A DNA stretch of 64,000 nt from the NCBI RefSeq assembly GCF_024360925.2, contig NZ_CP113517.1:248001-312000 (forward strand), in the 5' to 3' direction. The notes under the pieces are model-generated. The model saw nothing but the letters and a program-made list of their open reading frames with translations, had not been told where the DNA came from and made no database searches. Numbering within the stretch: the stretch's first letter is position 1; each line of letters opens with the position of its first letter. Shown one piece after another: positions 1-64,000 of this stretch. Both the position numbers and the translations under genes were made by a program. The stretch comes from Methylomonas rapida. GTDB lineage: Bacteria; Pseudomonadota; Gammaproteobacteria; Methylococcales; Methylomonadaceae.

Positions 1-770
1 GTCAGTTGCGAGGCTATGGCTCGATGCAGCAGCGCCGCGACGACAGAGGAATCGACGCCGCCGGACAGGCCCAGAATGACCTGGTCGCTGCCGACTTTTT
101 CGCGCACGGCCTTGATGCTGTCTTCGATGATGTTGCTGGCGTTCCATAAGGCTTGGCAGCCGCAGATCTCCAGCACGAAGCGGCTCAGTATGCGGCCACC
201 TTGCTTGGTGTGGGTGACTTCCGGGTGGAATTGCAGCGCGTAGAATTCTTTGTCTTCGTTGGCGATGCCGGCAATCGGTGCGCCGTCGGAACTGGCGATC
301 AGCTTGAAACCTTCGGGCAGTTCGACGACGCGGTCGCCGTGGCTCATCCAGACGTCCAGGAGCCCAAAGCCTTCCGGCGAGACATGGTCTTCGATTTCCT
401 TCAGCAGTTTCGAGTGGCCGCGGGCGCGAATCTGTGCGTAGCCAAATTCGCGATGGTCGGACGATTCCACTTTGCCGCCCAATTGCTCGGCCATGGTCTG
501 CATGCCATAGCAAATGCCCAAAACCGGAACGCCGAGTTCGAACACGATTTGCGGCGCGCGCGGCGTGTCGCTGCTCGTGACGGTTTCGGGACCACCGGAC
601 AGGATGATGCCCTTGGCGCTGAAATTTTTGACTTCGTCGTTGCTGGCGTCGCAGGAATAGATTTCGCAGTAAACGCCGATTTCACGGATGCGACGGGCGA
701 TCAATTGTGTGTATTGCGAGCCGAAATCGAGGATCAGGATTTTGTCGGAATGGATGTTGGTTTGGGTCAC
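1..770 (-). CDS. guaA: GMP synthase (glutamine-hydrolysing), N-terminal part, cut by window edge
   Basis: Converts XMP to GMP with glutamine as ammonia donor, the last step of guanine nucleotide synthesis in the cytosol. Only the first ~256 of ~520 residues are inside the window. The start of the reading frame gives [18 protein letters not shown], then the class I amidotransferase site around GICYGMQ (nucleophile Cys) and an FHPEVTH segment carrying the catalytic His. Near the left edge comes the ATP pyrophosphatase loop GLSGGVDSS. The frame opens with GTG at 768-770; no in-frame ATG precedes the conserved N-terminus. It lies 121 bp downstream of guaB on the same strand, the usual guaBA order, with an inverted-repeat element between them. 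Identification is secure; only the GTG start is a judgement. Confidence 0.95.
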
Positions 771-800
771 GGGCGGGGCCTTCGGAAATGTGGGAATGGG

Positions 801-876
801 TAGGGTGGATTCGCCCTAGGGGGCAATCCACCGCGAAGACTTTGGCGGGTTGCCTGCGGCAAACCCACCCTACTCG
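801..876. repeat. Inverted intergenic repeat between guaB and guaA
   Basis: Two diverged half-elements face each other. On the left is GTAGGGTGGATTCGCC; on the right, read on the minus strand, is GTAGGGTGGGTTTGCCG followed by CAGGCAACCCGCC. The arrangement resembles the GTAGGGTGGG-type palindromes scattered between genes in many proteobacteria. It sits in the guaBA transcript and could fold in the RNA, but I see no T-run that would make it an intrinsic terminator. Confidence 0.6.
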
Positions 877-891
877 ATGTACATGAATCGA

Positions 892-2355
892 TCAATTCAA
901 CTGGTAATTCGGTGCTTCTTTGGTGATCGTCACATCGTGGACATGGCTTTCGCGCATGCCGGCGCTGGTGACGCGGACAAACTGCGCGTTTTCATGCATG
1001 TCGGCGATGGTCCGATTGCCGGTATAACCCATGCTGGAGCGCACGCCGCCCAGCAATTGGTGAATGATCGCCAGGACGCTGCCTTTGTAAGGCACACGCC
1101 CTTCTATGCCCTCTGGCACCAGTTTTTCGACCATCTCGGTTTCCTGGAAATAGCGGTCGCTGGAGCCTTGTTGCTGCGACATCGCACCCAGGGAACCCAT
1201 GCCTCGATAGGATTTGTAGGAACGGCCCTGGAATAATTCGACATCACCCGGAGCTTCCTCGGTGCCGGCAAACAAGCCGCCCAGCATCACGGCGTCGGCG
1301 CCGGCGGCCAAAGCCTTGGCCACGTCGCCGGAATAGCGGATGCCGCCATCGGCAATCAGCGGAATGCCGGTTCCTTTCAAGGCCGCGGCGACATTGGCGA
1401 CCGCGGAGATCTGAGGTACGCCGACACCGGCGACGATGCGGGTGGTGCAGATCGAGCCGGGGCCGATGCCGACCTTGACGCCATCGGCCCCGGCTTCGGC
1501 CAGGGCTTTTGCCGCGGCGGCCGTGGCGATGTTGCCGCCGATGACCTGTACTTGCGGAAAGTTTTGCTTGACCCAACGTACCCGGTCGAGTACGCCTTGC
1601 GAATGGCCATGCGCGGTATCGACGATGATGACGTCGACGCCGGCATCAACCAGGGCCGCGACGCGTTCTTCCGTGCCGGTGCCGGTGCCAACCGCCGCGC
1701 CGACGCGCAGTCTTTCCTGCTCGTCCTTGCTGGCGTAGGGGTTGTCCTTGGCCTTTTGGATGTCCTTGACGGTGATCATGCCGCGCAAATGAAAGGCGTC
1801 GTTGACGACCAGCACTTTTTCGATGCGGTGTTTGTGCAGCAGCTCGATGGCCTCTTTGTGGCTCGCTGATTCATTGACGGTGACCAGGCGATCTTTAGGG
1901 GTCATCACCGAGCGAATGGATTCATCCAGTCGGGTCTCGAAACGCAAATCACGACTCGTAACGATGCCGACCAGTTCTTCGCCATCGACGACAGGCACGC
2001 CGGAAATATTTTTGGCGCGAGTCAGTTCCATGACTTCCCGCACCGTGACGTCTGGTGAAACGGTGATGGGATCTTTGATCACGCCGCTTTCGTATTTTTT
2101 CACGCGACTGACTTCGGCGGCTTGTTGCGCGGTAGTCATGTTCTTGTGGATGATGCCGATGCCGCCTTCCTGCGCGATCGCGATGGCCAAGCGCGCTTCG
2201 GTAACGGTGTCCATTGCCGCCGACACCAGGGGGATATTCAGGGTAATATTTCGGGTTAGTCGGGTTTTCAGTTCCACTTCTCGCGGCAGAACGGCCGAGT
2301 GTGCCGGCACCAATAAAACGTCGTCAAACGTGAGCGCTTCCTGAATAATTTTCAT
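892..2355 (-). CDS. guaB: Inosine-5'-monophosphate dehydrogenase
   Basis: Oxidises IMP to XMP with NAD+, the committed step toward GMP. At 487 residues it has the standard bacterial length. The N-terminus reads [21 protein letters not shown] pair interrupts the barrel (segments around [20 protein letters not shown] and [11 protein letters not shown]), followed by the catalytic loop [18 protein letters not shown] with its active-site Cys and the C-terminal SLGAMSQ flap. The open frame extends 41 codons further upstream, but the family N-terminus and an AGGTG-type ribosome site place the start at the ATG at 2355. guaA follows on the same strand. Confidence 0.97.
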
Positions 2356-2440
2356 GATTACACCTGAGCTAAATTCTAAAATAGCAGCGCATTGTACAGC
2401 GTAACCAGCGCTGCGACAAAAGCGGAAATAGCGGGCATTT

Positions 2441-2914
2441 CTATGTCGATAGGTCTTTTTTGGCGGCCAATGCGGCAACGATGTCCTGCAATTCCATCGA
2501 TTTGGGTCTGTGCAGATAAATCCCTAGCGCGCCCAATAAGCTAAAAATGTAGAGCGTGTTGAAATCGTCCCCCAACAGGAACATCAGCGGGCCAAACAGG
2601 CTGACCGCTTCTATCATGCTTTGCGTGACGATGATGGTGACCAAATAGCGTTGTTCTGCGCTTTTTGCTCCGGGCATGGTCTGGTTCAGGCGCAGGAAGA
2701 TGTGACGTATCAAATTGGTCAGTGGAAACAGGACGATGGCAACGATATACAGAATGGTGCGAATCAGGATGCGATCGGGCTCGGGGACATCGATACGAAT
2801 CTCGCTGCCCCATGCGTGGCAAATCAGGTTGTAGATGGCCAGTAGCGCCAGCATTGCGGCACAGATCAGCCAGTGCGGAGTCAGATTATTGGTTTGTTGA
2901 GTCGGTGTGAGCAT
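2441..2914 (-). CDS. Hypothetical membrane protein (four predicted TM segments)
   Basis: 157 residues, unrecognised. Four hydrophobic stretches are visible, roughly at residues 16-35, 52-72, 90-112 and 120-135, joined by short polar loops, so it is an inner-membrane protein. No catalytic motif is apparent. The ATG at 2914 has GAGG seven bases upstream and lies 29 bp inside the end of the CPBP gene, which indicates translational coupling. guaB starts 85 bp downstream on the same strand. Function cannot be inferred; the pairing with a membrane protease-family gene may be meaningful. Confidence 0.7.
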
Positions 2915-3512
2915 GCCGGTTCCTCGATAGATGATTGCGGTAATCGCGCAGGATAACGGTAAAGGCTATGAAGTCATAAAGAGCGTGAATCACGATGGGT
3001 GTCAGCAAATTGCGTTCGCCACCGTAATCCAGGCTCATGCCCAGATACAAGCCCATCAGCATTGCCAGTGCCGCATACAAGGGTGTTACCGCATGCACCA
3101 AGGCAAACACAACATTGCTCAATATCAGGCCGGCCGTGAGGCTGGTGATATTTTCCAGCCAGGGTTGCAATACGCCGCGAAACAGGGCCTCCTCCGAAAA
3201 TCCCGCAATGGCGGCCAGAATCAATAAATCGGTCCAGTGACAGCGATGCAAGCGCGCGCCCAAGGTTTCCAGCAGCAAGGTCCTGATGTGTTGCAGGGGA
3301 ACATAGGGTAATTGCTGCATCGCAAAAAACAACAGTACTAACGGCAAGGTCAGCAGCAAGCCATTGGCCAGCGATTGTTCGTTGAAGGTCAGGTCGGTAA
3401 AAGGATCGACGTTCAGCAGCCAGCCCAGTACGATCGCCACCAGTGTCAAAGCGGATTCGAAATAGCAGGCCGCGCGAAAAAAACTGTCTGGCATTGAGCT
3501 GGAGTTGGGCAT
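2886..3512 (-). CDS. CPBP family intramembrane metalloprotease
   Basis: 208 residues with several hydrophobic segments. The family signature is complete: SEEALFRG (Glu107, Glu108, Arg112), then FALVH (His140) and HALYDF (His176, Asp180). These are the metal and active-site residues of the CAAX-protease/bacteriocin-processing (Abi) superfamily. In bacteria such proteins serve in membrane proteolysis or bacteriocin immunity; the substrate here is unknown. An internal ATG at codon 7 is an alternative start. The gene is divergent from ycgL and overlaps the following membrane protein gene by 29 bp. Confidence 0.85.
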   Translation of the reverse strand: MPNSSSMPDSFFRAACYFESALTLVAIVLGWLLNVDPFTDLTFNEQSLANGLLLTLPLVLLFFAMQQLPYVPLQHIRTLLLETLGARLHRCHWTDLLILAAIAGFSEEALFRGVLQPWLENITSLTAGLILSNVVFALVHAVTPLYAALAMLMGLYLGMSLDYGGERNLLTPIVIHALYDFIAFTVILRDYRNHLSRNRHAHTDSTNQ

Positions 3513-3596
3513 GGCGGGCAGACCGGCAAAAGTGGGCTAAAAATTTTATCCAAAAACCGTTAAAATTGGCAGCGATAGTCAGCCGGAGCCAACTTG

Positions 3597-3869
3597 ATGC
3601 AATGCTTCATCTATAAAAGTTTAAAAAAAGACGAGCTTTACCTCTACCTGGAGAGGAAGGACGATTTTTCCGTTGTGCCGGAAGAATTGTTCAAAAGCTT
3701 CGGCAGGCTGCAATTTGTCATGGAATTGAAATTGACCCCAGAGCGTAAATTAGCCAGGGAAGATGTCAATCGCGTGATCGCCGGCCTCGAGCGCAAGGGT
3801 TTTTTCGTACAAATGCCGCCAGTCTTGACCCCGATGCCACTGCGCATTGCCAACAATCAGCTTCACTGA
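3597..3869 (+). CDS. ycgL: YcgL domain-containing protein
   Basis: 90 residues. The sequence follows the gammaproteobacterial YcgL family: a short N-terminal strand, YLYLERKDDFSVVPEELFKS, and a C-terminal GFFVQMPP segment. The E. coli homologue is a small cytosolic protein of no firmly assigned function. I start at the ATG at 3597; a TTG directly before it is also in frame and would put GGAG at closer spacing. The gene is divergently transcribed from the CPBP gene. Confidence 0.9.
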   Translation: MQCFIYKSLKKDELYLYLERKDDFSVVPEELFKSFGRLQFVMELKLTPERKLAREDVNRVIAGLERKGFFVQMPPVLTPMPLRIANNQLH

Positions 3870-3959
3870 GCAGATGCCTTCCCGGCAAACCGTGCTAACA
3901 TACGCATAGGAAAGCGGTTATTTGCTCACTCTCTTTAGTCAGATCAGGATAAGCAACAC

Positions 3960-4979
3960 ATGTCAGACAATCCACAAGCTTACGAAGACGCAAAGTCGAA
4001 AGGGATACTTTGGGGTTTCGGCACAATCGTAGGTGTTGTTGCAGTAGTCATGCTGCTATTGGGGGAATGGTGGAGCCGCGAACCCGGACAGTTCAACGTC
4101 CAAGACGAGGCCATCGAGCGCATGAACGTGACCCATACCGATCAGATGCCTATCGGTTATGTTTATGCCAATACCTTGGCGCATATCGCCGAAACCATTC
4201 TGTTCAAGCCCGGCGGTTATCTGACCAACGACGTGGCCCCGCCCGGCCTGTTCTGCGACAACATCCAGAACTGGGAATACGGCGCTTTGGTGATGCTGCG
4301 CGATGCCACCACCGCCCTGCGTAACCACTTTGCCCGCGATCAATCCCAATCCGCCGAAGACCCTGATTTGGCGCAAGCTGAACCCTATTTTTACTACGAG
4401 CACAATTCCTGGGCCTTGCCTTCCACCGAGGCGGAGTATGTCAAGGGCATCGAGGCGCTGCACAAATACATGTTGCGCCTGCAAAATCCCAGTTCGACCT
4501 CGAAACCGGCACAATTTCACTCCCGCGCCGACAACTTGTGGCAGTACACCGAGGTTGTGATCAAACGCTTGGGTGGCTTGTCTACCCGCCTGGCGGCCAG
4601 TACGGACAAGTTTGCCGGCGCTGCGCATGGCGATCCGTCCAATCTGGTGAACATCAACATGCCGACGATTGGCCAAACGCCCTGGCTGGAAATCGATAAC
4701 GTATTCTACGAAGCGCGCGGCGCCTGCTGGGCCTTGTTGCATATCTTGAAAGCCATCAAGCACGATTTTTCCGACATCTTGCTGGACAAACGGGCCATGA
4801 ATACTTTGGACAACATGATTCAAGCCCTGGAAAATGCCTTGACGCCGACCTTGAGTCCGGTGGTGCTGAACGGTGACGGCTTCGGCTTGTTTGCCAACTA
4901 CTCCTTGGCGATGGCCAACTATATCGCCCGCGCCAATGCCGCCGCGCTGGACTTGCGTGACGTGATGAACAGAGGCTAA
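3960..4979 (+). CDS. DUF2333 family protein
   Basis: 339 residues, with one N-terminal transmembrane helix (about residues 16-36, GFGTIVGVVAVVMLLLGEWW) and a long soluble, probably periplasmic, helical remainder. The segments EAIERMNVTH, GYLTNDVAPPGLFCDN and WEYGALVMLRD are characteristic of DUF2333, a proteobacterial family without a known activity. A DUF4389 gene follows after 4 bp and dinB after a further 3 bp, so the three are probably co-transcribed. Confidence 0.85.
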   Translation: MSDNPQAYEDAKSKGILWGFGTIVGVVAVVMLLLGEWWSREPGQFNVQDEAIERMNVTHTDQMPIGYVYANTLAHIAETILFKPGGYLTNDVAPPGLFCDNIQNWEYGALVMLRDATTALRNHFARDQSQSAEDPDLAQAEPYFYYEHNSWALPSTEAEYVKGIEALHKYMLRLQNPSSTSKPAQFHSRADNLWQYTEVVIKRLGGLSTRLAASTDKFAGAAHGDPSNLVNINMPTIGQTPWLEIDNVFYEARGACWALLHILKAIKHDFSDILLDKRAMNTLDNMIQALENALTPTLSPVVLNGDGFGLFANYSLAMANYIARANAAALDLRDVMNRG

Positions 4980-4983
4980 GGCC

Positions 4984-5286
4984 ATGCAGGATAGCATCAA
5001 CGAAAACCTGAAAAAGCTGGACACCTGGAAGCGCATCATCTTCATGCTGATCTATGCTGCCATCGACAGCATGGTCAAGTTGTTGCTGTGGTTGGTCGTG
5101 TTATTGCAGGTCGGCTCGGTTTTGCTGACGGGTTCCGTCAATCCCAACATATTGGGGTTTGGCCGCAGTCTGTCCACCTATCATTACCATATCCTGCTGT
5201 TCCTGACGTTCAACACAGAGCGTTTGCCGTTTCCGTTTTCCGACTGGAATTTGACCAGCGAACCGGAGTCTCTCGACAAGTTGTAA
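4984..5286 (+). CDS. DUF4389 domain-containing membrane protein
   Basis: 100 residues. The first half holds a transmembrane stretch (AAIDSMVKLLLWLVVLLQVG). The second half has the NILGFGRSLSTYHYHILLFLTFNTE segment, seen here as a pattern of small and aromatic residues typical of DUF4389, and ends in a polar tail. Function unknown. It is sandwiched in a tight cluster after DUF2333 and three bases before dinB. Confidence 0.8.
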   Translation: MQDSINENLKKLDTWKRIIFMLIYAAIDSMVKLLLWLVVLLQVGSVLLTGSVNPNILGFGRSLSTYHYHILLFLTFNTERLPFPFSDWNLTSEPESLDKL

Positions 5287-5289
5287 ACC

Positions 5290-6378
5290 ATGCAGGACTC
5301 ACCGCGAAAAATCATCCACATCGACATGGATGCATTTTATGCCGCGGTCGAGCAGCGCGATAATCCCAAGCTTCGCAACAAACCCGTCATCGTGGGCGGC
5401 AAACCCGATTCGCGCGGCGTGGTCGCTACTTGCAGTTACGAGGCCAGGCGTTTTGGCGTCCATTCGGCCATGCCGTCTTCCCAAGCCTACAGGCTTTGCC
5501 CGCAAGCCATTTTCATCAAGCCACGCTTCGATGCCTACCGCGAGGCGTCCGAAATCATCCGCGGCATTTTTGCCCGCTATTGCGAAAGGATAGAGCCTTT
5601 GTCGCTGGACGAGGCCTACCTGGATGTCAGCGACAGTACCCTGTTTCACGGTTCGGCTACCTTATTGGCCAAGCAAATCAAGCAGGACATCAAAGCCGAG
5701 ACTCAATTGATTGCCTCGGCCGGGATCTCCTACAATAAATTTCTGGCCAAAATCGCGTCGGACCTCGACAAACCGGATGGCTTGTATCTGATTACCCCGG
5801 ACAGGGCCCTGGAGTTCGTGGAAAAACTGCCGATTGGCAAGTTTCATGGCATTGGTCCAGCGACCGAAAAGAAAATGCGGGAATTGGGAATATCGACCGG
5901 TCTCGATTTGAAGCGGACGCCGTTGGCGGTGTTGCAACGGCATTTCGGCAAGTCGGCGGCTTATTACCACGATATAGCCCACGGCATAGACCGACGCATG
6001 GTCAATGCTCGCCGGGACCGTAAATCGATCGGCGTAGAAACCACCTTTGCCGAAGATCTCGCCGATCCGCTAGAAATCCAGCAACATTTGCTGGGTTTAT
6101 TGCGGCAAGCGCTGAAAAAACTGACGGAAAAGCAGATGACGGCGTATACCTTGACCATCAAAATCAAGTACCAGAATTTCGTTCAGATTACACGGGGGCG
6201 CACTTTGCAAGAGGCCATCGCCGACACCCCGAATACGGTTCTGCTGCTGACCGATTTACTGAAAAATACCGGCCTTGGCGAGAGAAAGGTTCGCCTGCTC
6301 GGCGTCACATTGTCCGCCTTGCGGTCACGCGATACGTTGACCGGCTATCGGCAAATGGACCTGTTCGAGGTTATGTGA
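5290..6378 (+). CDS. dinB: DNA polymerase IV (Y family)
   Basis: Error-prone translesion polymerase, 362 residues against 351 in E. coli. The palm begins at IHIDMDAFYAAVEQRD, whose Asp residues bind the catalytic metals. SLDEAYLDV supplies the second acidic pair, SAGISYNKFLAKIASD is the Y-family signature, and KFHGIGPATEKKM is the helix-hairpin-helix that contacts DNA. The C-terminal little-finger domain ends in a QMDLFE beta-clamp-like peptide. No LexA box was evident; translation appears coupled to the two upstream genes. Confidence 0.96.
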   Translation: MQDSPRKIIHIDMDAFYAAVEQRDNPKLRNKPVIVGGKPDSRGVVATCSYEARRFGVHSAMPSSQAYRLCPQAIFIKPRFDAYREASEIIRGIFARYCERIEPLSLDEAYLDVSDSTLFHGSATLLAKQIKQDIKAETQLIASAGISYNKFLAKIASDLDKPDGLYLITPDRALEFVEKLPIGKFHGIGPATEKKMRELGISTGLDLKRTPLAVLQRHFGKSAAYYHDIAHGIDRRMVNARRDRKSIGVETTFAEDLADPLEIQQHLLGLLRQALKKLTEKQMTAYTLTIKIKYQNFVQITRGRTLQEAIADTPNTVLLLTDLLKNTGLGERKVRLLGVTLSALRSRDTLTGYRQMDLFEVM

Positions 6379-6482
6379 GCCAAGCCCGGCCGATTCTGGC
6401 AAAGGACTGAGAATGCGTTGGCGCGTGCGGGTCTTGAACCTAACGCTCATGAAGGCGTCGCTCCCACAATGACTTTCAGAGC

Positions 6483-6669
6483 AAAAACATCAGTAGTCCA
6501 CGAAAAGCACGAAATACACGAAAGCAATCAATGCGTTATCAACTTTATGCCTTCACCTGTTGGGTGGCATTTTTCGAGGTAATAACTGATTGAAATTTTT
6601 CTTGCTCCCTTCGTCCGAACTCAGGACAGGTTTTATGTCTTTCGTGGATCAAAGTCTTTTTCTAGGTTG
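6483..6669 (-). repeat. CACGAAA repeat family, copy A
   Basis: A full-length but diverged copy of the interspersed element seen at five other places in the window. Its left end contains TCAGTAGTCCACGAAAAGCA and its right end TCGTGGATCAAAGTC followed by TTTTTCTAGG. The middle keeps the GCGTTATCAAC and CACCTGTT core. It is slightly longer than other copies, so it may hold a small insertion. The surrounding space (6379-6758) has no gene; near 6453 it also holds a GGCGTCGCTCCCACA fragment related to the palindrome at 56952. Confidence 0.7.
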
Positions 6670-6758
6670 ATTGAGTCGATCCGGTTGCACAGCGTAAAAG
6701 CAAGCAACCGGAATCCGACTATAATCTGACCCGTTAGCTTTTTTTGATTCTTGCGACG

Positions 6759-7298
6759 ATGAGATTGCCTTACCGACACATCATGGGTTTAGCGCTGGTC
6801 ATGCCGGTACTGTTATTGGCAGGTTGCACCAGCACGGAAAAATTGCCGATAAGCAAACAGGGTTCATTGGGCCCCGGCAATACCCGAGCCGCGATCGATG
6901 CCTTGCGATTGCAGGGCCAGCCTTATGTGTATGGCGGGAAATCGCCGGAGGAAGGTTTCGATTGCAGTGGGCTGGTGGTTTATGTCTATAACCGGCAGGG
7001 ACTGAAGTTGCCGCGCACGACGCAATCGTTGGCGCAAAAACTGCCGATGGTAAACCCCGAATATCGCTTACCTGGCGATTTGCTGTTTTTCAATACCGAC
7101 AAGCCGTTCTCGCACGTCGGGATTTATGTGGGGGATGATAATTTCGTGCATGCACCCAGCAGTCGCACCGGTCGCGTCATGAAGTCCAGCTTGCGGCAAC
7201 CCTATTGGCGCGAACGCTTCATCGGCGTCCGTCGGCCGTTGCTTAATCCGGGGCTGTCATTCAACTCAACCGGCGATACGTCTTGTAATTATCAGTGA
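6759..7298 (+). CDS. NlpC/P60 family lipoprotein, probable murein endopeptidase
   Basis: 179 residues. A signal peptide ends in the lipobox LLAGC (Cys23), so the protein should be lipid-anchored. The NlpC/P60 domain follows, with catalytic Cys69 in FDCSGLVV, His119 in SHVGIYVG and a third site at FVHAPS (His131). Such enzymes cut the D-Glu to diaminopimelate bond in peptidoglycan peptides, as E. coli MepS does. I chose the ATG at 6759 because it gives a clean signal peptide; a TTG at 6744 and an ATG at 6783 are alternatives, and none has a strong ribosome site. Confidence 0.88.
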   Translation: MRLPYRHIMGLALVMPVLLLAGCTSTEKLPISKQGSLGPGNTRAAIDALRLQGQPYVYGGKSPEEGFDCSGLVVYVYNRQGLKLPRTTQSLAQKLPMVNPEYRLPGDLLFFNTDKPFSHVGIYVGDDNFVHAPSSRTGRVMKSSLRQPYWRERFIGVRRPLLNPGLSFNSTGDTSCNYQ

Positions 7299-7340
7299 GT
7301 CATTAACGTGATGCGTCCACATAGGGCGTTGCGATTTATG

Positions 7341-7389
7341 GTTATGACTTATTGAAATTTTCGTGATTTTTATATCCTTCGTCGATCAA
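7341..7389 (-). repeat. Decayed fragment of the CACGAAA repeat
   Basis: GTTATGACTTATTGAAATTTTCGTGAT-like sequence followed by TTCGTCGATCAA resembles the right half of the CACGAAA element. It lies between the convergent NlpC/P60 gene and priA and touches the priA stop codon. The match is weak. Confidence 0.3.
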
Positions 7390-9602
7390 TATAGATCTAT
7401 CGGATCGACATCCAGCGACCAGCGCACTTTCTTGGCCTCCTTAAGCTCTGCAAGCAACGGTAATGCCGCATCCAGCAATTGATGCAGCGCTTTTCGCTGC
7501 GGGCTTTGCAGCAGCAATTGAAATCTAAATTGTCCGGCGCGACGAGCCATGGGGGCCGGTACGGGACCCAAGACCTGAATACGCCCAGCGTTCAATGGCG
7601 GAAGCAATTGGCAGACAGCCTGCAGAAACTGCTGCGGAGCCAGCGCATTGTTCGCGTGAACCCTTAGCAGGGCTTGGTAAGCGCAGGGAGGAAGACCGGC
7701 CTGTTTGCGCTCTTGCAGCGCAACTTGGGCAAAGGCTTGGTAGCCTTGGCTGAGCAATATAGTCAGCATCGGGTGGTGTGGCTGGCGAGTTTGCAGGACG
7801 ACATGGCCGCGCTTATCGGCTCGCCCGGCGCGTCCCGCCACCTGTACGATCATTTGCGCCAGCTTTTCGGCGGCATGGAAATCGACGCTGAACAAACCGC
7901 TGTCGATGTCCAGGATCGCCACCAAGGTGACATCGGGAAAATGATGGCCTTTAGCCAGCATTTGGGTGCCCAGAATAATATCGGCATGGCCGCTATGGAT
8001 TTGCCGCAGATACCCTTCCAGAGAACCTTTGCGCTGCGTCGTGTCCCTGTCCAGGCGCACGATGAGTTTGTTGGGGAACAAATCGGTCAAGGTCTGTTCG
8101 ATGCGCTCCGTGCCCATGCCTAACGGCTGCAATTCACCGGTGCCGCAGGCCGGGCAGCGGTTGATCAGGCTTTGCTCGAATCCGCAGTGGTGACAGCGCA
8201 GGCGGCGTTCGCCGGCATGTATCACCATGTTGGCGTCGCAACGGATACAGCGGGAAACCCAGCCGCAGCCATGGCAGATCAGCACCGGAGCAAAGCCGCG
8301 GCGGTTCAGAAACAGCAAGACTTGCTGTCCTTTTTCCAGAGTGTTATGCATCAGTGTGATCAAGGGTTCGGACAAGCCCGCCTGCATCGCCTTGTTGCGG
8401 ATGTCCAGAACCTGAAATTCCGGCTCGACCGCATTGCCCGCACGTGCCGAAAGTTCCAGCAGCCGATAGCGGTTACGCTGAACATTGAACAGGCTTTCCA
8501 ATGAGGGCGTGGCGGAACCCAGCAATACCGGGATGTTCAGCATTTTGGCCCGGGCAATGGCCACATCGCGCGCCGAAAACCTAAAGCCTTCCTGCTGTTT
8601 GAAAGAGCTGTCGTGCTCTTCGTCCAATATGATCAAGCCCGCCCGCGGCAATGGCGTGAACAGGGCAGAGCGCGTGCCGAGCATGATGGGCGCCCGGCCT
8701 TGTTGCATATGCAGCCAGGCGTTCAGGCGCTGGCTGTCATTCAGCTTGGAATGAAAGCAGACGATGGGTACCTTGAAGCGCTGGCGAAAACGCTGCTCCA
8801 GTTGCGGGGTCAGTGTGATTTCCGGTAACAGCACCAATACCTGCAAACCTTGTTGTAATGCTTCGGCAATGATCTGCATATACACTTCGGTTTTGCCGCT
8901 GCCGGTGACGCCTTGCAGCAAAGATACCGAAAAGCGGCCCAAACCCGCAACGACAGCCTCGATGGCCTGCCGTTGCTCCGGATTGGCGAGCAGTGCCTTG
9001 GGTTTTTCAAAGATGTCGGCAGGGCGTGCCGGCTCGATGTGCTCCTGTACCAGGCCTTTTTCCAGCAGGGCCTTGAGTGCCGTCTTATGTGGCGCCAGCG
9101 CGCTCGAAGCAATGGCCGAGGGATGCTCTCGAAACAAGGTGAGCAAGGCTTGTTGTTTTGGCGCGCGCTTGAGTTGTTCGGGCTCTATTTGCCGTCCCGA
9201 TTCGGTCAAGGCATAGCTGGATTCGTGTTGCAGTATCGCGGGTTTGCCTTGGCGCAGGGCAACCGGAAACGCGGTGGCAATCACCTCGCCCAGGGGATGG
9301 TGATAATAGCGGCTGGCCCATTCTAATAAACGCAAATCATGGAAGAACAGCAGTGGTTCGGCATCGAGAATTTCTTCCGCATGCTTAAGCCGCTTGGGAT
9401 CGACCTTGCAATCCTTAGATTCGATAACTCGCCACACCACGCCAGTTTTCGTTGCCTTGCCAAACGGTACTGAAACCCGTACACCGGGGGCAATGGTCGA
9501 TGAAGCGTATTGCCGGGGCGGCCAATAATCAAACAAACGATCCAGCGGTACCGGGATGGCAATTTGCAAAATCTGATTTGGCGGGTTATCGCGGTTAGCC
9601 AT
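7386..9602 (-). CDS. priA: Primosomal replication protein N' (PriA helicase)
   Basis: 3'-5' DNA helicase that recognises stalled forks and reloads the replisome. 738 residues, the usual size. The N-terminal DNA-binding region starts IAIPVPLDRLFDYW. Walker A is GVTGSGKT at residues 231-238 and the DEEH box at 327-330. Paired Cys motifs (CHGCGW, CIRCD, CHHCG, CPACG) form the two zinc sites, and the RecG-like motifs (TQMLAKGHHFPDVT, VAGRAGR) complete the helicase core. It is convergent with the NlpC/P60 gene and has a 305-bp gene-free upstream region. Confidence 0.96.
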   Translation of the reverse strand: MANRDNPPNQILQIAIPVPLDRLFDYWPPRQYASSTIAPGVRVSVPFGKATKTGVVWRVIESKDCKVDPKRLKHAEEILDAEPLLFFHDLRLLEWASRYYHHPLGEVIATAFPVALRQGKPAILQHESSYALTESGRQIEPEQLKRAPKQQALLTLFREHPSAIASSALAPHKTALKALLEKGLVQEHIEPARPADIFEKPKALLANPEQRQAIEAVVAGLGRFSVSLLQGVTGSGKTEVYMQIIAEALQQGLQVLVLLPEITLTPQLEQRFRQRFKVPIVCFHSKLNDSQRLNAWLHMQQGRAPIMLGTRSALFTPLPRAGLIILDEEHDSSFKQQEGFRFSARDVAIARAKMLNIPVLLGSATPSLESLFNVQRNRYRLLELSARAGNAVEPEFQVLDIRNKAMQAGLSEPLITLMHNTLEKGQQVLLFLNRRGFAPVLICHGCGWVSRCIRCDANMVIHAGERRLRCHHCGFEQSLINRCPACGTGELQPLGMGTERIEQTLTDLFPNKLIVRLDRDTTQRKGSLEGYLRQIHSGHADIILGTQMLAKGHHFPDVTLVAILDIDSGLFSVDFHAAEKLAQMIVQVAGRAGRADKRGHVVLQTRQPHHPMLTILLSQGYQAFAQVALQERKQAGLPPCAYQALLRVHANNALAPQQFLQAVCQLLPPLNAGRIQVLGPVPAPMARRAGQFRFQLLLQSPQRKALHQLLDAALPLLAELKEAKKVRWSLDVDPIDLY

Positions 9603-9907
9603 GCAAGGTGATGGTTTTTTGAAATTGCAGCTCTAAGTGATTATCGAGGCTGAGGAAAGTCGAGTTACTCACAAATGCTGTGGATAACTCTGTGGATTGG
9701 CGTTGAACAACAAGGCTTAGTGGCGGTTTTTATTACGGATTTGTTAAATTGGCCAAGATTGAGTCAGAAAGATTAAGTATAATAAAAACAATGAGTTATG
9801 GCTGTATTGAGCTTGGGCCTAAAAATTCGTTCGCCGAAAAAATGGCTTGCATTCTTTCAAATAGGGGTTTGTGAATAACCTTGACTATAAACAGCGATTC
9901 GATACTT
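9603..9907. other. Gene-free stretch upstream of priA with a DnaA-box-like site
   Basis: The 305 bp between dsbB and priA contain no credible gene. At 9679-9687 TGTGGATAA is the exact reverse complement of the consensus DnaA box TTATCCACA, and TGTGGATTG follows at 9691-9699. One good box plus one weak one fits DnaA-linked regulation of priA better than an origin, since no AT-rich unwinding repeats, dnaA/dnaN/gidA neighbours or box cluster are present. Confidence 0.3.
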
Positions 9908-10411
9908 TCATGGCTGCGTTTTGGATGCAGAATTCAGCCAAATTGCCCCTAGGCTAAAGGTCGCCAGCAATAAAAAGGCAATCAAGGTCCAACCTGGAAT
10001 CGTCAATCCAAGGAAAATGCCCTCGATTTGCGAGCATTCGCCGGTGCCTGTCAACATCAGTTTGATGGTGTCCGCCAGCGGGAAGTTTTGAAAGACATAC
10101 TCCAAACCCGGACTACATTCCGGGACTTGATCGGGCGGCAAATGCTGCAGCCAGACATGGCGCGCGGAAATGCCGGCTCCGACCAGCGCCAATGCCGCGC
10201 CGATCAGCGCATAGATTTTTACGCCCCGATTATGAATGGCCGCCGTCAGAAACAGCAGGCCGGTTGCCATGATCGCCAAGCGCTGGGAAATGCACAATGG
10301 GCAAGGCTCCAGCTCTTCGACGAACTGCAAAAAGGCGCCGAAACCCAGCAGGGAACAGCAACCGAGAAATCCCAGAAAAAACCAGAGGCGGGTATTGAGT
10401 GTTGCAAGCAT
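9908..10411 (-). CDS. dsbB: Disulfide bond formation protein B
   Basis: Inner-membrane oxidase that recharges DsbA and passes electrons to quinone. 167 residues with four transmembrane helices. The first periplasmic loop has the redox pair CPLC (Cys37, Cys40) and the second has Cys99 and Cys126, matching the DsbB disulfide relay. The open frame runs 68 codons further upstream, but that part lacks family similarity. I therefore use the ATG at 10411, with another in-frame ATG at 10420 nearly as good; neither has a strong Shine-Dalgarno. Confidence 0.92.
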   Translation of the reverse strand: MLATLNTRLWFFLGFLGCCSLLGFGAFLQFVEELEPCPLCISQRLAIMATGLLFLTAAIHNRGVKIYALIGAALALVGAGISARHVWLQHLPPDQVPECSPGLEYVFQNFPLADTIKLMLTGTGECSQIEGIFLGLTIPGWTLIAFLLLATFSLGAIWLNSASKTQP

Positions 10412-10692
10412 CGTTATCATTGAGTACCGTAATAGTCGAATAGTGCGAGCATCCATGGCCAGCGTGTCAAAAACACCTTGCCCTGGTGGCCGAAAGAAGA
10501 CGACGATAAAATTATGTATCATCGAATTGTAACCCGTCACCATCATTTGCGGACGGCTTGTCCGCCAAGAGCGGAAATCACGGGATGGAACCGCACGTTT
10601 GACGATTATACTCATCTATACAGCTCAGCGAGTTGTGTTCGGCTAAATTGACTTGGCCTTCAAAAACGCTTTAATGATTTAGAGAATATCTC

Positions 10693-11913
10693 ATGCCATC
10701 GATTGAATTCGTCAGCTTGGCTGGCGCCGTGTTGTTGCTCATCAGCATTTTTTCCAGCAAATTAGCCAACAAAGTAGGCATTCCGTCGCTGTTGTTCTTT
10801 CTGTTGACCGGTTGGTTGATCGGCAACTTCGGTGGCGTCATGCTCGATAATATCGAAATCGCCAAATTCATCGGCGATTTTGCGTTGATTTTCATTCTGT
10901 TCGCCGGTGGGTACGATTCGCATTGGCCCAATATACAGCCGGTGCTATGGCAAGGACTGTGCCTATCCACCTTCGGCGTATTCATCACCATGCTGTTGTT
11001 GGGTAGTTTTGCCTGGTTCATCCTTGGTTCGTTCAGCAGTTTTTCCTTGGGCATCCACGGCATCACGTTTGCCGAAGGCTTGCTGTTGGCGGCCATCGTG
11101 TCCTCCACCGACGCGGCGGCGGTATTTTCGGTGCTTCGCTCCAGTCGACTGGATCTCAAGGGTAAATTGCAACCCTTGCTGGAACTCGAATCCAGCAGCA
11201 ACGACCCGATGGCGGTATTACTGACAACCAGTTTGATCAGCTATATCGGCGCCGGACATGCGTCCTGGCTGGAAGGCGGCTTGTTCTTGGTCATGCAGTT
11301 GACGATAGGTGTCGTCATTGGCTACGGCGCCGGACGCGGCATGGTTTGGCTGTTGAATCATCTGGGCTTGAGCTCGGCGGGCTTGTATGCGATTGCCTCG
11401 ATAGCGCTGGTGCTGTTGACCTTTAGCGCGGCAACCTTTTTCAAGGGCAACGGTTTTCTTGCCGTGTATGTGGCCGGGGTCGTGGCGGGTAACCACAAAG
11501 TGGTGCATCAGAATTATATAGGGGCTTTTCACGACAGTTTTGCCTGGTTGATGCAAATCATCATGTTTTTGACGCTGGGCATGCTCTCCGTGCCGCATAA
11601 GGCCGAGCTTTCCGCGCTGGCCAGCGTGGCCGTCGCCGTCAGCCTGTTTCTGATGTTCGTCGCCCGCCCGCTCAGCGTTTTCATCAGTTTGTCCTGGAGC
11701 AAGATCAGCATCAAGGAAAAGCTATTGATTTCCTGGGTGGGCTTACGCGGCTCGGTGCCTATTGTGTTGGCCACGTTTCCGCTGGCATTCGGCATCAAGG
11801 AAGCCGGCGAGATTTTTGTGCTGGTCAGTTGCATCGTGGTGATGTCGGTTTTGATCCAGGGCTTTTCTCTGGCACCCGTGGCTCGCTGGCTGGGATTGGC
11901 GGATAAAAAATGA
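10693..11913 (+). CDS. CPA1-type K+/H+ or Na+/H+ antiporter, NhaP2-like, short form
   Basis: 406 residues with about twelve hydrophobic segments. It resembles the membrane part of NhaP2/CvrA: FLLTGWLIGNFGG near the start, SSTDAAAVFSVLR with the conserved Asp, and ELESSSNDPMAV with the Asn-Asp pair expected in the transport site. E. coli NhaP2 is about 578 residues and ends in a TrkA-C regulatory domain. This protein stops right after the last membrane helix (ARWLGLADKK), so the nucleotide-sensing domain is absent. The ion is likely K+ or Na+ but cannot be told from sequence. Confidence 0.85.
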   Translation: MPSIEFVSLAGAVLLLISIFSSKLANKVGIPSLLFFLLTGWLIGNFGGVMLDNIEIAKFIGDFALIFILFAGGYDSHWPNIQPVLWQGLCLSTFGVFITMLLLGSFAWFILGSFSSFSLGIHGITFAEGLLLAAIVSSTDAAAVFSVLRSSRLDLKGKLQPLLELESSSNDPMAVLLTTSLISYIGAGHASWLEGGLFLVMQLTIGVVIGYGAGRGMVWLLNHLGLSSAGLYAIASIALVLLTFSAATFFKGNGFLAVYVAGVVAGNHKVVHQNYIGAFHDSFAWLMQIIMFLTLGMLSVPHKAELSALASVAVAVSLFLMFVARPLSVFISLSWSKISIKEKLLISWVGLRGSVPIVLATFPLAFGIKEAGEIFVLVSCIVVMSVLIQGFSLAPVARWLGLADKK

Positions 11914-12124
11914 CGGACGCCAGATTGCTTGAATCCTGCCAAGCTGATTTTCCACGTCCTCTTGAAAGGCCCTGATTCTCATTGGAAAAATTAACGCCAG
12001 GCATAGCTCGGGAGTGCAATAGGATTTCGTCAGAAATAACTTCCGCATTCTGTTCCCTCTCCCTTCGGGAGGGTTAGGGTGAGGGATATAAATAGGGGCG
12101 TTATTAGGGACGAAATCCATAGCG

Positions 12125-13075
12125 CTAAAGAAACCACCGGTTACCGCTCGACAGGCGTTTTTTTAGTGTGCCCAGGATATTTCCACCGACTTTTTTCATT
12201 TCGTCTTGGATATATTGCATCTGCTCGCTCCGCGCCACTTCGAGCAACAAGGCCGAAACACCGACGAGGCCGGCTTTGCAACGTGCCCAGATCAATGGCC
12301 GCATCGCCGTGGCCGATGCCAGGACATGGGCGGCATACCCTTGCAGCCGTCTATCCCATGCCTGCGGCAGCCACATTTGATACAGGCTCAGGCCAATCTG
12401 AAAGTTTAGCGACAGCCCCAGCAAACCGCCGCTGAGCACCAGTAAATACGCAAAAGCCGGCGTTTCCCGCGTCAGATACCAGGCAAAGATGTCGGTCAGC
12501 ATGCTCATGAACGGTATGCCTATCGTCAGGCGTTTTAGCCAGACCGGTATATCGCACAGAATGAACAGCTTGCCGACGAAAAACAAAATAAAGGCAATGC
12601 CGAACAGGTGGATATGCGAAACCCTGACCAGCGACGGAATCGACGCGCCGCGATCGGACTCGGTCAGTTTGACGACCTGTTCGTAGCTGGTCAGTGGCGG
12701 TACCTTCAGTCCACTGGCAGGAGAATGGCAAGCCAGGCAATCGCGCTGCAGGATTGGCGCAACCTGCGTTTCATAGAGCGCTTGCGGCGCGCCGGAGGCG
12801 ATCCAATCCAGAATGGCGCTTTTGTCTTCGGTCGATTTCAGGTTGCCGGCCATCGGCCCATTGATGGCGGCCGCCAAACGGGTTTGCTCGGGACTGCCGT
12901 GATAGGCAATCGCAATATCGGCTATCGACAAACCGGCCTGCCCATCACGCCCTTGATGGGTAAAAAAAACCTGCCCCAGGGAAAATAAATAGCCCAATCC
13001 GATGCTTAACAAAAACAACGTATTGAGTATGCGTTCGGAAACGGAAATATCATTGAAGCGTTGACAGTTTGCCAT
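12125..13075 (-). CDS. Membrane protein with one c-type heme motif
   Basis: 316 residues. An N-terminal membrane anchor (residues 17-38) precedes a periplasmic segment with a single heme-binding motif CLACH (residues 113-117, context RDCLACHSP). Then come about three more membrane helices (roughly 155-175, 185-203 and 208-232) and a positively charged amphipathic tail. His154 and His156, in RVSHIHLFGIAF near the second helix, could be heme ligands. I do not recognise a named enzyme; the build suggests a membrane electron-transfer or sensor cytochrome. The ATG at 13075 follows AAGAGG at good spacing. The neighbours (antiporter, gltA) give no functional clue. Confidence 0.7.
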   Translation of the reverse strand: MANCQRFNDISVSERILNTLFLLSIGLGYLFSLGQVFFTHQGRDGQAGLSIADIAIAYHGSPEQTRLAAAINGPMAGNLKSTEDKSAILDWIASGAPQALYETQVAPILQRDCLACHSPASGLKVPPLTSYEQVVKLTESDRGASIPSLVRVSHIHLFGIAFILFFVGKLFILCDIPVWLKRLTIGIPFMSMLTDIFAWYLTRETPAFAYLLVLSGGLLGLSLNFQIGLSLYQMWLPQAWDRRLQGYAAHVLASATAMRPLIWARCKAGLVGVSALLLEVARSEQMQYIQDEMKKVGGNILGTLKKRLSSGNRWFL

Positions 13076-13641
13076 GACCCACCTCTTGCCTACTAGAACA
13101 CAATGTCATTCAGCAAGATACGTGCCTCAATAGATTCATTAAAATTCAATCAGTTATAAACTCGCATTCCAAAAATGAGGGCCTCGCTGGTGCATGTCCG
13201 CACCGATGTCGTGCGTTTTTAACATTAGTTGCGCATTCGCAACATCAGCGTAAGGACGACAGCCTCAGTCAGCACTCCCGAAGAAGGGCGAGGTAACAGT
13301 CAAAACAGTTCCCTCTCCAGCGAGGAGAGGCGCTTTTACGATACCCTCCGGCTTGAGGAGCGGGACATATCTTTTCAGGTAATATATTGATTGATGCGCC
13401 AGTCTATTCCATCGATCAGGCGATTTACGCCACATTCCGGCGGGCCAATAGGTGCCGGTGGGCGGTTATATCATGACGGTAACGATAGCCTTTCATGAGT
13501 TGTTGGGATGGCTATTGGCTTCGCGATACAGCGGGGGCAGACCTCGCACCAGGTTTGATTATTTCTCTAGCATTGGCTACATGGAATAGAATAGGCCAAG
13601 GCTTGCAATGAAGCAGGCAAATCCAATTTAGGAGAGAGTTA
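13076..13641. other. Gene-free region upstream of gltA with small palindromes
   Basis: No convincing gene in about 560 bp. A hairpin GTTGCG-CATT-CGCAAC lies near 13226. Around 13305-13350, TTCCCTCTCC and GCTTTTACGATACCC resemble pieces of the inverted-repeat element at 38379-38507. Just before gltA there is a strong ribosome site, GGAGAGAG, at about 13631. The promoter of gltA must lie here; I could not pick a clear -35/-10 pair. Confidence 0.5.
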
Positions 13642-14937
13642 ATGGTTGAAAAATATGTGTCCTTGTCCGAGGACGATCGAGAGCGAATACATCAATTGTC
13701 GGTAATGGACGGCACCCTGGGGCCTTCGGTGCTCGATATTCGCAGTCTTTACGCAAAAACCGGGTATTTCACCTATGACCCTGGATTTACCTCGACCGCG
13801 AGCTGCTCGTCCAAAATCACCTTTATCGATGGCGAAGCCGGCATTCTGCTGTATCGAGGTTACCCGATCGAGCAACTGGCGGAAAAATGCGATTTTCTGG
13901 AAGTCTGCTATTTGCTGCTGAACGGAGAATTGCCCAACGGCGCGCAGATGAAGGAATTCGTGACCACCGTCAGCCAGCACGTGATGGTGCATGAACAATT
14001 GACCAAGTTTTACAGCGGCTTTCGCCGCGACGCCCATCCGATGGCGGTTTTGGTCGGAGTCGTGGGCGCCTTGTCGGCGTTTTACCATGACGTGATGGAC
14101 ATTACCTGCCGCGAGGACCGCTACATGTCGGCCATCCGTCTGATCGCCAAAATGCCGACCATGGTGGCGATGTGCTACAAGTACAGTATCGGCATGCCGT
14201 TCATCTATCCCAAACGCAAGCTGGGTTACGCCGAGAACTTCATGCGCATGATGCACGGCGATCCCTGTGACGAATACATTCCCAATCCGGTGTTGACGCG
14301 GGCGCTGGACCGCATCCTGATCCTGCACGCCGACCACGAACAGAACGCTTCGACCTCGACTGTCAGATTGGCGGGATCCAGCGGCGCCAACCCCTATGCC
14401 TGCGTGGCGGCGGGCATTGCCTGTCTGTGGGGCGCCGCGCATGGTGGCGCGAACGAAGCTGTGTTGAACATGCTGGAAGAAATCGGCGACGTGTCGCGTA
14501 TCGGTGAATATGTGGCTCGCGCCAAGGATAAAAACGATCCCTTCCGGTTGATGGGCTTCGGGCACAGGGTGTATAAAAATTACGATCCGCGCGCGAAATT
14601 GATGCGCCAGACTTGCCACGAGGTATTGGACGAGCTGAATCTGAACGATGATCGTTTGTTCAAACTGGCGATGGAATTGGAGCGGATTGCGCTGGAAGAC
14701 GAGTATTTCGTCGAGAAGAAACTCTATCCGAACGTGGACTTTTATTCCGGCATCGTCCTGCGGGCCTTGGGGATTCCGACCGAGATGTTCACCGCGATCT
14801 TCGCGCTGGCAAGATCGGTGGGCTGGATTGCGCAATGGGATGAAATGATTTCCGATCCCGAATTGAAAATCGGCCGGCCGCGGCAGTTATATCGCGGGGT
14901 GCCGATGCGCGATGTCAAACCGATTTCCAGTCGTTGA
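13642..14937 (+). CDS. gltA: Citrate synthase (type II)
   Basis: Condenses oxaloacetate and acetyl-CoA to citrate, the entry to the TCA cycle. At 431 residues it has the length of the hexameric, NADH-sensitive gammaproteobacterial enzyme. Signatures in order: [30 protein letters not shown] with an active-site His, [14 protein letters not shown] with the second His, and VDFYSG with the catalytic Asp. The ATG is preceded by GGAGAGAG. It stands alone, with a CACGAAA repeat directly after its stop codon. Confidence 0.97.
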
Positions 14938-14940
14938 TCC

Positions 14941-15102
14941 TATAAAAATCATTGGGTCCACGAAACACACGAAAATCACGAACAGTTTCAAAAAGTTATT
15001 GCTCAAAAAGCCGACACCTTGTGGGTAACCAAGCCACGTGACGTAACCAACTGTTTTATTTCGTGTCTTTCGTGCTTTTCGTGGACTACTGATGCTTTTA
15101 GG
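14941..15102 (+). repeat. CACGAAA repeat family, copy C
   Basis: Starts ATAAAAATCATTGGGTCCAC and ends TTTTCGTGGACTACTGATGC then TTTTAGG; the two ends are imperfect inverted repeats of each other. The central part differs from other copies (GTGGGTAACCAAGCCACGTG), so its core has been replaced or has diverged. It begins three bases after the gltA stop codon and may serve as its 3' end. Confidence 0.7.
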
Positions 15103-15143
15103 TTGATCAGTAAAACGGCAAATTTTTTACAACGTCGAACATG

Positions 15144-15165
15144 GCGGGAGCCGTGCGGTTCCCGC
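15144..15165 (+). terminator. GC-rich hairpin downstream of gltA
   Basis: GCGGGAGCCG-TG-CGGTTCCCGC is a ten-pair stem with one G-T wobble and a two-base loop, followed by GAAGCTTTTAAAC. The T-run is short and displaced by five bases, so this is at best a weak intrinsic terminator and might simply be a structural repeat. Confidence 0.35.
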
Positions 15166-15257
15166 GAAGCTTTTAAACATGACCTGGCGCCATAGGACGG
15201 TATTAATCGTTCGGCTTATTGTATGGTGCTGGTGAAGGTCATCGAACTGACGACGAT

Positions 15258-15527
15258 TTATCGGCTTTCATGCGGGCGGCTGCTAACTTGGACAATGGCT
15301 TGCTCAATGGCCTTGGCTACCGCCATGCGCATGTCTTCGTGATCGCGTTCGGTCAGGTTGGCGCTTTTATCGGTCATGTTGCGCACGTAACAGGTCGGTA
15401 ACTTGTTCAGGGCGATACAGGCCACGTCTTCCAGCGACGTCCGCGACAGGGGGGCCAGCGTGTTTTGTTGCATGAGCCATAAGTGGTCTATCACCAGCTG
15501 CTCATAGTAGTTGCAGATATCCAGCAT
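15258..15527 (-). CDS. ComFB-like late competence domain protein
   Basis: 89 residues, all within the ComFB-type domain: an N-terminal NYYEQLVIDHL helix, then LEDVACIALNKLPTCYVRN, the family hallmark. In Bacillus the ComFB protein sits in the comF competence operon; in proteobacteria and cyanobacteria isolated copies occur and the role is not settled. The ATG at 15527 has AAAGAGG five bases upstream, better than the longer in-frame start at 15569. It stands alone, 88 bp before the permease pair's end. Confidence 0.75.
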   Translation of the reverse strand: MLDICNYYEQLVIDHLWLMQQNTLAPLSRTSLEDVACIALNKLPTCYVRNMTDKSANLTERDHEDMRMAVAKAIEQAIVQVSSRPHESR

Positions 15528-15615
15528 GAAAGCCTCTTTATTGTCATGAGTTGCACTAAGGATAGCCAATAAATCGGCCTAAGGCCATCGTAGCCCAAGC
15601 ATGATGCCGTGGTGC

Positions 15616-16815
15616 TTATTCCGCGCGCAAGGCTTCCAGCGGATTCAGCTGCGCGGCTTTCATGGCCGGCGTTATGCCAGAGACAATGCCTATCAATAGC
15701 GACACTGAAAAGGCCGCGGCTATATAACTCCAGGCCAGTTCTACCGGTAGCGCAGGCACAAGGGCGGCCGCCAGTTTGACCAGAGCCACCCCCAGCAGCA
15801 CGCCGCCCGCACCGCCGGCCAGGCTCAGTAACAGTGCTTCGCCCAGGAATAATCTAAAGACCACACGACGTTCGGCGCCTATCGCGCGCAATAAACCTAT
15901 CTCGGTGATGCGTTCGGATACGGCGATGGTCATGATGGTCAGGATGCCGACCGAGCCCACCAGCAACGAAATGCTCCCCAACGCGGCCACCGCCATGGTC
16001 AGAACGCTTAGAACCGAGTCCAATTTTTCCAGCATCTGATTCTGGGTGATGATGGTGAAGTCTTCCGCGCCATGACGGGCGATCAAGTGACGCTTGAGAT
16101 TGCGCTCCACGATTTCGCTGCTGGCCTCGTTGTCGTACAGCACGTCGATTTCCATCAGGCTTTGGCGATCGAACATTTCCATTGCCTTGTTGCTGGGAAT
16201 GTAGACGGTGTCGTCCATGTCGAATCCCAGCATTTGACCCTTGGGCTCCATGACGCCGATGACGCGAAAACGGTCGCTACCGATGCGGATGCGCTGCCCC
16301 AAAGGGCTGGCGGTGCCGAACAACTCCGCATGCATCTTGCTGCCCAAAACCGCAAACGCGCGCGGATTTTCCAGGCTGTCGTCCGGCAGGAAGCGCCCCA
16401 TGGCGAGCTTGAGCTTCCATATTTCAGGCAATGCCGCGCCGACCCCGAATACGTTGGCGCGCCGTTGCTTGTTGCCTGCTTCGATCCGGGCATTGCCTTG
16501 TACCATCGGCATGGCCGCCTGGACGTAATCGAGTTTTTGCAGGCTGAGTACATCGGCATTCGATAGCGGGCGCACGGTACTGATGGTCGCGCCGGACAGG
16601 CCGAAGGTGGTGGTTTTACCGGGTGTAATGGCTATCAGATGCGTCCCGAACTGGGTGAATTCCGACAGGACAAAGCGATGGATGCCGCGGCCAATGGATG
16701 TCAGGATCACCACGGCGGCAATGCCTATGATCAAGCCCAAGGCGGTCAGCATGGAACGTTGTTTGTGGCTGCCGATGCTGCGTAAGGCTAGCTTGACTAA
16801 GTCGGTCCAGTTCAT
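15616..16815 (-). CDS. ABC transporter permease, MacB/FtsX type
   Basis: 399 residues with the MacB layout. A membrane helix follows LRSIGSHKQRSMLTALG. Then comes a large periplasmic domain (about residues 45-270), and three C-terminal helices beginning around SISLLVGSVGILTIM. The ERITEIGLLRAIGAERR stretch after them is the cytosolic coupling segment that meets an ATPase. The start at 16815 lies four bases after the stop of the second permease. MacB-type pairs move lipoproteins, peptides or antibiotics out of the envelope; the substrate is unknown. No ATP-binding subunit is encoded next to it. Confidence 0.88.
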   Translation of the reverse strand: MNWTDLVKLALRSIGSHKQRSMLTALGLIIGIAAVVILTSIGRGIHRFVLSEFTQFGTHLIAITPGKTTTFGLSGATISTVRPLSNADVLSLQKLDYVQAAMPMVQGNARIEAGNKQRRANVFGVGAALPEIWKLKLAMGRFLPDDSLENPRAFAVLGSKMHAELFGTASPLGQRIRIGSDRFRVIGVMEPKGQMLGFDMDDTVYIPSNKAMEMFDRQSLMEIDVLYDNEASSEIVERNLKRHLIARHGAEDFTIITQNQMLEKLDSVLSVLTMAVAALGSISLLVGSVGILTIMTIAVSERITEIGLLRAIGAERRVVFRLFLGEALLLSLAGGAGGVLLGVALVKLAAALVPALPVELAWSYIAAAFSVSLLIGIVSGITPAMKAAQLNPLEALRAE

Positions 16816-16819
16816 GGCT

Positions 16820-18025
16820 TTATCGTCTGCCCAAGGCCAAGATGGGATCGAGTCTTGCCGCTTTGCGGGCGGGCAGCACACCGAAAATCAGGCCGGTGGC
16901 CAATGCGACCGACCATGCGGACAACCAGGCCCAGGCCGGCAAGTTGAGCGGGAAATCGGGATAAAGCCAGCGTAACAGCCAGATTCCGATCTGACCTATC
17001 AGGCTACCGAAAACCGCGCCGATGAGCGACAGCAAGGCTGCCTCCGATAAAAATAGATTGTGTATTTGGCTTCGAGTCGCGCCCAGTGCTTTCAGTAGAC
17101 CGATTTCAGCGGTGCGCTGAGTTACACTGACCAGCATCACGTTCATCACCAATACGCCGGCGACGGCTAAACTGACGGCGGCGATGCCGGCGACCGTCAG
17201 TGTCAGAGCCTTGAGGATTTTATCGAAGGTGTTGACCACGCTGTCCTGGGTAATCACGGTCACATCGTCCTCGCCTTCGTGTCGCTGTTTGATGATGGCG
17301 CGCACGTCGTCGACGGCCTTGTGCATGGCGGTTTCGGACTCGGCCTCGATCAATACGCGAAATAGGGAATGGCTATCGAATAGCGCCAGGGCCGATGCAA
17401 CAGGCACGATGACGAGTTCGTCGAAACCCACCCCGATCGATTGCCCTTGCTTGGCCAACACGCCGATTACCCTGAAACGGCGGTCATTGATGCGTAGCCA
17501 TTGGCCGACGGCATTCTGCCGCGGAAACAGTTCCTCGCGTATGGTTTGGCCTATTACGCAAACGGGGAGTTCTTTATTGGCGTCTATCACAGGCAGGAAT
17601 TGGCCTTGCTCGATTGACAAATGACGCACTCTTTGCAGGGCGTGGCTGGAGCCCATGATATTGGTTTCCCGCTCCAGGCCCGCGAACGATACCGGAGCCG
17701 AGCATATGCTGACCGGAGCAATGGCCACGACATGCCGGCTTCTAAGCAGGGCGGCTGCGTCGTCCAGCGTCAAATCGCGCGGTGTTTCCCCAAACAGTGG
17801 AGGGTGGCCGCCGGTGGTCTCGGTGCGTCCAGGCAAAATGATCACCAGATGCGTACCCAACGATTTGAATTCATTGATGACATAATTACGCGCGCTATCG
17901 CCCAGCGCGGTCAAAATATTCACCGAGGCTACGCCGATGCTCATCGCCAACACAATCAGCGCGGCGCGCAATGGTTGAGTCTTGATGGCCTTGGCCGCAT
18001 GCAGCAGGATGTCTTGAAATAGCAT
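16820..18025 (-). CDS. ABC transporter permease, MacB/FtsX type
   Basis: 401 residues, a paralogue of the following gene with the same topology. One N-terminal helix (AALIVLAMSIGVASVNILTA) precedes a periplasmic MacB-PCD-like region, and three C-terminal helices begin at the VAGVLVMNVMLVSV segment. The coupling motif QRTAEIGLLKALGATRSQ is present. Together the two would form a heterodimeric permease. The upstream side (18026-18346) holds only a repeat copy and no ATPase gene, so the ATPase must be encoded elsewhere or has been lost by rearrangement here. Confidence 0.88.
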   Translation of the reverse strand: MLFQDILLHAAKAIKTQPLRAALIVLAMSIGVASVNILTALGDSARNYVINEFKSLGTHLVIILPGRTETTGGHPPLFGETPRDLTLDDAAALLRSRHVVAIAPVSICSAPVSFAGLERETNIMGSSHALQRVRHLSIEQGQFLPVIDANKELPVCVIGQTIREELFPRQNAVGQWLRINDRRFRVIGVLAKQGQSIGVGFDELVIVPVASALALFDSHSLFRVLIEAESETAMHKAVDDVRAIIKQRHEGEDDVTVITQDSVVNTFDKILKALTLTVAGIAAVSLAVAGVLVMNVMLVSVTQRTAEIGLLKALGATRSQIHNLFLSEAALLSLIGAVFGSLIGQIGIWLLRWLYPDFPLNLPAWAWLSAWSVALATGLIFGVLPARKAARLDPILALGRR

Positions 18026-18152
18026 CGTCTAACTCGGGTTGTTATCCGGGCAGTTTAGCCGGATAAACGCCAAAGGCATAGCCGAGGCCGCTAAGTCATG
18101 GGCAGGAAATAAAGCAATGAATTGTGCGAATTGATTCGCACTGCGCGGATAA

Positions 18153-18264
18153 ACCTAGAAAAATCATTTGGTCCACGAAATACACGAAAATCACGAAAAG
18201 TTGCAAACTGTTTTCATCCTCAAGAGCTGCACCGGACAGGTGAATCGATAAGCGTTAATAACGC
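18153..18264 (+). repeat. CACGAAA repeat family, copy D (right end missing)
   Basis: Reads CCTAGAAAAATCATTTGGTC, then CACGAAATACACGAAAATCA, then the core TGCACCGGACAGGTGAATCG and AAGCGTTAATAACG. It lacks the right-hand inverted terminus, so it is a truncated copy. With copy E it flanks the ankyrin gene in inverted orientation. Confidence 0.75.
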
Positions 18265-18346
18265 CCCCACAGAAAACTGGGGTGATTGCCTAGCATCGAG
18301 CCAAACGCCTGTGCAAAAATAAGCTTTTTGGCAGGCTGTCGCAAAA

Positions 18347-19174
18347 CTACTGTAGTCTTTTCAGCCACGCACTCACTTCGTGCGGCTTGGATGCGTGATC
18401 GGAAATCAAGACAATGATGTCTTCATAGCCAAATTTCCTGGCAAGCGATAAGGCATTGTCGCCTTTTGGCGTTTTGAGTTCTGGATCGGCGCCATATTCC
18501 AATAGCAGCACCACTATATCCGACTCACCCATTGAGATCGCCAACATTAGCGGCGTCCATCCCATCTGATTGCGCACGTTCAAATCCGCGCCATGTTCTA
18601 TGAGTTGCATGGCCAATTCCTTGAAACCGCGTGTTTTTTTGCCGCATGCCTCTAAAAGAGGCGTCAGTCCAGAAGCATCTTTCACATCGGCATCGGCCCC
18701 TGCTTTGAGCAAAAGGTTGGCAATAATGGTGAAATTGTTCTTTATTGCAATTTGAAGACAGCTGTTTCCGAGTTCGTCACTGGCATTGACATTGATGCCG
18801 GCCCGGACGAATAGATCGACTAATTTTTGGCTGCCTTGATTGATGGCCTTTATAAATTCGGGCACCGTAAAATTGACGCCGATCGACTCAAGCTGTTTGA
18901 TAGCTTCAATCTTTGTTTCCGCCTGCTTTAAATTCTCGGCTTCCCTGAAATGATAAAGCCGGTGTATGTCTTTAAAAGCATCTTCATCGAAGCCTTTACG
19001 TCCGCCTCGGGTGTCGATCAGAAGCGAGGTAAAATAGTCATTGATGCCAGGTTTATTCCATAGCGCAACAATCTTTTTAAATACATGGGGATATTTTTGT
19101 TGCAACGCCGCGGGGTAATCTTTGCCCAAAGATTCAAAGAGTTCATGTTTCATCTGTGTTTCATTATACCTCAT
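18347..19174 (-). CDS. Ankyrin repeat protein
   Basis: 275 residues. A non-repeat N-terminal third (about 1-105) is followed by four or five ankyrin repeats. Helix-turn cores include DELGNSCLQIAIKNNFTIIA, DASGLTPLLEACGKK, NQMGWTPLMLAISMGES and a final TPKGDNALSLARKFGYED. Such proteins mediate protein-protein contacts; no enzymatic domain or signal peptide is visible. The start is uncertain: ATG at 19174 or, in frame, ATG at 19153. The gene is visibly richer in A and T than its neighbours and lies between two inverted copies of the CACGAAA repeat, both consistent with acquisition. Confidence 0.85.
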   Translation of the reverse strand: MRYNETQMKHELFESLGKDYPAALQQKYPHVFKKIVALWNKPGINDYFTSLLIDTRGGRKGFDEDAFKDIHRLYHFREAENLKQAETKIEAIKQLESIGVNFTVPEFIKAINQGSQKLVDLFVRAGINVNASDELGNSCLQIAIKNNFTIIANLLLKAGADADVKDASGLTPLLEACGKKTRGFKELAMQLIEHGADLNVRNQMGWTPLMLAISMGESDIVVLLLEYGADPELKTPKGDNALSLARKFGYEDIIVLISDHASKPHEVSAWLKRLQ

Positions 19175-19271
19175 CAAGACAGCGTTCGAATCCTACGCAT
19201 CAGCGGCGTGACGGCGCCATGTTGCTTGCCCCGGACGGCCTCGTCTTCCGCATGCCGCCCCTCCTCTTTAT

Positions 19272-19426
19272 CCTAAAAATGGCCGTAAGTCCACGAAAAT
19301 CACGTAAGAAATCATTACGTTATGAAGTCTATCGATTCACCTGTCCGGTGCAGCTCCTAGGTGTGATAACTGTGTGCAACTTTTCGTGATATTCGTGTGT
19401 GTCGTGGACCAAATGATTTTTCTAGG
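19272..19426 (-). repeat. CACGAAA repeat family, copy E
   Basis: Complete element in the opposite orientation to copies C, D and F. On the minus strand it reads CCTAGAAAAATCATTTGGTC, the CACGAAAAGTTGCACACAG stretch, GCACCGGACAGGTGAATCG, TTCATAACGTAATGATTTC, and ends CGTGGACTTACGG then CCATTTTTAGG. The near-identity with copy F over 150 bp sets the element limits. Confidence 0.8.
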
Positions 19427-19511
19427 TTTATAAGCCAATGCGGCGGATATTCGCCACGCAAGCCGGTGAACCGGTAAAATAACGCTTTGATTTCGATACC
19501 GAGTTTTTAAA

Positions 19512-20929
<1,418 letters not shown>

Positions 20930-20955
20930 GCGATTGGTCCAAGCTTTGCGACAAA

Positions 20956-21732
20956 CTAATCCAACAAGCAGCCAGTTGCAGACAACCGATAGCAATACAG
21001 AAGGGTGGCGCGGCTATCGCTCAGTTCGATGATCTCATCCGCAGTCCATGCCGGTACCGGAAAAGACGAAGACAGCAACAGGCTTCCCTTCGGCATTTCC
21101 CGGCGACATTTTTCGCCCAAGCGCCGCATCACCGCCGGCGACAGAAAAGCAAACACGATTGCGTAATCGGCAAGCCCACATTGCCAGAAGTTATTTCGGA
21201 TCACCGTCACATTGGGTAAATGCCGGCAACGCCAAGCCAATATCAGCCACGGCAAGGGCGCGTTTTCCACTGCGGTGATTTTTAGCCGTGGGTTCATTCT
21301 GGCCAACGGCGTCACGACGCTGCCCAAGCCGGCGCCCAAATCGATCAGACTGTCCGCTTGTTCGGTTTCCACGATGACACTCAAGGCTTCGGCTACTTTG
21401 GTCGACGACAAAAACAACGGCACTTCGCCCTTGAACGTGCCCCAAAACACCAATAGCGACAACAACAAAGCCATTGGATACAACCAAGCCGGCAGCGGAT
21501 GCTGCACTAGCAGCCAGGCGGCCGGCAAAAACGAAAGATGTATCGGCAGCCACCACACCGGTTGCCCAAATCCACGGGAAAGCAAGGCGGCCAGCAAGCC
21601 TTGAACGCCAATGATCCAGCCAGGGCTCAGCCCAAACCGCGCCAGCCTGCCGGCCAGCGCAAGCACGCAAAGCAAGGCGAGGATTTGGCAAATCAAGGCC
21701 TTGATGGGTTGCAGCCCGACTATTCGCGGCAC
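20956..21732 (-). CDS. Membrane-attached SAM-dependent methyltransferase
   Basis: 258 residues. The N-terminal half is hydrophobic, with about four helices between residues 10 and 95. The C-terminal half is a class I methyltransferase: the SAM loop SLIDLGAGLGSVVTPLA near residue 130, then an acidic residue in ITAVENAP and a distal NNFWQCGLADYAIVFAFLSP segment. The substrate is unknown. It opens with GTG at 21732 and has no strong ribosome site, so the start is tentative. It stands between tadA (convergent) and motB. Confidence 0.8.
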   Translation of the reverse strand: MPRIVGLQPIKALICQILALLCVLALAGRLARFGLSPGWIIGVQGLLAALLSRGFGQPVWWLPIHLSFLPAAWLLVQHPLPAWLYPMALLLSLLVFWGTFKGEVPLFLSSTKVAEALSVIVETEQADSLIDLGAGLGSVVTPLARMNPRLKITAVENAPLPWLILAWRCRHLPNVTVIRNNFWQCGLADYAIVFAFLSPAVMRRLGEKCRREMPKGSLLLSSSFPVPAWTADEIIELSDSRATLLYCYRLSATGCLLD

Positions 21733-21876
21733 GAGTGAATCGATGAAGGGAAAGTAGCGGACTTATTCGGCATCGGCCGTAAAGCATGCCGCCGCGATCT
21801 CGTTATCGCCATGGGCCACAAATAAATCCGGCAGCACGTGATCGGCAAGACGCGTGAACGCAGCAAGCCATCATGT

Positions 21877-22830
21877 TTACGGGCTGATTGCGGGTCCCGA
21901 GACACGCGTGTTTTGCTTAACTTGCGGGGATACGCCCGGCAGGCTAACGGGCGCTGCCGCATCGGGGAGGGCGCCCTCATGCAGCACCTGCCGTTCGGTT
22001 TTTTTGTTCATGACGATGATCGAAATCCGCCGATTCATCGGATCGTTTGGATTGTCGGCATTGTAGGGAATGCTCGAAGCCAAGCCGACGATACGCAAAA
22101 TCTTTTCTTCACCCAAGCCGCCCAGGTTGAGTTCATGCCGGGCGACATTGGCGCGGTCGCTGGAGAGTTCCCAATTGGAATAGCCCGTTCTATTGCTCGG
22201 AAACGGCAATGCGTCGGTATGGCCGTTGATGGTCACCTTGTTGGGCAATTCATTGATCACGGGCGCCAGCTCATGCAAGATCATCTTGGCATGATCTTCG
22301 ATGCCGGAACTGGCCAGCTTGAACATGGGCCGGTTCTGGGCATCTATGATCTGGATTTTCAGCCCTTCCGGCGTCGTTTCCAGCTGGATTTGCTCCCGAT
22401 ATTCCGCCAGCTTGGCATTGGCATTCAGCATGGATTCGATTTTTTCCTCCAGCTTTTCCAGCTGAATTTTCTCCTGCTCTTCCGCCAATTTTTCAATATC
22501 TTCCGGGCTCGGCTCGGACGGTATTTCTTCCCCCATGTGAACCTGCCCCTGATCCTGGGAACTCAGATCGGAACCGCCGCCCTGAATCACGCTGCTGCGA
22601 TCGGCCATGCCTTCGCCGCCCGCTTCGATGCGGACGCCGAAAGGATCCTTAAAGTATTCGGCAACGCCTTTCCGAGTGCCCTCGTCAGTGGAGCCGAGCA
22701 GCCACATCAACAAAAAAAACGCCATCATCGCGGTCACAAAATCCGCATAGGCGATTTTCCACGCCCCACCGTGGTGGCCGTGGCCGCCTTTCTTTTTGAC
22801 TTTCTTGACGATGATGGTAGGTTCGGCCAT
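21877..22830 (-). CDS. motB: Flagellar motor stator protein MotB
   Basis: 317 residues. A lysine-rich N-terminus leads into the single membrane helix AWKIAYADFVTAMMAFFLL, with the proton-binding Asp at residue 30. A long Glu/Lys coiled region (about 105-155) follows. The OmpA-like peptidoglycan-binding domain holds NGHTDALPF and LSSDRANVARHEL. The helix sequence matches the proton-driven type rather than PomB. motA lies four bases upstream on the same strand; no other flagellar gene is in the window. AAGGA precedes the ATG. Confidence 0.93.
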   Translation of the reverse strand: MAEPTIIVKKVKKKGGHGHHGGAWKIAYADFVTAMMAFFLLMWLLGSTDEGTRKGVAEYFKDPFGVRIEAGGEGMADRSSVIQGGGSDLSSQDQGQVHMGEEIPSEPSPEDIEKLAEEQEKIQLEKLEEKIESMLNANAKLAEYREQIQLETTPEGLKIQIIDAQNRPMFKLASSGIEDHAKMILHELAPVINELPNKVTINGHTDALPFPSNRTGYSNWELSSDRANVARHELNLGGLGEEKILRIVGLASSIPYNADNPNDPMNRRISIIVMNKKTERQVLHEGALPDAAAPVSLPGVSPQVKQNTRVSGPAISP

Positions 22831-22834
22831 CGCG

Positions 22835-23683
22835 TTATCCTTTAGCGCCTTTCAACTGCTCTTCCAGCTCCGTGTAACCGGGGCGGATATGATGAGGGAT
22901 GGTGGTGCGCATGAATTCGAGCGTCATGACCGGCGACGTGCCCTTGGCGCAATTCAGCAGGCCCTTTTGCGCGCAACGATACACATTGGCTTCGTCTTCC
23001 AGCCGGTCTTCCATCACGGCGGCAACCGGCGCGACGAAACCATAGGAAATCAAAATACCCAAAAATGTACCCACCAGCGCCGCCGCGATCAATTTACCCA
23101 ATTCCGCGGGCGGGATACCTACCGATTCCATCGTGTGAACCACCCCCATCACCGCGGCAACGATACCGAAAGCGGGCATGCCGTCAGCGAGGCGTTGCAC
23201 GGCCTTGATCGGGGCATGGCCTGCTTCGTGATGAACTTCGATTTCGGCATCCATGATTTCTTCCAGTTGATTGACATCGACACCGGTCAATATCAAGCGC
23301 AATTTGTCACTGATGAACTCCATCAAATGATGATCGTGGACGATTTTTTCGCCGAAAATCGAGCTGCCTTCAGGATCGTCGACGACTTTTTCCAAAGACA
23401 ATAAGCCCTCTTTACGCGCCTTTTGACTCAGGGCATTGAAGCTCATCAATAATTCCAGGTAGTAATCCTTGGTGTAACGGCTACCTTTCAATGTTCCCAT
23501 GCCACCGGCCACGGCCGCCTTGATCGTGCTCAGCGAATTACCCGCCAGAAAAGCACCCATGGCCGCGCCAAAGATGATCAACAATTCGACAGGTTGTATC
23601 AAAACCCCGATATGGCCACCGGCGATCAGGAACCCGCCCAATACGCAGCCCAAAATCACCACATAACCAATGATGACGAACAT
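22835..23683 (-). CDS. motA: Flagellar motor stator protein MotA
   Basis: 282 residues with four membrane helices: two at the N-terminus (about 2-22 and 30-52) and two around residues 170-220. The segment DGMPAFGIVAAVMGVVHTME is the MotA signature, with the Pro pair of the channel mouth nearby. It forms the stator with MotB and couples proton flow to rotor torque. The ATG at 23683 has GAGG five bases before it. The motAB promoter must lie in 23684-23983. Confidence 0.94.
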   Translation of the reverse strand: MFVIIGYVVILGCVLGGFLIAGGHIGVLIQPVELLIIFGAAMGAFLAGNSLSTIKAAVAGGMGTLKGSRYTKDYYLELLMSFNALSQKARKEGLLSLEKVVDDPEGSSIFGEKIVHDHHLMEFISDKLRLILTGVDVNQLEEIMDAEIEVHHEAGHAPIKAVQRLADGMPAFGIVAAVMGVVHTMESVGIPPAELGKLIAAALVGTFLGILISYGFVAPVAAVMEDRLEDEANVYRCAQKGLLNCAKGTSPVMTLEFMRTTIPHHIRPGYTELEEQLKGAKG

Positions 23684-23918
23684 GTCTACCTCAAAGAAAA
23701 GTTAAACTGCAAATAAGTCAGGATTCCGTCAAAAACGACTTCGGCATTTTCCCTCACCCGCAGGATTGGGGGAGGGGATGCACAGGGAAGTGATGTTTGA
23801 CCATAGTCTTAATTGTGGCGAGTAATCGATGGCCACTCAAGAGATTTCATCAAGCTACCCGGATTCCAAAAATGCGGTAATCCTTCAGTCCCTTGCCGCT
23901 AAAACAAACCGGCAGCCT

Positions 23919-23947
23919 GGCTCCCCCCTTTATTGAAAAAGGGGGCT
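23919..23947. repeat. C/G-rich intergenic hairpin
   Basis: CTCCCCCCTTT, a short loop, then AAAGGGGGCTG forms a strong stem between motA and the end of the HpnN-like gene. The rest of this 300-bp gap holds a further TTTTCCCTCACCC...GGGGGAGGGG palindrome near 23750 and no gene. Without a following T-run on the relevant strand I do not call it a terminator. Confidence 0.45.
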
Positions 23948-23983
23948 GAAGACTTACCGAAAACGCTTGGAAACATCCTGTCG

Positions 23984-26680
23984 TCAGCTGACCGCAGCGC
24001 TTTCATCGTGCGGCGAATGCATGGCTTTGTGTTTCAGCACCAATTTGCCCAGGGCCGGCAGCAACACAAAAGTACAGGCCATGATCCAGAAAATCCCGAT
24101 GGTGATTACCAGGCCCATGCTGGCAATCCCTTCATGCGGCGAAAAAGCCAGACCGACGAAGCTGGAAATGGTGGTCAAGGCACCGTAGAACATGCCGCGC
24201 GCGGTGCTGGACTGGTAGATGTTCTGCTCCTCCGACAACGAATGATGCAATTTCTCCACCATGTGTATGCCGTTATCCACGCCCAGGCCCATCAATAATG
24301 GCAACGCAATGATATTGGCAAAGTTGATCGGCGTGCCGGTGAACACGGTGGAGGCCATCGTGAACAAACCCGCCAGCACCAAAGGCGTCATCACCAGGAA
24401 GGTATCGACGAAGCTGCGCCGAATGAACATCAACAGCAGCGCGATGGAAACCAGCGCAATGATGATGGCCTGCTGAAACGCCGCAATCACCGCTTTCATC
24501 GACTCCCAATACATCACCGGCAGGTCGGTCGCATTCGGCGCCACCGCTTGCACTTCGGTGATGAAATTCTGTAAATGCTCCAGATCGTTCAGATCTTCCT
24601 TGGGAAAAATCTGAATGCGGTATAAACCTTCCTTGCTCAGCCAGCGCTCGCGGATGTCATCCGGGATAGTTTCCGGCGTGATCTCTTGGGCTTGAAAACC
24701 GGCCAACAATTGATTCATGACCGTCGGCAGCGTGCCCAGCAAGGACGTTTGAATCTTTTCGATGAAAACGCCACGCTCGGGTTGGAAACGGGCATCGAGT
24801 TCGATCAGGACGTCCTGCAACTCCTTTTTGAAGACTTGCAGGGATTGAATGTCCCTAGGCTCGGTTTTCTTCGGCAGATTGGCGTCTATCGCCGCGATCA
24901 TGCGCAAGATACCCGGCTTGGGATCGGTAGCGGTTTTCAACTGCGGAAACGCCTGACTTTGCGGGCCCAGCGTCATTGCCATGTCGTCGATGATGGCCAG
25001 TTTGCCTTCCTGATCGTCCGGGACGAAATCGAACAGGCTGACGGTCTTGTCGACGGTCTTCAATCCAGCCAAAGTCTTCCGCATGGCTTTTGCTTCCGCT
25101 TCGTTGCTGGCCAAAACGGTTAGCGTCATCGGCGAGGTTTCGCGGGCCTTCATCAAATCCTTGAACGCGATCACCGATTCGGTATGCGGATCGCGCAAAT
25201 TCAGCGGGTTGAAATCGGTTTTGACCTGAAACACCAAAAAGATGGCCGCGACCGTCGCCAAAGCCGTCAAACCGGTAATGGGCTTGGCATGATGCAGGGT
25301 AAAGGCCGCCAGCCATGCCGAAAACTTGGAGGCGCCCGGCAGTTCGCCGCGTTTCAGATGATGTTCGGGCGGATTCGGCAAGACTCGCAACAATACCGGC
25401 AACACGGTCAAGGTCACGAACAGGCAGATGAACAAACTGGTGCCCGCCAGCAAACCCAGCTCGGAAATGCCTTGATAATCGGTCGGCACGAATGCGAATA
25501 AGCCAATGGAGGTCGTGCCCGCGCACAAGATCAAGGACGGACTGGTATTCAGCACGGCCTGCCGTATCGCCTTGAGCTTGTCCTTGCCGTACATATCCAG
25601 ATTGTCTCGATAGCGCAGGCAAAAATGAATGGCATATTCCACCCCCAGGCCGATGTTGGAAACCGCGAAAGCAACCGAGATCAGATTGAGTTCCTTGACC
25701 GCCACCGAAGCAAACAAGCCGCAGAAAATCATGCCCAAGGTCAGCGTCAGCAGCGTGGCCAACATCAACAGCCAGGAATGGTAAGCGATCAGCAAAATAC
25801 CGCAGACCAGCACGACGGAAAAAATGCTGGCATTGAACGTGCCCTCGCTCATGCCGGCCATTTCGTCATGTTCCAGCCCGACTTCGCCGGTAACCCAGAC
25901 CTTTACCGCCGGCATGTTGGGGTCCTGTATCTTGTTGGCGGCGGCGCGAACGGCATTGATGGCGGGCTCGACCGGCAGAATGCTGCTATAGTCGAACTTG
26001 GGCGTAACGAAGATAAAAGCCTTGTCGGACTGGCCTTCCCGGATATTGTTCTCTGCGATCAACTTTTCCCAGGACAGCAGGTCGGTCTCGCCATTCAAAG
26101 TCTTATGCAGGGAGGTGCTGACTTTGTCGATCAGCGACATCAGGTCGATGGGCACTTCCTCGGTCTTGCTTTCGGCGTTCAGCGCATCCTCGAAAATCGA
26201 GAAAAAGCCGTTCAGGCTAGGGTCCTGCGAAATGCGGCCGATGAAGGGCTGGGCCTGTGCCAGCGTCACGGAAAAATCCTGCAGCTTGTCGCTATCCAGA
26301 TACAACAAGCCATTGCGCTGGAAAAATACGTTTTCGTCGGGACGGTAGACTTTACTGAAATGTTCGCTATCGGCCCTTAATTCCCGTCCCAGGCGCTGCG
26401 CGGCCGCCTTGGTCAATTCCGGACTGGAGGACTCCAGCACCAACAGCAGGGTATGCACTTCCTGGCCGAACTGCTGCTCGAACTTGCGCCGATTCTGCTG
26501 AAATTGGGATTCCGGCGCGATCAGCTCGGCGGTATCCGTGTTGACGCTCAGATGCGTGCCCGTGTATTCCACGGCCAGATAGGCCAGCACTGCCGCCGCG
26601 GCCAGCACCAGCGCGGGCGAATACAGCAACCAGTTACTCCAGCGATAGGCCAGATTGCGTAAATGCAGTTCGATCGACAT
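23984..26680 (-). CDS. hpnN: RND/MMPL family exporter, probably hopanoid-associated HpnN
   Basis: 898 residues in two similar halves, each with a membrane helix, a large periplasmic loop and a five-helix bundle. The GLGVEYAIHFCLRYRDNL and GLGVDNGIHMVEKLHH segments, one in each half, are the conserved sterol-sensing-like motifs of MMPL/HpnN transporters. HpnN carries hopanoids to the outer membrane in hopanoid-making bacteria, and methanotrophs make them. The length fits, but no hpn gene is adjacent, so another lipid substrate is possible. A CaCA antiporter gene ends two bases upstream, so they are probably co-transcribed. Confidence 0.75.
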   Translation of the reverse strand: MSIELHLRNLAYRWSNWLLYSPALVLAAAAVLAYLAVEYTGTHLSVNTDTAELIAPESQFQQNRRKFEQQFGQEVHTLLLVLESSSPELTKAAAQRLGRELRADSEHFSKVYRPDENVFFQRNGLLYLDSDKLQDFSVTLAQAQPFIGRISQDPSLNGFFSIFEDALNAESKTEEVPIDLMSLIDKVSTSLHKTLNGETDLLSWEKLIAENNIREGQSDKAFIFVTPKFDYSSILPVEPAINAVRAAANKIQDPNMPAVKVWVTGEVGLEHDEMAGMSEGTFNASIFSVVLVCGILLIAYHSWLLMLATLLTLTLGMIFCGLFASVAVKELNLISVAFAVSNIGLGVEYAIHFCLRYRDNLDMYGKDKLKAIRQAVLNTSPSLILCAGTTSIGLFAFVPTDYQGISELGLLAGTSLFICLFVTLTVLPVLLRVLPNPPEHHLKRGELPGASKFSAWLAAFTLHHAKPITGLTALATVAAIFLVFQVKTDFNPLNLRDPHTESVIAFKDLMKARETSPMTLTVLASNEAEAKAMRKTLAGLKTVDKTVSLFDFVPDDQEGKLAIIDDMAMTLGPQSQAFPQLKTATDPKPGILRMIAAIDANLPKKTEPRDIQSLQVFKKELQDVLIELDARFQPERGVFIEKIQTSLLGTLPTVMNQLLAGFQAQEITPETIPDDIRERWLSKEGLYRIQIFPKEDLNDLEHLQNFITEVQAVAPNATDLPVMYWESMKAVIAAFQQAIIIALVSIALLLMFIRRSFVDTFLVMTPLVLAGLFTMASTVFTGTPINFANIIALPLLMGLGVDNGIHMVEKLHHSLSEEQNIYQSSTARGMFYGALTTISSFVGLAFSPHEGIASMGLVITIGIFWIMACTFVLLPALGKLVLKHKAMHSPHDESAAVS

Positions 26681-26682
26681 GG

Positions 26683-27657
26683 TTAAGCGCTCACCACCGT
26701 GTTGATCAAATAAAGGGTATAACCCGCGTAGACGGCAATCAGCACTGTGCCTTCCAGACGATTGATACTGCCGTTACCGTTGCGTTCGTAACCCATCGCG
26801 AACAGCGCCAGCGTCAATAGCGCCATCAAGGGCCAATCGCGATTGACGATCTCGAGCGGAATCGACATCGGATGAATCACGCCGGCCACCCCAACCACGG
26901 CCAGGGTATTGAACAAATTGGAGCCGATGATGTTGCCGACCGCCAAATCGTGTTCGCCCTTGCGCGCGGCCATGATCGACGATGCCAGCTCGGGCAGCGA
27001 CGTGCCGATGGCGACGATGGTCAAGCCGATGACCAGATCGCTGACGCCCAGGTCCCGCGCAATCGATACCGCGCCCCAAACCAGCATGCGCGAACTGATC
27101 ACCAGCAGCACCAGACCGGCAATCAGCCAAATCCAGGCCTGAAATTGCGACATGGCGTGTTCCTTCAGTTCGGCCTGCACTTCCTGCTCAAGTTTATCGG
27201 CGCTCGCTGTTTTCATGCCCTGAATCACCATCCAGGTCATGACGGCCGCGAATACGACCAATTCCAGGGCGGCATCCAGGCGGCTCAAATCACCGTCATA
27301 AAGCTGGGCGATGGCCAGCAAGGTCACGCCGAACAGAATGGGCAGTTCCTTTCTGATCACTTGCGAATGCACGGCGATCGGGCTGATCACCGCCGTGACG
27401 CCCAAGATCAGCGCGATATTGGTGATATTGGAGCCATAGGCATTGCCGAGGGCGATACCGGGGCTGCCTTCCAATGCGGAGAGCGCGGAAACCGACAGTT
27501 CCGGCGCCGACGTACCGAAACCCACGACCACCATGCCGATCAGTATCGGCGACATCCCTAAATGATCGGCGATCGCGGCCGCGCCCTCGACAAACAAATC
27601 GGCGCTCCAGACCAAAATAATCAAGCCCAGAAATATCATCAACAGTGGCAAAGCCAT
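26683..27657 (-). CDS. Calcium/sodium antiporter, CaCA family (YrbG-like)
   Basis: 324 residues, ten hydrophobic segments, with the two alpha repeats of the CaCA family in inverted topology. They are GFGTSAPELSVSALSALEG with GNAYGSNITN, and AIGTSLPELASSIMAARKG with GNIIGSNLFN. The Glu in each alpha motif binds the cation. The protein exchanges Ca2+ or another divalent cation for Na+ or H+ across the inner membrane. The ATG has AAGG seven bases upstream. It leads a two-gene unit with the HpnN-like exporter. Confidence 0.9.
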   Translation of the reverse strand: MALPLLMIFLGLIILVWSADLFVEGAAAIADHLGMSPILIGMVVVGFGTSAPELSVSALSALEGSPGIALGNAYGSNITNIALILGVTAVISPIAVHSQVIRKELPILFGVTLLAIAQLYDGDLSRLDAALELVVFAAVMTWMVIQGMKTASADKLEQEVQAELKEHAMSQFQAWIWLIAGLVLLVISSRMLVWGAVSIARDLGVSDLVIGLTIVAIGTSLPELASSIMAARKGEHDLAVGNIIGSNLFNTLAVVGVAGVIHPMSIPLEIVNRDWPLMALLTLALFAMGYERNGNGSINRLEGTVLIAVYAGYTLYLINTVVSA

Positions 27658-27717
27658 AAATTACCTTTCAAAAAATCAACAAATGGGGGAAACGCGCGAC
27701 ACGATACCGCGATCAAA

Positions 27718-28545
27718 TCAATCGACGGTCCACTGCACCAGGCCGCTATAGGACGTGGCAATCACGCCCAGGCCGAACAGAATGCGATACCAGGCGAAAA
27801 TGATGAAATCGTGATGGCTGATATAACGCAGCAATCCTTTCACCGCGACCAGCGCGCTGACGAAGGCCGCCATCAAACCGACCGCGAACGAGGCGGCATC
27901 GCTGTCGAGATGCAATAAGTCGCGGTGTTTGTACAAATCGTACAAGCTGGCGACAATCAGCGTGGGTATGGCCAGGAAAAACGAGAATTCGGTCGCCGCC
28001 TTGCGCGACAAGCCGAACAACAGGCCGCCGATGATGGTCGAGCCGGAACGCGACGTGCCCGGAATCAGCGCAAAGGCTTGCGCGATACCGAGCTTCAGCG
28101 CATCCAGCATGCTCAGGTCCTCCACCTCATGCACGCGGACTTTATGCTCCCGCTTTTCCGCCCAGATGATCACCAGCGCGCCGACGATGAATGCCAGTGC
28201 CACTGGAATGGGTTTGAACAATAAGGCTTTCAAATGCTTGCCGAACAACAAGCCCAGCGATGCCAGCGGCATGAAGGCAATGGCCAGGTTCAGCACGAAT
28301 TTTTGTGCCCGCGGCTCGCTGGTCAAGCCCGCCAGTACCGAGCCGATCTTGACGCGGTATTCCCAGCAAATCGCCAGGATGGCGCCAACCTGAATCACGA
28401 TGGTGAACAGCTTGGCCTTTTCGTCGTTAAAGTCCAGCAGATCGCCCGCCAGAATCAAATGACCGGTACTGGAAACCGGCAAAAACTCGGTCAAACCTTC
28501 GACCACGCCCAAAATCAGGGATTTAATCAGTAGTTCAATGTCCAT
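27718..28545 (-). CDS. uppP: Undecaprenyl-diphosphatase (UppP/BacA)
   Basis: 275 residues, integral membrane. It dephosphorylates undecaprenyl diphosphate to recycle the lipid carrier for peptidoglycan and surface glycans. The two active-site signatures are present: [20 protein letters not shown] near residue 15 and [17 protein letters not shown] in the second half. The C-terminal helix ends SGLVQWTVD. It stands alone, 60 bp upstream of the antiporter's start. Confidence 0.95.
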
Positions 28546-28986
28546 ATCGGCATACTCCGCGCCGAATCGGCGTATAGAAAAAAATCAGCATATTGATCGG
28601 GTAGTTGCTATTTAGAAAGCAGTTGGGAATCAGCAGGGCCAAAACCATGCAAACGGGGCCGGATTATAGTCGAAATGCCAGCACTTACATAACTTTAGCC
28701 AGCAAGCCTAGACTGCGAATCACCAAGCCCCGGCAAAATTTTCCTCCAACGCAGCGCATAAATGTCGCCTGCCTACCCAGATGCGGCCACCCGGCGCCCT
28801 GGCCGTTCGATTGTTCTTACCACTGACGCCCAGAATCGACAGCGGATAACCCGATACGCCACATCCGGCATATCCCACAACCGGAATAGGTCATATCCCG
28901 TAATTCGCCGAAGCCGCACTGCACGCTTCGCTACCGGAAAACATTCCGTCCCGCTGTAGGCAATTGATGACATGGAGATGAGCAAG

Positions 28987-29002
28987 TGGCACAAATTTTG
29001 AT
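28987..29002 (+). promoter_or_regulatory. Sigma-54-type promoter (-24/-12), candidate
   Basis: TGGCAC-AAATT-TTGAT matches the RpoN consensus TGGCAC-N5-TTGC(A/T) with one mismatch (A for C at the -12 GC). Transcription would start near 29013, placing a 245-base leader with the riboswitch ahead of the PEP-CTERM gene. Many PEP-CTERM systems are reported to be under RpoN and the PrsK/PrsR pair, which fits. No activator gene is in the window. The rest of 28546-28986 holds no convincing gene. Confidence 0.5.
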
Positions 29003-29104
29003 TATTCAAAAAGTAACAGTATTACAACATTTGAATATTGTTAGGAGTGACTACGCATCGCAAGTCGGCAGGGTGATGAAAAATCCTTGCTGACCTGAAT
29101 GCTT

Positions 29105-29221
29105 TCACTTATCGCCAACCTCGTTGCGAAACGAGGCTCGGAAAGTCACGGGTCTTGCCGACGATCAAGACAGCCGGATTGCCCTCATGTGATAGGAGGG
29201 GCGGCCCAGGCCGCGTATCAC
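29105..29221 (+). promoter_or_regulatory. GEMM-I (cyclic di-GMP-I) riboswitch with competing hairpin, candidate
   Basis: The aptamer parts are in order. Stem CTCGTT (29119-29124), tetraloop GCGA and AACGAG give a perfect six-pair hairpin with a GNRA loop. The joining segment GGAAAGTCACGG comes next. A second stem, GTCTTG (29152-29157) with CAAGAC (29166-29171), is closed by AGCCGGATTGCC, the conserved 3' strand of GEMM-I. The outer stem pairs TTATC (29109-29113) with GATAG (29191-29195). GTGATA (29189-29194) can instead pair with TATCAC (29216-29221) around GCGGCC-CA-GGCCGC, a mutually exclusive hairpin. The joining region deviates from the usual GACGCAAAGCC, so ligand binding is not certain. 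Confidence 0.7.
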
Positions 29222-29257
29222 GGAATGCATTCACTACAACATAACGGACTAAATTTC

Positions 29258-30400
29258 ATGCAAGTACATTTTCAATTGACAGCCATTGCGCTCTTACTGG
29301 GGGCAAGCGGTATCTCTCAGGCCGCCTTGACCACGACCAGCGGACCGATCAACTTCACTGGCTCTGCTTCGGTTACGGCCGCGCAGGATTATCCAAACGA
29401 TCCCTATGCCAGCGGCCCGAAATCGCTAACCAATACCAACGACGGCGCAAGCGCGGCCACCGTGTCGGTAGCCCGGTTCAACGCCGCCATGGGGGTTTTG
29501 ACCGGCGTCGATCTGCAACTGAACTCCAACCGCACGCAATCCATTTCCGGTTCCGGTTATAAGGGCAACGGTGAAGGCAAAACCGTGAGTGGAAGCGGCG
29601 CCAGTTCCGCCGCCCTGGTCGCAGCCGGCGCCCAGATCCCGTTGGCTCCCGCGATTTCCCTGGAGGGCGGCTCCTGCTCATTGGCGATGGGTAAAACCGG
29701 AAATATCTCATGCAACTGGGGGCCATCCACGTCAGAAGCCACCGCGACTCATGGCACTGCCAGCGTGGACAGCAGCAACCTGGACGCCTATGCGGGCACA
29801 GGCAGCGTCGACGCGACTTTGACGCTACCCAGTCTGTCGGCCACGGTCACCCAATCCAGTTATAAGGGCCAGGCCAGCGGCTCATCCGCGACGTATACCG
29901 TCGATTGGTCCGGTACCTTACAGGCCAGCTACAGCTACTTGCTGCACGCCTTGGCTTCTTTCGACACCGACGCCGAAACCACCAGCCTGACCCTGGATTT
30001 CGGCAATGTTGCGCAAAACAGCACCGCGTCCTTGAATTTTAGGTTGTTCAACCTGGCCAATGCCGACCGTATCGGCCTGGACCTGGATAGCGTCATCGCC
30101 AGCGGCGATGCCGGGGCATTCGATACCGGCCTGTCGGCATTTGCCGACCTGGCCCAGGGTGGCAGCCAAAGCTTCATCGCCAATTTGCTGACAGCCAACG
30201 CTGGCAGTTTCAGCGCGCAATACCTGCTGAACCTGTCCGATGCGGATTTCGGCGCGGGCAGCACGCGTCAAAACTATCAACTGACCCTGAATCTGATCGG
30301 CAACGTCACGGCGGTACCGCTACCTGGCGCTGTCTGGTTGTTCGGTAGCGCCTTGCTGGGCTTTGTTGGCATCGGCCGCCGTAAGCGTAGCCTCGCTTAA
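29258..30400 (+). CDS. PEP-CTERM sorting domain protein, secreted
   Basis: 380 residues. A signal peptide ends near ASGISQAALT. The body is rich in Ser, Thr, Ala and Gly. A C-terminal beta-sandwich resembles choice-of-anchor domains (SLTLDFGNVAQNSTASLNFR and GSFSAQYLLNLSDADFG). The tail is a complete sorting signal: VPLPGAVWLFGSALLGFVG then an Arg/Lys cluster, the target of an exosortase (none is encoded here). I start at the ATG at 29258, which gives a proper signal peptide; the frame is open upstream but that part is the riboswitch. Likely an envelope or exopolysaccharide-matrix protein. Confidence 0.85.
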   Translation: MQVHFQLTAIALLLGASGISQAALTTTSGPINFTGSASVTAAQDYPNDPYASGPKSLTNTNDGASAATVSVARFNAAMGVLTGVDLQLNSNRTQSISGSGYKGNGEGKTVSGSGASSAALVAAGAQIPLAPAISLEGGSCSLAMGKTGNISCNWGPSTSEATATHGTASVDSSNLDAYAGTGSVDATLTLPSLSATVTQSSYKGQASGSSATYTVDWSGTLQASYSYLLHALASFDTDAETTSLTLDFGNVAQNSTASLNFRLFNLANADRIGLDLDSVIASGDAGAFDTGLSAFADLAQGGSQSFIANLLTANAGSFSAQYLLNLSDADFGAGSTRQNYQLTLNLIGNVTAVPLPGAVWLFGSALLGFVGIGRRKRSLA

Positions 30401-30461
30401 AAATCAATGCAGGGCGGAGCGGAACAGGAGGTTCGGCTCTCCCCTCTATTCGAGACCTGTC

Positions 30462-32417
30462 ATGAAAACCCTAAAAATAATCATGCTGACATTGGCGACT
30501 TTGTTGCCAGTATCGGTCGTAGTCGCCGGGACCTTTGTCGCGCCGCCGGCATCCGGCGGCAACCCAGCATTTACCACGACGCATTTTTCCGGCTCGCAAA
30601 ATTGCGCTCTTTGCCATAACGGCATCAAGGACAAAAACGGCGCCGATGTGTCTATCGTCACCGACTGGTCATCGAGCATGATGGCCAATTCGGCCCGCGA
30701 TCCTTTCTGGCGCGCCAAGGTGCGCAGCGAAATCGCCAAGCATCCGCAACTGGAAGCGCTGATCAACGACAAATGCAGCAAATGCCATGCGCCGATGGCC
30801 AGTTACGAGGCCAAGAAAGACGGCTCGCTGGCCACGCAAACGCTTTTCGACGGCGGCATCCTGACTGCAGGGCATCCCAGGCATGACGCCGCGATGGACG
30901 GTGTAAGCTGCACCTTATGCCACCAAATTCCGAACTCAAGCACCTTGGGCACATTGCCGGCGATGTCTGGCAATTTCAACATCAATACCACCAAGACCAT
31001 CTATGGCCCATTCGGCGGTCCCGGCGACACCGCGATTTTCGCCAATCCGATGATCAACAACACCGGCTACACACCGGTCTATAGCGCGCATATCAAGGAG
31101 TCCAAGCTTTGCGCATCCTGCCATAACCTGAAAACGCCTTACGTCGATGAAGACGGCAAGGTGTTGAGCACGACGCCGGAAAGCGAGTTTCCGGAACAAA
31201 CGCCCTACATGGAGTGGGAGCACAGCAGCTACGTCAATCAGAAAAGTTGCCAAGGCTGCCATATGAGCCGAACCGACGGCGTGATCATCACCACCCGGCC
31301 GCCCTGGTACAGCGTGCAGCGCAACAACTTCGCGATTCATGACTTGGTGGGCGCGAACAAGTTGATGCTGGACATATTGAACAACAACAAAACCCAGCTC
31401 GGCGTGTTGTCCAACAACTTTGCCGAAACCATCGCCAAAACCGACACGATGCTGAAAAGTGCCGCCACGGTGAGCGTCATCGATCAGCAGTCAACCGCAG
31501 GCACGCTGGATTTCACGTTGCAAATCAATAGCACTACCGGCCACAAGCTGCCGAGCGCTTATCCGTCCAGACGCGCGCACTTACATGTCGTCGTACTGAA
31601 TGAACAGAATCAGGCGGTGTGGGAATCCGGCAAGGTCAATGCCGACGGCAGCATAGAAGGTGTGGATGCCGACGAGCAAGAAGGCGTTTTCGAGCCGCAT
31701 TACGACCTGATCACGTCACAGGATCAGGTACAAGTCTACGAAGCCATCATGGGCAATCACCTGGGCGAAGTGACTTATACCCTGCTGCGCGGCAAGGAAT
31801 ACCTGAAGGACAACCGCATCCTGCCGGCCGGCTTCAACAAGGCCAGCTCGCCAGCCGATGTGCGCGTGGTCGGCGAGGCTTTGGCGGACGGCAATTTCGT
31901 CGGCGGCAGCGATCAAATTCGTTATCGCATTGCCGACTTGCCGGCCGGGAACTACACGGTCAAGGCCGAACTGGTGTACCAGACCTTGTCGCATGCCTTC
32001 GCCCGGGATTTGTTCGAGGACACCGCCACGGCCGAAGTCGTCGACTTCAAGACCATGTTCGATGCCTCCAGCCAAAAATCCAGTGTGATCGCCAGTGCCG
32101 AGTTCAACGAAACAATCGCGGCGCCAGCGATCGATAGCGATGGCGACGGCGTGCCGGACAATCAAGACAACTGCACCTTGGTCGCGAACGCCAACCAACG
32201 CGACACCAATGGCGACGGTTACGGCAATCTCTGCGACCCCGATTTCAATCAGAACAAGGTGGTCGATCCGCTGGATCTCAACACGCTGAAAGCCAAACTG
32301 GGCCTGGTTTCACCCAACCACGACCTCAATGGCAACGGCATCGTCGATCCTATGGATTTGAATATTGCAAAAACCTATCTGGGTAAGCCGCCAGGGCCCG
32401 CCGGTTTGCTGCCTTGA
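30462..32417 (+). CDS. Secreted five-heme c-type cytochrome with TSP3 and dockerin-like C-terminus
   Basis: 651 residues. Signal peptide at residues 1-23. Five CxxCH motifs: CALCH (48-52), CSKCH (105-109), CTLCH (150-154), CASCH (217-221) and CQGCH (263-267), each able to bind a covalent heme. Residues ~300-545 look like a beta-rich region without hemes. From about 558 a thrombospondin type-3 calcium repeat (DSDGDGVPDNQDNC, then DTNGDGYGNLCDPD) leads into two dockerin-like repeats at about 594-614 (DFNQNKVVDPLDLNTLKAKL) and 621-641 (DLNGNGIVDPMDLNIAKTYL). Probably an extracellular or periplasmic electron carrier held by its C-terminus. It lies 61 bp after one PEP-CTERM gene and 92 bp before another. 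Confidence 0.85.
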   Translation: MKTLKIIMLTLATLLPVSVVVAGTFVAPPASGGNPAFTTTHFSGSQNCALCHNGIKDKNGADVSIVTDWSSSMMANSARDPFWRAKVRSEIAKHPQLEALINDKCSKCHAPMASYEAKKDGSLATQTLFDGGILTAGHPRHDAAMDGVSCTLCHQIPNSSTLGTLPAMSGNFNINTTKTIYGPFGGPGDTAIFANPMINNTGYTPVYSAHIKESKLCASCHNLKTPYVDEDGKVLSTTPESEFPEQTPYMEWEHSSYVNQKSCQGCHMSRTDGVIITTRPPWYSVQRNNFAIHDLVGANKLMLDILNNNKTQLGVLSNNFAETIAKTDTMLKSAATVSVIDQQSTAGTLDFTLQINSTTGHKLPSAYPSRRAHLHVVVLNEQNQAVWESGKVNADGSIEGVDADEQEGVFEPHYDLITSQDQVQVYEAIMGNHLGEVTYTLLRGKEYLKDNRILPAGFNKASSPADVRVVGEALADGNFVGGSDQIRYRIADLPAGNYTVKAELVYQTLSHAFARDLFEDTATAEVVDFKTMFDASSQKSSVIASAEFNETIAAPAIDSDGDGVPDNQDNCTLVANANQRDTNGDGYGNLCDPDFNQNKVVDPLDLNTLKAKLGLVSPNHDLNGNGIVDPMDLNIAKTYLGKPPGPAGLLP

Positions 32418-32509
32418 TCCATTGAAAGGCTAGCGCGACAAGGATGTTGCGTGAACCTGCAAGACATGAATCGTTACCCAATACCCAAAACATTGACTGG
32501 AGATTTAAT

Positions 32510-33097
32510 ATGCATAACCAAAACACTCGTCGTTTTTCCCTGTTCTGCGGCCTGCTGACGCTGCTTTTATTTGGCCCCCAGGCTTCGGCCTCGCTGACCA
32601 ACGTGGTCAGGTTTAGTCAGGGCGACCATCTTGCCGTAGCGAGTGGCGAACTACTGACGATCGATCTGATCGGCGAAAATTTCACCTTGGCCCCCGATGG
32701 CGCGGCCTTCTCATTGCAGTGGGACCCTGGCGTGCTGAGTTATGTTTCCAGCGCGGTTGCCAATCCACCCTGGGAATCTTCATTCATCAATGAAGCACAC
32801 GCGGCTTCGGGACTTATCGACTACGCCTTCATGAGCATCACCAACGGTAGCAATGCGGGTTCCGATTTCGGCATCGCCCGCTTTACCTTCAGCGTACTCG
32901 GCAATGCAGGCGATATAAGCGCATTGGCTCTGGGCAACGATGCCTATAGCATCGGCTTCCTAAAAGGCGTGACCGGACTCGATGTCAATTTTGTCAATAG
33001 CCAGGTACAAGTCGTGCCGTTACCAGCCGCTGCCTGGATGTTTGGCGCCGGCTTAGTCGGCATGGCAGGCTCGATGAAACGCCGTCGTCCGAAATAA
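32510..33097 (+). CDS. PEP-CTERM protein with cohesin-like domain
   Basis: 195 residues. Signal peptide to about ASASLTN. The body has the spacing of a cohesin-type beta-sandwich: GELLTIDLIGENFTLAPDG, AAFSLQWDPGVLSYVSS, a polar loop, then FGIARFTFSVLG. The tail VVPLPAAAWMFGAGLVGMAG plus KRRR is a standard PEP-CTERM sorting signal, so the protein should be processed by an exosortase. The ATG at 32510 has TGGAG upstream. The cohesin assignment rests on pattern, not on a search. Its position right after a dockerin-bearing cytochrome makes the pairing attractive. A terminator follows. Confidence 0.75.
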   Translation: MHNQNTRRFSLFCGLLTLLLFGPQASASLTNVVRFSQGDHLAVASGELLTIDLIGENFTLAPDGAAFSLQWDPGVLSYVSSAVANPPWESSFINEAHAASGLIDYAFMSITNGSNAGSDFGIARFTFSVLGNAGDISALALGNDAYSIGFLKGVTGLDVNFVNSQVQVVPLPAAAWMFGAGLVGMAGSMKRRRPK

Positions 33098-33123
33098 GTC
33101 GTCGATTCGGCATGGACTCACGC

Positions 33124-33150
33124 AAACCCCGGCCAACCCGGGGTTTTTTG
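33124..33150 (+). terminator. Rho-independent terminator after the cytochrome/PEP-CTERM unit
   Basis: AACCCCGG-CCAA-CCCGGGGTT followed by TTTTGC: an eight- to nine-pair GC-rich stem, four-base loop and T-run. It closes the 29.0-33.1 kb unit before trmB. Confidence 0.85.
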
Positions 33151-33292
33151 CTTTTTAATGCCTTCCACCCGCGCCAGCGATCGAGATTACGCCGCCTGGT
33201 GCGAATATCCGGGTAAAATTGCGATGACAACATGAACATAGTCCAGGCCAAGCTTTCGGCCTTTGTTTTATCCGACCCATATCGCCACGCTC

Positions 33293-33982
33293 ATGACCGA
33301 ATCCAAAAAAATCGATCCCGCCCGCATCAGAAGCTTCATTCGCCGCCAAGGCCGCGCCACCGTCGGCCAGAAACAGGCGCTGGACAGCCATTGGGATAAA
33401 TATTGCCTGTCGCCGCAGGCCGATTTCGCTGCAGAAACGGCTTTTGGCCGCAAGGCGCCGTTGATCGTCGAGATCGGCTTCGGCAACGGCGACAGTCTGG
33501 CTGCGATGGCGGAAGCCAATCCGGATTTGAATTACCTCGGCATCGAAGTGCATCGTCCCGGCGTCGGCCATTTGATGATGTTGCTGGAACAGCGCGGCAT
33601 CAGCAATGTGCGGATATACCATCACGACGCCATCGAGATACTGGAGCAAAAGATTCCGGAGCATAGCCTCGCCGGCGTGCATCTGTTTTTCCCCGACCCG
33701 TGGCACAAGCGCCGCCACCACAAGCGCCGCATCGTCCGCCCCAGTTTCCTGATGTTGCTGAACAAGAAATTGGCCCCCGGCGGTTATTTTCATGCCGCTA
33801 CCGATTGGGCGGATTATGCCAAGGACATGCTGGCGACCTTATCCGCGGATGCCGGCCTGAAAAACACCAGTCCGACCGGCGATTATTGTCCTCGCCCGGA
33901 TTATCGGCCGTTGACCAAATTCGAAAACCGCGGCCTCAAACTGGGCCATGGCGTTTGGGATTTGATTTTTAGCAAAATCTGA
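33293..33982 (+). CDS. trmB: tRNA (guanine-46-N7)-methyltransferase
   Basis: 229 residues. Methylates N7 of G46 in the variable loop of tRNA. The SAM-binding loop is LIVEIGFGNGDSLAAMA, the EVHRPGVGHL segment follows, and the family motif FFPDPWHKRRHHKRRIV carries the catalytic and tRNA-contact residues. The ATG at 33293 gives the family-like N-terminus MTESKKIDPARIRSF; a TTG at 33263 is in frame but adds non-conserved residues. It is preceded by a terminator and followed by an AraC regulator gene on the same strand. Confidence 0.95.
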   Translation: MTESKKIDPARIRSFIRRQGRATVGQKQALDSHWDKYCLSPQADFAAETAFGRKAPLIVEIGFGNGDSLAAMAEANPDLNYLGIEVHRPGVGHLMMLLEQRGISNVRIYHHDAIEILEQKIPEHSLAGVHLFFPDPWHKRRHHKRRIVRPSFLMLLNKKLAPGGYFHAATDWADYAKDMLATLSADAGLKNTSPTGDYCPRPDYRPLTKFENRGLKLGHGVWDLIFSKI

Positions 33983-34093
33983 TGCAAAGGCCGCCCCATG
34001 CCGGTTTCGCCCTGTGTGAGCAACGCTGAAAACCGGGCAATCGACATGCGGGACCAAGCTTGCCGAGACGACAAGCCAGACCAAGGGAGCAGC

Positions 34094-35059
34094 ATGTCCG
34101 CGAAATCGAGTCCCGCCAGCTCAACCAGCATCCGCAACGATGACCCGGCCCTGCAACTTGTTGCGCATGACGACTGCTTGCGCCAGCATTTGCCGGAAAC
34201 TTTGGGCCGGGGATACTCCAACCTCTTCAAGCTCGATCCCGAGTTGCATTGCATCGAGACCCATTACGCGCCCCGCCAGGATTTATCGATTTTGACGCGG
34301 ACGGACAATCAAGAAACCAAGATGGTCGTGACGCTGGCTTTACAGGGCCATTCCCGGTTCAAGCCAAAGCATGGCGACAGTGTGGTTTTCAAGCAGGGCT
34401 ACACGTCCATCACCACGTTTCGCGCCAGCGAAGGCACGCGGGACTATCAGGGCCAAAAAACGGTAAACCAGCTGCGCTTCGTCATGGGCAAAACCTGGCT
34501 GACGCGCCATTTTGGCGAACAGGCGGTGACCACATTGTTCGATCAGAACCTGATCCGCGTATTGAAACAGCTGCCGACATCGACACAAAGCATTGCAGCC
34601 GCGCGGGCCTTGCTAAGAAGCGATGTCGCCGACCTAGCCAAACCGTTATTCAGACAGGGGCTGGCCACGGCGATATTGGCGAGTGAACTGAGCGGCCTGT
34701 TGAGCGAGGACAGACCGGCGACGCGGTCTTTCGGCGCTAAGGAGCGCGCCATGGCGCATCATGCTCGCGACATCCTGCTCGCCGAATACCAAAATCCGCC
34801 CAGTGTGGAAGCCCTGTCCAGAAGGGTTGGCACCAACCAATTCAAACTCAAGCAATTGTTTCATCATTATTTCGACAGCACCCCTTACGGCTTATTGCTG
34901 GACATCCGCATGAAAGAGGCTCACCAGTTGCTGCAGTCCGGCCACTGTTCGGTCGGCATGGCCGCCGCCGCGGTGGGCTACAACCACGCCAGCAATTTCA
35001 GTGCGGCTTTCAGCAGATATTTCGGTTTTCCACCCAAACGCCTGGCCGGACAGGATTGA
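34094..35059 (+). CDS. AraC family transcriptional regulator
   Basis: 321 residues. The N-terminal ~215 residues form a ligand-sensing part of unknown specificity. The C-terminal AraC/XylS domain has both helix-turn-helix motifs: PSVEALSRRVGTNQFKLKQL and VGMAAAAVGYNHASNFSAAF, then SRYFGFPPKRL. This build resembles PchR-type regulators of iron uptake, but no siderophore gene is near, so the ligand is open. The start at 34094 has AAGGGAG five bases upstream; the frame is open 32 codons further up. Confidence 0.88.
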   Translation: MSAKSSPASSTSIRNDDPALQLVAHDDCLRQHLPETLGRGYSNLFKLDPELHCIETHYAPRQDLSILTRTDNQETKMVVTLALQGHSRFKPKHGDSVVFKQGYTSITTFRASEGTRDYQGQKTVNQLRFVMGKTWLTRHFGEQAVTTLFDQNLIRVLKQLPTSTQSIAAARALLRSDVADLAKPLFRQGLATAILASELSGLLSEDRPATRSFGAKERAMAHHARDILLAEYQNPPSVEALSRRVGTNQFKLKQLFHHYFDSTPYGLLLDIRMKEAHQLLQSGHCSVGMAAAAVGYNHASNFSAAFSRYFGFPPKRLAGQD

Positions 35060-35145
35060 ACATCCGCAAACCGCTAATCGGCCCAATCGGATTAGAATAG
35101 CGGGATTTAACCCAATCGGGCCCAGGCCCCAACAGGAATCCACGC

Positions 35146-36618
35146 TTGAACCCGCTTCGCCAACTCGTCTCCCAAACCGCGATTTACGGCCTCAGCAGCA
35201 TCATCGGCCGCTTTCTGAATTATTTACTGGTTCCGCTCTACACCTACACGTTCAGCGCGGGCGAGTACGGCGTGGTCTCGGAGTTTTACGCCTATGCCGG
35301 CTTTTTTGCCGTTTTACTGGTGTTCGGGCTGGAGACCGGTTATTTCCGCTTCCGGCAAAAAGCGGAATACGACGCCGATGCGGTTTATCACAATGCCCAA
35401 AGCTTTCTGACCATCGCCAATCTGGCGTTCGTCGGCGCGATAGGGTACTGGCTTCAGCCCCTGGCAGACTGGCTGCGCTACCCCGATCACCCTGAATATC
35501 TGTTGTGGTTTGCCTGCATCCTGGCGCTGGACGCATTCACCGCGTTGCCGTTCGCCCGTTTGCGCGCCGAAAATCGCGCCTGGCGCTTTGCCGGCATCAA
35601 GATGACGGAAATATTCGTCACCATCGCGCTGAATCTGTTTTTTCTGCTGGCTTGTCCAAAGCTAGTCTCACTGTGGCCGGATGCGCCACTGGCCGAGCTG
35701 TACGATTCGAACATGGGCGTCGGTTACATCTTCATCGCCAATCTGGCGGCCAGCGTCTTTAAAAGCATGTTATTGCTGCCGCAACTCCGCGCCATTCCAT
35801 TCAGGCTGGATTGGCGGATACTGGCACCGATCAACCGCTATTCGCTGCCGATGGTGGTCATCGGCTTTGCCGGCATGGTCAACGAAATGCTGGATCGGGC
35901 GATTTTGAAAATCATGCTGCCGTATGATTTGCAAACCAATCTGAAAATGCTGGGCATTTACGGCGCCTGCTACAAACTGTCGATTTTGATGAGTTTGTTC
36001 GTGCAGGCCTTTCGTTATGCTGGCGAACCCTTCTTCTTTTCCTACGCCGGCCGCGCCGACGCCAAACGCACCTATGCGCTAGTGATGCAATATTTCGTTA
36101 TCGCCGGCGTGTTCATCTTTCTGCTAGTGACGCTGTATATCGACTTGTTCAAATATTTCATCGGCGAAGAATTTCGCGCCGGCCTGCCGGTGGTGCCCAT
36201 CCTGCTGCTGGCCAACCTGCTGCTGGGAATTTATGTAAATCTGTCGGTTTGGTACAAACTCAGCGACCGCACGGGCCTGGGCGCCTGGGTATCGCTGGCC
36301 GGCGCCGCGCTGACCGTGGCCTTGAACATCTGGTGGATACCGCTGTGGGGCTATGTCGGCTCGGCCTGGGCGACATTCGCCTGTTATTTTTTCATGGTCT
36401 GCCTGTCCTGGCTGCTGGGGCAGCGTTTTTATCCGGTTGCCTATCCCCTGGGCAAACTTGCGGTCTACGTGGCGTTGGGCCTGACGCTGTATTTCGGCAA
36501 CCGCCATTTGCTGGAAACCTACGCCTGGAATCCCTGGCTCAGCGGCAGCTTGGGCCTGGCGATTTATCTGGCCGTGGTGGCGGTGTTCGATCTGAGACCA
36601 TTGTTGCGGCGGCGTTGA
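35146..36618 (+). CDS. Wzx-like polysaccharide flippase (MOP superfamily)
   Basis: 490 residues with 12-14 hydrophobic helices. The N-terminus SQTAIYGLSSIIGRFLNYLL followed by LYTYTFSAGEYGVVS is the classic start of the polysaccharide-transport (PST/MOP) family, and the helix repeats continue to the end. It would flip a lipid-linked oligosaccharide across the inner membrane. No glycosyltransferases are adjacent, so its pathway is unknown. The start is TTG at 35146 with CAGGA upstream. Confidence 0.88.
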   Translation: MNPLRQLVSQTAIYGLSSIIGRFLNYLLVPLYTYTFSAGEYGVVSEFYAYAGFFAVLLVFGLETGYFRFRQKAEYDADAVYHNAQSFLTIANLAFVGAIGYWLQPLADWLRYPDHPEYLLWFACILALDAFTALPFARLRAENRAWRFAGIKMTEIFVTIALNLFFLLACPKLVSLWPDAPLAELYDSNMGVGYIFIANLAASVFKSMLLLPQLRAIPFRLDWRILAPINRYSLPMVVIGFAGMVNEMLDRAILKIMLPYDLQTNLKMLGIYGACYKLSILMSLFVQAFRYAGEPFFFSYAGRADAKRTYALVMQYFVIAGVFIFLLVTLYIDLFKYFIGEEFRAGLPVVPILLLANLLLGIYVNLSVWYKLSDRTGLGAWVSLAGAALTVALNIWWIPLWGYVGSAWATFACYFFMVCLSWLLGQRFYPVAYPLGKLAVYVALGLTLYFGNRHLLETYAWNPWLSGSLGLAIYLAVVAVFDLRPLLRRR

Positions 36619-36729
36619 TGGAAGGCGATTTGTCACTTTCTCCCGGCCGGAGAAGGGATTTATAAGCGGCAATCGCTACAACCCAGGTGTTATCATGGGA
36701 CTCATCGATAAGCCAGTGAAACCTTTCCA

Positions 36730-38364
36730 ATGATTGCAATTCTTGAAGCCGGGCGCGCGGGCTTATTGTCCAAGGCGCATTGGCTGAACAACCTGTTGGC
36801 CGGTGTGATCGTCGGCGTAGTGGCGCTGCCCCTGGCCATGGCCTTTGCGATAGCCTCCGGCGCCAAACCCGAACAAGGACTATACACGGCCATCGTGGCC
36901 GGCGGGCTGACATCATTGTTTGGCGGCAGCCGCGTGCAGATCGCGGGGCCAACCGGCGCCTTTATCGTGATTCTAGCCGGCATTACCGGCAAATACGGCA
37001 TCGGCGGCTTGCAAATAGCCACCCTGATGGCCGGCATCATGTTGTTGCTGATGGGGCTTACCAAGTTGGGCGGCGTCATCAAATACATTCCCGATCCGGT
37101 CATCGTCGGCTTTACCAGCGGTATCGGGGTCATCATTTTTGTGGGCCAATGGAAAGACTTTTTGGGCTTGAGTCCCGCAGCCGGCGCCGAGCATTTTCAT
37201 GAAAAATTTTGGGCGCTGGCACAGGCGTTTCCAGGGCTGCACGTTGAAACCACCTTGCTAGGCGGCTTGACCTTGGCGGTGTTGTGGATTTCCGGCCGGA
37301 TTCTGAAACGCGTGCCCGCCCCGCTGGTCGCCATGCTGATTGCCACCTGCGCGCAGTGGCAATTGGAATGGGACGGCGTGGCCACGATAGGCAGCGCGTT
37401 TGGCGGTATTCCGCAGCAGTTGCCGCAATTCCGGCTGCCGGCAATCTCGGTATCCGAGGTGCTGCAATTAATCGGGCCGGCTTTTACGATTGCCTTGTTG
37501 GGCGCGATTGAGTCACTGCTGTCCGCCGTGGTCGCCGACAGCATGGCCGGCACCAAACATGACGCCAATCAGGAATTGATCGGTCAAGGGATTGCGAACA
37601 TATGCTCCCCGCTGTTCGGCGGCTTTGCCTCTACCGGCGCGATTGCACGCACGGCGACCAATGTGCGCAATGGTGCCAACAGCCCGCTGGCGGGAATTGT
37701 GCATATCTTGACCTTGATCGGCATCGTCATGTTGCTGGCCCCTTATGCGTCGTTGATTCCGCTGAGCGCGTTGGCCGCCATCTTGTTTGTCGTGGCCTAC
37801 AACATGAGCGAGTTGCACCGTTTCGGTCACATGCTCAGAACGGCGCCGAAGCCGGATGTGGCAGTGTTGCTGATTACCTTTTTGCTTACCGTATTCGGGG
37901 ATTTGGTCATTGCCGTCAATATCGGCGTGATGCTGGCCTCGCTGCTATTCATGAAACGCATGTCGGAAGCCGTGGGCATAGAGCGACAAGCGCACGACGT
38001 CGTCAGGGAAGAACTCGATGACGCGGATTTTACCCTGCCGGCCAATACCGTGGTTTTTGCCATGGAAGGACCTTTCTTTTTTGGGGCGGCGGCAAGACTG
38101 GAATCCGCGCTGGAAGTGATTCATGGCCATGCTGAAATTCTGGTCTTGCGCCTGGAAAAAGTGCCTTTCATCGACGCAACCGGCCTGCAATCGCTGTGGG
38201 ATTTGCTGGATAACTGCAAACGGCACAAAACCCGTCTGATCCTGTGCGGTGCAAGACCGAATGTCTTCGAAAAACTGCGCCGCGCCGGCCTAGTTGGTCA
38301 AGTCGGCAAGTCAAATGTGCTGGACCGCATACAACAGATCGCTCAGGATATGAGCAAAAAATAA
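36730..38364 (+). CDS. SulP family anion transporter with STAS domain
   Basis: 544 residues. The membrane part begins LNNLLAGVIVGVVALPLAMA, the SulP signature, and continues through GLYTAIVAGGLTSLFGGS and AGPTGAFIVILAGI. The last ~115 residues are a cytosolic STAS domain with VLRLEKVPFIDATGLQSLWD, the loop that carries the phosphorylatable or binding site in anti-sigma-antagonist-like domains. Substrates of the family include sulfate, bicarbonate and C4-dicarboxylates. It stands alone between the flippase gene and a MITE-like repeat. Confidence 0.92.
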   Translation: MIAILEAGRAGLLSKAHWLNNLLAGVIVGVVALPLAMAFAIASGAKPEQGLYTAIVAGGLTSLFGGSRVQIAGPTGAFIVILAGITGKYGIGGLQIATLMAGIMLLLMGLTKLGGVIKYIPDPVIVGFTSGIGVIIFVGQWKDFLGLSPAAGAEHFHEKFWALAQAFPGLHVETTLLGGLTLAVLWISGRILKRVPAPLVAMLIATCAQWQLEWDGVATIGSAFGGIPQQLPQFRLPAISVSEVLQLIGPAFTIALLGAIESLLSAVVADSMAGTKHDANQELIGQGIANICSPLFGGFASTGAIARTATNVRNGANSPLAGIVHILTLIGIVMLLAPYASLIPLSALAAILFVVAYNMSELHRFGHMLRTAPKPDVAVLLITFLLTVFGDLVIAVNIGVMLASLLFMKRMSEAVGIERQAHDVVREELDDADFTLPANTVVFAMEGPFFFGAAARLESALEVIHGHAEILVLRLEKVPFIDATGLQSLWDLLDNCKRHKTRLILCGARPNVFEKLRRAGLVGQVGKSNVLDRIQQIAQDMSKK

Positions 38365-38378
38365 CGTCCATCTCAGAA

Positions 38379-38507
38379 GGGTGTCGTAAAAGTCCCTCTA
38401 CTCGCGGGTTGGGGCGAGGAGGGTATTGAAGTAAGTATTTGATTTATTGCTCTCATCCTAACCTTCTCCCGGAGTAAGAAGGAACTGTTTTGGCTTTTAC
38501 GACGCCC
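38379..38507. repeat. MITE-like inverted-repeat element
   Basis: About 130 bp flanked by a perfect ten-base inverted repeat, GTCGTAAAAG (38383-38392) and CTTTTACGAC (38494-38503), extended by GGGT and GCCCC-like ends. The interior has CTCATCCTAACCTTCTCCCG and no reading frame. Related pieces occur near 12050 and 13305-13350. It separates the convergent SulP gene and the small secreted protein gene. Confidence 0.6.
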
Positions 38508-38568
38508 CAAAGGGCGATGGCACAAAATGTGGAAAGTTTCCCGGCTTGCTCGGCCTTTACCAAACCGC

Positions 38569-38853
38569 TCATTTCGAGGCGGGCCTGTCGCTCGGTTCGA
38601 TGTGACAGGGTTCGGGCTTACCGTCCTTGAACGAGGCGGAAATACTGATAGGCTCGGTAAGTCCCTTGCTCAACATCAAGTAAGCCTGCTCATCGATGCA
38701 AATCTTGTGCAGTCTCCAGGTCTGAACCTGCCCTTGCAAATTGATCTGCTCCAGGGTTATCTCTTCCAATGACAAGGACCGTGCCTCGCCCGGCAGTGCG
38801 TTGGCGACACTGACCGCCAGCGTGATCAACACGCCAAGAATCAATTGCTTCAT
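38569..38853 (-). CDS. Small secreted hypothetical protein
   Basis: 94 residues. A signal peptide (KQLILGVLITLAVSVANA) precedes a short mature domain of about 75 residues. This contains two Cys (in HKICIDEQAYLM and PEPCHIEP) that could form a disulfide in the periplasm. No family recognised. The ATG at 38853 has GGAG nine bases upstream; the longer frame from 38886 would spoil the signal peptide. Confidence 0.7.
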   Translation of the reverse strand: MKQLILGVLITLAVSVANALPGEARSLSLEEITLEQINLQGQVQTWRLHKICIDEQAYLMLSKGLTEPISISASFKDGKPEPCHIEPSDRPASK

Positions 38854-39230
38854 AAGGGAATTCTCCGATTGAGCCTGAATGCGCAAAACAAACCCGGAAT
38901 ACCATTACCGTGCCCGTCAATCCCGACATTGCGGGCCAATTGCCGAAATATAATCCGACTTTAAGCTTGCTTTAAGTAACCATAGTAGAGACTATGGTCG
39001 ACGTTAATAAATTTGGCCCTTCATGAAAACCTCGCATACAGCAATTCAGCAAAAACCAACGAACGCCAAGACCGGCGGCAATTTGTACGTTACAACCGAC
39101 GGCATCTTGCGATTCTGCATCATTGCACCCCTCCTCGAGCTCCCGCATGATTTCAAGGAATGGTATAAACCGAGCAATCCCGACGTTGCCAATGCTTACC
39201 CGCGGTTCGCGTATTGAAAAGCCGGGTGAA

Positions 39231-39394
39231 TCTAGAAAAATCATTAGGTCCACGAAACACACGAAAATCACGAAAAGTGGCAAACAGTTACTATCCTAAA
39301 GAGCTGCTCCGAACAGGTGAATCGATAAGCGTTCATAACGTAATGATTTCTTTTGTGTATTTCGTGCTTTTCGTGGACTGCTGATATTTTTAGG
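39231..39394 (+). repeat. CACGAAA repeat family, copy F
   Basis: Complete copy: TCTAGAAAAATCATTAGGTC, CACGAAACACACGAAAATCA, the core GAACAGGTGAATCGATAAGC, TTCATAACGTAATGATTTC, and the inverted right end TTTTCGTGGACTGCTGATA then TTTTTAGG. Between 38854 and 39230 I see no reliable gene; ATG-initiated 64-codon and antisense 103-codon frames overlap there without ribosome sites. Confidence 0.8.
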
Positions 39395-39471
39395 GTGAAC
39401 AAGGCCCCCACTGATTCCGGGGTACAGAAATCCAATACCCTTTGCAATGCCACCACGGCTGGCGGCGCAAG

Positions 39472-39924
39472 CTATCTCAAAACCCTGATCGAACCCAGCA
39501 TTCCGGTCTCGACGGTCACGCTCAGACGAGTGATTTTGTCGATGCGAATCGCGTTTTTCGGCTGCGAAGGGTCGATGTTGAACTCATCGCCCTCGCGCAC
39601 CATGAACGTACCGACGCCCGCCACTTCCAGCAAAGCGATGAAGTCACTGCCACTCTGATTCAGCAAGCCGCGCAATTTCATGCTGGGCACATGCATGCCG
39701 TCACCGGACGGCATGAAACCGTAAGCCCCGCCGCCATTGGCGGATTGCGCGCCCACGGACTCGTACATCAGCGTGCTCGGGGTAAACGGGTCGCGCCCCC
39801 GTTGCTGATTCAATTGAGGCGGCGCGCTAGCCTGGGAAGGCAATGGCGTTTCCGCCAAAGCTTGCGCCGAGCACAATGGCGCCACTGTCAAAACCCAACC
39901 ACAAAGTCCAAAAAAACGTTTCAC
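39472..39924 (-). CDS. PilP/GspC-like periplasmic protein
   Basis: 150 residues. A signal peptide ends about AQALAETPL, followed by a Pro/Gln-rich linker with RGRDPFTPST, the motif seen in PilP and GspB/GspC-type proteins. A small beta domain (SMKLRGLLNQSGSDFIALLE, VREGDEFN) resembles the homology region that docks to the secretin. It is the last gene of the secretion/pilus locus. It probably links the inner-membrane platform (PilM/N/O-like) to the secretin encoded at the other end. Confidence 0.75.
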   Translation of the reverse strand: MKRFFGLCGWVLTVAPLCSAQALAETPLPSQASAPPQLNQQRGRDPFTPSTLMYESVGAQSANGGGAYGFMPSGDGMHVPSMKLRGLLNQSGSDFIALLEVAGVGTFMVREGDEFNIDPSQPKNAIRIDKITRLSVTVETGMLGSIRVLR

Positions 39925-39933
39925 GACACCCTC

Positions 39934-41157
39934 TTATCTGCCCGACACCAGCGAAAACAACGCCTGAAAAAATGCATAATAAACAAAGCCCACCATACTG
40001 CCGATCACCAGAATCATTGCCGGCTCTATCATCGCCGACAAACGCTTGATGGCAATTTCCAATAGTTTTTCATAATAAATCCCCAGTTCCAGCAACACAT
40101 TGTCCAGGCTGCCGGTGCTTTCGCCCACCGCGATCATTTGCACGACCAATGGCGGAATCCTGGGATGATCCACGCTTCTGGCAATATCCCAGCCTTCCAG
40201 AATCTTGTTCGAGCATTCCATCAGCTTGTCGCTGTACACCCGATTGCCCAGCAAGTTGGCGGTGATTTTCATCGAATCGAATACCGTCACGCCGCTGCGT
40301 AACAGTATCGACAAGGCCCAGGTCATTTGCGCCATGGACCCCGTGATCAACAGATTGCCCATCACCGGGAGGCGCAGCAAAATCCGGTCGAGCCATAAGC
40401 GGCCTGGCCGGGTTTGATAAAGCAGCAACACCGTGACGACGAGCGCCGCCAGGCCGCCCAGGATGAAGGGGCCATTCAGGCGCGCATAGTCCGACATGTC
40501 GATCAACAGCTGCGTGGACGGCGGCAGCGCCTTACCCTTGCCGAGCAAGAACTTGGCGAATTTGGGAATGATCTTGACCACCATGAAAACGCCCACGCCT
40601 ATCGCCGCCAGAATCACGATGACCGGGTAGATCATCGCGTTGATCATTTGCGCGCGCAACGCCGCTTTTTTATCCAGATGCACCGCCAGCCTGTCCATGA
40701 TCGCATCGAGCTCGCCGCTGCTTTCTCCAGCCACCACCAGGTTGACCGCCATGTCCGGGAACACCGCCTTGTGCTTGCCCATCGCCGACGACAGCGACTG
40801 GCCCGCCTCGATGTCCTTCAGCATCAAGCGTATGGTCAAATTCAAACGGCTATCGGCAAGCTGCGCCTGCGCCAATTCCAGCGCCTGTGCCACCGGCAAA
40901 CCGGCCCGCAACATGAAGGCCATCTGGCGGAAGAAAAAAATCAAGGCCGCCTTGCCGACCGAGCGTTGCGACGCCAGCCAGTCGGAAAAATTTTCCTGCC
41001 CCAAAAATCCCGCGCGGCCGCCTCCCGCTTGTAATTCCATCAAACGCAAACCGCGTTGCCGCAACATCATCGCGGCGGTCGCGAGATCGTCGGCCTGCAC
41101 GCGGCCCGTGACTTCGGCGCCGCGGCTATCCAGGGCGGTATAGGAGAACAGCGGCAT
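39934..41157 (-). CDS. Type II secretion/type IV pilus platform protein, GspF/PilC family
   Basis: 407 residues. Two repeated T2SSF domains, each with cytoplasmic helices, and three membrane helices (about 175-200, 225-245 and 380-400). FRQMAFMLRAGLPVAQALEL is the first conserved helix pair; VPQQ-like and GESTGSLDNVLLELG segments mark the second. This is the polytopic platform that the GspE ATPase turns or pushes during pseudopilus assembly. Its start lies one base after the GspE stop. Confidence 0.92.
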   Translation of the reverse strand: MPLFSYTALDSRGAEVTGRVQADDLATAAMMLRQRGLRLMELQAGGGRAGFLGQENFSDWLASQRSVGKAALIFFFRQMAFMLRAGLPVAQALELAQAQLADSRLNLTIRLMLKDIEAGQSLSSAMGKHKAVFPDMAVNLVVAGESSGELDAIMDRLAVHLDKKAALRAQMINAMIYPVIVILAAIGVGVFMVVKIIPKFAKFLLGKGKALPPSTQLLIDMSDYARLNGPFILGGLAALVVTVLLLYQTRPGRLWLDRILLRLPVMGNLLITGSMAQMTWALSILLRSGVTVFDSMKITANLLGNRVYSDKLMECSNKILEGWDIARSVDHPRIPPLVVQMIAVGESTGSLDNVLLELGIYYEKLLEIAIKRLSAMIEPAMILVIGSMVGFVYYAFFQALFSLVSGR

Positions 41158-41158
41158 C

Positions 41159-42811
41159 TCAACTCAAGGCGAACATGTCGCGGGTTTTGCGCACCGCCAC
41201 GTCGCGGACCTCGTCCAGCGTGGTCAAACCCAGCCTCACCTTGCGGCAGCCATCTTCCCACATGAATTGCAGGCGTTCACCGGCGATGGCTTCCAGAGCT
41301 TCCTCGTCGGCGCCGCGCTCAACCAGCCGCGCCAGCTTTTCGTCGAACCACAGCGTCTCGAACAGGCCCAAGCGTCCACGAAATCCCGCGCCCTGGCAAA
41401 CCACGCAGCCCACCGGTTCGAAAATCTGAACCTGCTGATCCGGCGCGCCCAACTCCAGCAGCTCTTGCTCCGTGGCCCAACGTGGTCTGCGGCAATGTTC
41501 GCATAGCCGGCGAACCAGGCGCTGCGCGATCACGGCCGCCATGGTCGAGCCGATCAAAAACGGTTCGCAACCAATGTCGATCAGCCGGGTCACGGCACTG
41601 ACGGCGTTGTTGGTATGCAGGGTGGAAAACACCAAGTGCCCGGTCATCGCTGCCTTGACCGCCACGTCAGCGGTTTCGTGGTCGCGAATCTCGCCCACCA
41701 TCAATACATCCGGATCATGGCGCAGAAAGGAACGCAGCGCATCGGCGAAGTTGATCTTAGGCCCGGTCTGCACCTGGGAAACGCCATCCATCACATATTC
41801 GATCGGATTTTCCACCGTCATGATATTGATGTCCGGCCGGTTGATCTCCTGCAAGGCCGCGAACAAGGTCGTCGATTTACCGCTTCCGGTCGGGCCGGTC
41901 AGCAAAATCATGCCGTAGGGTTTGTGAATCGCCTGACGGAAACGGCGCAAATCCTCTTCCATCATGCCCAGATCGGTCAGCGTCAAGCCGCTGGCTTCCT
42001 GTCCCAGCAAGCGCATGGTGATGCGTTCGCCCAGGCGGGTAGGGGCCGTGGCGACACGGATATTGAAGGCCTTGTCGATGGGCGGCGACAGGTGGTAGGT
42101 GAAACCGCCGTCCTGCGGCTGGCGTTGCTCGGCGATGTCCAGGCCGGACAGCACCTTTACCCGCGAGACCAAGGCCGCCGCCACGGCGGCGTTGGCTTCG
42201 ACCGGATAATCGCGCAACTTGCCGTCCACCCGCAAACGCACGCGCAAGCCGCCGGCTTCGGTGAGCAAGTGGATGTCGGAGGCGCGATTGAAATAGGCCT
42301 CCCGAATGATGGTATCCAGCAAGGCCACCAAATCGGTTTCGTTGTCGGCCGAAACCGCCGTGCTTCCAAGCTGCCCGCCCTTGCCCGCCGTGACTTGGCT
42401 GACCTTTAGCTGCAGCAGGGCCAGATCCGCCATCGCCAGCGGCAAGACCCTGCCCAGCAAGCGTTGTATCGAATCGATAGTGCCTCTGTCGCCAGGGTCG
42501 GCCACGACCAGCCGGGTCTGCTCGCCGTCGCTCATCGGCAGCGCCAGCTTGCGCTGTACCAAGCTGGGCGGAATTTTTTTCAACAACGCGCCGTCCACGG
42601 ATAGCGTTTGCAAGTCGACGAAAGCCACGCCCATTTTCTCGGCCACGGCCCGATACAGCGCCGATAACGGAAAACGATAATGCGCCTGCACCATGCCCAG
42701 CACCGATACGCGCTGGCGCCGCGCTTCCAGACGAAAGCGCTCCACCAGCTGCGCGTCGATCAGCCCGCTGCGAATGCCGGCCTCGATCAATTGTTCATCG
42801 TTCAATGCCAT
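41159..42811 (-). CDS. Type II secretion/type IV pilus assembly ATPase, GspE family
   Basis: 550 residues. An N-terminal domain (1-145) is followed by the catalytic core. Walker A is GPTGSGKS at 306-313, the Asp box lies around TVENPIEY, Walker B is DVLMVGEIRD at ~369-378, and the His box is TGHLVFSTLHTN. A Cys4 zinc site is formed by Cys438, Cys441, Cys470 and Cys473, as in GspE rather than retraction ATPases. The N-domain lacks good MshEN cyclic di-GMP motifs, unlike the PilM/N-like protein two genes upstream. Powers pseudopilin assembly. Confidence 0.93.
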   Translation of the reverse strand: MALNDEQLIEAGIRSGLIDAQLVERFRLEARRQRVSVLGMVQAHYRFPLSALYRAVAEKMGVAFVDLQTLSVDGALLKKIPPSLVQRKLALPMSDGEQTRLVVADPGDRGTIDSIQRLLGRVLPLAMADLALLQLKVSQVTAGKGGQLGSTAVSADNETDLVALLDTIIREAYFNRASDIHLLTEAGGLRVRLRVDGKLRDYPVEANAAVAAALVSRVKVLSGLDIAEQRQPQDGGFTYHLSPPIDKAFNIRVATAPTRLGERITMRLLGQEASGLTLTDLGMMEEDLRRFRQAIHKPYGMILLTGPTGSGKSTTLFAALQEINRPDINIMTVENPIEYVMDGVSQVQTGPKINFADALRSFLRHDPDVLMVGEIRDHETADVAVKAAMTGHLVFSTLHTNNAVSAVTRLIDIGCEPFLIGSTMAAVIAQRLVRRLCEHCRRPRWATEQELLELGAPDQQVQIFEPVGCVVCQGAGFRGRLGLFETLWFDEKLARLVERGADEEALEAIAGERLQFMWEDGCRKVRLGLTTLDEVRDVAVRKTRDMFALS

Positions 42812-42819
42812 GATTTCCT

Positions 42820-43530
42820 CTACAAGGCCAGTACCAATTCCGCCAGCAAGCTTTGCGGATAACCCGGCGGCGCCGGCACCGGCATTTTTTCCACCGTCAA
42901 CCGCACGACCGTGATCTGGTACGGCAAGGTTTCCAAGCCATGGATGAATTGGCGCAAGGCCAGATAGGAACCTTCCAGCTCCAGGCGCTGCATCGGTCGA
43001 TAAAACACCGTGCCGGGGGCCATGCGGGCCATCCAGCCCGCGCTGGCCGGCGGCATCACCAAAGCGCTATTGTCCGCCTTGGGCGCGGGCGAGGCCTTGG
43101 CCTTTTTCTTGCCGCCGGGTTTGGTTTTGCCGGCATCCGCCGCGGCTACCGCCGCCGAGGTTTTAAAGGGTTCGTTGACCCGCACCCGCAGTTGGGTCTG
43201 GCGCGCCAGTTGCGAAATACTCATGATGGCGTCGTGAGAGTCCATCGGCGCCAGTCGCCGCTCCAAAGCCTCCGCTTCCGCGCGAACCGCCCCTATCATC
43301 CGCTCCTGCTCGTCCAGTTGCTGTTCCAGCTTTTCCATGTCTTCGCCGGGCTCTTCCGGAATGCTGGTGGTCAGCAAGCGCTGTTCGGTGGCATCGGCGC
43401 TTTGGGTCAGGTCCGCTATCACGCGATGGGCCGGCACGAAACGCAGCCAGGCGTAGCCGCCCAAGACGATCACGCTGATCGTCACGGCCAGCAGGAGCTG
43501 CTCACGGTCTTTCAAATTGGGCAATTTCAT
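42820..43530 (-). CDS. PilO/GspM-like pilus platform protein
   Basis: 236 residues. One N-terminal membrane helix (about 12-29), then a coiled coil (roughly 45-95), an Ala/Lys/Pro-rich disordered stretch (about 125-160), and a C-terminal small alpha/beta domain (LELEGSYLALRQFIHGLETL) like the ferredoxin-fold of PilO. Such proteins dimerise with PilN/GspL in the inner membrane. It starts two bases after the stop of the PilM/N-like gene and ends nine bases before the GspE start. Confidence 0.75.
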   Translation of the reverse strand: MKLPNLKDREQLLLAVTISVIVLGGYAWLRFVPAHRVIADLTQSADATEQRLLTTSIPEEPGEDMEKLEQQLDEQERMIGAVRAEAEALERRLAPMDSHDAIMSISQLARQTQLRVRVNEPFKTSAAVAAADAGKTKPGGKKKAKASPAPKADNSALVMPPASAGWMARMAPGTVFYRPMQRLELEGSYLALRQFIHGLETLPYQITVVRLTVEKMPVPAPPGYPQSLLAELVLAL

Positions 43531-43532
43531 CG

Positions 43533-45314
43533 TCAGCCCTCCTTCGCCGGTTTCGCCACCGCGCCTTCCGGCTCGATCAGCCGCACCAATCGCATCGTCA
43601 CGGCAAAGCCATCGGCATTCAACGGTCCTTTGCGGGCGGCGACCAGGGCGTCACGCACCTCCAATTGCCAGGGCTGCACCGCCTGCGTCATGACCTGGAT
43701 GAAGCTTTGCGCGGCATTTTCATTGATGGCCCAGGCTTCCAGCCGGAAATTTTCCACCTCGATACGCTTGTCTTGCTGCGCGTTGCCGGGCGGCGTCACG
43801 ACAGGCAACGCCGCGGTTTTGTCCGGCTCGTCTATCCCTATCATGACCACGTCATCGCCCACCGTGTTTTGTAATATGCCCAACACGCCTTGCACCAATG
43901 CCGTCCTGGCGGGAATCTCGCCGCCATAAAAATCCAACAAGGCTTGATAGCGTTGCTGATCGGCTTTTTGTTGAGCCAGGGCCTGTTTGCGCTGGTTGAT
44001 TTGTTCGATTTGGGCATTGATGCGTTTGGTTGCCTCGTCGACGACCTTCCAGCGTGCGTCCACCTCCTGCTTGCGACTGTCTATGGCACTTTTTCGCACC
44101 AGCAAGGAAATTTCCGCCGCCGCAACCAGCAGCAATAACGACACCAGCAAGGCTGCGGCCCGGAATTCCAAACGATGCGGCAGGGCAGGCAACGGGCCGC
44201 CCTCGCGCACCCCGACGCAACGGCTGTCGTCGGCCAGGCCCAGGGCATGTTGAGCGGCCCCCAGCATGCCGGGGGAAACCCAGTCCGACAATGCCTCATG
44301 TTCTAGCTCATGCACGTCGATCGCCAACATCTGCCGCAACTCGCCGGCCAAATCCGGCGTTTGCCGCCAGGATGCCAGCCAAAGTGCTTCATTGGGCGCG
44401 ACGTGCATCGCATGATAGCTTTCCAGGCAAATTTCCAGCGGCGATTTCGCCAAATTCATGTATTGATGCTGGCCATTCACCGCGTTCGCCGCCAGGCGGG
44501 TGCCAAAGGCCAGACCGGGGTGAGACTCCAGGATCACCGCGTTTGCCGCGCTTTTCGGCAACAGCGCGCCGCTACAGCCCGTCAAGGGATACAACTGCTT
44601 CAACTTGACGCCGTGGCGGGCGAATACCGACACCCAGCGCTGTACCAGCGATTTGTTGACACAGCTGACCAGCCAATTGAACGTGCCCGGCACATCCGCC
44701 AACGGTCCTTGCGGCACCCAGCCGCACTCGATTTGTTCGTCATCGGCCTTCAACCACTCCTGCCCGGTCAGGCAGGCATTGAGTTGGCTACGTTTGATAT
44801 AACCCAGTTCCTCCGCCAACTCGCCAAAACGCCGCAGCGAGAACTTTTCCGACAGTTCCAGGCCGCCGGCCTGATTGGGTTTGCCCTGTTGCAAGTCCAT
44901 CACCGCCAGCGCCTGCTCCTCGGTCATATAACCTTGGCCCACCAGCAAATGGCCGACCGACCAGCGGGTCATGTGCTGCATCAGCAACGGTTCGACTTCC
45001 CAGCGCACCAGCTCCAGCATCTGCGGCAAAGGCCGGGGCTTTTTCGGATTGACCGGCAATTCCACCAGCGTGGACAACACCGCCGGCGACAACAGGACCG
45101 CCTTGCCGCCGCCCTTCCAGCCCTCCGCCTTCAAGGCCGCAAACAAATCCGCCACCGCCTCGGCCATGTCCACCTGCTCGGTTTTGGCTTGGTACAACAC
45201 GTCTACATGATTGCCAACCTTCGCCAGCACGGCCCCGCGCAGCGAAAAACCATCGGTTTCGCAGACCAGGAGTTCAGAGGGTTTTGCAAAATGCAAAAAA
45301 CGGTCGAAATTCAT
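43533..45314 (-). CDS. PilM/PilN-like (GspL-like) platform protein with two MshEN-like motifs
   Basis: 593 residues, about the size of PilM plus PilN fused. Residues 1-115 begin an actin-like half (LLVCETDGFSLRGAVL, RWEVEPLL). Inserted at 119-143 (SVGHLLVGQGYMTEEQALAV) and 162-185 (RFGELAEELGYIKRSQLNAC) are two segments with the G-x2-L-x5-G-x6-L-x6-Q spacing of MshEN cyclic di-GMP motifs. The actin-like part resumes (~200-345). A membrane helix (about 385-405), a coiled coil and a PilN-like periplasmic domain follow. It would receive the GspE signal and pass it to PilO and PilP. Confidence 0.75.
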   Translation of the reverse strand: MNFDRFLHFAKPSELLVCETDGFSLRGAVLAKVGNHVDVLYQAKTEQVDMAEAVADLFAALKAEGWKGGGKAVLLSPAVLSTLVELPVNPKKPRPLPQMLELVRWEVEPLLMQHMTRWSVGHLLVGQGYMTEEQALAVMDLQQGKPNQAGGLELSEKFSLRRFGELAEELGYIKRSQLNACLTGQEWLKADDEQIECGWVPQGPLADVPGTFNWLVSCVNKSLVQRWVSVFARHGVKLKQLYPLTGCSGALLPKSAANAVILESHPGLAFGTRLAANAVNGQHQYMNLAKSPLEICLESYHAMHVAPNEALWLASWRQTPDLAGELRQMLAIDVHELEHEALSDWVSPGMLGAAQHALGLADDSRCVGVREGGPLPALPHRLEFRAAALLVSLLLLVAAAEISLLVRKSAIDSRKQEVDARWKVVDEATKRINAQIEQINQRKQALAQQKADQQRYQALLDFYGGEIPARTALVQGVLGILQNTVGDDVVMIGIDEPDKTAALPVVTPPGNAQQDKRIEVENFRLEAWAINENAAQSFIQVMTQAVQPWQLEVRDALVAARKGPLNADGFAVTMRLVRLIEPEGAVAKPAKEG

Positions 45315-45399
45315 CGGGTATTGTTATTCGGTTTTATCAAGGGTTATGGGTTTTCACGGAGACGGTGGGAGCCAGCGTAACCAGCAACTCTCGAGGCAC

Positions 45400-45774
45400 C
45401 TCGTTCCCGCGCTCCCGCGCGGGAATGCAGACCCGCATGTCCATGTCGGCAATAACTCCGTACTGGCGCTCGAGCTCCGTATGGGTTCCCACGGAGGACC
45501 GTGGGAACCAGAGTAACCCCCGCACCGACCTCATTCCCACGCTCCCGCGTGGGAATGCAGACCGGCATGTCCACGTCGGCAGCAACTCCGTACTTGCGCT
45601 CGAGCTCCGTATGGGTTCCCACGGAGGACCGTGGGAACCAGAGTAATTTCCGGCCAGCCCCACCTCGTTCCCACGCTCCTGCGTGGGAATGCAGACCGAC
45701 CTGCCCGCACCGGTATTGGTTCCATACCCGCGATCGAGCGCCGTATGGATTCCCACGGTGGACCGTGGGAACCA
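45400..45774 (+). repeat. Tandem array of three REP double-hairpin units
   Basis: Three ~111-bp units at 45400-45510, 45530-45640 and 45664-45774, period about 130 bp. Each has hairpin one (GTTCCCACGCTCCCGCGTGG then GAA), a GCAGACC-GCATGTCCA spacer ending CTCCGTATGG, and hairpin two (GTTCCCACGGAGGACCGTGG then GAACC). They are strongly alike and in one orientation. The array separates the third pseudopilin gene from the PilM/N-like gene. It is too long-period and structured to be CRISPR. Confidence 0.85.
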
Positions 45775-45812
45775 GGGAAAACTGAGCCACTCGGGGCTTG
45801 CGGTCGCAGGCA

Positions 45813-46910
45813 CTAATCATCAATATCCCAAATCAGATTAAATTCCGTCGATTGCGAAAATGGCAGCATGGAGATTTTTCCAAACCGGTCGTGATCGGAA
45901 TCACCCGGACATGAATTTGTAAACTCGGTGTCGTCGTCACATAACACTTCGAGGGTGTGCATTCCTAGTGGAGGCGTTTTTCCATCGGAAAAAGTGATCG
46001 GCGGGGAATAATCAGACGCGCCGGCAGGAATCGGATCGCTGCCCGACAAAGTAAAAGTATTACTTACTGCCAAACCTACCCCCCCATTGCCATCGGGATA
46101 ATTTAGTTTCAGCTTTAGAGTGAAGGTATCGGCTGGATTTGGTGGCACTGGATTTGATGTCCTATTGATGAACAATACCCGACCAGACCAATTATCAAGC
46201 TTTACCTGATGGTCCCTAGAGTCAATGAGTGGTGTGACATTAGCGATGGTGTCGTTTGGGTAATCATCGGAACTATCCTCTTGGCCGTCAAAGCCTTTGC
46301 TTTTGATCCGAATCAGAACAGCTTCGTCGGGATTTGAAGTCTCTTCGTCATCAGCATCATACATTCGCCAAACCCAGCCAAAATTCAGATCATCGTCAAT
46401 ATCTTCGTTGCCGTAACCATCTCGAAAACGTCGAACACCATCATGATCGGGGACTACCGAGATATATGGCCCTCGCCAACCAAAAGCTATAGGTACCCAT
46501 AGCTTACCGGCATCTTGACAATCACTTTCATTTGTAAAGGTCGAATCAACGCAAGCCCCGTTGCTATACTCTTTCAACGGCTGATCATTACAATCTGAAG
46601 GTTCTAGCAACTCTCTCCAACACCCCGGCAACCTTCCCATATCCGCCACAAAACCGCTAATCTCCGGCGCGCCGTTAACCGTGCGGGTCGGGTCGCCGAC
46701 GATGGCTTTGCGGATCAACTCCATGCGGCGCTTGGTCTCGTCGTATTTGGCCTGGTCTTCGACGCCCTCGGTCAACATCAAGCCGGCGGATGCCACCAGC
46801 GCCATCAAGAAAATCACCAGCAGCATTTCCAGCAGGGTGAAACCTCGCGATCTCGCTCCCACGCTCCCGCGTACCCCACAGGGCGTAAATGGGAATTCAG
46901 AATGCGCCAT
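45813..46910 (-). CDS. Pseudopilin with large C-terminal domain
   Basis: 365 residues from the ATG at 46910. A ~23-residue basic leader ends at RSRG, then FTLLEMLLVIFLMALVASAG, the type IV pilin N-terminus with Glu5; PilD-type peptidase would cut after Gly. The rest is a long periplasmic domain with four Cys (CWRELLEPSDC, GACVDSTFTNESDC) and many Asp/Asn. The leader codons lie inside a REP element, so the original start may have been altered; an ATG at 46991 is also in frame but would translate more of the REP. Probably a minor pseudopilin. Confidence 0.8.
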   Translation of the reverse strand: MAHSEFPFTPCGVRGSVGARSRGFTLLEMLLVIFLMALVASAGLMLTEGVEDQAKYDETKRRMELIRKAIVGDPTRTVNGAPEISGFVADMGRLPGCWRELLEPSDCNDQPLKEYSNGACVDSTFTNESDCQDAGKLWVPIAFGWRGPYISVVPDHDGVRRFRDGYGNEDIDDDLNFGWVWRMYDADDEETSNPDEAVLIRIKSKGFDGQEDSSDDYPNDTIANVTPLIDSRDHQVKLDNWSGRVLFINRTSNPVPPNPADTFTLKLKLNYPDGNGGVGLAVSNTFTLSGSDPIPAGASDYSPPITFSDGKTPPLGMHTLEVLCDDDTEFTNSCPGDSDHDRFGKISMLPFSQSTEFNLIWDIDD

Positions 46911-46950
46911 GCAGCCGGCACGGGTTCCCACGGAGGACCGTGGGAACCAG
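46852..46950 (+). repeat. REP unit overlapping a pseudopilin start
   Basis: Degenerate first hairpin (TCCCACGCTCCCGCG without a clean partner), spacer, and an intact second hairpin GTTCCCACGGAGGACCGTGG then GAACC. It covers the start codon and leader of the pseudopilin gene and begins 26 bp from the RAYT stop codon. Confidence 0.75.
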
Positions 46951-46975
46951 GAAGTCCTGGGAACGCACAGGGTCT

Positions 46976-47506
46976 TCACCATGCGCGGCAAACCTCGATC
47001 AATCCCGGTTGCCCCATATAATTCCGCGCACTGGAATAGCGCCAGTGCTCCGGCAAATCCACAAACCCCCGCTCAACCGGATTCCGATGGATGTAGTCGA
47101 CCTTCTGCCGCATCATCTCATCGTTTTGAATCCACTCCGGATGATAGCCCTCCTGCCAAAATTGATAGCCTCTGTCGTCTTTATGCGCTTTTTTGTAAAA
47201 AGCCAATTGCTCCAGAATCTGAGTCACGTTGTTTTCTGCCAGATAAGCGATAAGTTGCTTGGCCGTATAGGACTTGAAGCGGGCCATATCCCGATCCAAT
47301 TGCGGGCTTTGCAGCACCATGTGCAGATGGTTTTCCAAAATCACGTAAGCATGCAATTTCAACCCGTTTTGCATCAGGAATCGCAAACTATCCAGCACGA
47401 TATTCACCGTGGCCGGGCGAGTGAATACCGGAATCCAGTGCAATACCGTACAGGTGACGAAATGCGGCAATTCTGGATCGACGATTCGATAACGGCTTCT
47501 ACCCAT
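46976..47506 (-). mobile_element. REP-associated tyrosine transposase (RAYT), intact
   Basis: 176 residues, single-strand DNA nuclease of the Y1/HUH group. It has the HUH-type metal site ENHLHMVLQ near residue 59, the helix FKSYTAKQLIAYL with the candidate catalytic Tyr, and the typical tail VDYIHRNPVERGFVDLPEHW then YSSARNY. GGAG stands eight bases before the ATG. REP units flank it on both sides (46852-46950 and 47553-47799), the normal genomic setting for a RAYT. It interrupts the series of pseudopilin genes, so it or its REPs arrived after the locus formed. Confidence 0.9.
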
Positions 47507-47552
47507 GCTTTGTCTCCTCAGTACTTACACTCGTTCCCACGCTCCCCCATCC

Positions 47553-47799
47553 CCTCGTTCCCACGGTCCTCCGTGGGAATGCAGACCGGCATGTCCATGT
47601 CAGCAACAGCTCCGTACTCGCGCTCAGGCTCTGTAGCGGTTCCCACGGGGGGCCGTGGGAACCAGAGACAGCTCGCAACGGCTCGCCACCCTCGTTCCCA
47701 CGCTCCCGCGTGGGAATGTATACCAGCCACCGCTCTCCGACAGAGATACCCGATACTCGACAGTCTGTATCGGTTCCCACGGAGGACCGTGGGAACCAG
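47553..47799 (+). repeat. Two REP double-hairpin units
   Basis: Units at 47553-47664 and 47690-47799. In the first, hairpin one is GTTCCCACGGTCCTCCGTGG then GAA, partly converted to hairpin two's sequence. The second unit is regular. They lie between the RAYT start and the end of the next pseudopilin gene, in the same orientation as all other units. Confidence 0.8.
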
Positions 47800-47826
47800 G
47801 AATACCAGCACTCTTTCATATTCCGG

Positions 47827-48573
47827 CTACTGCAGCAGACACAGCACAAGATCGTCGCCAACGGCATCGCAAGGGTTGGCGGCATTTTGACTGTCGTAAA
47901 CGCCATTCGGGCCGAAACTCACCAGCCGGGCCGTATCGGCCGCTGCGGTAAACGTGGTGTCATCCCAATTCGGATCGTCCGCCGTCAGGCATTCATACTC
48001 GCCGGTTGTCACATCCAAATCGCCGCCTGTACCGACTTTACAACGATACGCCGGGCGAAAATCCAATTCGGGATACAACAGCACAAAGCGATGCTCCCAG
48101 CCGTCGGCAAGACCGGTGTCTTTAACATAAGGCCCATTCCAGCCGCGCTTGGTATCCGGATTCCATAACAAGCCCATAACGTCGGTGTCGGTGTCGTCAT
48201 AGGGAAATTTCAACAACAGGCTCAAGGCGTCGTCTTGCTGGCCGGCAAAGCCGTTACGGCACCAAGTTTGATAATCGGCCAAGGTCGGTGTTGCGGGTAA
48301 GCCGGCAAAAATCAATCGGTCCATGCTGTCGCTATCCGGCGCATAAGCGCCATCCCGGTAAACCTGACAAGGGAACTCGCCCGTATCACGCCGAAACTGC
48401 AACAAAGCCTCGCGGATTTGCGCCATTTCGAAGCGGGTGACATCGTCGCGGCCTTGATCCTGCACACCATCGTAAGCCATGACGGCTGCGCCGGCCAGCA
48501 CGCCCAGCAAGGCGATGACTGCCAGCAATTCCAGCAAGGTGAAACCGGCTTGCGCGCGCGCACTCGTTCGCAT
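47827..48573 (-). CDS. Pseudopilin (GspG/GspH-like)
   Basis: 248 residues. Leader MRTSARAQAG, then FTLLELLAVIALLGVLAGAA, the prepilin cleavage and membrane segment with Glu5. The periplasmic part has AQIREALLQFRRDTGEFPCQ, the alpha-helix-to-loop pattern of major pseudopilins, and two Cys pairs. The ATG at 48573 has AAGGGG at seven bases; the 30 codons upstream are REP sequence. It lies between the RAYT and the glycosylation ligase gene. Confidence 0.85.
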   Translation of the reverse strand: MRTSARAQAGFTLLELLAVIALLGVLAGAAVMAYDGVQDQGRDDVTRFEMAQIREALLQFRRDTGEFPCQVYRDGAYAPDSDSMDRLIFAGLPATPTLADYQTWCRNGFAGQQDDALSLLLKFPYDDTDTDVMGLLWNPDTKRGWNGPYVKDTGLADGWEHRFVLLYPELDFRPAYRCKVGTGGDLDVTTGEYECLTADDPNWDDTTFTAAADTARLVSFGPNGVYDSQNAANPCDAVGDDLVLCLLQ

Positions 48574-48594
48574 GCGCCGGCCCCTTCTCGGTTT

Positions 48595-48720
48595 CTCGTT
48601 CCCACACGCTCTCGCCCCTTGATGGGCATCAATGGGAATGGATTCGGATTGCGCCAATGGCATGACGTTACCCTATGCGCCAAGGCCGGTATGGGTTCCC
48701 ACGGGGGAGCTTGGGAACCA
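48595..48720 (+). repeat. Degenerate REP unit
   Basis: CTCGTTCCCACACGCTCTCG opens the unit and GGTTCCCACGGGGGAGCTTG then GGAACC closes it. The first hairpin has lost pairing, and ATGGGCATCAATGGGAATGG replaces part of the spacer. It lies just upstream of the pseudopilin gene's ribosome site. Confidence 0.6.
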
Positions 48721-48746
48721 GGAGATGCGACTTATCTTCCGCGGCA

Positions 48747-50531
48747 TCAATGCACCACCTGTTTGACCTTGGCCTTAACGCCGTTCGGTAAGTTAGCCTG
48801 CAATTGCGGATTAACCACAGGCAATAGTTGCGCCATCAGAACATCGATGCGTGGCCCCGCATAGGCTTGAATGCGCAATAATTCTTCGGCGAAAGCAATC
48901 GCATTGTTCGGATAGGCCGTCAAGGCTCTGTCGATGGTTTTACGGGCATTGACCACGTCGTCGGTTAGCGCCTGCAGCAGAGCCAAACGATAGACCAGGC
49001 TTGCGGTAGGGGTGAAGCGCACGGCGGCTTCGGCCAGCACCTTCAATTGCTCGCGCATGGCCGGATTTTCCGGGTGGCCGGTCAGGGTGAATACTACCGG
49101 TACATAGGGCTTCAGCAGTGGTGCGGTATCGGGAATCTCTTGGCAAATGTCGATTAGATACTGTTCCCGTTGCACATTTTGTTGCGCCATCGCGCTCAGC
49201 AAGGCTAGTTCCATCCGCGTATATTGCCATTCGTGTACGATAGCGGCAGCTAAGGCCAGTGACGTCAAGCTCCCGACCAGCACGGCGCCCAGCTTCGATA
49301 CCGGAACCTGCCAAGACCGCTGCTCGCCTATAGCCAGCAGCCAAGCAGCAATTCCCAGAAAATGTGCATGCCACAGGGGATATTCCAACAAACTGTGGAT
49401 AGCCAGTACTGCTGTTAGCATCAATAACCATGCCCGCATGCTGGCATCCATACTGTCGATAGGCGTGTCGGCCACGTTGCCTTGGCCAGTCGCCAGCACG
49501 CCTCGTAGCCAGAATGTCGCCGCACCCGTCAGTAACACCACCGGCAGCACGCCCAATTCGACCAGTAGATGCATGACGATGTTATGCGCGTGCTCGATGC
49601 GGGTGGCTTGTTCGGCGAAAAAATGGCCGGCCTGATAATAAGCCCAATCGAATTCGCCGAAGCCATGGCCCAACAGCGGCCGCTGTAAAAACAAATCCCA
49701 GGCAACGCTCCAGATGTGCCAACGCGGCGAGCTGCCTTCTATATTCGCCGCCAACTTTTCGGCGGCCGTCATTTGCGGGATGGGCAAAATGTCCAACGCC
49801 CACAGGCCTTGAAACAGCACATAGACGGCAAACCCGATACCTAGCGGTTTTAGCCAGTCAGGCCGGTAATACCAGGCAATGAGGGCCGCGGCCGACCAAT
49901 ACAGCCAAACGCTGCGCGATGCAGTCAGACTTAATCCTACGGCAATAACTATACCTGCCAGCATGCACAAGCCTTTGCGCCGCGTGGTAGCAGAACTTTG
50001 TAAATACAGCAACGAGGCTCCGCCCAACGCCAGCAAATCGCCGTAATGATTAGGTTGTCCTGTGCCGCCCCAAACACCCGCTTCACCCCATAGCCGGGCA
50101 GCCAGTTCCCGGCAGGAAGCCCACAGCGCCGCGGCCAGCAGACCGCCAGCCAGCCAACAGCTCAACGGCGGCCGGCCAATGCGTTGCCGCAACAACCCGA
50201 CCAGCGCGATCAATAAGGCTGCCCACAACAAATAACAAATGGCCAAAGCCGCATGCTGGCTAATCATCTGCGGCAAGAATAGGGTTTGCAACAGGATGAA
50301 ACCGGCAAGGGCCAGCGGCAGCCAAGCGATGACAGGCACAGCCAGGCGCGATGTGTTATGCAGCGCGGGCCAAGCGCCCAGACAAGCCAGCAAGCCAGCG
50401 GCCATGGCCAGCCATTCCTGTTGAAACGAAGTGACCGGAAATAATTGCCAAGGCGCAAATAACGGCAATACCGGCAATGCGGACAGTAAAACTAGGCTGA
50501 GATACGGTTTAGATGAAGGTCGATTAAACAT
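48747..50531 (-). CDS. PglL/O-antigen ligase-like membrane glycosyltransferase
   Basis: 594 residues. Ten to twelve membrane helices fill residues 10-430, and a soluble TPR-like tail closes it. GTGQPNHYGDLLALGGASLL and RIEHAHNIVMHLLVELG hold the conserved Asn/His positions of Wzy/PglL enzymes. SLLEYPLWHAHFLGIAAWLL is typical of the Wzy_C/PglL C-terminus. Such enzymes move a lipid-linked glycan to a protein such as pilin, or to lipid A core. Lying between pseudopilin genes suggests a glycosylated pseudopilin. The frame continues 29 codons upstream into a REP; the ATG at 50531 is preferred. Confidence 0.8.
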   Translation of the reverse strand: MFNRPSSKPYLSLVLLSALPVLPLFAPWQLFPVTSFQQEWLAMAAGLLACLGAWPALHNTSRLAVPVIAWLPLALAGFILLQTLFLPQMISQHAALAICYLLWAALLIALVGLLRQRIGRPPLSCWLAGGLLAAALWASCRELAARLWGEAGVWGGTGQPNHYGDLLALGGASLLYLQSSATTRRKGLCMLAGIVIAVGLSLTASRSVWLYWSAAALIAWYYRPDWLKPLGIGFAVYVLFQGLWALDILPIPQMTAAEKLAANIEGSSPRWHIWSVAWDLFLQRPLLGHGFGEFDWAYYQAGHFFAEQATRIEHAHNIVMHLLVELGVLPVVLLTGAATFWLRGVLATGQGNVADTPIDSMDASMRAWLLMLTAVLAIHSLLEYPLWHAHFLGIAAWLLAIGEQRSWQVPVSKLGAVLVGSLTSLALAAAIVHEWQYTRMELALLSAMAQQNVQREQYLIDICQEIPDTAPLLKPYVPVVFTLTGHPENPAMREQLKVLAEAAVRFTPTASLVYRLALLQALTDDVVNARKTIDRALTAYPNNAIAFAEELLRIQAYAGPRIDVLMAQLLPVVNPQLQANLPNGVKAKVKQVVH

Positions 50532-50579
50532 GGACGGTTTGTAACAAGGGGCGTGATGCAAGTTTTCTCTCGTTTTCTT

Positions 50580-50829
50580 CTCGTTCCCGCGCGCCTGCGT
50601 GGGAATGCATACGGGCATTCATGCCGGTATCGGTTACCTCGGCGGACCGTGGGTACCAGGGAATGTCGCGTTTCATACCGGCGTTTCCATCTCTCGTTCC
50701 CACGCTTCCGCGTGGGAACGCATACCGGCCTCGCCAGGCAGATCGTGCTGGTCGGTTTAAGGATGGCCCCTATAGGCAAGGGCAATCTTTAAACCGGCTG
50801 GAGTTCCCACGGCGGACCGTGGGAACCAG
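50580..50829 (+). repeat. Two REP units upstream of the PglL-like gene
   Basis: A shortened unit at 50580-50660 (CTCGTTCCCGCGCGCCTGCG start, GGACCGTGGGTACC end) and a longer one at 50692-50829 with 30 bases of extra spacer. Both are diverged but in the common orientation. They fill the space between two genes of the locus. Confidence 0.75.
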
Positions 50830-50862
50830 ATCAATGTCTCAGGCCGTTACCGGCTCAAGCCA

Positions 50863-51834
50863 TTAGTTTTGTACGGCGGTCGCCAGGTTTTGATCGGCAA
50901 TCGTGCCGTCGGGGGCGATGATGGTCAGCAGGCGGGCTTTGGCAAGATACTCGCTGCCGGTGATGTTGCCGTCTTCACTAGTATCCGACCCAACCAGGAA
51001 CAGGCCAATATAACGTGAGTAGTGTTGGTTCGGATCGATGTTGTTGTCCGGGTTGGCGGTATCGGTTTTGCTGAAGCTAGGTGCTTTGCCGATGGATACT
51101 GATTTGCCGGTGGTGCTGGCGGCGGCATCGCTACCGAAGCCCAGCGCGACGACCAAGTGACACTCGTCGCCTTCCAGCGCATCGCTGTAACGGTTTTGGA
51201 TGTAGTTGTCACCAGCATCCAATGGACCAGCGCCGTCAGGGTCAACTGTGGTGGCCGGAATGGTAACGCCAGAAGCTTGACACGTACCGACAGTTCCACC
51301 TAAGCCAGGGACAACGGCGATATTCAGGATCGGACCATCGTCACCCACACCATCGTTTTCGAAATGCTCGGATTCTACTGCGTTAATCGAGTTGAAACTT
51401 TCGTTATGAGCCAGATTCGGGATTACGCCGGCAGCATTGGAAGATTTCGTCCAAACTTGCCAGTTTTGCAGTTCGTTGATACCGGCTCTACCCAAGGACA
51501 GAGTGACGTCGGATGCCGCCGCACCCAAACTCCAGCGCGAAACGACACTCAGCAACTGGGTCGGCAACGCTTCGATCAATGAGGTGTCTTCCGCAACCAA
51601 GTTGTCCCATTGGTTCGGATAGACATTGGTGACCGCTTTGTATTGACGAATGGCATTGTCGATTTTGACGTTGGCATCCGCCGCTGCCGCCGCTTGCGCC
51701 TTGTCACCGACGCCGTCGTAGGCAATCAATGCGCCTACCGCCAGCGCGGCGATCAGGGTAATAACGACCAGCAATTCCAGCAAGGTGAAACCCGCTTGGC
51801 CGGTTTGTAGTTTTTTCAGTTGTTTCATTTTCAT
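50863..51834 (-). CDS. Pseudopilin, likely major subunit
   Basis: 323 residues. Leader of about 14 residues, KQLKKLQTGQAG, then FTLLELLVVITLIAALAVGA with Glu5. The helix continues with AQAAAAADANVKIDNAIRQY, followed by a Ser/Asp/Asn-rich periplasmic domain with two Cys. First in transcription order among the three pseudopilin genes, so it is a candidate major subunit. Start options are ATG at 51834 or 51828; the second has GGAA six bases before it. A TTG at 51840 also fits. Confidence 0.85.
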   Translation of the reverse strand: MKMKQLKKLQTGQAGFTLLELLVVITLIAALAVGALIAYDGVGDKAQAAAAADANVKIDNAIRQYKAVTNVYPNQWDNLVAEDTSLIEALPTQLLSVVSRWSLGAAASDVTLSLGRAGINELQNWQVWTKSSNAAGVIPNLAHNESFNSINAVESEHFENDGVGDDGPILNIAVVPGLGGTVGTCQASGVTIPATTVDPDGAGPLDAGDNYIQNRYSDALEGDECHLVVALGFGSDAAASTTGKSVSIGKAPSFSKTDTANPDNNIDPNQHYSRYIGLFLVGSDTSEDGNITGSEYLAKARLLTIIAPDGTIADQNLATAVQN

Positions 51835-51934
51835 TTCCAATGTTCTCGCTAGTGAATTCCGCAGCCGCCTCGCGCGGCCTGTTGGTTTTCGGTTTACTTA
51901 ATTTTGCGATGTGACCCAATCACACTCATTTCTC

Positions 51935-52164
51935 TCTCGTTCTCTCGCACCCGCGTCGTCTCCCGTATGGGTTCCCACGGAGGACCGTGGGAACCAGAGC
52001 AAAGGCTCGTAGGCTCTCTCGTTCCCACGCTCCCGCGTGGGAATGCATACCAGCCTCATCCAAGGCTCGTAGGTTTGCTTTACCTCTGCTCCGTAGGCCC
52101 ATGGGTATCAGTCGGAGTACAGGCAGCGCTCGCGCGGGTTTCCACGGAGGACCGTGGGGACCAG
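51935..52164 (+). repeat. REP half-unit and full unit
   Basis: At 51935-51998 only the second hairpin is clean (GTTCCCACGGAGGACCGTGG then GAACC). At 52019-52164 a full unit starts CTCGTTCCCACGCTCCCGCG and ends with a decayed hairpin two (GTTTCCACGGAGGACCGTGG then GGACC). These occupy most of the gap between the small 67-residue protein gene and the pseudopilin. Confidence 0.75.
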
Positions 52165-52196
52165 AGCAAGCCAGAACCGCCAGGGCAAGGGCGGAT

Positions 52197-52400
52197 TCAT
52201 GCGCCGGTGCCTTCCATCGTGTCGACCACGAAGCGGTATTGCTTGCCGCAATGCAGGATCACTTCCTTTTGCCGGCGCTTGAGGATTTTGACTTCCACCC
52301 GAATGTCGCCAAAACCGTCGTGGTGCAGCATGTCGTCCAGCAGCTCCAGTAGTTTGCTTTTGACGGGGGCGGCGTAATTCTCTGTTTGTTTCGTCATCAT
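52197..52400 (-). CDS. Small hypothetical protein in secretion locus
   Basis: 67 residues, soluble, charged. A helix (AAPVKSKLLELLDDMLHHDG) and a beta-type segment (IRVEVKILKRRQKEVILHCG) are followed by KQYRFVVD. No recognised family. The frame is open far upstream but overlaps the lipoprotein gene; the ATG at 52400 has GAGG five bases before it, and that GAGG lies at the edge of a REP hairpin. It belongs to the secretin-to-pseudopilin segment and may be a small regulator or chaperone; this is speculation. Confidence 0.6.
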   Translation of the reverse strand: MMTKQTENYAAPVKSKLLELLDDMLHHDGFGDIRVEVKILKRRQKEVILHCGKQYRFVVDTMEGTGA

Positions 52401-52405
52401 GTTGT

Positions 52406-52436
52406 CCTCGTTTCCACGCTCACGCGTGGGAATATG
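52406..52436 (+). repeat. REP fragment (first hairpin only)
   Basis: CGTTTCCACGCTCACGCGTG then GGAATATG: hairpin one alone. On the minus strand its end gives the CGAGGA that serves as the ribosome site of the 67-residue protein. Confidence 0.55.
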
Positions 52437-52468
52437 CCTCGGCCAGGTTTCAGTAGGCGTCAGATTCA

Positions 52469-52930
52469 TCACGGCGCTTGCAGGGCCAGTTTGTAGCCGC
52501 TTTGTTTGGCCTGTTTCAGCCAGTAATCGGCTTGTTCCCGTTCCAGCGGGTCGCTGCTGACCGAATAAATCTGGTACAGCATGTATTGGCTGTGGGCATG
52601 GCCCTGGCGCGCGGCCTTGTCGAACCATTGCCCGGCCAGGTTCATGTCCTGCGGACCGCCCAGCCCCAGGTAGTACAGTTCGCCGAGTAGCGCCTGGCTG
52701 TTGGCGTTGCCGAAGCGGGAGGAGCGGTAGCACCAGTCGAAGGCTTCGGCGAAGTTGATCTTGCGCAGTTTGTCGCCGTAGCGGTAGGCGTAGCAATTTT
52801 CCGCGGCCACGTCGGCTTCCGAGTCCATGCCGATGAAGGCCGGCTGGCAGGCTGTGCAGAGCAGCAGGGCGGCCAGGGTTGCGACGAGGGCGCGCGGGAA
52901 CCGGAAGACTGAAAATCCGTGTGTTTTCAT
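52469..52930 (-). CDS. Sel1-repeat lipoprotein
   Basis: 153 residues. Signal peptide with lipobox LLLCTAC. Two or three Sel1-like helical repeats follow (NANSQALLGELYYLGLGGPQ, WFDKAARQGHAHSQYMLYQI, ADYWLKQAKQSGYKLAL). Its ATG shares ATGA with the secretin stop, so it is coupled to the secretin. That suggests a pilotin-like or secretin-assembly role for the outer-membrane lipoprotein, as TPR lipoproteins such as PilF do for PilQ. The role is inferred from position. Confidence 0.8.
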   Translation of the reverse strand: MKTHGFSVFRFPRALVATLAALLLCTACQPAFIGMDSEADVAAENCYAYRYGDKLRKINFAEAFDWCYRSSRFGNANSQALLGELYYLGLGGPQDMNLAGQWFDKAARQGHAHSQYMLYQIYSVSSDPLEREQADYWLKQAKQSGYKLALQAP

Positions 52931-54810
52931 AGATCCGAGTTCCTCAGGTTGTCCGGCGCGCAAAATTCGCCGCAGATCGGCGGGTCGGATTGCTTGGGCG
53001 GCGGCACGGGCAACGATTGCATCGCGGTGTCCGGCGCGTAATGGTGGTATTTGTCGGTCGGGTCGTATTGGCCGTGGGTTTCGCCCTGGTTCAGGATGTA
53101 GGGCGTGATCAACAGCACCATTTCGGATTTGCTGTCTTCGTCGACGGTTTGGCGAAATATGTTGCCCAGCAAAGGAATGTCGGCCAGATAGGGCACTTTG
53201 CGCCGGTTGCGGGAAAAGCTGTCGCGGATCAGGCCGCCGACGGCGACGGTGTAGCCGTGGCGGGCGAAAATTTCGCCTTGCATTTTGGCGGTCGTGATGG
53301 TGTCTATAGGCAAATCCAGCACCGTGTCACCGGTACTGCTGGTCACGGGGATGCTGGCAGCCCCTTCATTTAACGTGGAGTTTTCCTGTAATAATTGAAT
53401 CTGAATGCTGCCGTCATCATTGATGTGCGGAATGATCTGCAAGGTAGTGCCGATTTCAAGCAGTTCGGTTTCTGGACTGGAGAAGGTGGTTGCCGTAGTC
53501 GTATTTTGCACATTGCTGATTGCATAACCACGCACCATCACACGCTCTTCGCCGACGAACAGCGAGGCCGGGCGGTGGTTGGACGCCACCAACATGGGAT
53601 TGGAAACCACGTTGAGGCGATTGTTTTTTTCCAGCAGTTCGATGTTGGCCTTGACCTTGTCGCTGACGAATTCGTAGACCAGGCTGCCGCCGCCCGTCAT
53701 GGCCGCCGCGCCGCCGAGTATCAGCGGTTTGAGGCTGTCGCCCTGGATTTTGGTGTCCTTGATTTCGAAGTTGAACAGCGAGGAAAAGTCTTCGCCGACC
53801 TTGACGTCGATGATCTTCATTTCCAGCATGACCTGGGTCTGCGGGATGTCCATTTGTTCGACCAAGTTGGCTATGGATTTCAGAATACCTTGGTCGCTGC
53901 TTTTGACGATCAGTTGGTTGTGTTCGCTATTCACCGTGACAAAGACGACTTTGTTCATGCCGGATACTTCGGTGATCTTGTCGGCTTCCACATGTTTGCC
54001 GTCCCCGCTATCAGTGGAAAGTTGCTCCAATTGATCGACGCTCATATTGCTCGGTATCTGATCTTGGGGTATCAGTGTAGTCATGCCGCCAAACTGGCTG
54101 TTACGACCATCGCGATAACCGTAAGAGCGATTAAAACCGTATGCGTTGCTGCCTCTAACGCCTCCAGAGCCTAAGTACCCTCCACCATAGCCGCCACCCA
54201 TGCCCATGCCACCGCCAAAACCGCCCATCGAGCCACCCACGCCACGCATGCTGCCGCTACGGCCGCCGGCGCCAAAACCACCCATACCGCCCATTCCCAT
54301 GCCACCCATTCCCATACCAGAACTCATGACCGGATTAAAATTGACCTGCACCCTGGGGGCATATAGATTCTGAATCGCCATGGCGATGGCGATGACGTTG
54401 GGGTTGCGCAGTTGAAACACGCGGATGTTCTCATCCTGACCCAATACCAGGTCTTTGCTGTATTGTTCCTTGGTCATCAGGCGATAGGTGCCACTGCCGC
54501 CCTCGTCGTGGCGGTACCACAGGTCGCTGATGCGGCAGATGGATTTGATGGCGTCTTCCAGCGTGACTTTCTTCAGGAAGATGGTGACTTCTTTTTTGCC
54601 GGCTTCGGGCGTTGCCACGATATTGACGCGCGAGTCTTCGGCCAGGGCGCGGATGATGTCGGAAACCTGGGAATTCTTGAACTCCAGTTCTTCTATGACG
54701 AAGGGTGCGGCATCCGCCAGTGTGTTAGATCCCGTCAACCATATCATGATCAGCAAAACCGTTATGCACCTTGTCAACTTATTGAACAACCTGGGGTTCC
54801 TTTCGTTCAT
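52927..54810 (-). CDS. Secretin (GspD/MshL/PilQ family) with Gly/Met-rich insert
   Basis: 627 residues, outer-membrane pore of the machine. Signal peptide at 1-34, then an N0/STN-like domain (FVIEELEFKNSQVSDIIRAL) and an N1-like region. At about 163-243 lies an unusual Gly/Met-rich insert of MGMGG and GGFGGG type. After it comes an N3-like domain and the secretin core with VPYLADIPLLGNIFR, SEMVLLITPYIL and the SFSRNRRKVP junction. The MshL-type N-terminus fits a pilus-like system. It is first in the minus-strand locus, and an intrinsic terminator lies 89 bp before its ATG. Confidence 0.9.
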   Translation of the reverse strand: MNERNPRLFNKLTRCITVLLIMIWLTGSNTLADAAPFVIEELEFKNSQVSDIIRALAEDSRVNIVATPEAGKKEVTIFLKKVTLEDAIKSICRISDLWYRHDEGGSGTYRLMTKEQYSKDLVLGQDENIRVFQLRNPNVIAIAMAIQNLYAPRVQVNFNPVMSSGMGMGGMGMGGMGGFGAGGRSGSMRGVGGSMGGFGGGMGMGGGYGGGYLGSGGVRGSNAYGFNRSYGYRDGRNSQFGGMTTLIPQDQIPSNMSVDQLEQLSTDSGDGKHVEADKITEVSGMNKVVFVTVNSEHNQLIVKSSDQGILKSIANLVEQMDIPQTQVMLEMKIIDVKVGEDFSSLFNFEIKDTKIQGDSLKPLILGGAAAMTGGGSLVYEFVSDKVKANIELLEKNNRLNVVSNPMLVASNHRPASLFVGEERVMVRGYAISNVQNTTTATTFSSPETELLEIGTTLQIIPHINDDGSIQIQLLQENSTLNEGAASIPVTSSTGDTVLDLPIDTITTAKMQGEIFARHGYTVAVGGLIRDSFSRNRRKVPYLADIPLLGNIFRQTVDEDSKSEMVLLITPYILNQGETHGQYDPTDKYHHYAPDTAMQSLPVPPPKQSDPPICGEFCAPDNLRNSDL

Positions 54811-54898
54811 TATTCTTCGTCCGCTCGCCGGACCGTTTTAAACGCTTGCCTACCCTTCATGGCCGCCACCGGACCCGATCCGGCTGGTTCGTACCCAT

Positions 54899-54938
54899 AA
54901 AAAAATCCGCGCCGCCAGGGAAAATAGCGGCGCAGATT
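54899..54938 (-). terminator. Intrinsic terminator in the secretin leader
   Basis: On the minus strand AATCTGCGCCGC pairs with GCGGCGCGGATT across a loop of eleven bases and runs into seven T's (54905-54899). The stem has one T-G mismatch. There is no minus-strand gene upstream whose end it could mark, since 55342-55995 runs the other way. It therefore sits inside the 5' leader of the secretin operon. Confidence 0.8.
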
Positions 54939-55341
54939 CAGTTAAAAAACCAATAAATGTAGGAAACACAACACACTATTCCATTTACATCCTTGTATCG
55001 ATCACTCCTTTGTGTCCTTTTCTCGGCTGACATTTTAGGCGGTACTTGATTACGGGCATTAGGGAATAAAGCCCTAAATGCACCGGGAAAAATTCCCGTT
55101 TCGCACGAAAATATCTTATTTTATCAATGGCCTAAGTTCTTGCGTTAGGGTTGCATCTCCTTGTATGACAAGGAAGTATTCCTGTTTTTATGACCTGCCC
55201 GCGCAGGCGCGGCAGCAAACGGGAATTATTCCTGTATTTTTTTGGGTCGGCGAAAGCGACCATGTCGATTTTACGGAAGCGTTCTTGACCGCCACGGGGT
55301 AGGGAGCGGCTACCAAAACCGTCAATATCGAGGAGGGGCTT

Positions 55342-55995
55342 TTGAGCGGAAAAATCAATGTGTTGCTGGTGGATGATCACGCCGTGGTCAGGATGGGGTT
55401 CAAGACTTACTTGGGCACATCCGAAAGGATTGGCCAGGTGTTCGAGGTCGATCGCGGCGAAAAGGCTTGTCAGCTTTACGATCAATTGAAGCCCGATATC
55501 GTGGTGCTGGATTTATCGATGCCCGGCATTGGCGGGTTTGAATGCATCAGACGGCTGATCAACCGCGATCCCAATTGCAAAATCCTGGTGTTCAGCATTC
55601 ATGATGAGTTGATTTACGTTTCCAGGGCACTCAAAGCCGGCGCCAAAGGCTATCTGGTGAAAAGTTCGGAACCGGAAATGTTGATGAACGCGGTGTTTGC
55701 CATCATGGAGGGTGGGAATTTTTTAACCCCCGAATTGGCGCAAAAGCTGGCGGTAGGCGCCGCAAACGAAACGCCACCGGAAGAAAAGATCAAACAGTTG
55801 ACCCCGCGCGAATTCGATATTTTTTATCTGCTGGCTCACGGCGCCACCACGCGTGAAGTGGCCGCTCACTTGTGCCTGAGCCACAAGACCGTCTGCAACA
55901 ACGCGACCAGCATCAAAGAGAAGCTGGGGCTCAAAACGATGTCCGAGCTGGCCTTGTTTGCCAGTCGCCACGGCATCGTCAAGCATGTGGCCTGA
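55342..55995 (+). CDS. NarL/LuxR-type response regulator
   Basis: 217 residues. A receiver domain (VLLVDDHAVVRMGF, phosphoacceptor Asp57 in VVLDLSMPG, Lys in GYLVKSS) is joined to a LuxR helix-turn-helix: LTPREFDIFYLLAHGATTRE, VAAHLCLSHKTVCNNATSIK. It starts with TTG at 55342 behind a near-perfect AGGAGG. No histidine kinase is adjacent, so it is an orphan here. It is divergent from the secretin locus, with about 530 bp between them, which makes it a candidate regulator of that locus. Confidence 0.92.
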   Translation: MSGKINVLLVDDHAVVRMGFKTYLGTSERIGQVFEVDRGEKACQLYDQLKPDIVVLDLSMPGIGGFECIRRLINRDPNCKILVFSIHDELIYVSRALKAGAKGYLVKSSEPEMLMNAVFAIMEGGNFLTPELAQKLAVGAANETPPEEKIKQLTPREFDIFYLLAHGATTREVAAHLCLSHKTVCNNATSIKEKLGLKTMSELALFASRHGIVKHVA

Positions 55996-56054
55996 ACGCC
56001 GCCCTGTTCGGCAATAAGGATAGGGTCAAAATAACTTACCTGTCCCATGCTCCG

Positions 56055-56136
56055 CCTCGTTCCCACGTCAGCAACAGCTTCTTACTTGCGCTCGGGCTTC
56101 GCATGGGTTCCCGCGGAGGACCGTGGGAACCAGAGT
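56055..56136 (+). repeat. Outlying REP unit
   Basis: CTCGTTCCCACG start with most of hairpin one deleted, then a shortened spacer (CAGCAACAGCTTCTTACTTG) and hairpin two GTTCCCGCGGAGGACCGTGG then GAACC. It is the only unit in this family beyond the secretin gene. The rest of 55996-56632 holds no gene I can support. Confidence 0.65.
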
Positions 56137-56632
56137 AACGTTATTTTTGACGGAACCCAGCTAAGCAACAATCTAAAAACGGCTTCCGGATTTCGCTGGA
56201 TTGGGAAGCCTGACCAAGCGGGGGGTAAACGCATGCGCATCCACCAAGATGCGCTCTCGTCCGGTGGATGTGGTTAATGCCTTATCCATCCTGCCGAATG
56301 TTACCTTAACGGTCATGAAAGCTCGGCATCGCACCGGCAAATGAAAATAGTCTAAGGGCAAGCAACCGCACCCTCACATTTTGTTACTTTCAGCGTAACG
56401 TCGCTTGATTTCACTGGGTGTGTCTATGCACAACTTCGGGATGAGCCGGTCATAACACTCGCGAGATAAAATCTTGCAATTCAATGGCCTATGGCTTTTG
56501 CCCGATTTGCGGCATAAGCATCTACAATTTAAGAGTTCTGCTTATCGGGTCAATCCTGTATAAGGCATTGATGAGGCCGCAAGCCGTGGGCAATATTTAA
56601 TTTGGGCTTAATTGGAGAAAAGAGAAGCGAAA

Positions 56633-56881
56633 ATGTTTAGAACCGACAGGATTTTTTGCCAAAACAATCCACAAACGGGCAGGATGGAATGGTTTTTTTC
56701 GGCTCGGGAAGGTTATTTTGGCCCTTTTGCCACGAAAGAAAAAGCCACCCAGGAGCTCAATGACTTTATTCAGCACTGCATCAAGACTGGCGACGATGGC
56801 GGGCGCAACAAGGAAGGCAAGAAGGGCGAGAAATTGCGGCTTGTGCCCATGCATGATTTTGCACTTAAACGCGACAAATAG
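56633..56881 (+). CDS. DUF6316-like small protein
   Basis: 82 residues. FRTDRIFCQNNPQTGRMEWF then FSAREGYFGPFATKEKATQE resembles the DUF6316-type pattern of short proteins with an aromatic 'W-F-x-x-R-E-G-x-x-G-P-F' core. It ends in a basic tail (KEGKKGEKLRLVP). Function unknown. The ATG at 56633 has GAGAAGCGAAA upstream. It is convergent with pgm, with a palindrome between. Confidence 0.65.
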   Translation: MFRTDRIFCQNNPQTGRMEWFFSAREGYFGPFATKEKATQELNDFIQHCIKTGDDGGRNKEGKKGEKLRLVPMHDFALKRDK

Positions 56882-56951
56882 CGACGGACGATGCGCCAGT
56901 TCAGGCGCTTTTCAACGCTCGTCACTACGCTTGTCTTACTCTGAAGGCCAT

Positions 56952-57013
56952 TGTAGGAGCGACGCATAGTCGCGAATTGAAGCCATTCATCGCGACTGCG
57001 CGTCGCTCCTACA
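56952..57013. repeat. Palindromic GTAGGAGCGACGC repeat
   Basis: TGTAGGAGCGACGCATAGTC then GCGA (56952-56975), and on the other arm TCGCGACTGCGCGTCGCTCC then TACA (56990-57013), with a 14-base loop. It is a common proteobacterial intergenic palindrome type. Lying between convergent genes, it may act as a bidirectional RNA end. A fragment of the same sort is near 6453. Confidence 0.7.
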
Positions 57014-57058
57014 GCTAGAACTTTCATTTGCCGGGGCGATGCCGAGCCTTCATGAACG

Positions 57059-58696
<1,638 letters not shown>

Positions 58697-58761
58697 CTAC
58701 CCTTAATGCGACAATTTAAAAAGTTTAACTTACACCAAAATCCTACTCTTTAATAGACTGA

Positions 58762-59322
58762 ATGGATATGAGAAAGAAATCATTGCTCCCTACTTTGCTT
58801 TTAAGCTTTTATCTCGCCCCTGGTCTTGCCGCTGCCGATCCCGACGTATGGTTGCTGATCGATACGCAGACCCGAAATCTCGAAATCAAGAAAGGCGATG
58901 AAACCCTGGAAGTATTGGACCATGTCGTGATTGGCCGCAAGGGCGCCGGCACCAAGGAGCATCGCGGCGACGACATCACGCCACTTGGCAGCTATCGCAT
59001 CGGCTGGATCAACGATAAAAGTTCCTTCCGCAAATTTTTCGGACTGACCTATCCTAATCTGGAGCATGCGGAGAAAGCCTTGCAGCAAGGCAAGATCAAC
59101 CGGGATGTGTATGACGCCATTGCTTGGGCCGAACAAAGCGGACAGGTTCCGCCGCAAAATACCGATCTGGGCGGCCAAATTGGCATCCATGGTTTGGGTA
59201 GCGGCAGCTTGAGCGTTCACGAGGTTTTTGACTGGACGCATGGCTGCATCGCCTTAACGAACGATCAAATTGATCGTCTGAGCCAGTACGTCGAAAAAGG
59301 CACGCTGGTCACCGTGAAATAA
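58762..59322 (+). CDS. L,D-transpeptidase (YkuD domain), short form
   Basis: 186 residues with a signal peptide (about 1-25). The YkuD domain begins PDVWLLIDTQTRNLEIKKGD and holds the catalytic motif HGLGSGSLSVHEVFDWTHGC with the nucleophile Cys, followed by IALTN. It either cross-links peptidoglycan 3-3 or attaches lipoprotein. An Lpp-like lipoprotein gene follows 82 bp downstream, so lipoprotein attachment is a reasonable guess. ATG at 58762, with a second at 58768. Confidence 0.88.
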   Translation: MDMRKKSLLPTLLLSFYLAPGLAAADPDVWLLIDTQTRNLEIKKGDETLEVLDHVVIGRKGAGTKEHRGDDITPLGSYRIGWINDKSSFRKFFGLTYPNLEHAEKALQQGKINRDVYDAIAWAEQSGQVPPQNTDLGGQIGIHGLGSGSLSVHEVFDWTHGCIALTNDQIDRLSQYVEKGTLVTVK

Positions 59323-59404
59323 CGTTGGTAAATTCCCAAAAAATGTTGGAGAATTACCACCGTATGTTCTTTTTGTTTTTTAAACCACAATCAAGGGGAA
59401 AACC

Positions 59405-59683
59405 ATGATGAAAGCTGTAAAATTATCTGCACTTGTTGCTGTTGCTGCTCTGGCTACCGGTTGCGCCACCAATGGCGACATCGAGAACCTGCAAGGTCAA
59501 ATCGATTCTCTGAAACCACAAGTTTCTGCTGCATCTGCTGACGCTGCTTCTGCTAAAGCTGCTGCTGCCGAAGCTGCTGCGAAAGCCGCCGCTGCTGAAG
59601 CTGCTGCCAACCGCGCTGCTCAATATGCTCAAGACACCAACAGCAAATTGGATCGCATGTTCAAAAAATCACAACACAAATAA
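59405..59683 (+). CDS. Lpp/OprI-like alanine-zipper lipoprotein
   Basis: 92 residues. Lipobox LATGC (Cys20), then NGDIENLQGQIDSLKPQVSA and a long Ala-rich heptad region (AASAKAAAAEAAAKAAAAEA), the coiled coil of Lpp and OprI. The end TNSKLDRMFKKSQHK resembles the Lpp tail, with a terminal Lys that could be joined to diaminopimelate. Codons are strongly biased to GCT and CTG, as in very highly expressed genes. AAGGGG stands six bases before the ATG and a strong terminator follows. Between two L,D-transpeptidase genes. Confidence 0.88.
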   Translation: MMKAVKLSALVAVAALATGCATNGDIENLQGQIDSLKPQVSAASADAASAKAAAAEAAAKAAAAEAAANRAAQYAQDTNSKLDRMFKKSQHK

Positions 59684-59705
59684 GCATTATTGCTGTTGTT
59701 GATTT

Positions 59706-59741
59706 TAAAGCCCGTGAGTCGCAAGGCTCACGGGCTTTTTA
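59706..59741 (+). terminator. Rho-independent terminator after the lipoprotein gene
   Basis: AAAGCCCGTGAG, loop TCGCAAGG, CTCACGGGCTTTTT: a twelve-pair stem and T-run. Strong, as expected for an abundant short mRNA. On the minus strand it also faces the end of the second L,D-transpeptidase. Confidence 0.92.
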
Positions 59742-59754
59742 ATGTCCGTTGATT

Positions 59755-60714
59755 TTATTTCGCCGGTACTTGGGCCTGTACCTGAGCGGGACTTTGAGCC
59801 GGACGTTCGTAGACCGCAACCGGTAAGCCGGTTGGTTTTTCCAGCGCCATTTTCAGTATCGAACCTTTGATGACGGGCATTTGACCGCCATTGGCTTGCT
59901 GAATCAGATCCAGAGCCTTATTCAGGCGTTGCGCATAGGTCGCCGGCATCTCTTCCATTTCTGGATACGCTTCCATGTACAGAGTGTCGTGATGCCAGCC
60001 CACTTTGATGGCTTGATTGACGATATTGACCGGAGTGCCCGTCTTCACCATCGGGAAAAATTTTTCGATGTCGGCAGGATACATCCGCATGCAGCCATGG
60101 CTCACGCGCATGCCAATGCCGTTGGTTTTTTGCGTGCTATGGATCAGGTAACCCGGTATGCCCAGGCGGAAAGCAAACAAGCCCAGCGGATTGTCAGGTC
60201 CGGGCGGATAATAAGGTTCCAGCACATCACCCTCCGCCAAGTGCTCGGCAATGATGGAGGGTGGCGGCGTCCATGAAGGATTTTCCATTTTGCCGGCAAT
60301 ATGGGTTCGTCCTAGCGGGGTTTTCCAGTTGTTTTCTCTGCCGATGCCAACCGCGTATGTGACGACCGTGCTGGCGTTTGGATAATAATAAATCCGCATT
60401 TCCGGCAAATTGACGACGATGCCCTGGCGCGGGGCATTCGGCAGGATGAAGCTGGTCGGTATGCGCACCGGCGTTCCGGCCCCAGGTAGCCAGCGATCGA
60501 CGGTCGGGTTGGCCAGAACGATTTCGTCTTGGCCAAGATGATGCTCGACGGCAATATCGATCAATGTATCTTCGTATTTGGCCGCCACATATTTGGCTTG
60601 ATAAGGCGGATCGCCTACCACGCTGTCACCGGGACGATCCGGCGCGTTCAATGTCAGCGCCGACACCGTCGTGGCAGCAAGTGCTAATAAGCTAGATAGC
60701 AATAGGCGTTTCAT
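59755..60714 (-). CDS. L,D-transpeptidase, ErfK/YbiS family
   Basis: 319 residues. Signal peptide ends about VSALTL. A LysM-like segment (EDTLIDIAVEHHLGQDEIVL) is followed by the YkuD domain with IVVNLPEMRIYYYPN, and the catalytic IHSTQKTNGIGMRVSHGCMR with active-site Cys. The tail is Pro/Gln/Ala-rich. In E. coli, ErfK/YbiS enzymes join Lpp to peptidoglycan. The ATG at 60714 overlaps the rdgC stop (TGATG), so the two are coupled. The paired Lpp-like gene is convergent, with its stop 71 bp beyond this stop. Confidence 0.9.
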   Translation of the reverse strand: MKRLLLSSLLALAATTVSALTLNAPDRPGDSVVGDPPYQAKYVAAKYEDTLIDIAVEHHLGQDEIVLANPTVDRWLPGAGTPVRIPTSFILPNAPRQGIVVNLPEMRIYYYPNASTVVTYAVGIGRENNWKTPLGRTHIAGKMENPSWTPPPSIIAEHLAEGDVLEPYYPPGPDNPLGLFAFRLGIPGYLIHSTQKTNGIGMRVSHGCMRMYPADIEKFFPMVKTGTPVNIVNQAIKVGWHHDTLYMEAYPEMEEMPATYAQRLNKALDLIQQANGGQMPVIKGSILKMALEKPTGLPVAVYERPAQSPAQVQAQVPAK

Positions 60715-61622
60715 CAAGCATTTTCCTCGGCATTAAACAATTCAAGTAGACGCGGAAAGAATTGCGCGAGTTCCGCACTCATAATGGAAAAATCGGCATC
60801 GAATTGCTCGACATCATCAAACGCTTCGACATCGGCCGCCTGCTCCTGGATCAAATCCAGAAATTTCAGGCGCTTGACCGCAAGATTCTCATCCAGCACA
60901 AATGACAGGCGCTCGGCCCAGCTCAGCGCGAGCTTGATGACCTGCTTGCCGTTGTCGAGATGATTTTTGATTTCCGGCAACGCCAAATCGTGACGCTTGC
61001 AACGAATGATGGCGCCTTCTTCCTCTGGCGAACGCAACTCGCATTCGTCCTCGATCAGGACGTCCTTGGGCGCATCGTGGTGCAACAACCAATGCGTCAT
61101 CACGGATGCCGGCTTCAGCGACGCGCCAATCGGCACGACGGGCAAAGAACCCAGGCATTTGCGCAACAGGCTGAGCACGTCCTCGGCTTTTTTCGGCGAA
61201 GCCGCGTCGACCACGATCCAGCCACCCTGGCTGTCGATATAGGCGTAAGTCTTGCGGGAAAACGAAAATGCCCTGGGCAACAGTTCGAAGATCAGTTCGT
61301 CTTTGACGCGTGTGCGTTCCTTGCCGGGCAATTTACGCGCTTCCCGTTCCTCGATTTCGCTGATCTTTTCCTGCAGCATTTCATTGATCACCGAGGCAGG
61401 AATGACCTTTTCCTCTTTTTTGGCGCAAATCATCATGAAGCCATTGTTGGCATGCACCAAGGCATCGGATGCCTTACCCAACGGCGAGGTCCAGCCGAAA
61501 CTGAACTCATCATGCCCGCCGCACGGCTGAAAGGGCTGCTGTTGCAGTTTCTGCTCCAAAGCCTCTGGCGACAAGGTAAAAGGCTCGGTAAAACGATAAA
61601 TAGCAAGATTTTTAAACCACAT
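60714..61622 (-). CDS. rdgC: Recombination-associated protein RdgC
   Basis: 302 residues, exactly the family size. Starts MWFKNLAIYRFTEPFTL. Other conserved parts are FGWTSPLGKASDALVHANNG, LPRAFSFSRKTYAYID and VDAASPKKAEDVLSLLR. It forms a ring around duplex DNA and moderates RecA. The frame extends 15 codons upstream, but the family start at 61622 is clear. It is the first gene of a pair with the L,D-transpeptidase. The 300 bp between it and the kinase end hold no gene. Confidence 0.95.
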   Translation of the reverse strand: MWFKNLAIYRFTEPFTLSPEALEQKLQQQPFQPCGGHDEFSFGWTSPLGKASDALVHANNGFMMICAKKEEKVIPASVINEMLQEKISEIEEREARKLPGKERTRVKDELIFELLPRAFSFSRKTYAYIDSQGGWIVVDAASPKKAEDVLSLLRKCLGSLPVVPIGASLKPASVMTHWLLHHDAPKDVLIEDECELRSPEEEGAIIRCKRHDLALPEIKNHLDNGKQVIKLALSWAERLSFVLDENLAVKRLKFLDLIQEQAADVEAFDDVEQFDADFSIMSAELAQFFPRLLELFNAEENA

Positions 61623-61922
61623 GCATCGACTCAATAAAAAACCAAGTATTATCGCAAATTTACCCACTCCTTAGAACCACTAGCCTTGTCCAATGACACA
61701 TGAGCTTGAGCGAGGCGCTGTATTTCCACCGTGAGATGAGCCTGGAGGCGTAAAAGTTGGGATCATGGAGGCATGATCGTAAATTAAATAGCATTCAGAT
61801 CCAAAACTATCAGCGACCATTCGCCCCACACTTTAGATAGGCAAATCAAAATTTGAATTGCTTGGCACCGCATGCTCCGGCGCTAATACAGGCTGCCCCT
61901 GGCTTTCTAGGAGACTCTGGAC

Positions 61923-63806
61923 CTACTCTTCAGCCCTGCCTGTCCGCCTTTCGGTCGCGAGTGCCGCGCGCACCCGGTCCAATGCTCCCGGAAAATCGAA
62001 GGTCTCGATGCTGCGCCGAATTTGGGCAAAGTCCTGTGCCAAGGCCGGCCTTAATGCGCCTTCGTTAGCCGCCAGAAAGTCGATGGTCGCGGTATCGTCG
62101 CTGGCCAGTAAATCCGCCAGGCGAGCCAGCAAGTCGGCATCGACCGGGACGTGGCTGACGACATGATCGGCCGCCACGACTTCACCCTGCGCCAAGGCCG
62201 CCTGCAAGGCCGAGATCAATTTGGACAGACGTTCGGTCAGCGGTCCCAGGATCGCTAGCGCCGTCGCACGGTCGCCGCGCTTGAGCGCGGCATCCAGGTC
62301 GCTGGCCAATAAATGAATGGGCATGGCACCGATATTGCCGGCCGCGCCCTTGAGGTCATGGGCCAAGTTTGCGGCAACGGGATCGTTTTGCTCCAGCTGT
62401 TCGGCGAGTTGGCGCGCATGATCGCCATACCGTTCGACGAAGAGTGCGAGCAGCTGCCGGTATAAGGGTAGCTTGCCACGCGCCATCTTGAGGCCCGCTG
62501 CCAGGTCGAGATCGGCGATCGAGGCCAGTCGCGCGCGCAGGTTGGCATCGGCGTCATTCGGCGACGCGGCGGCAGGGTCCGTGCCGGCTTGCGGCGGCGT
62601 CACGCCCGCGCCGATTTTTCCGGTGCGCGCCGGTAGCCACTGGTGCAAGGCCGCGTAGAGCAGCTCCGGCTCCACCGGCTTGGCGATGAAGTCGTTCATG
62701 CCGGCTGCCAGGCAGGCGCGGTGGTCCTCGTCGAAAGCATTGGCGGTCATCGCCAGGATGGGCTTGTCACGCCAGCCCGGCAGGCTGCGGATGGCGCTAG
62801 TGGCCTCCAGGCCGTCCATCACTGGCATCTGCACGTCCATCAGGATCAGGGCGTAATCCGTGGTCTGCGCCCTGGCCAGCGCGACGGCGCCGTTCTCGGC
62901 GGTTTCCACCGCCAGCCCGACAGCGTGCAGCAGTTCCATCGCCACTTCGCGGTTGATGGGATTGTCTTCCACCAGCAACACGCGCGTGCCGGCCTGTTCG
63001 CGTTGCAGGGCCAGCTCGGCATCGACTCCCTTCGCGGCTGGCGCCGGCATGATGCCGTGCCCTCGCTGCAGCCGCACCGTGAACCAGAAGGTGCTGCCTT
63101 CGCCTGGCGTGCTCTCTACTCCCGCCTCGCCCCCCATCATCTGCGCCAGGTTGCGCGTCAACGCCAGACCGAGGCCGGTGCCGCCATACTTGCGGGTGGT
63201 GCCGGCGTCGGCCTGCTGGAACACCTGGAACAGGCGGTCGATCTGCTCCGGCGTCACGCCGATGCCTGTGTCCTGCACTTCGAAACGCACTTGCAGGCCC
63301 TCCGGACCTTCATCCAGCAGCTTGGCGCGCAGACTGATGCTCCCGCGTTCGGTAAACTTGACCGCGTTGCCGGCCAGATTGAACAGGCATTGGCGCAAGC
63401 GCAGCGCGTCGCCGCGCAGCCACGGCGGCACGGCGTCCCCATCGACTTCGACGCGCAGGCCCTTGGCCTTGGCCGATTCGCCGATCAGCGAGGCGACATG
63501 GTCGAGCACCGCCGAGAGCGGAAAGTCGTCCATGGTCAATTCCAGCTTGCCGGCCTCGACCTTGGACAGATCGAGGATGTCGTTGATCAGGTTGAGCAGA
63601 TGCCCGCCGGCCGCGCGGATCTGATCCAGCCGCGCGCTCTGCTGCGGGGTGACACCATCGCGCTGCAGCAGATGGGTCAGCCCGATGATGGCATTCATGG
63701 GCGTGCGGATTTCGTGACTCATGTTGGCCAGGAAAGCACTCTTGGCACGGTTGGCGGCCTCGGCTTGCTGTTGGGCCTGGGCCAGTTCGGCGGTGCGTTG
63801 GACCAC
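61923..63806 (-). CDS. Hybrid sensor histidine kinase, 5' part lost to an insertion
   Basis: 627 residues from a GTG. HisKA with His31 in [12 protein letters not shown], HATPase ([27 protein letters not shown]), receiver domain with Asp324 in [13 protein letters not shown], and an Hpt domain with His483 in [11 protein letters not shown]. The same frame continues past the GTG as [13 protein letters not shown], the coiled linker usual after a sensor domain. It stays open to about 63940, but the sequence stops looking like a kinase at 63862, where an ISL3-like end begins. The sensor and its start codon are missing, so it is probably a pseudogene or a soluble, unsensed kinase. Confidence 0.8.
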
Positions 63807-63861
63807 CAGGTCTTCGAGGTGATGCCGGTAGCGGTCCAGCTCCTGGCCGAGGCGTTTTTTC

Positions 63862-63890
63862 GGCTCTTCCGTATTTCGCGGAGTAGCCCC
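63862..63890. repeat. Terminal inverted repeat of an ISL3-like insertion
   Basis: GGCTCTTCCGTATTTCGCGG then AGTAGCCCC fits the form of ISL3-family ends and is itself nearly palindromic (GGCT-CCG-CGG-AGCC). The kinase frame loses family similarity exactly here. An 8-base target copy could be GTTTTTTC at 63854-63861; the partner lies outside the window. Confidence 0.6.
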
Positions 63891-63901
63891 GACATATAGG
63901 G

Positions 63902-64000
63902 TTATGCATAACCGAACAACCGTCTCCCTTCGATATCAAGCCAGATATGCTGAAACAGGCGGACGGTATTGTAAATGCCAAAGCAGCGTCGTTTGATGCT
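63902..64000 (-). mobile_element. Transposase C-terminus, ISL3-like, cut by window edge
   Basis: 32 residues and a stop enter from the right edge: IKRRCFGIYNTVRLFQHIW then [12 protein letters not shown]. The 'KRRC-GI-N---LFQ-----LEG' pattern is what I recall for the end of DDE transposases of the IS204/IS1001 (ISL3) group; the neighbouring inverted repeat agrees. Too short to name the element. Confidence 0.55.

Follow-up and report, generated by a model that had tools for sequence, protein, structure and literature searches.

The cohesin–dockerin pairs of type I cellulosomes (Clostridium, Acetivibrio) combine a cohesin fold with a dockerin of two calcium-loop-helix repeats, which an exported cargo protein carries at its C-terminus, and the cellulosome is held by SLH or LPXTG anchors. 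Non-cellulosomal cohesins and dockerins, reportedly covered by a review of Peer et al. from 2009, occur outside cellulose degradation, and we know of none with a PEP-CTERM tail or a cytochrome cargo. The accessible parts of three papers also report dockerin and cohesin proteins from ANME archaea and their partner sulfate reducers (PMC9012536, PMC10553843, PMC5244752). The available part of one of them names ABC substrate-binding and S-layer proteins as cargos, alongside multi-cohesin proteins (PMC9012536), and a role in cell contact or multiheme cytochrome (MHC) adhesion was suggested hypothetically in that of another (PMC5244752). None of the accessible parts of these papers describes a cytochrome partnered by a cohesin on an exosortase-type anchor (PMC9012536, PMC5244752, PMC10553843).

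The locus compared here with these systems lies in a window of 64,000 nucleotides from Methylomonas rapida (contig NZ_CP113517.1, positions 248,001 to 312,000), to which all coordinates without a prefix refer. Open reading frames and their translations revealed three exported-looking genes in a row on the + strand, followed by a terminator: P1 (29258..30400, 380 aa), a PEP-CTERM-like protein; P2 (30462..32417, 651 aa), a five-heme c-type cytochrome with a C-terminal TSP3 region and dockerin; and P3 (32510..33097, 195 aa), a cohesin-fold, PEP-CTERM-like anchor candidate. The locus resembles the type I cellulosome in the predicted cohesin fold of P3 and in the duplicated C-terminal dockerin of P2, but it has one cohesin per anchor, with one cohesin-like match in the window's genome, its cargo is a cytochrome, and its anchor has an exosortase-type tail. 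It is like the non-cellulosomal modules in standing outside cellulose degradation, and like the ANME systems in belonging to an organism with multiheme cytochromes. P3 shares its type of sorting tail with PEP-CTERM proteins, and exosortases are encoded in the window's genome; unlike the usual PEP-CTERM proteins, its body is a predicted cohesin fold able to carry a second protein, and its tail falls below the model cut-offs. The initial annotation had presented such docking as, to its knowledge, a new use. A link between cohesin–dockerin modules and multiheme cytochromes was already raised hypothetically for ANME in the available part of PMC5244752. PEP-CTERM was not found with either cohesin or dockerin in the open-licence literature searched (this does not imply that the pairing is unpublished). 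Exosortase and dockerin appeared together there only in PMC5244752.

P1 starts about 270 bp downstream of 28987, the first coordinate of the initial annotation, and is separated from P2 by 61 bp; the gap between P2 and P3 is 92 bp. The P1 body was of choice-of-anchor E/D type, with a score above the cut-off for NCBIfam choice_anch_E (28.4 vs. 23.8 bits) and sub-threshold matches only to choice_anch_D and VPLPA-CTERM, and its C-terminus was a PEP-CTERM-like tail. Signal peptides of P1 to P3 were assessed by eye only. A terminator-like stem-loop with a T run follows P3 (33124..33146, + strand). Since the region contained eight terminator-like sites, vs. a mean of 5.8 in shuffled sequence, this assignment rests on its position and its 9-pair stem. 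No sigma-70-like promoter was found in the same scan of the region, and plasmid records gave no megablast match to its DNA. The gene coordinates and this stem-loop bear out the proposed row of three exported-looking genes closed by a terminator, and motif reading and profile scans likewise confirmed the five hemes, the TSP3 region, the two dockerin-like repeats and the sorting tails.

P2 has five CXXCH motifs (CALCH, CSKCH, CTLCH, CASCH, and CQGCH) and matched Pfam Cytochrome_C7 above cut-off. The TSP3 calcium-repeat region (32133..32240, + strand, residues 558–593) passed the Pfam TSP_3 cut-off over residues 558–579 (29.0 vs. 25 bits) and matched COMP/thrombospondin structures with an E-value of 6e-19. 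It is followed by the two dockerin repeats (32241..32381, + strand, residues 594–640), calcium-loop-helix units of about 22 residues each that were present in 12/12 aligned sequences; by direct reading, 12 of 21 residues are identical between the two. Against Dockerin_1 (PF00404), these residues scored just below the cut-off of 22.9 bits in a protein scan (21.0 bits), and the tail scored above it in a six-frame search of the genome (24.1 bits); the P2 orthologue of locus L121 scored 27.9 bits. A 12-row profile of the P2-tail family matched the thrombospondin TSP3 region strongly, and matched the solved dockerin 2y3n_B at an E-value of 1.7e-4; seven more dockerin chains gave values of 0.07–0.69, not significant alone. 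The Dockerin_1 scores, the match to 2y3n_B and the repeats together support the reading of the P2 tail as a dockerin. A structure prediction of whole P2 (12 rows) had a pLDDT of 39.8 and was left unused. Of 11 P2 orthologues compared by eye, 9 share an additional domain of about 170 aa at the N-terminus, DUF642/CBM_4_9-like in L121 (L121:4366-6819), which was absent from P2 of the window (30462-30560) and of SURF-2.

The mature domain of P3 (32588..33013, + strand) was modeled with AlphaFold2 at a pLDDT of 88.8, and a fold comparison against the PDB returned only cohesin-bearing entries among the 50 matches listed (best E-value 5.8e-9), including the Archaeoglobus fulgidus cohesin 2xdh and the Clostridium perfringens glycoside-hydrolase modules 2jh2 and 2w1n. 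The lack of a cohesin fold in the predicted structure, named in the initial annotation as an outcome that would speak against it, was therefore not what was found. By sequence, P3 matched Pfam Cohesin (PF00963) at an E-value of 0.0083 and 16.8 bits, below the gathering score of 24.1, and the Pfam model had no match in the window's genome even at an E-value of 10. In a wider set of 26 proteins, 9 matched Pfam Cohesin at an E-value of 0.1 or better, and L117, scanned singly, reached 33.2 bits. The top five PDB matches of the wider profile A2 were all cohesins (2.8e-5 or better); profiles of the P3 family only (A1, A3) found no cohesin in the PDB, and the wider group and the P3-family profiles were linked by hhalign at 6e-13. 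The proposed cohesin identity is thus well supported as a predicted fold, while the sequence itself stays under the Pfam cut-off; that score and the empty result of the P3-family profiles count against it. The window's genome had one cohesin-like match (profiles A4, A8), so no multi-cohesin scaffoldin was detected there. The P3 C-terminus (33014..33094, + strand), read from the translation, has a VPLPA motif, a hydrophobic span and a basic end, as in the VPLPA-CTERM type. It scored 23.7 bits against TIGR03370 (cut-off 25.35) and 14.0 bits against PF07589 (cut-off 20.7), and the window's genome had two exosortase matches to PF09721 (1.4e-76 and 1.6e-71). The designation of P3 as a PEP-CTERM protein accordingly agrees with the form of the tail and with the exosortases, but not with the curated cut-offs.

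P2 matches at 1e-10 or better were detected in 64 of 237 family genomes, tail-only matches included. A dockerin-tailed P2, in which the core match ran on to the dockerin, was found in 13 of the 237, and strong P3 homologues (E-value 1e-23 or better) in 13, the window's included; these were the same 13 genomes, one with an interrupted P3. That one, G120 (Methylomonas sp. WSC-7), retains P1 and P2 and has P3 in two parts about 38 kb apart (G120:C3:38733-39107 and 77283-77459; L071, L072, L129). A P1 orthologue lay upstream in 12 of the 13 trio loci, and in the last the contig ends before the P1 position; in 8 of 12 loci an additional PEP-CTERM-like gene of about 210–290 aa, absent in the window, lies between P1 and P2. 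In 36 genomes, three of them partial and G103 set aside (counted by eye), the P2 core match stopped before the tail. Loci from 19 of these were examined, and none had a cohesin-like ORF (0/19). Homologues failing to co-occur, the other outcome held to speak against the proposal, were therefore not observed. The 19 dockerin-less proteins stop no more than about 10 residues past the core match; an anchor swap, by which a dockerin-less P2 would carry its own anchor, was rejected, as none of the 19 had a sorting tail. In a tree of 33 P2 cores the 13 dockerin-tailed proteins formed one clade (support 100/99), which implies about one gain, and the 13-of-13 match was not accepted as 13 independent events.

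The P2 homologue of G103 (L096) has a different dockerin-like tail, without TSP3 and short of a Pfam E-value of 0.001, that was 52–57% identical over 54 residues to the dockerins of L149 and L152. Its neighbor is a different PEP-CTERM-like protein, cohesin-like according to a profile excluding L096 (1.3e-7, best domain 1.1e-5), and the two may constitute a second, differently matched dockerin–cohesin pair.

Pairwise distances were compared across 12 trio loci, all but G120. Dockerin distances followed those of P3 (r = 0.89, falling to 0.84 when the most distant locus is left out and to 0.82 when two are), with lower correlations for TSP3 (0.44; 0.21 and 0.20) and for windows of the P2 core (0.24–0.39; 0.05–0.25 and 0.01–0.36). 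With the core controlled, the whole P2 tail against P3 gave an r of 0.82 (0.77 for 11 loci) and a permutation p of 5e-5, the floor of the test. Distances at four-fold synonymous sites also correlated with P3 distance, at 0.64–0.70 for the dockerin and 0.16–0.20 for TSP3, from few sites (18–19 and 11). Because synonymous sites carry the same signal, the pattern indicates co-inheritance of a linked block, and the idea that dockerin and cohesin coevolved at the residue level was dropped. The simplest reading is that a single linked block, with an edge near the TSP3–dockerin boundary, contains both the dockerin and the cohesin gene and was inherited or exchanged as a unit. Such a block fits a matched pair, but is not proof of binding.

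The arrangement extended beyond the trio. A further 28 loci with a P2-like dockerin tail were scored by a leave-one-locus-out cohesin profile. At 19 of them it picked out a same-strand cohesin-like ORF no more than 611 bp away, and by eye all 19 of these had a PEP-CTERM-like tail; eight of the 28 (L100–L107) had been chosen with a weak nearby P3 match in mind, and without them the count was 11 of 20. Nine loci had no cohesin-like ORF: five (L110, L114, L134, L135, L142) were on short contigs or abutted the end of a contig on one or both sides, two (L112, L143) were long RHS-type proteins, and L109 and L136 had neither explanation. Across the 237 genomes, Dockerin_1 (1e-3) gave 118 matches in 70 genomes, and the 22-row cohesin profile A8 (1e-5 or better) 99 matches in 62. 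Of the 118 dockerin matches, 56 had a cohesin-like match no more than 4 kb away, vs. about 0.4 expected under uniform placement, which is a more independent line of support than the single-clade match of P2 and P3. All 56 pairs were same-strand, with the cohesin downstream in 43 and upstream in 13; the remaining 62 dockerin matches had no cohesin-like match within 4 kb. Both domains were found in 53 genomes, dockerin only in 17, cohesin only in 9 and neither in 158 (Fisher 2e-28, uncorrected for relatedness). A8 had been built partly from dockerin-adjacent genes, and adjacency was therefore recounted after dropping the profile's own rows, one near-copy and whatever trio loci were left: 34 of 71 cohesin-like matches, in 31 genomes and all same-strand, had Dockerin_1 within 4 kb, as domain-level matches only. 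Frames were read for 10 of these (L144–L153), and 9 had a cohesin-like frame of 200–242 aa, and in 8 of these a PEP-CTERM-like motif could be seen close to the end (L152 was not clear); the cargo of L153 was left out after re-examination, for want of a cohesin-like frame alongside. Among 369 genomes sampled across the class, cohesin-like matches (1e-6 or better) turned up in 23 other than the window's. Of the 25 matches in these, 8 had a same-strand Dockerin_1 within 4 kb (counted by eye), including one with both in a single open frame (G413), and 10 of the 23 genomes had no Dockerin_1 match. These counts support adjacency and co-occurrence of dockerin and cohesin sequences far above chance; the dockerin matches, genomes and P2-like loci that lack a cohesin-like partner count against the matched pair.

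The cargos that carried a dockerin beside a cohesin-like gene were varied, and included a nine-heme MtrC/MtrF-like cytochrome with BACON domains (L100), a PhoX-like phosphatase (L102), a peptidase S11-like protein (L111), an Exo_endo_phos nuclease (L144), an M6 peptidase (L147) and a Vps10/BNR protein (L149). The cytochrome thus appears to be a single example within a broader display arrangement. The initial interpretation is supported in part, through the P2 dockerin, the P3 cohesin fold and their adjacency; the pairing is not specific to cytochromes, as a nuclease, peptidases, a PhoX-like phosphatase and others share it. Three or four adjoining genes, each with TSP3–dockerin, were seen in L106, L108, L114, and L135, with dockerins near the N-terminus in L106 and L114. 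The runs of L106 and L108 had one cohesin-like gene, which suggests several cargos per anchor. At G413:C89:27695-28495, cohesin-like and dockerin matches share one open frame of 1425 aa, possibly a self-linking or chain-forming protein.

The reading favored here, with a probability of roughly three in four, is that P2 and P3 form a matched dockerin–cohesin pair tethering the cytochrome to an exosortase-type anchor. Both proteins would be exported by Sec, and P2 would gain its five hemes in the periplasm. The hydrophobic PEP-CTERM-like tail would keep P3 in the membrane until cleavage by one of the two exosortases, after which, going by the known pathway, P3 would reach the cell surface or the exopolysaccharide matrix. 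Calcium would fold the TSP3–dockerin tail of P2, which would then plug into the P3 cohesin and thereby hold the cytochrome non-covalently at the anchored site. More widely, a small cohesin-fold protein, PEP-CTERM-like wherever its tail was inspected and visible, would serve the exported dockerin-bearing cargo encoded beside it.

Electron transfer by P2 is suggested by its hemes only, and a rival for its role, not for the docking, is that P2 is a periplasmic heme enzyme and no extracellular carrier, which the tether merely places. We put this somewhat below even odds. It would suit the occurrence, among family members, of P2 cores that have neither dockerin nor anchor, and profile and structure scans that found no known electron-conduit orthologue of P2; P2 is, however, weakly and sub-threshold similar to domains II/IV of MtrC/MtrF, and the nine-heme protein of L100, above the MtrC/MtrF cut-off, has a similar dockerin beside a cohesin-like gene.

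The window's genome also encodes an RHS/YD-repeat protein (about 1551 aa; L143:8102-12757; G000:C1:3306896, ~3.306 Mb) with an internal TSP3 and dockerin. A similar long protein was found at G114:C89 (L112), and neither stretch had a cohesin-like ORF. In G129, a second exported protein with TSP3 and dockerin as its only Pfam matches (L110:7013-8734, G129:C293) had no cohesin-like ORF in the stretch examined, which the contig end cuts off on the upstream side; this protein may share P3. A role of P3 as shared anchor for several dockerin proteins, for instance the RHS/YD-repeat protein, is compatible with a matched pair, and seems rather unlikely. The window's genome has one cohesin-like match vs. 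two Dockerin_1 matches above cut-off, and the TSP3–dockerin stretch of the RHS protein and the tail of the second dockerin protein of G129 are 60 and 82% identical to the P2 tail, which would agree with sharing, but the RHS gene is far from P3 with no cohesin-like ORF in the surrounding 16 kb, its dockerin is internal rather than terminal, and a more divergent second cohesin could escape the profiles.

Improbable is the alternative that the P3 cohesin fold binds sugar or matrix, as do carbohydrate-binding modules with a related topology, that the P2 tail is only a calcium stalk and that the genes stand together as those of exported matrix proteins and not of binding partners: P3 is below the Pfam Cohesin cut-off, many P2 orthologues have the extra N-terminal domain (DUF642/CBM_4_9-like in L121) and PEP-CTERM proteins are generally linked to exopolysaccharide, but the pairing tracks the dockerin across very different cargos (56/56 same-strand), no cohesin-like gene occurred at the 19 dockerin-less P2 loci, and neither fold comparison had a carbohydrate-binding module among the 50 matches listed.

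If the matched pair of P2 and P3 is real, two known but separate systems, cohesin–dockerin docking and PEP-CTERM/exosortase sorting, would be joined, and a group of short PEP-CTERM proteins would acquire a testable function; as the partners adjoin, a simple binding assay could test each pair. It would also suggest a route by which methanotrophs fix cytochromes and enzymes on their surface or matrix. For the family as a whole, the evidence tips slightly toward a modular surface display, in which small, exosortase-processed cohesin/PEP-CTERM sockets would be encoded beside dockerin partners that include five- and nine-heme cytochromes, alleles would travel as a block so that specificity is kept as the cargo changes, and the surface or matrix of these methanotrophs may be redox-active.
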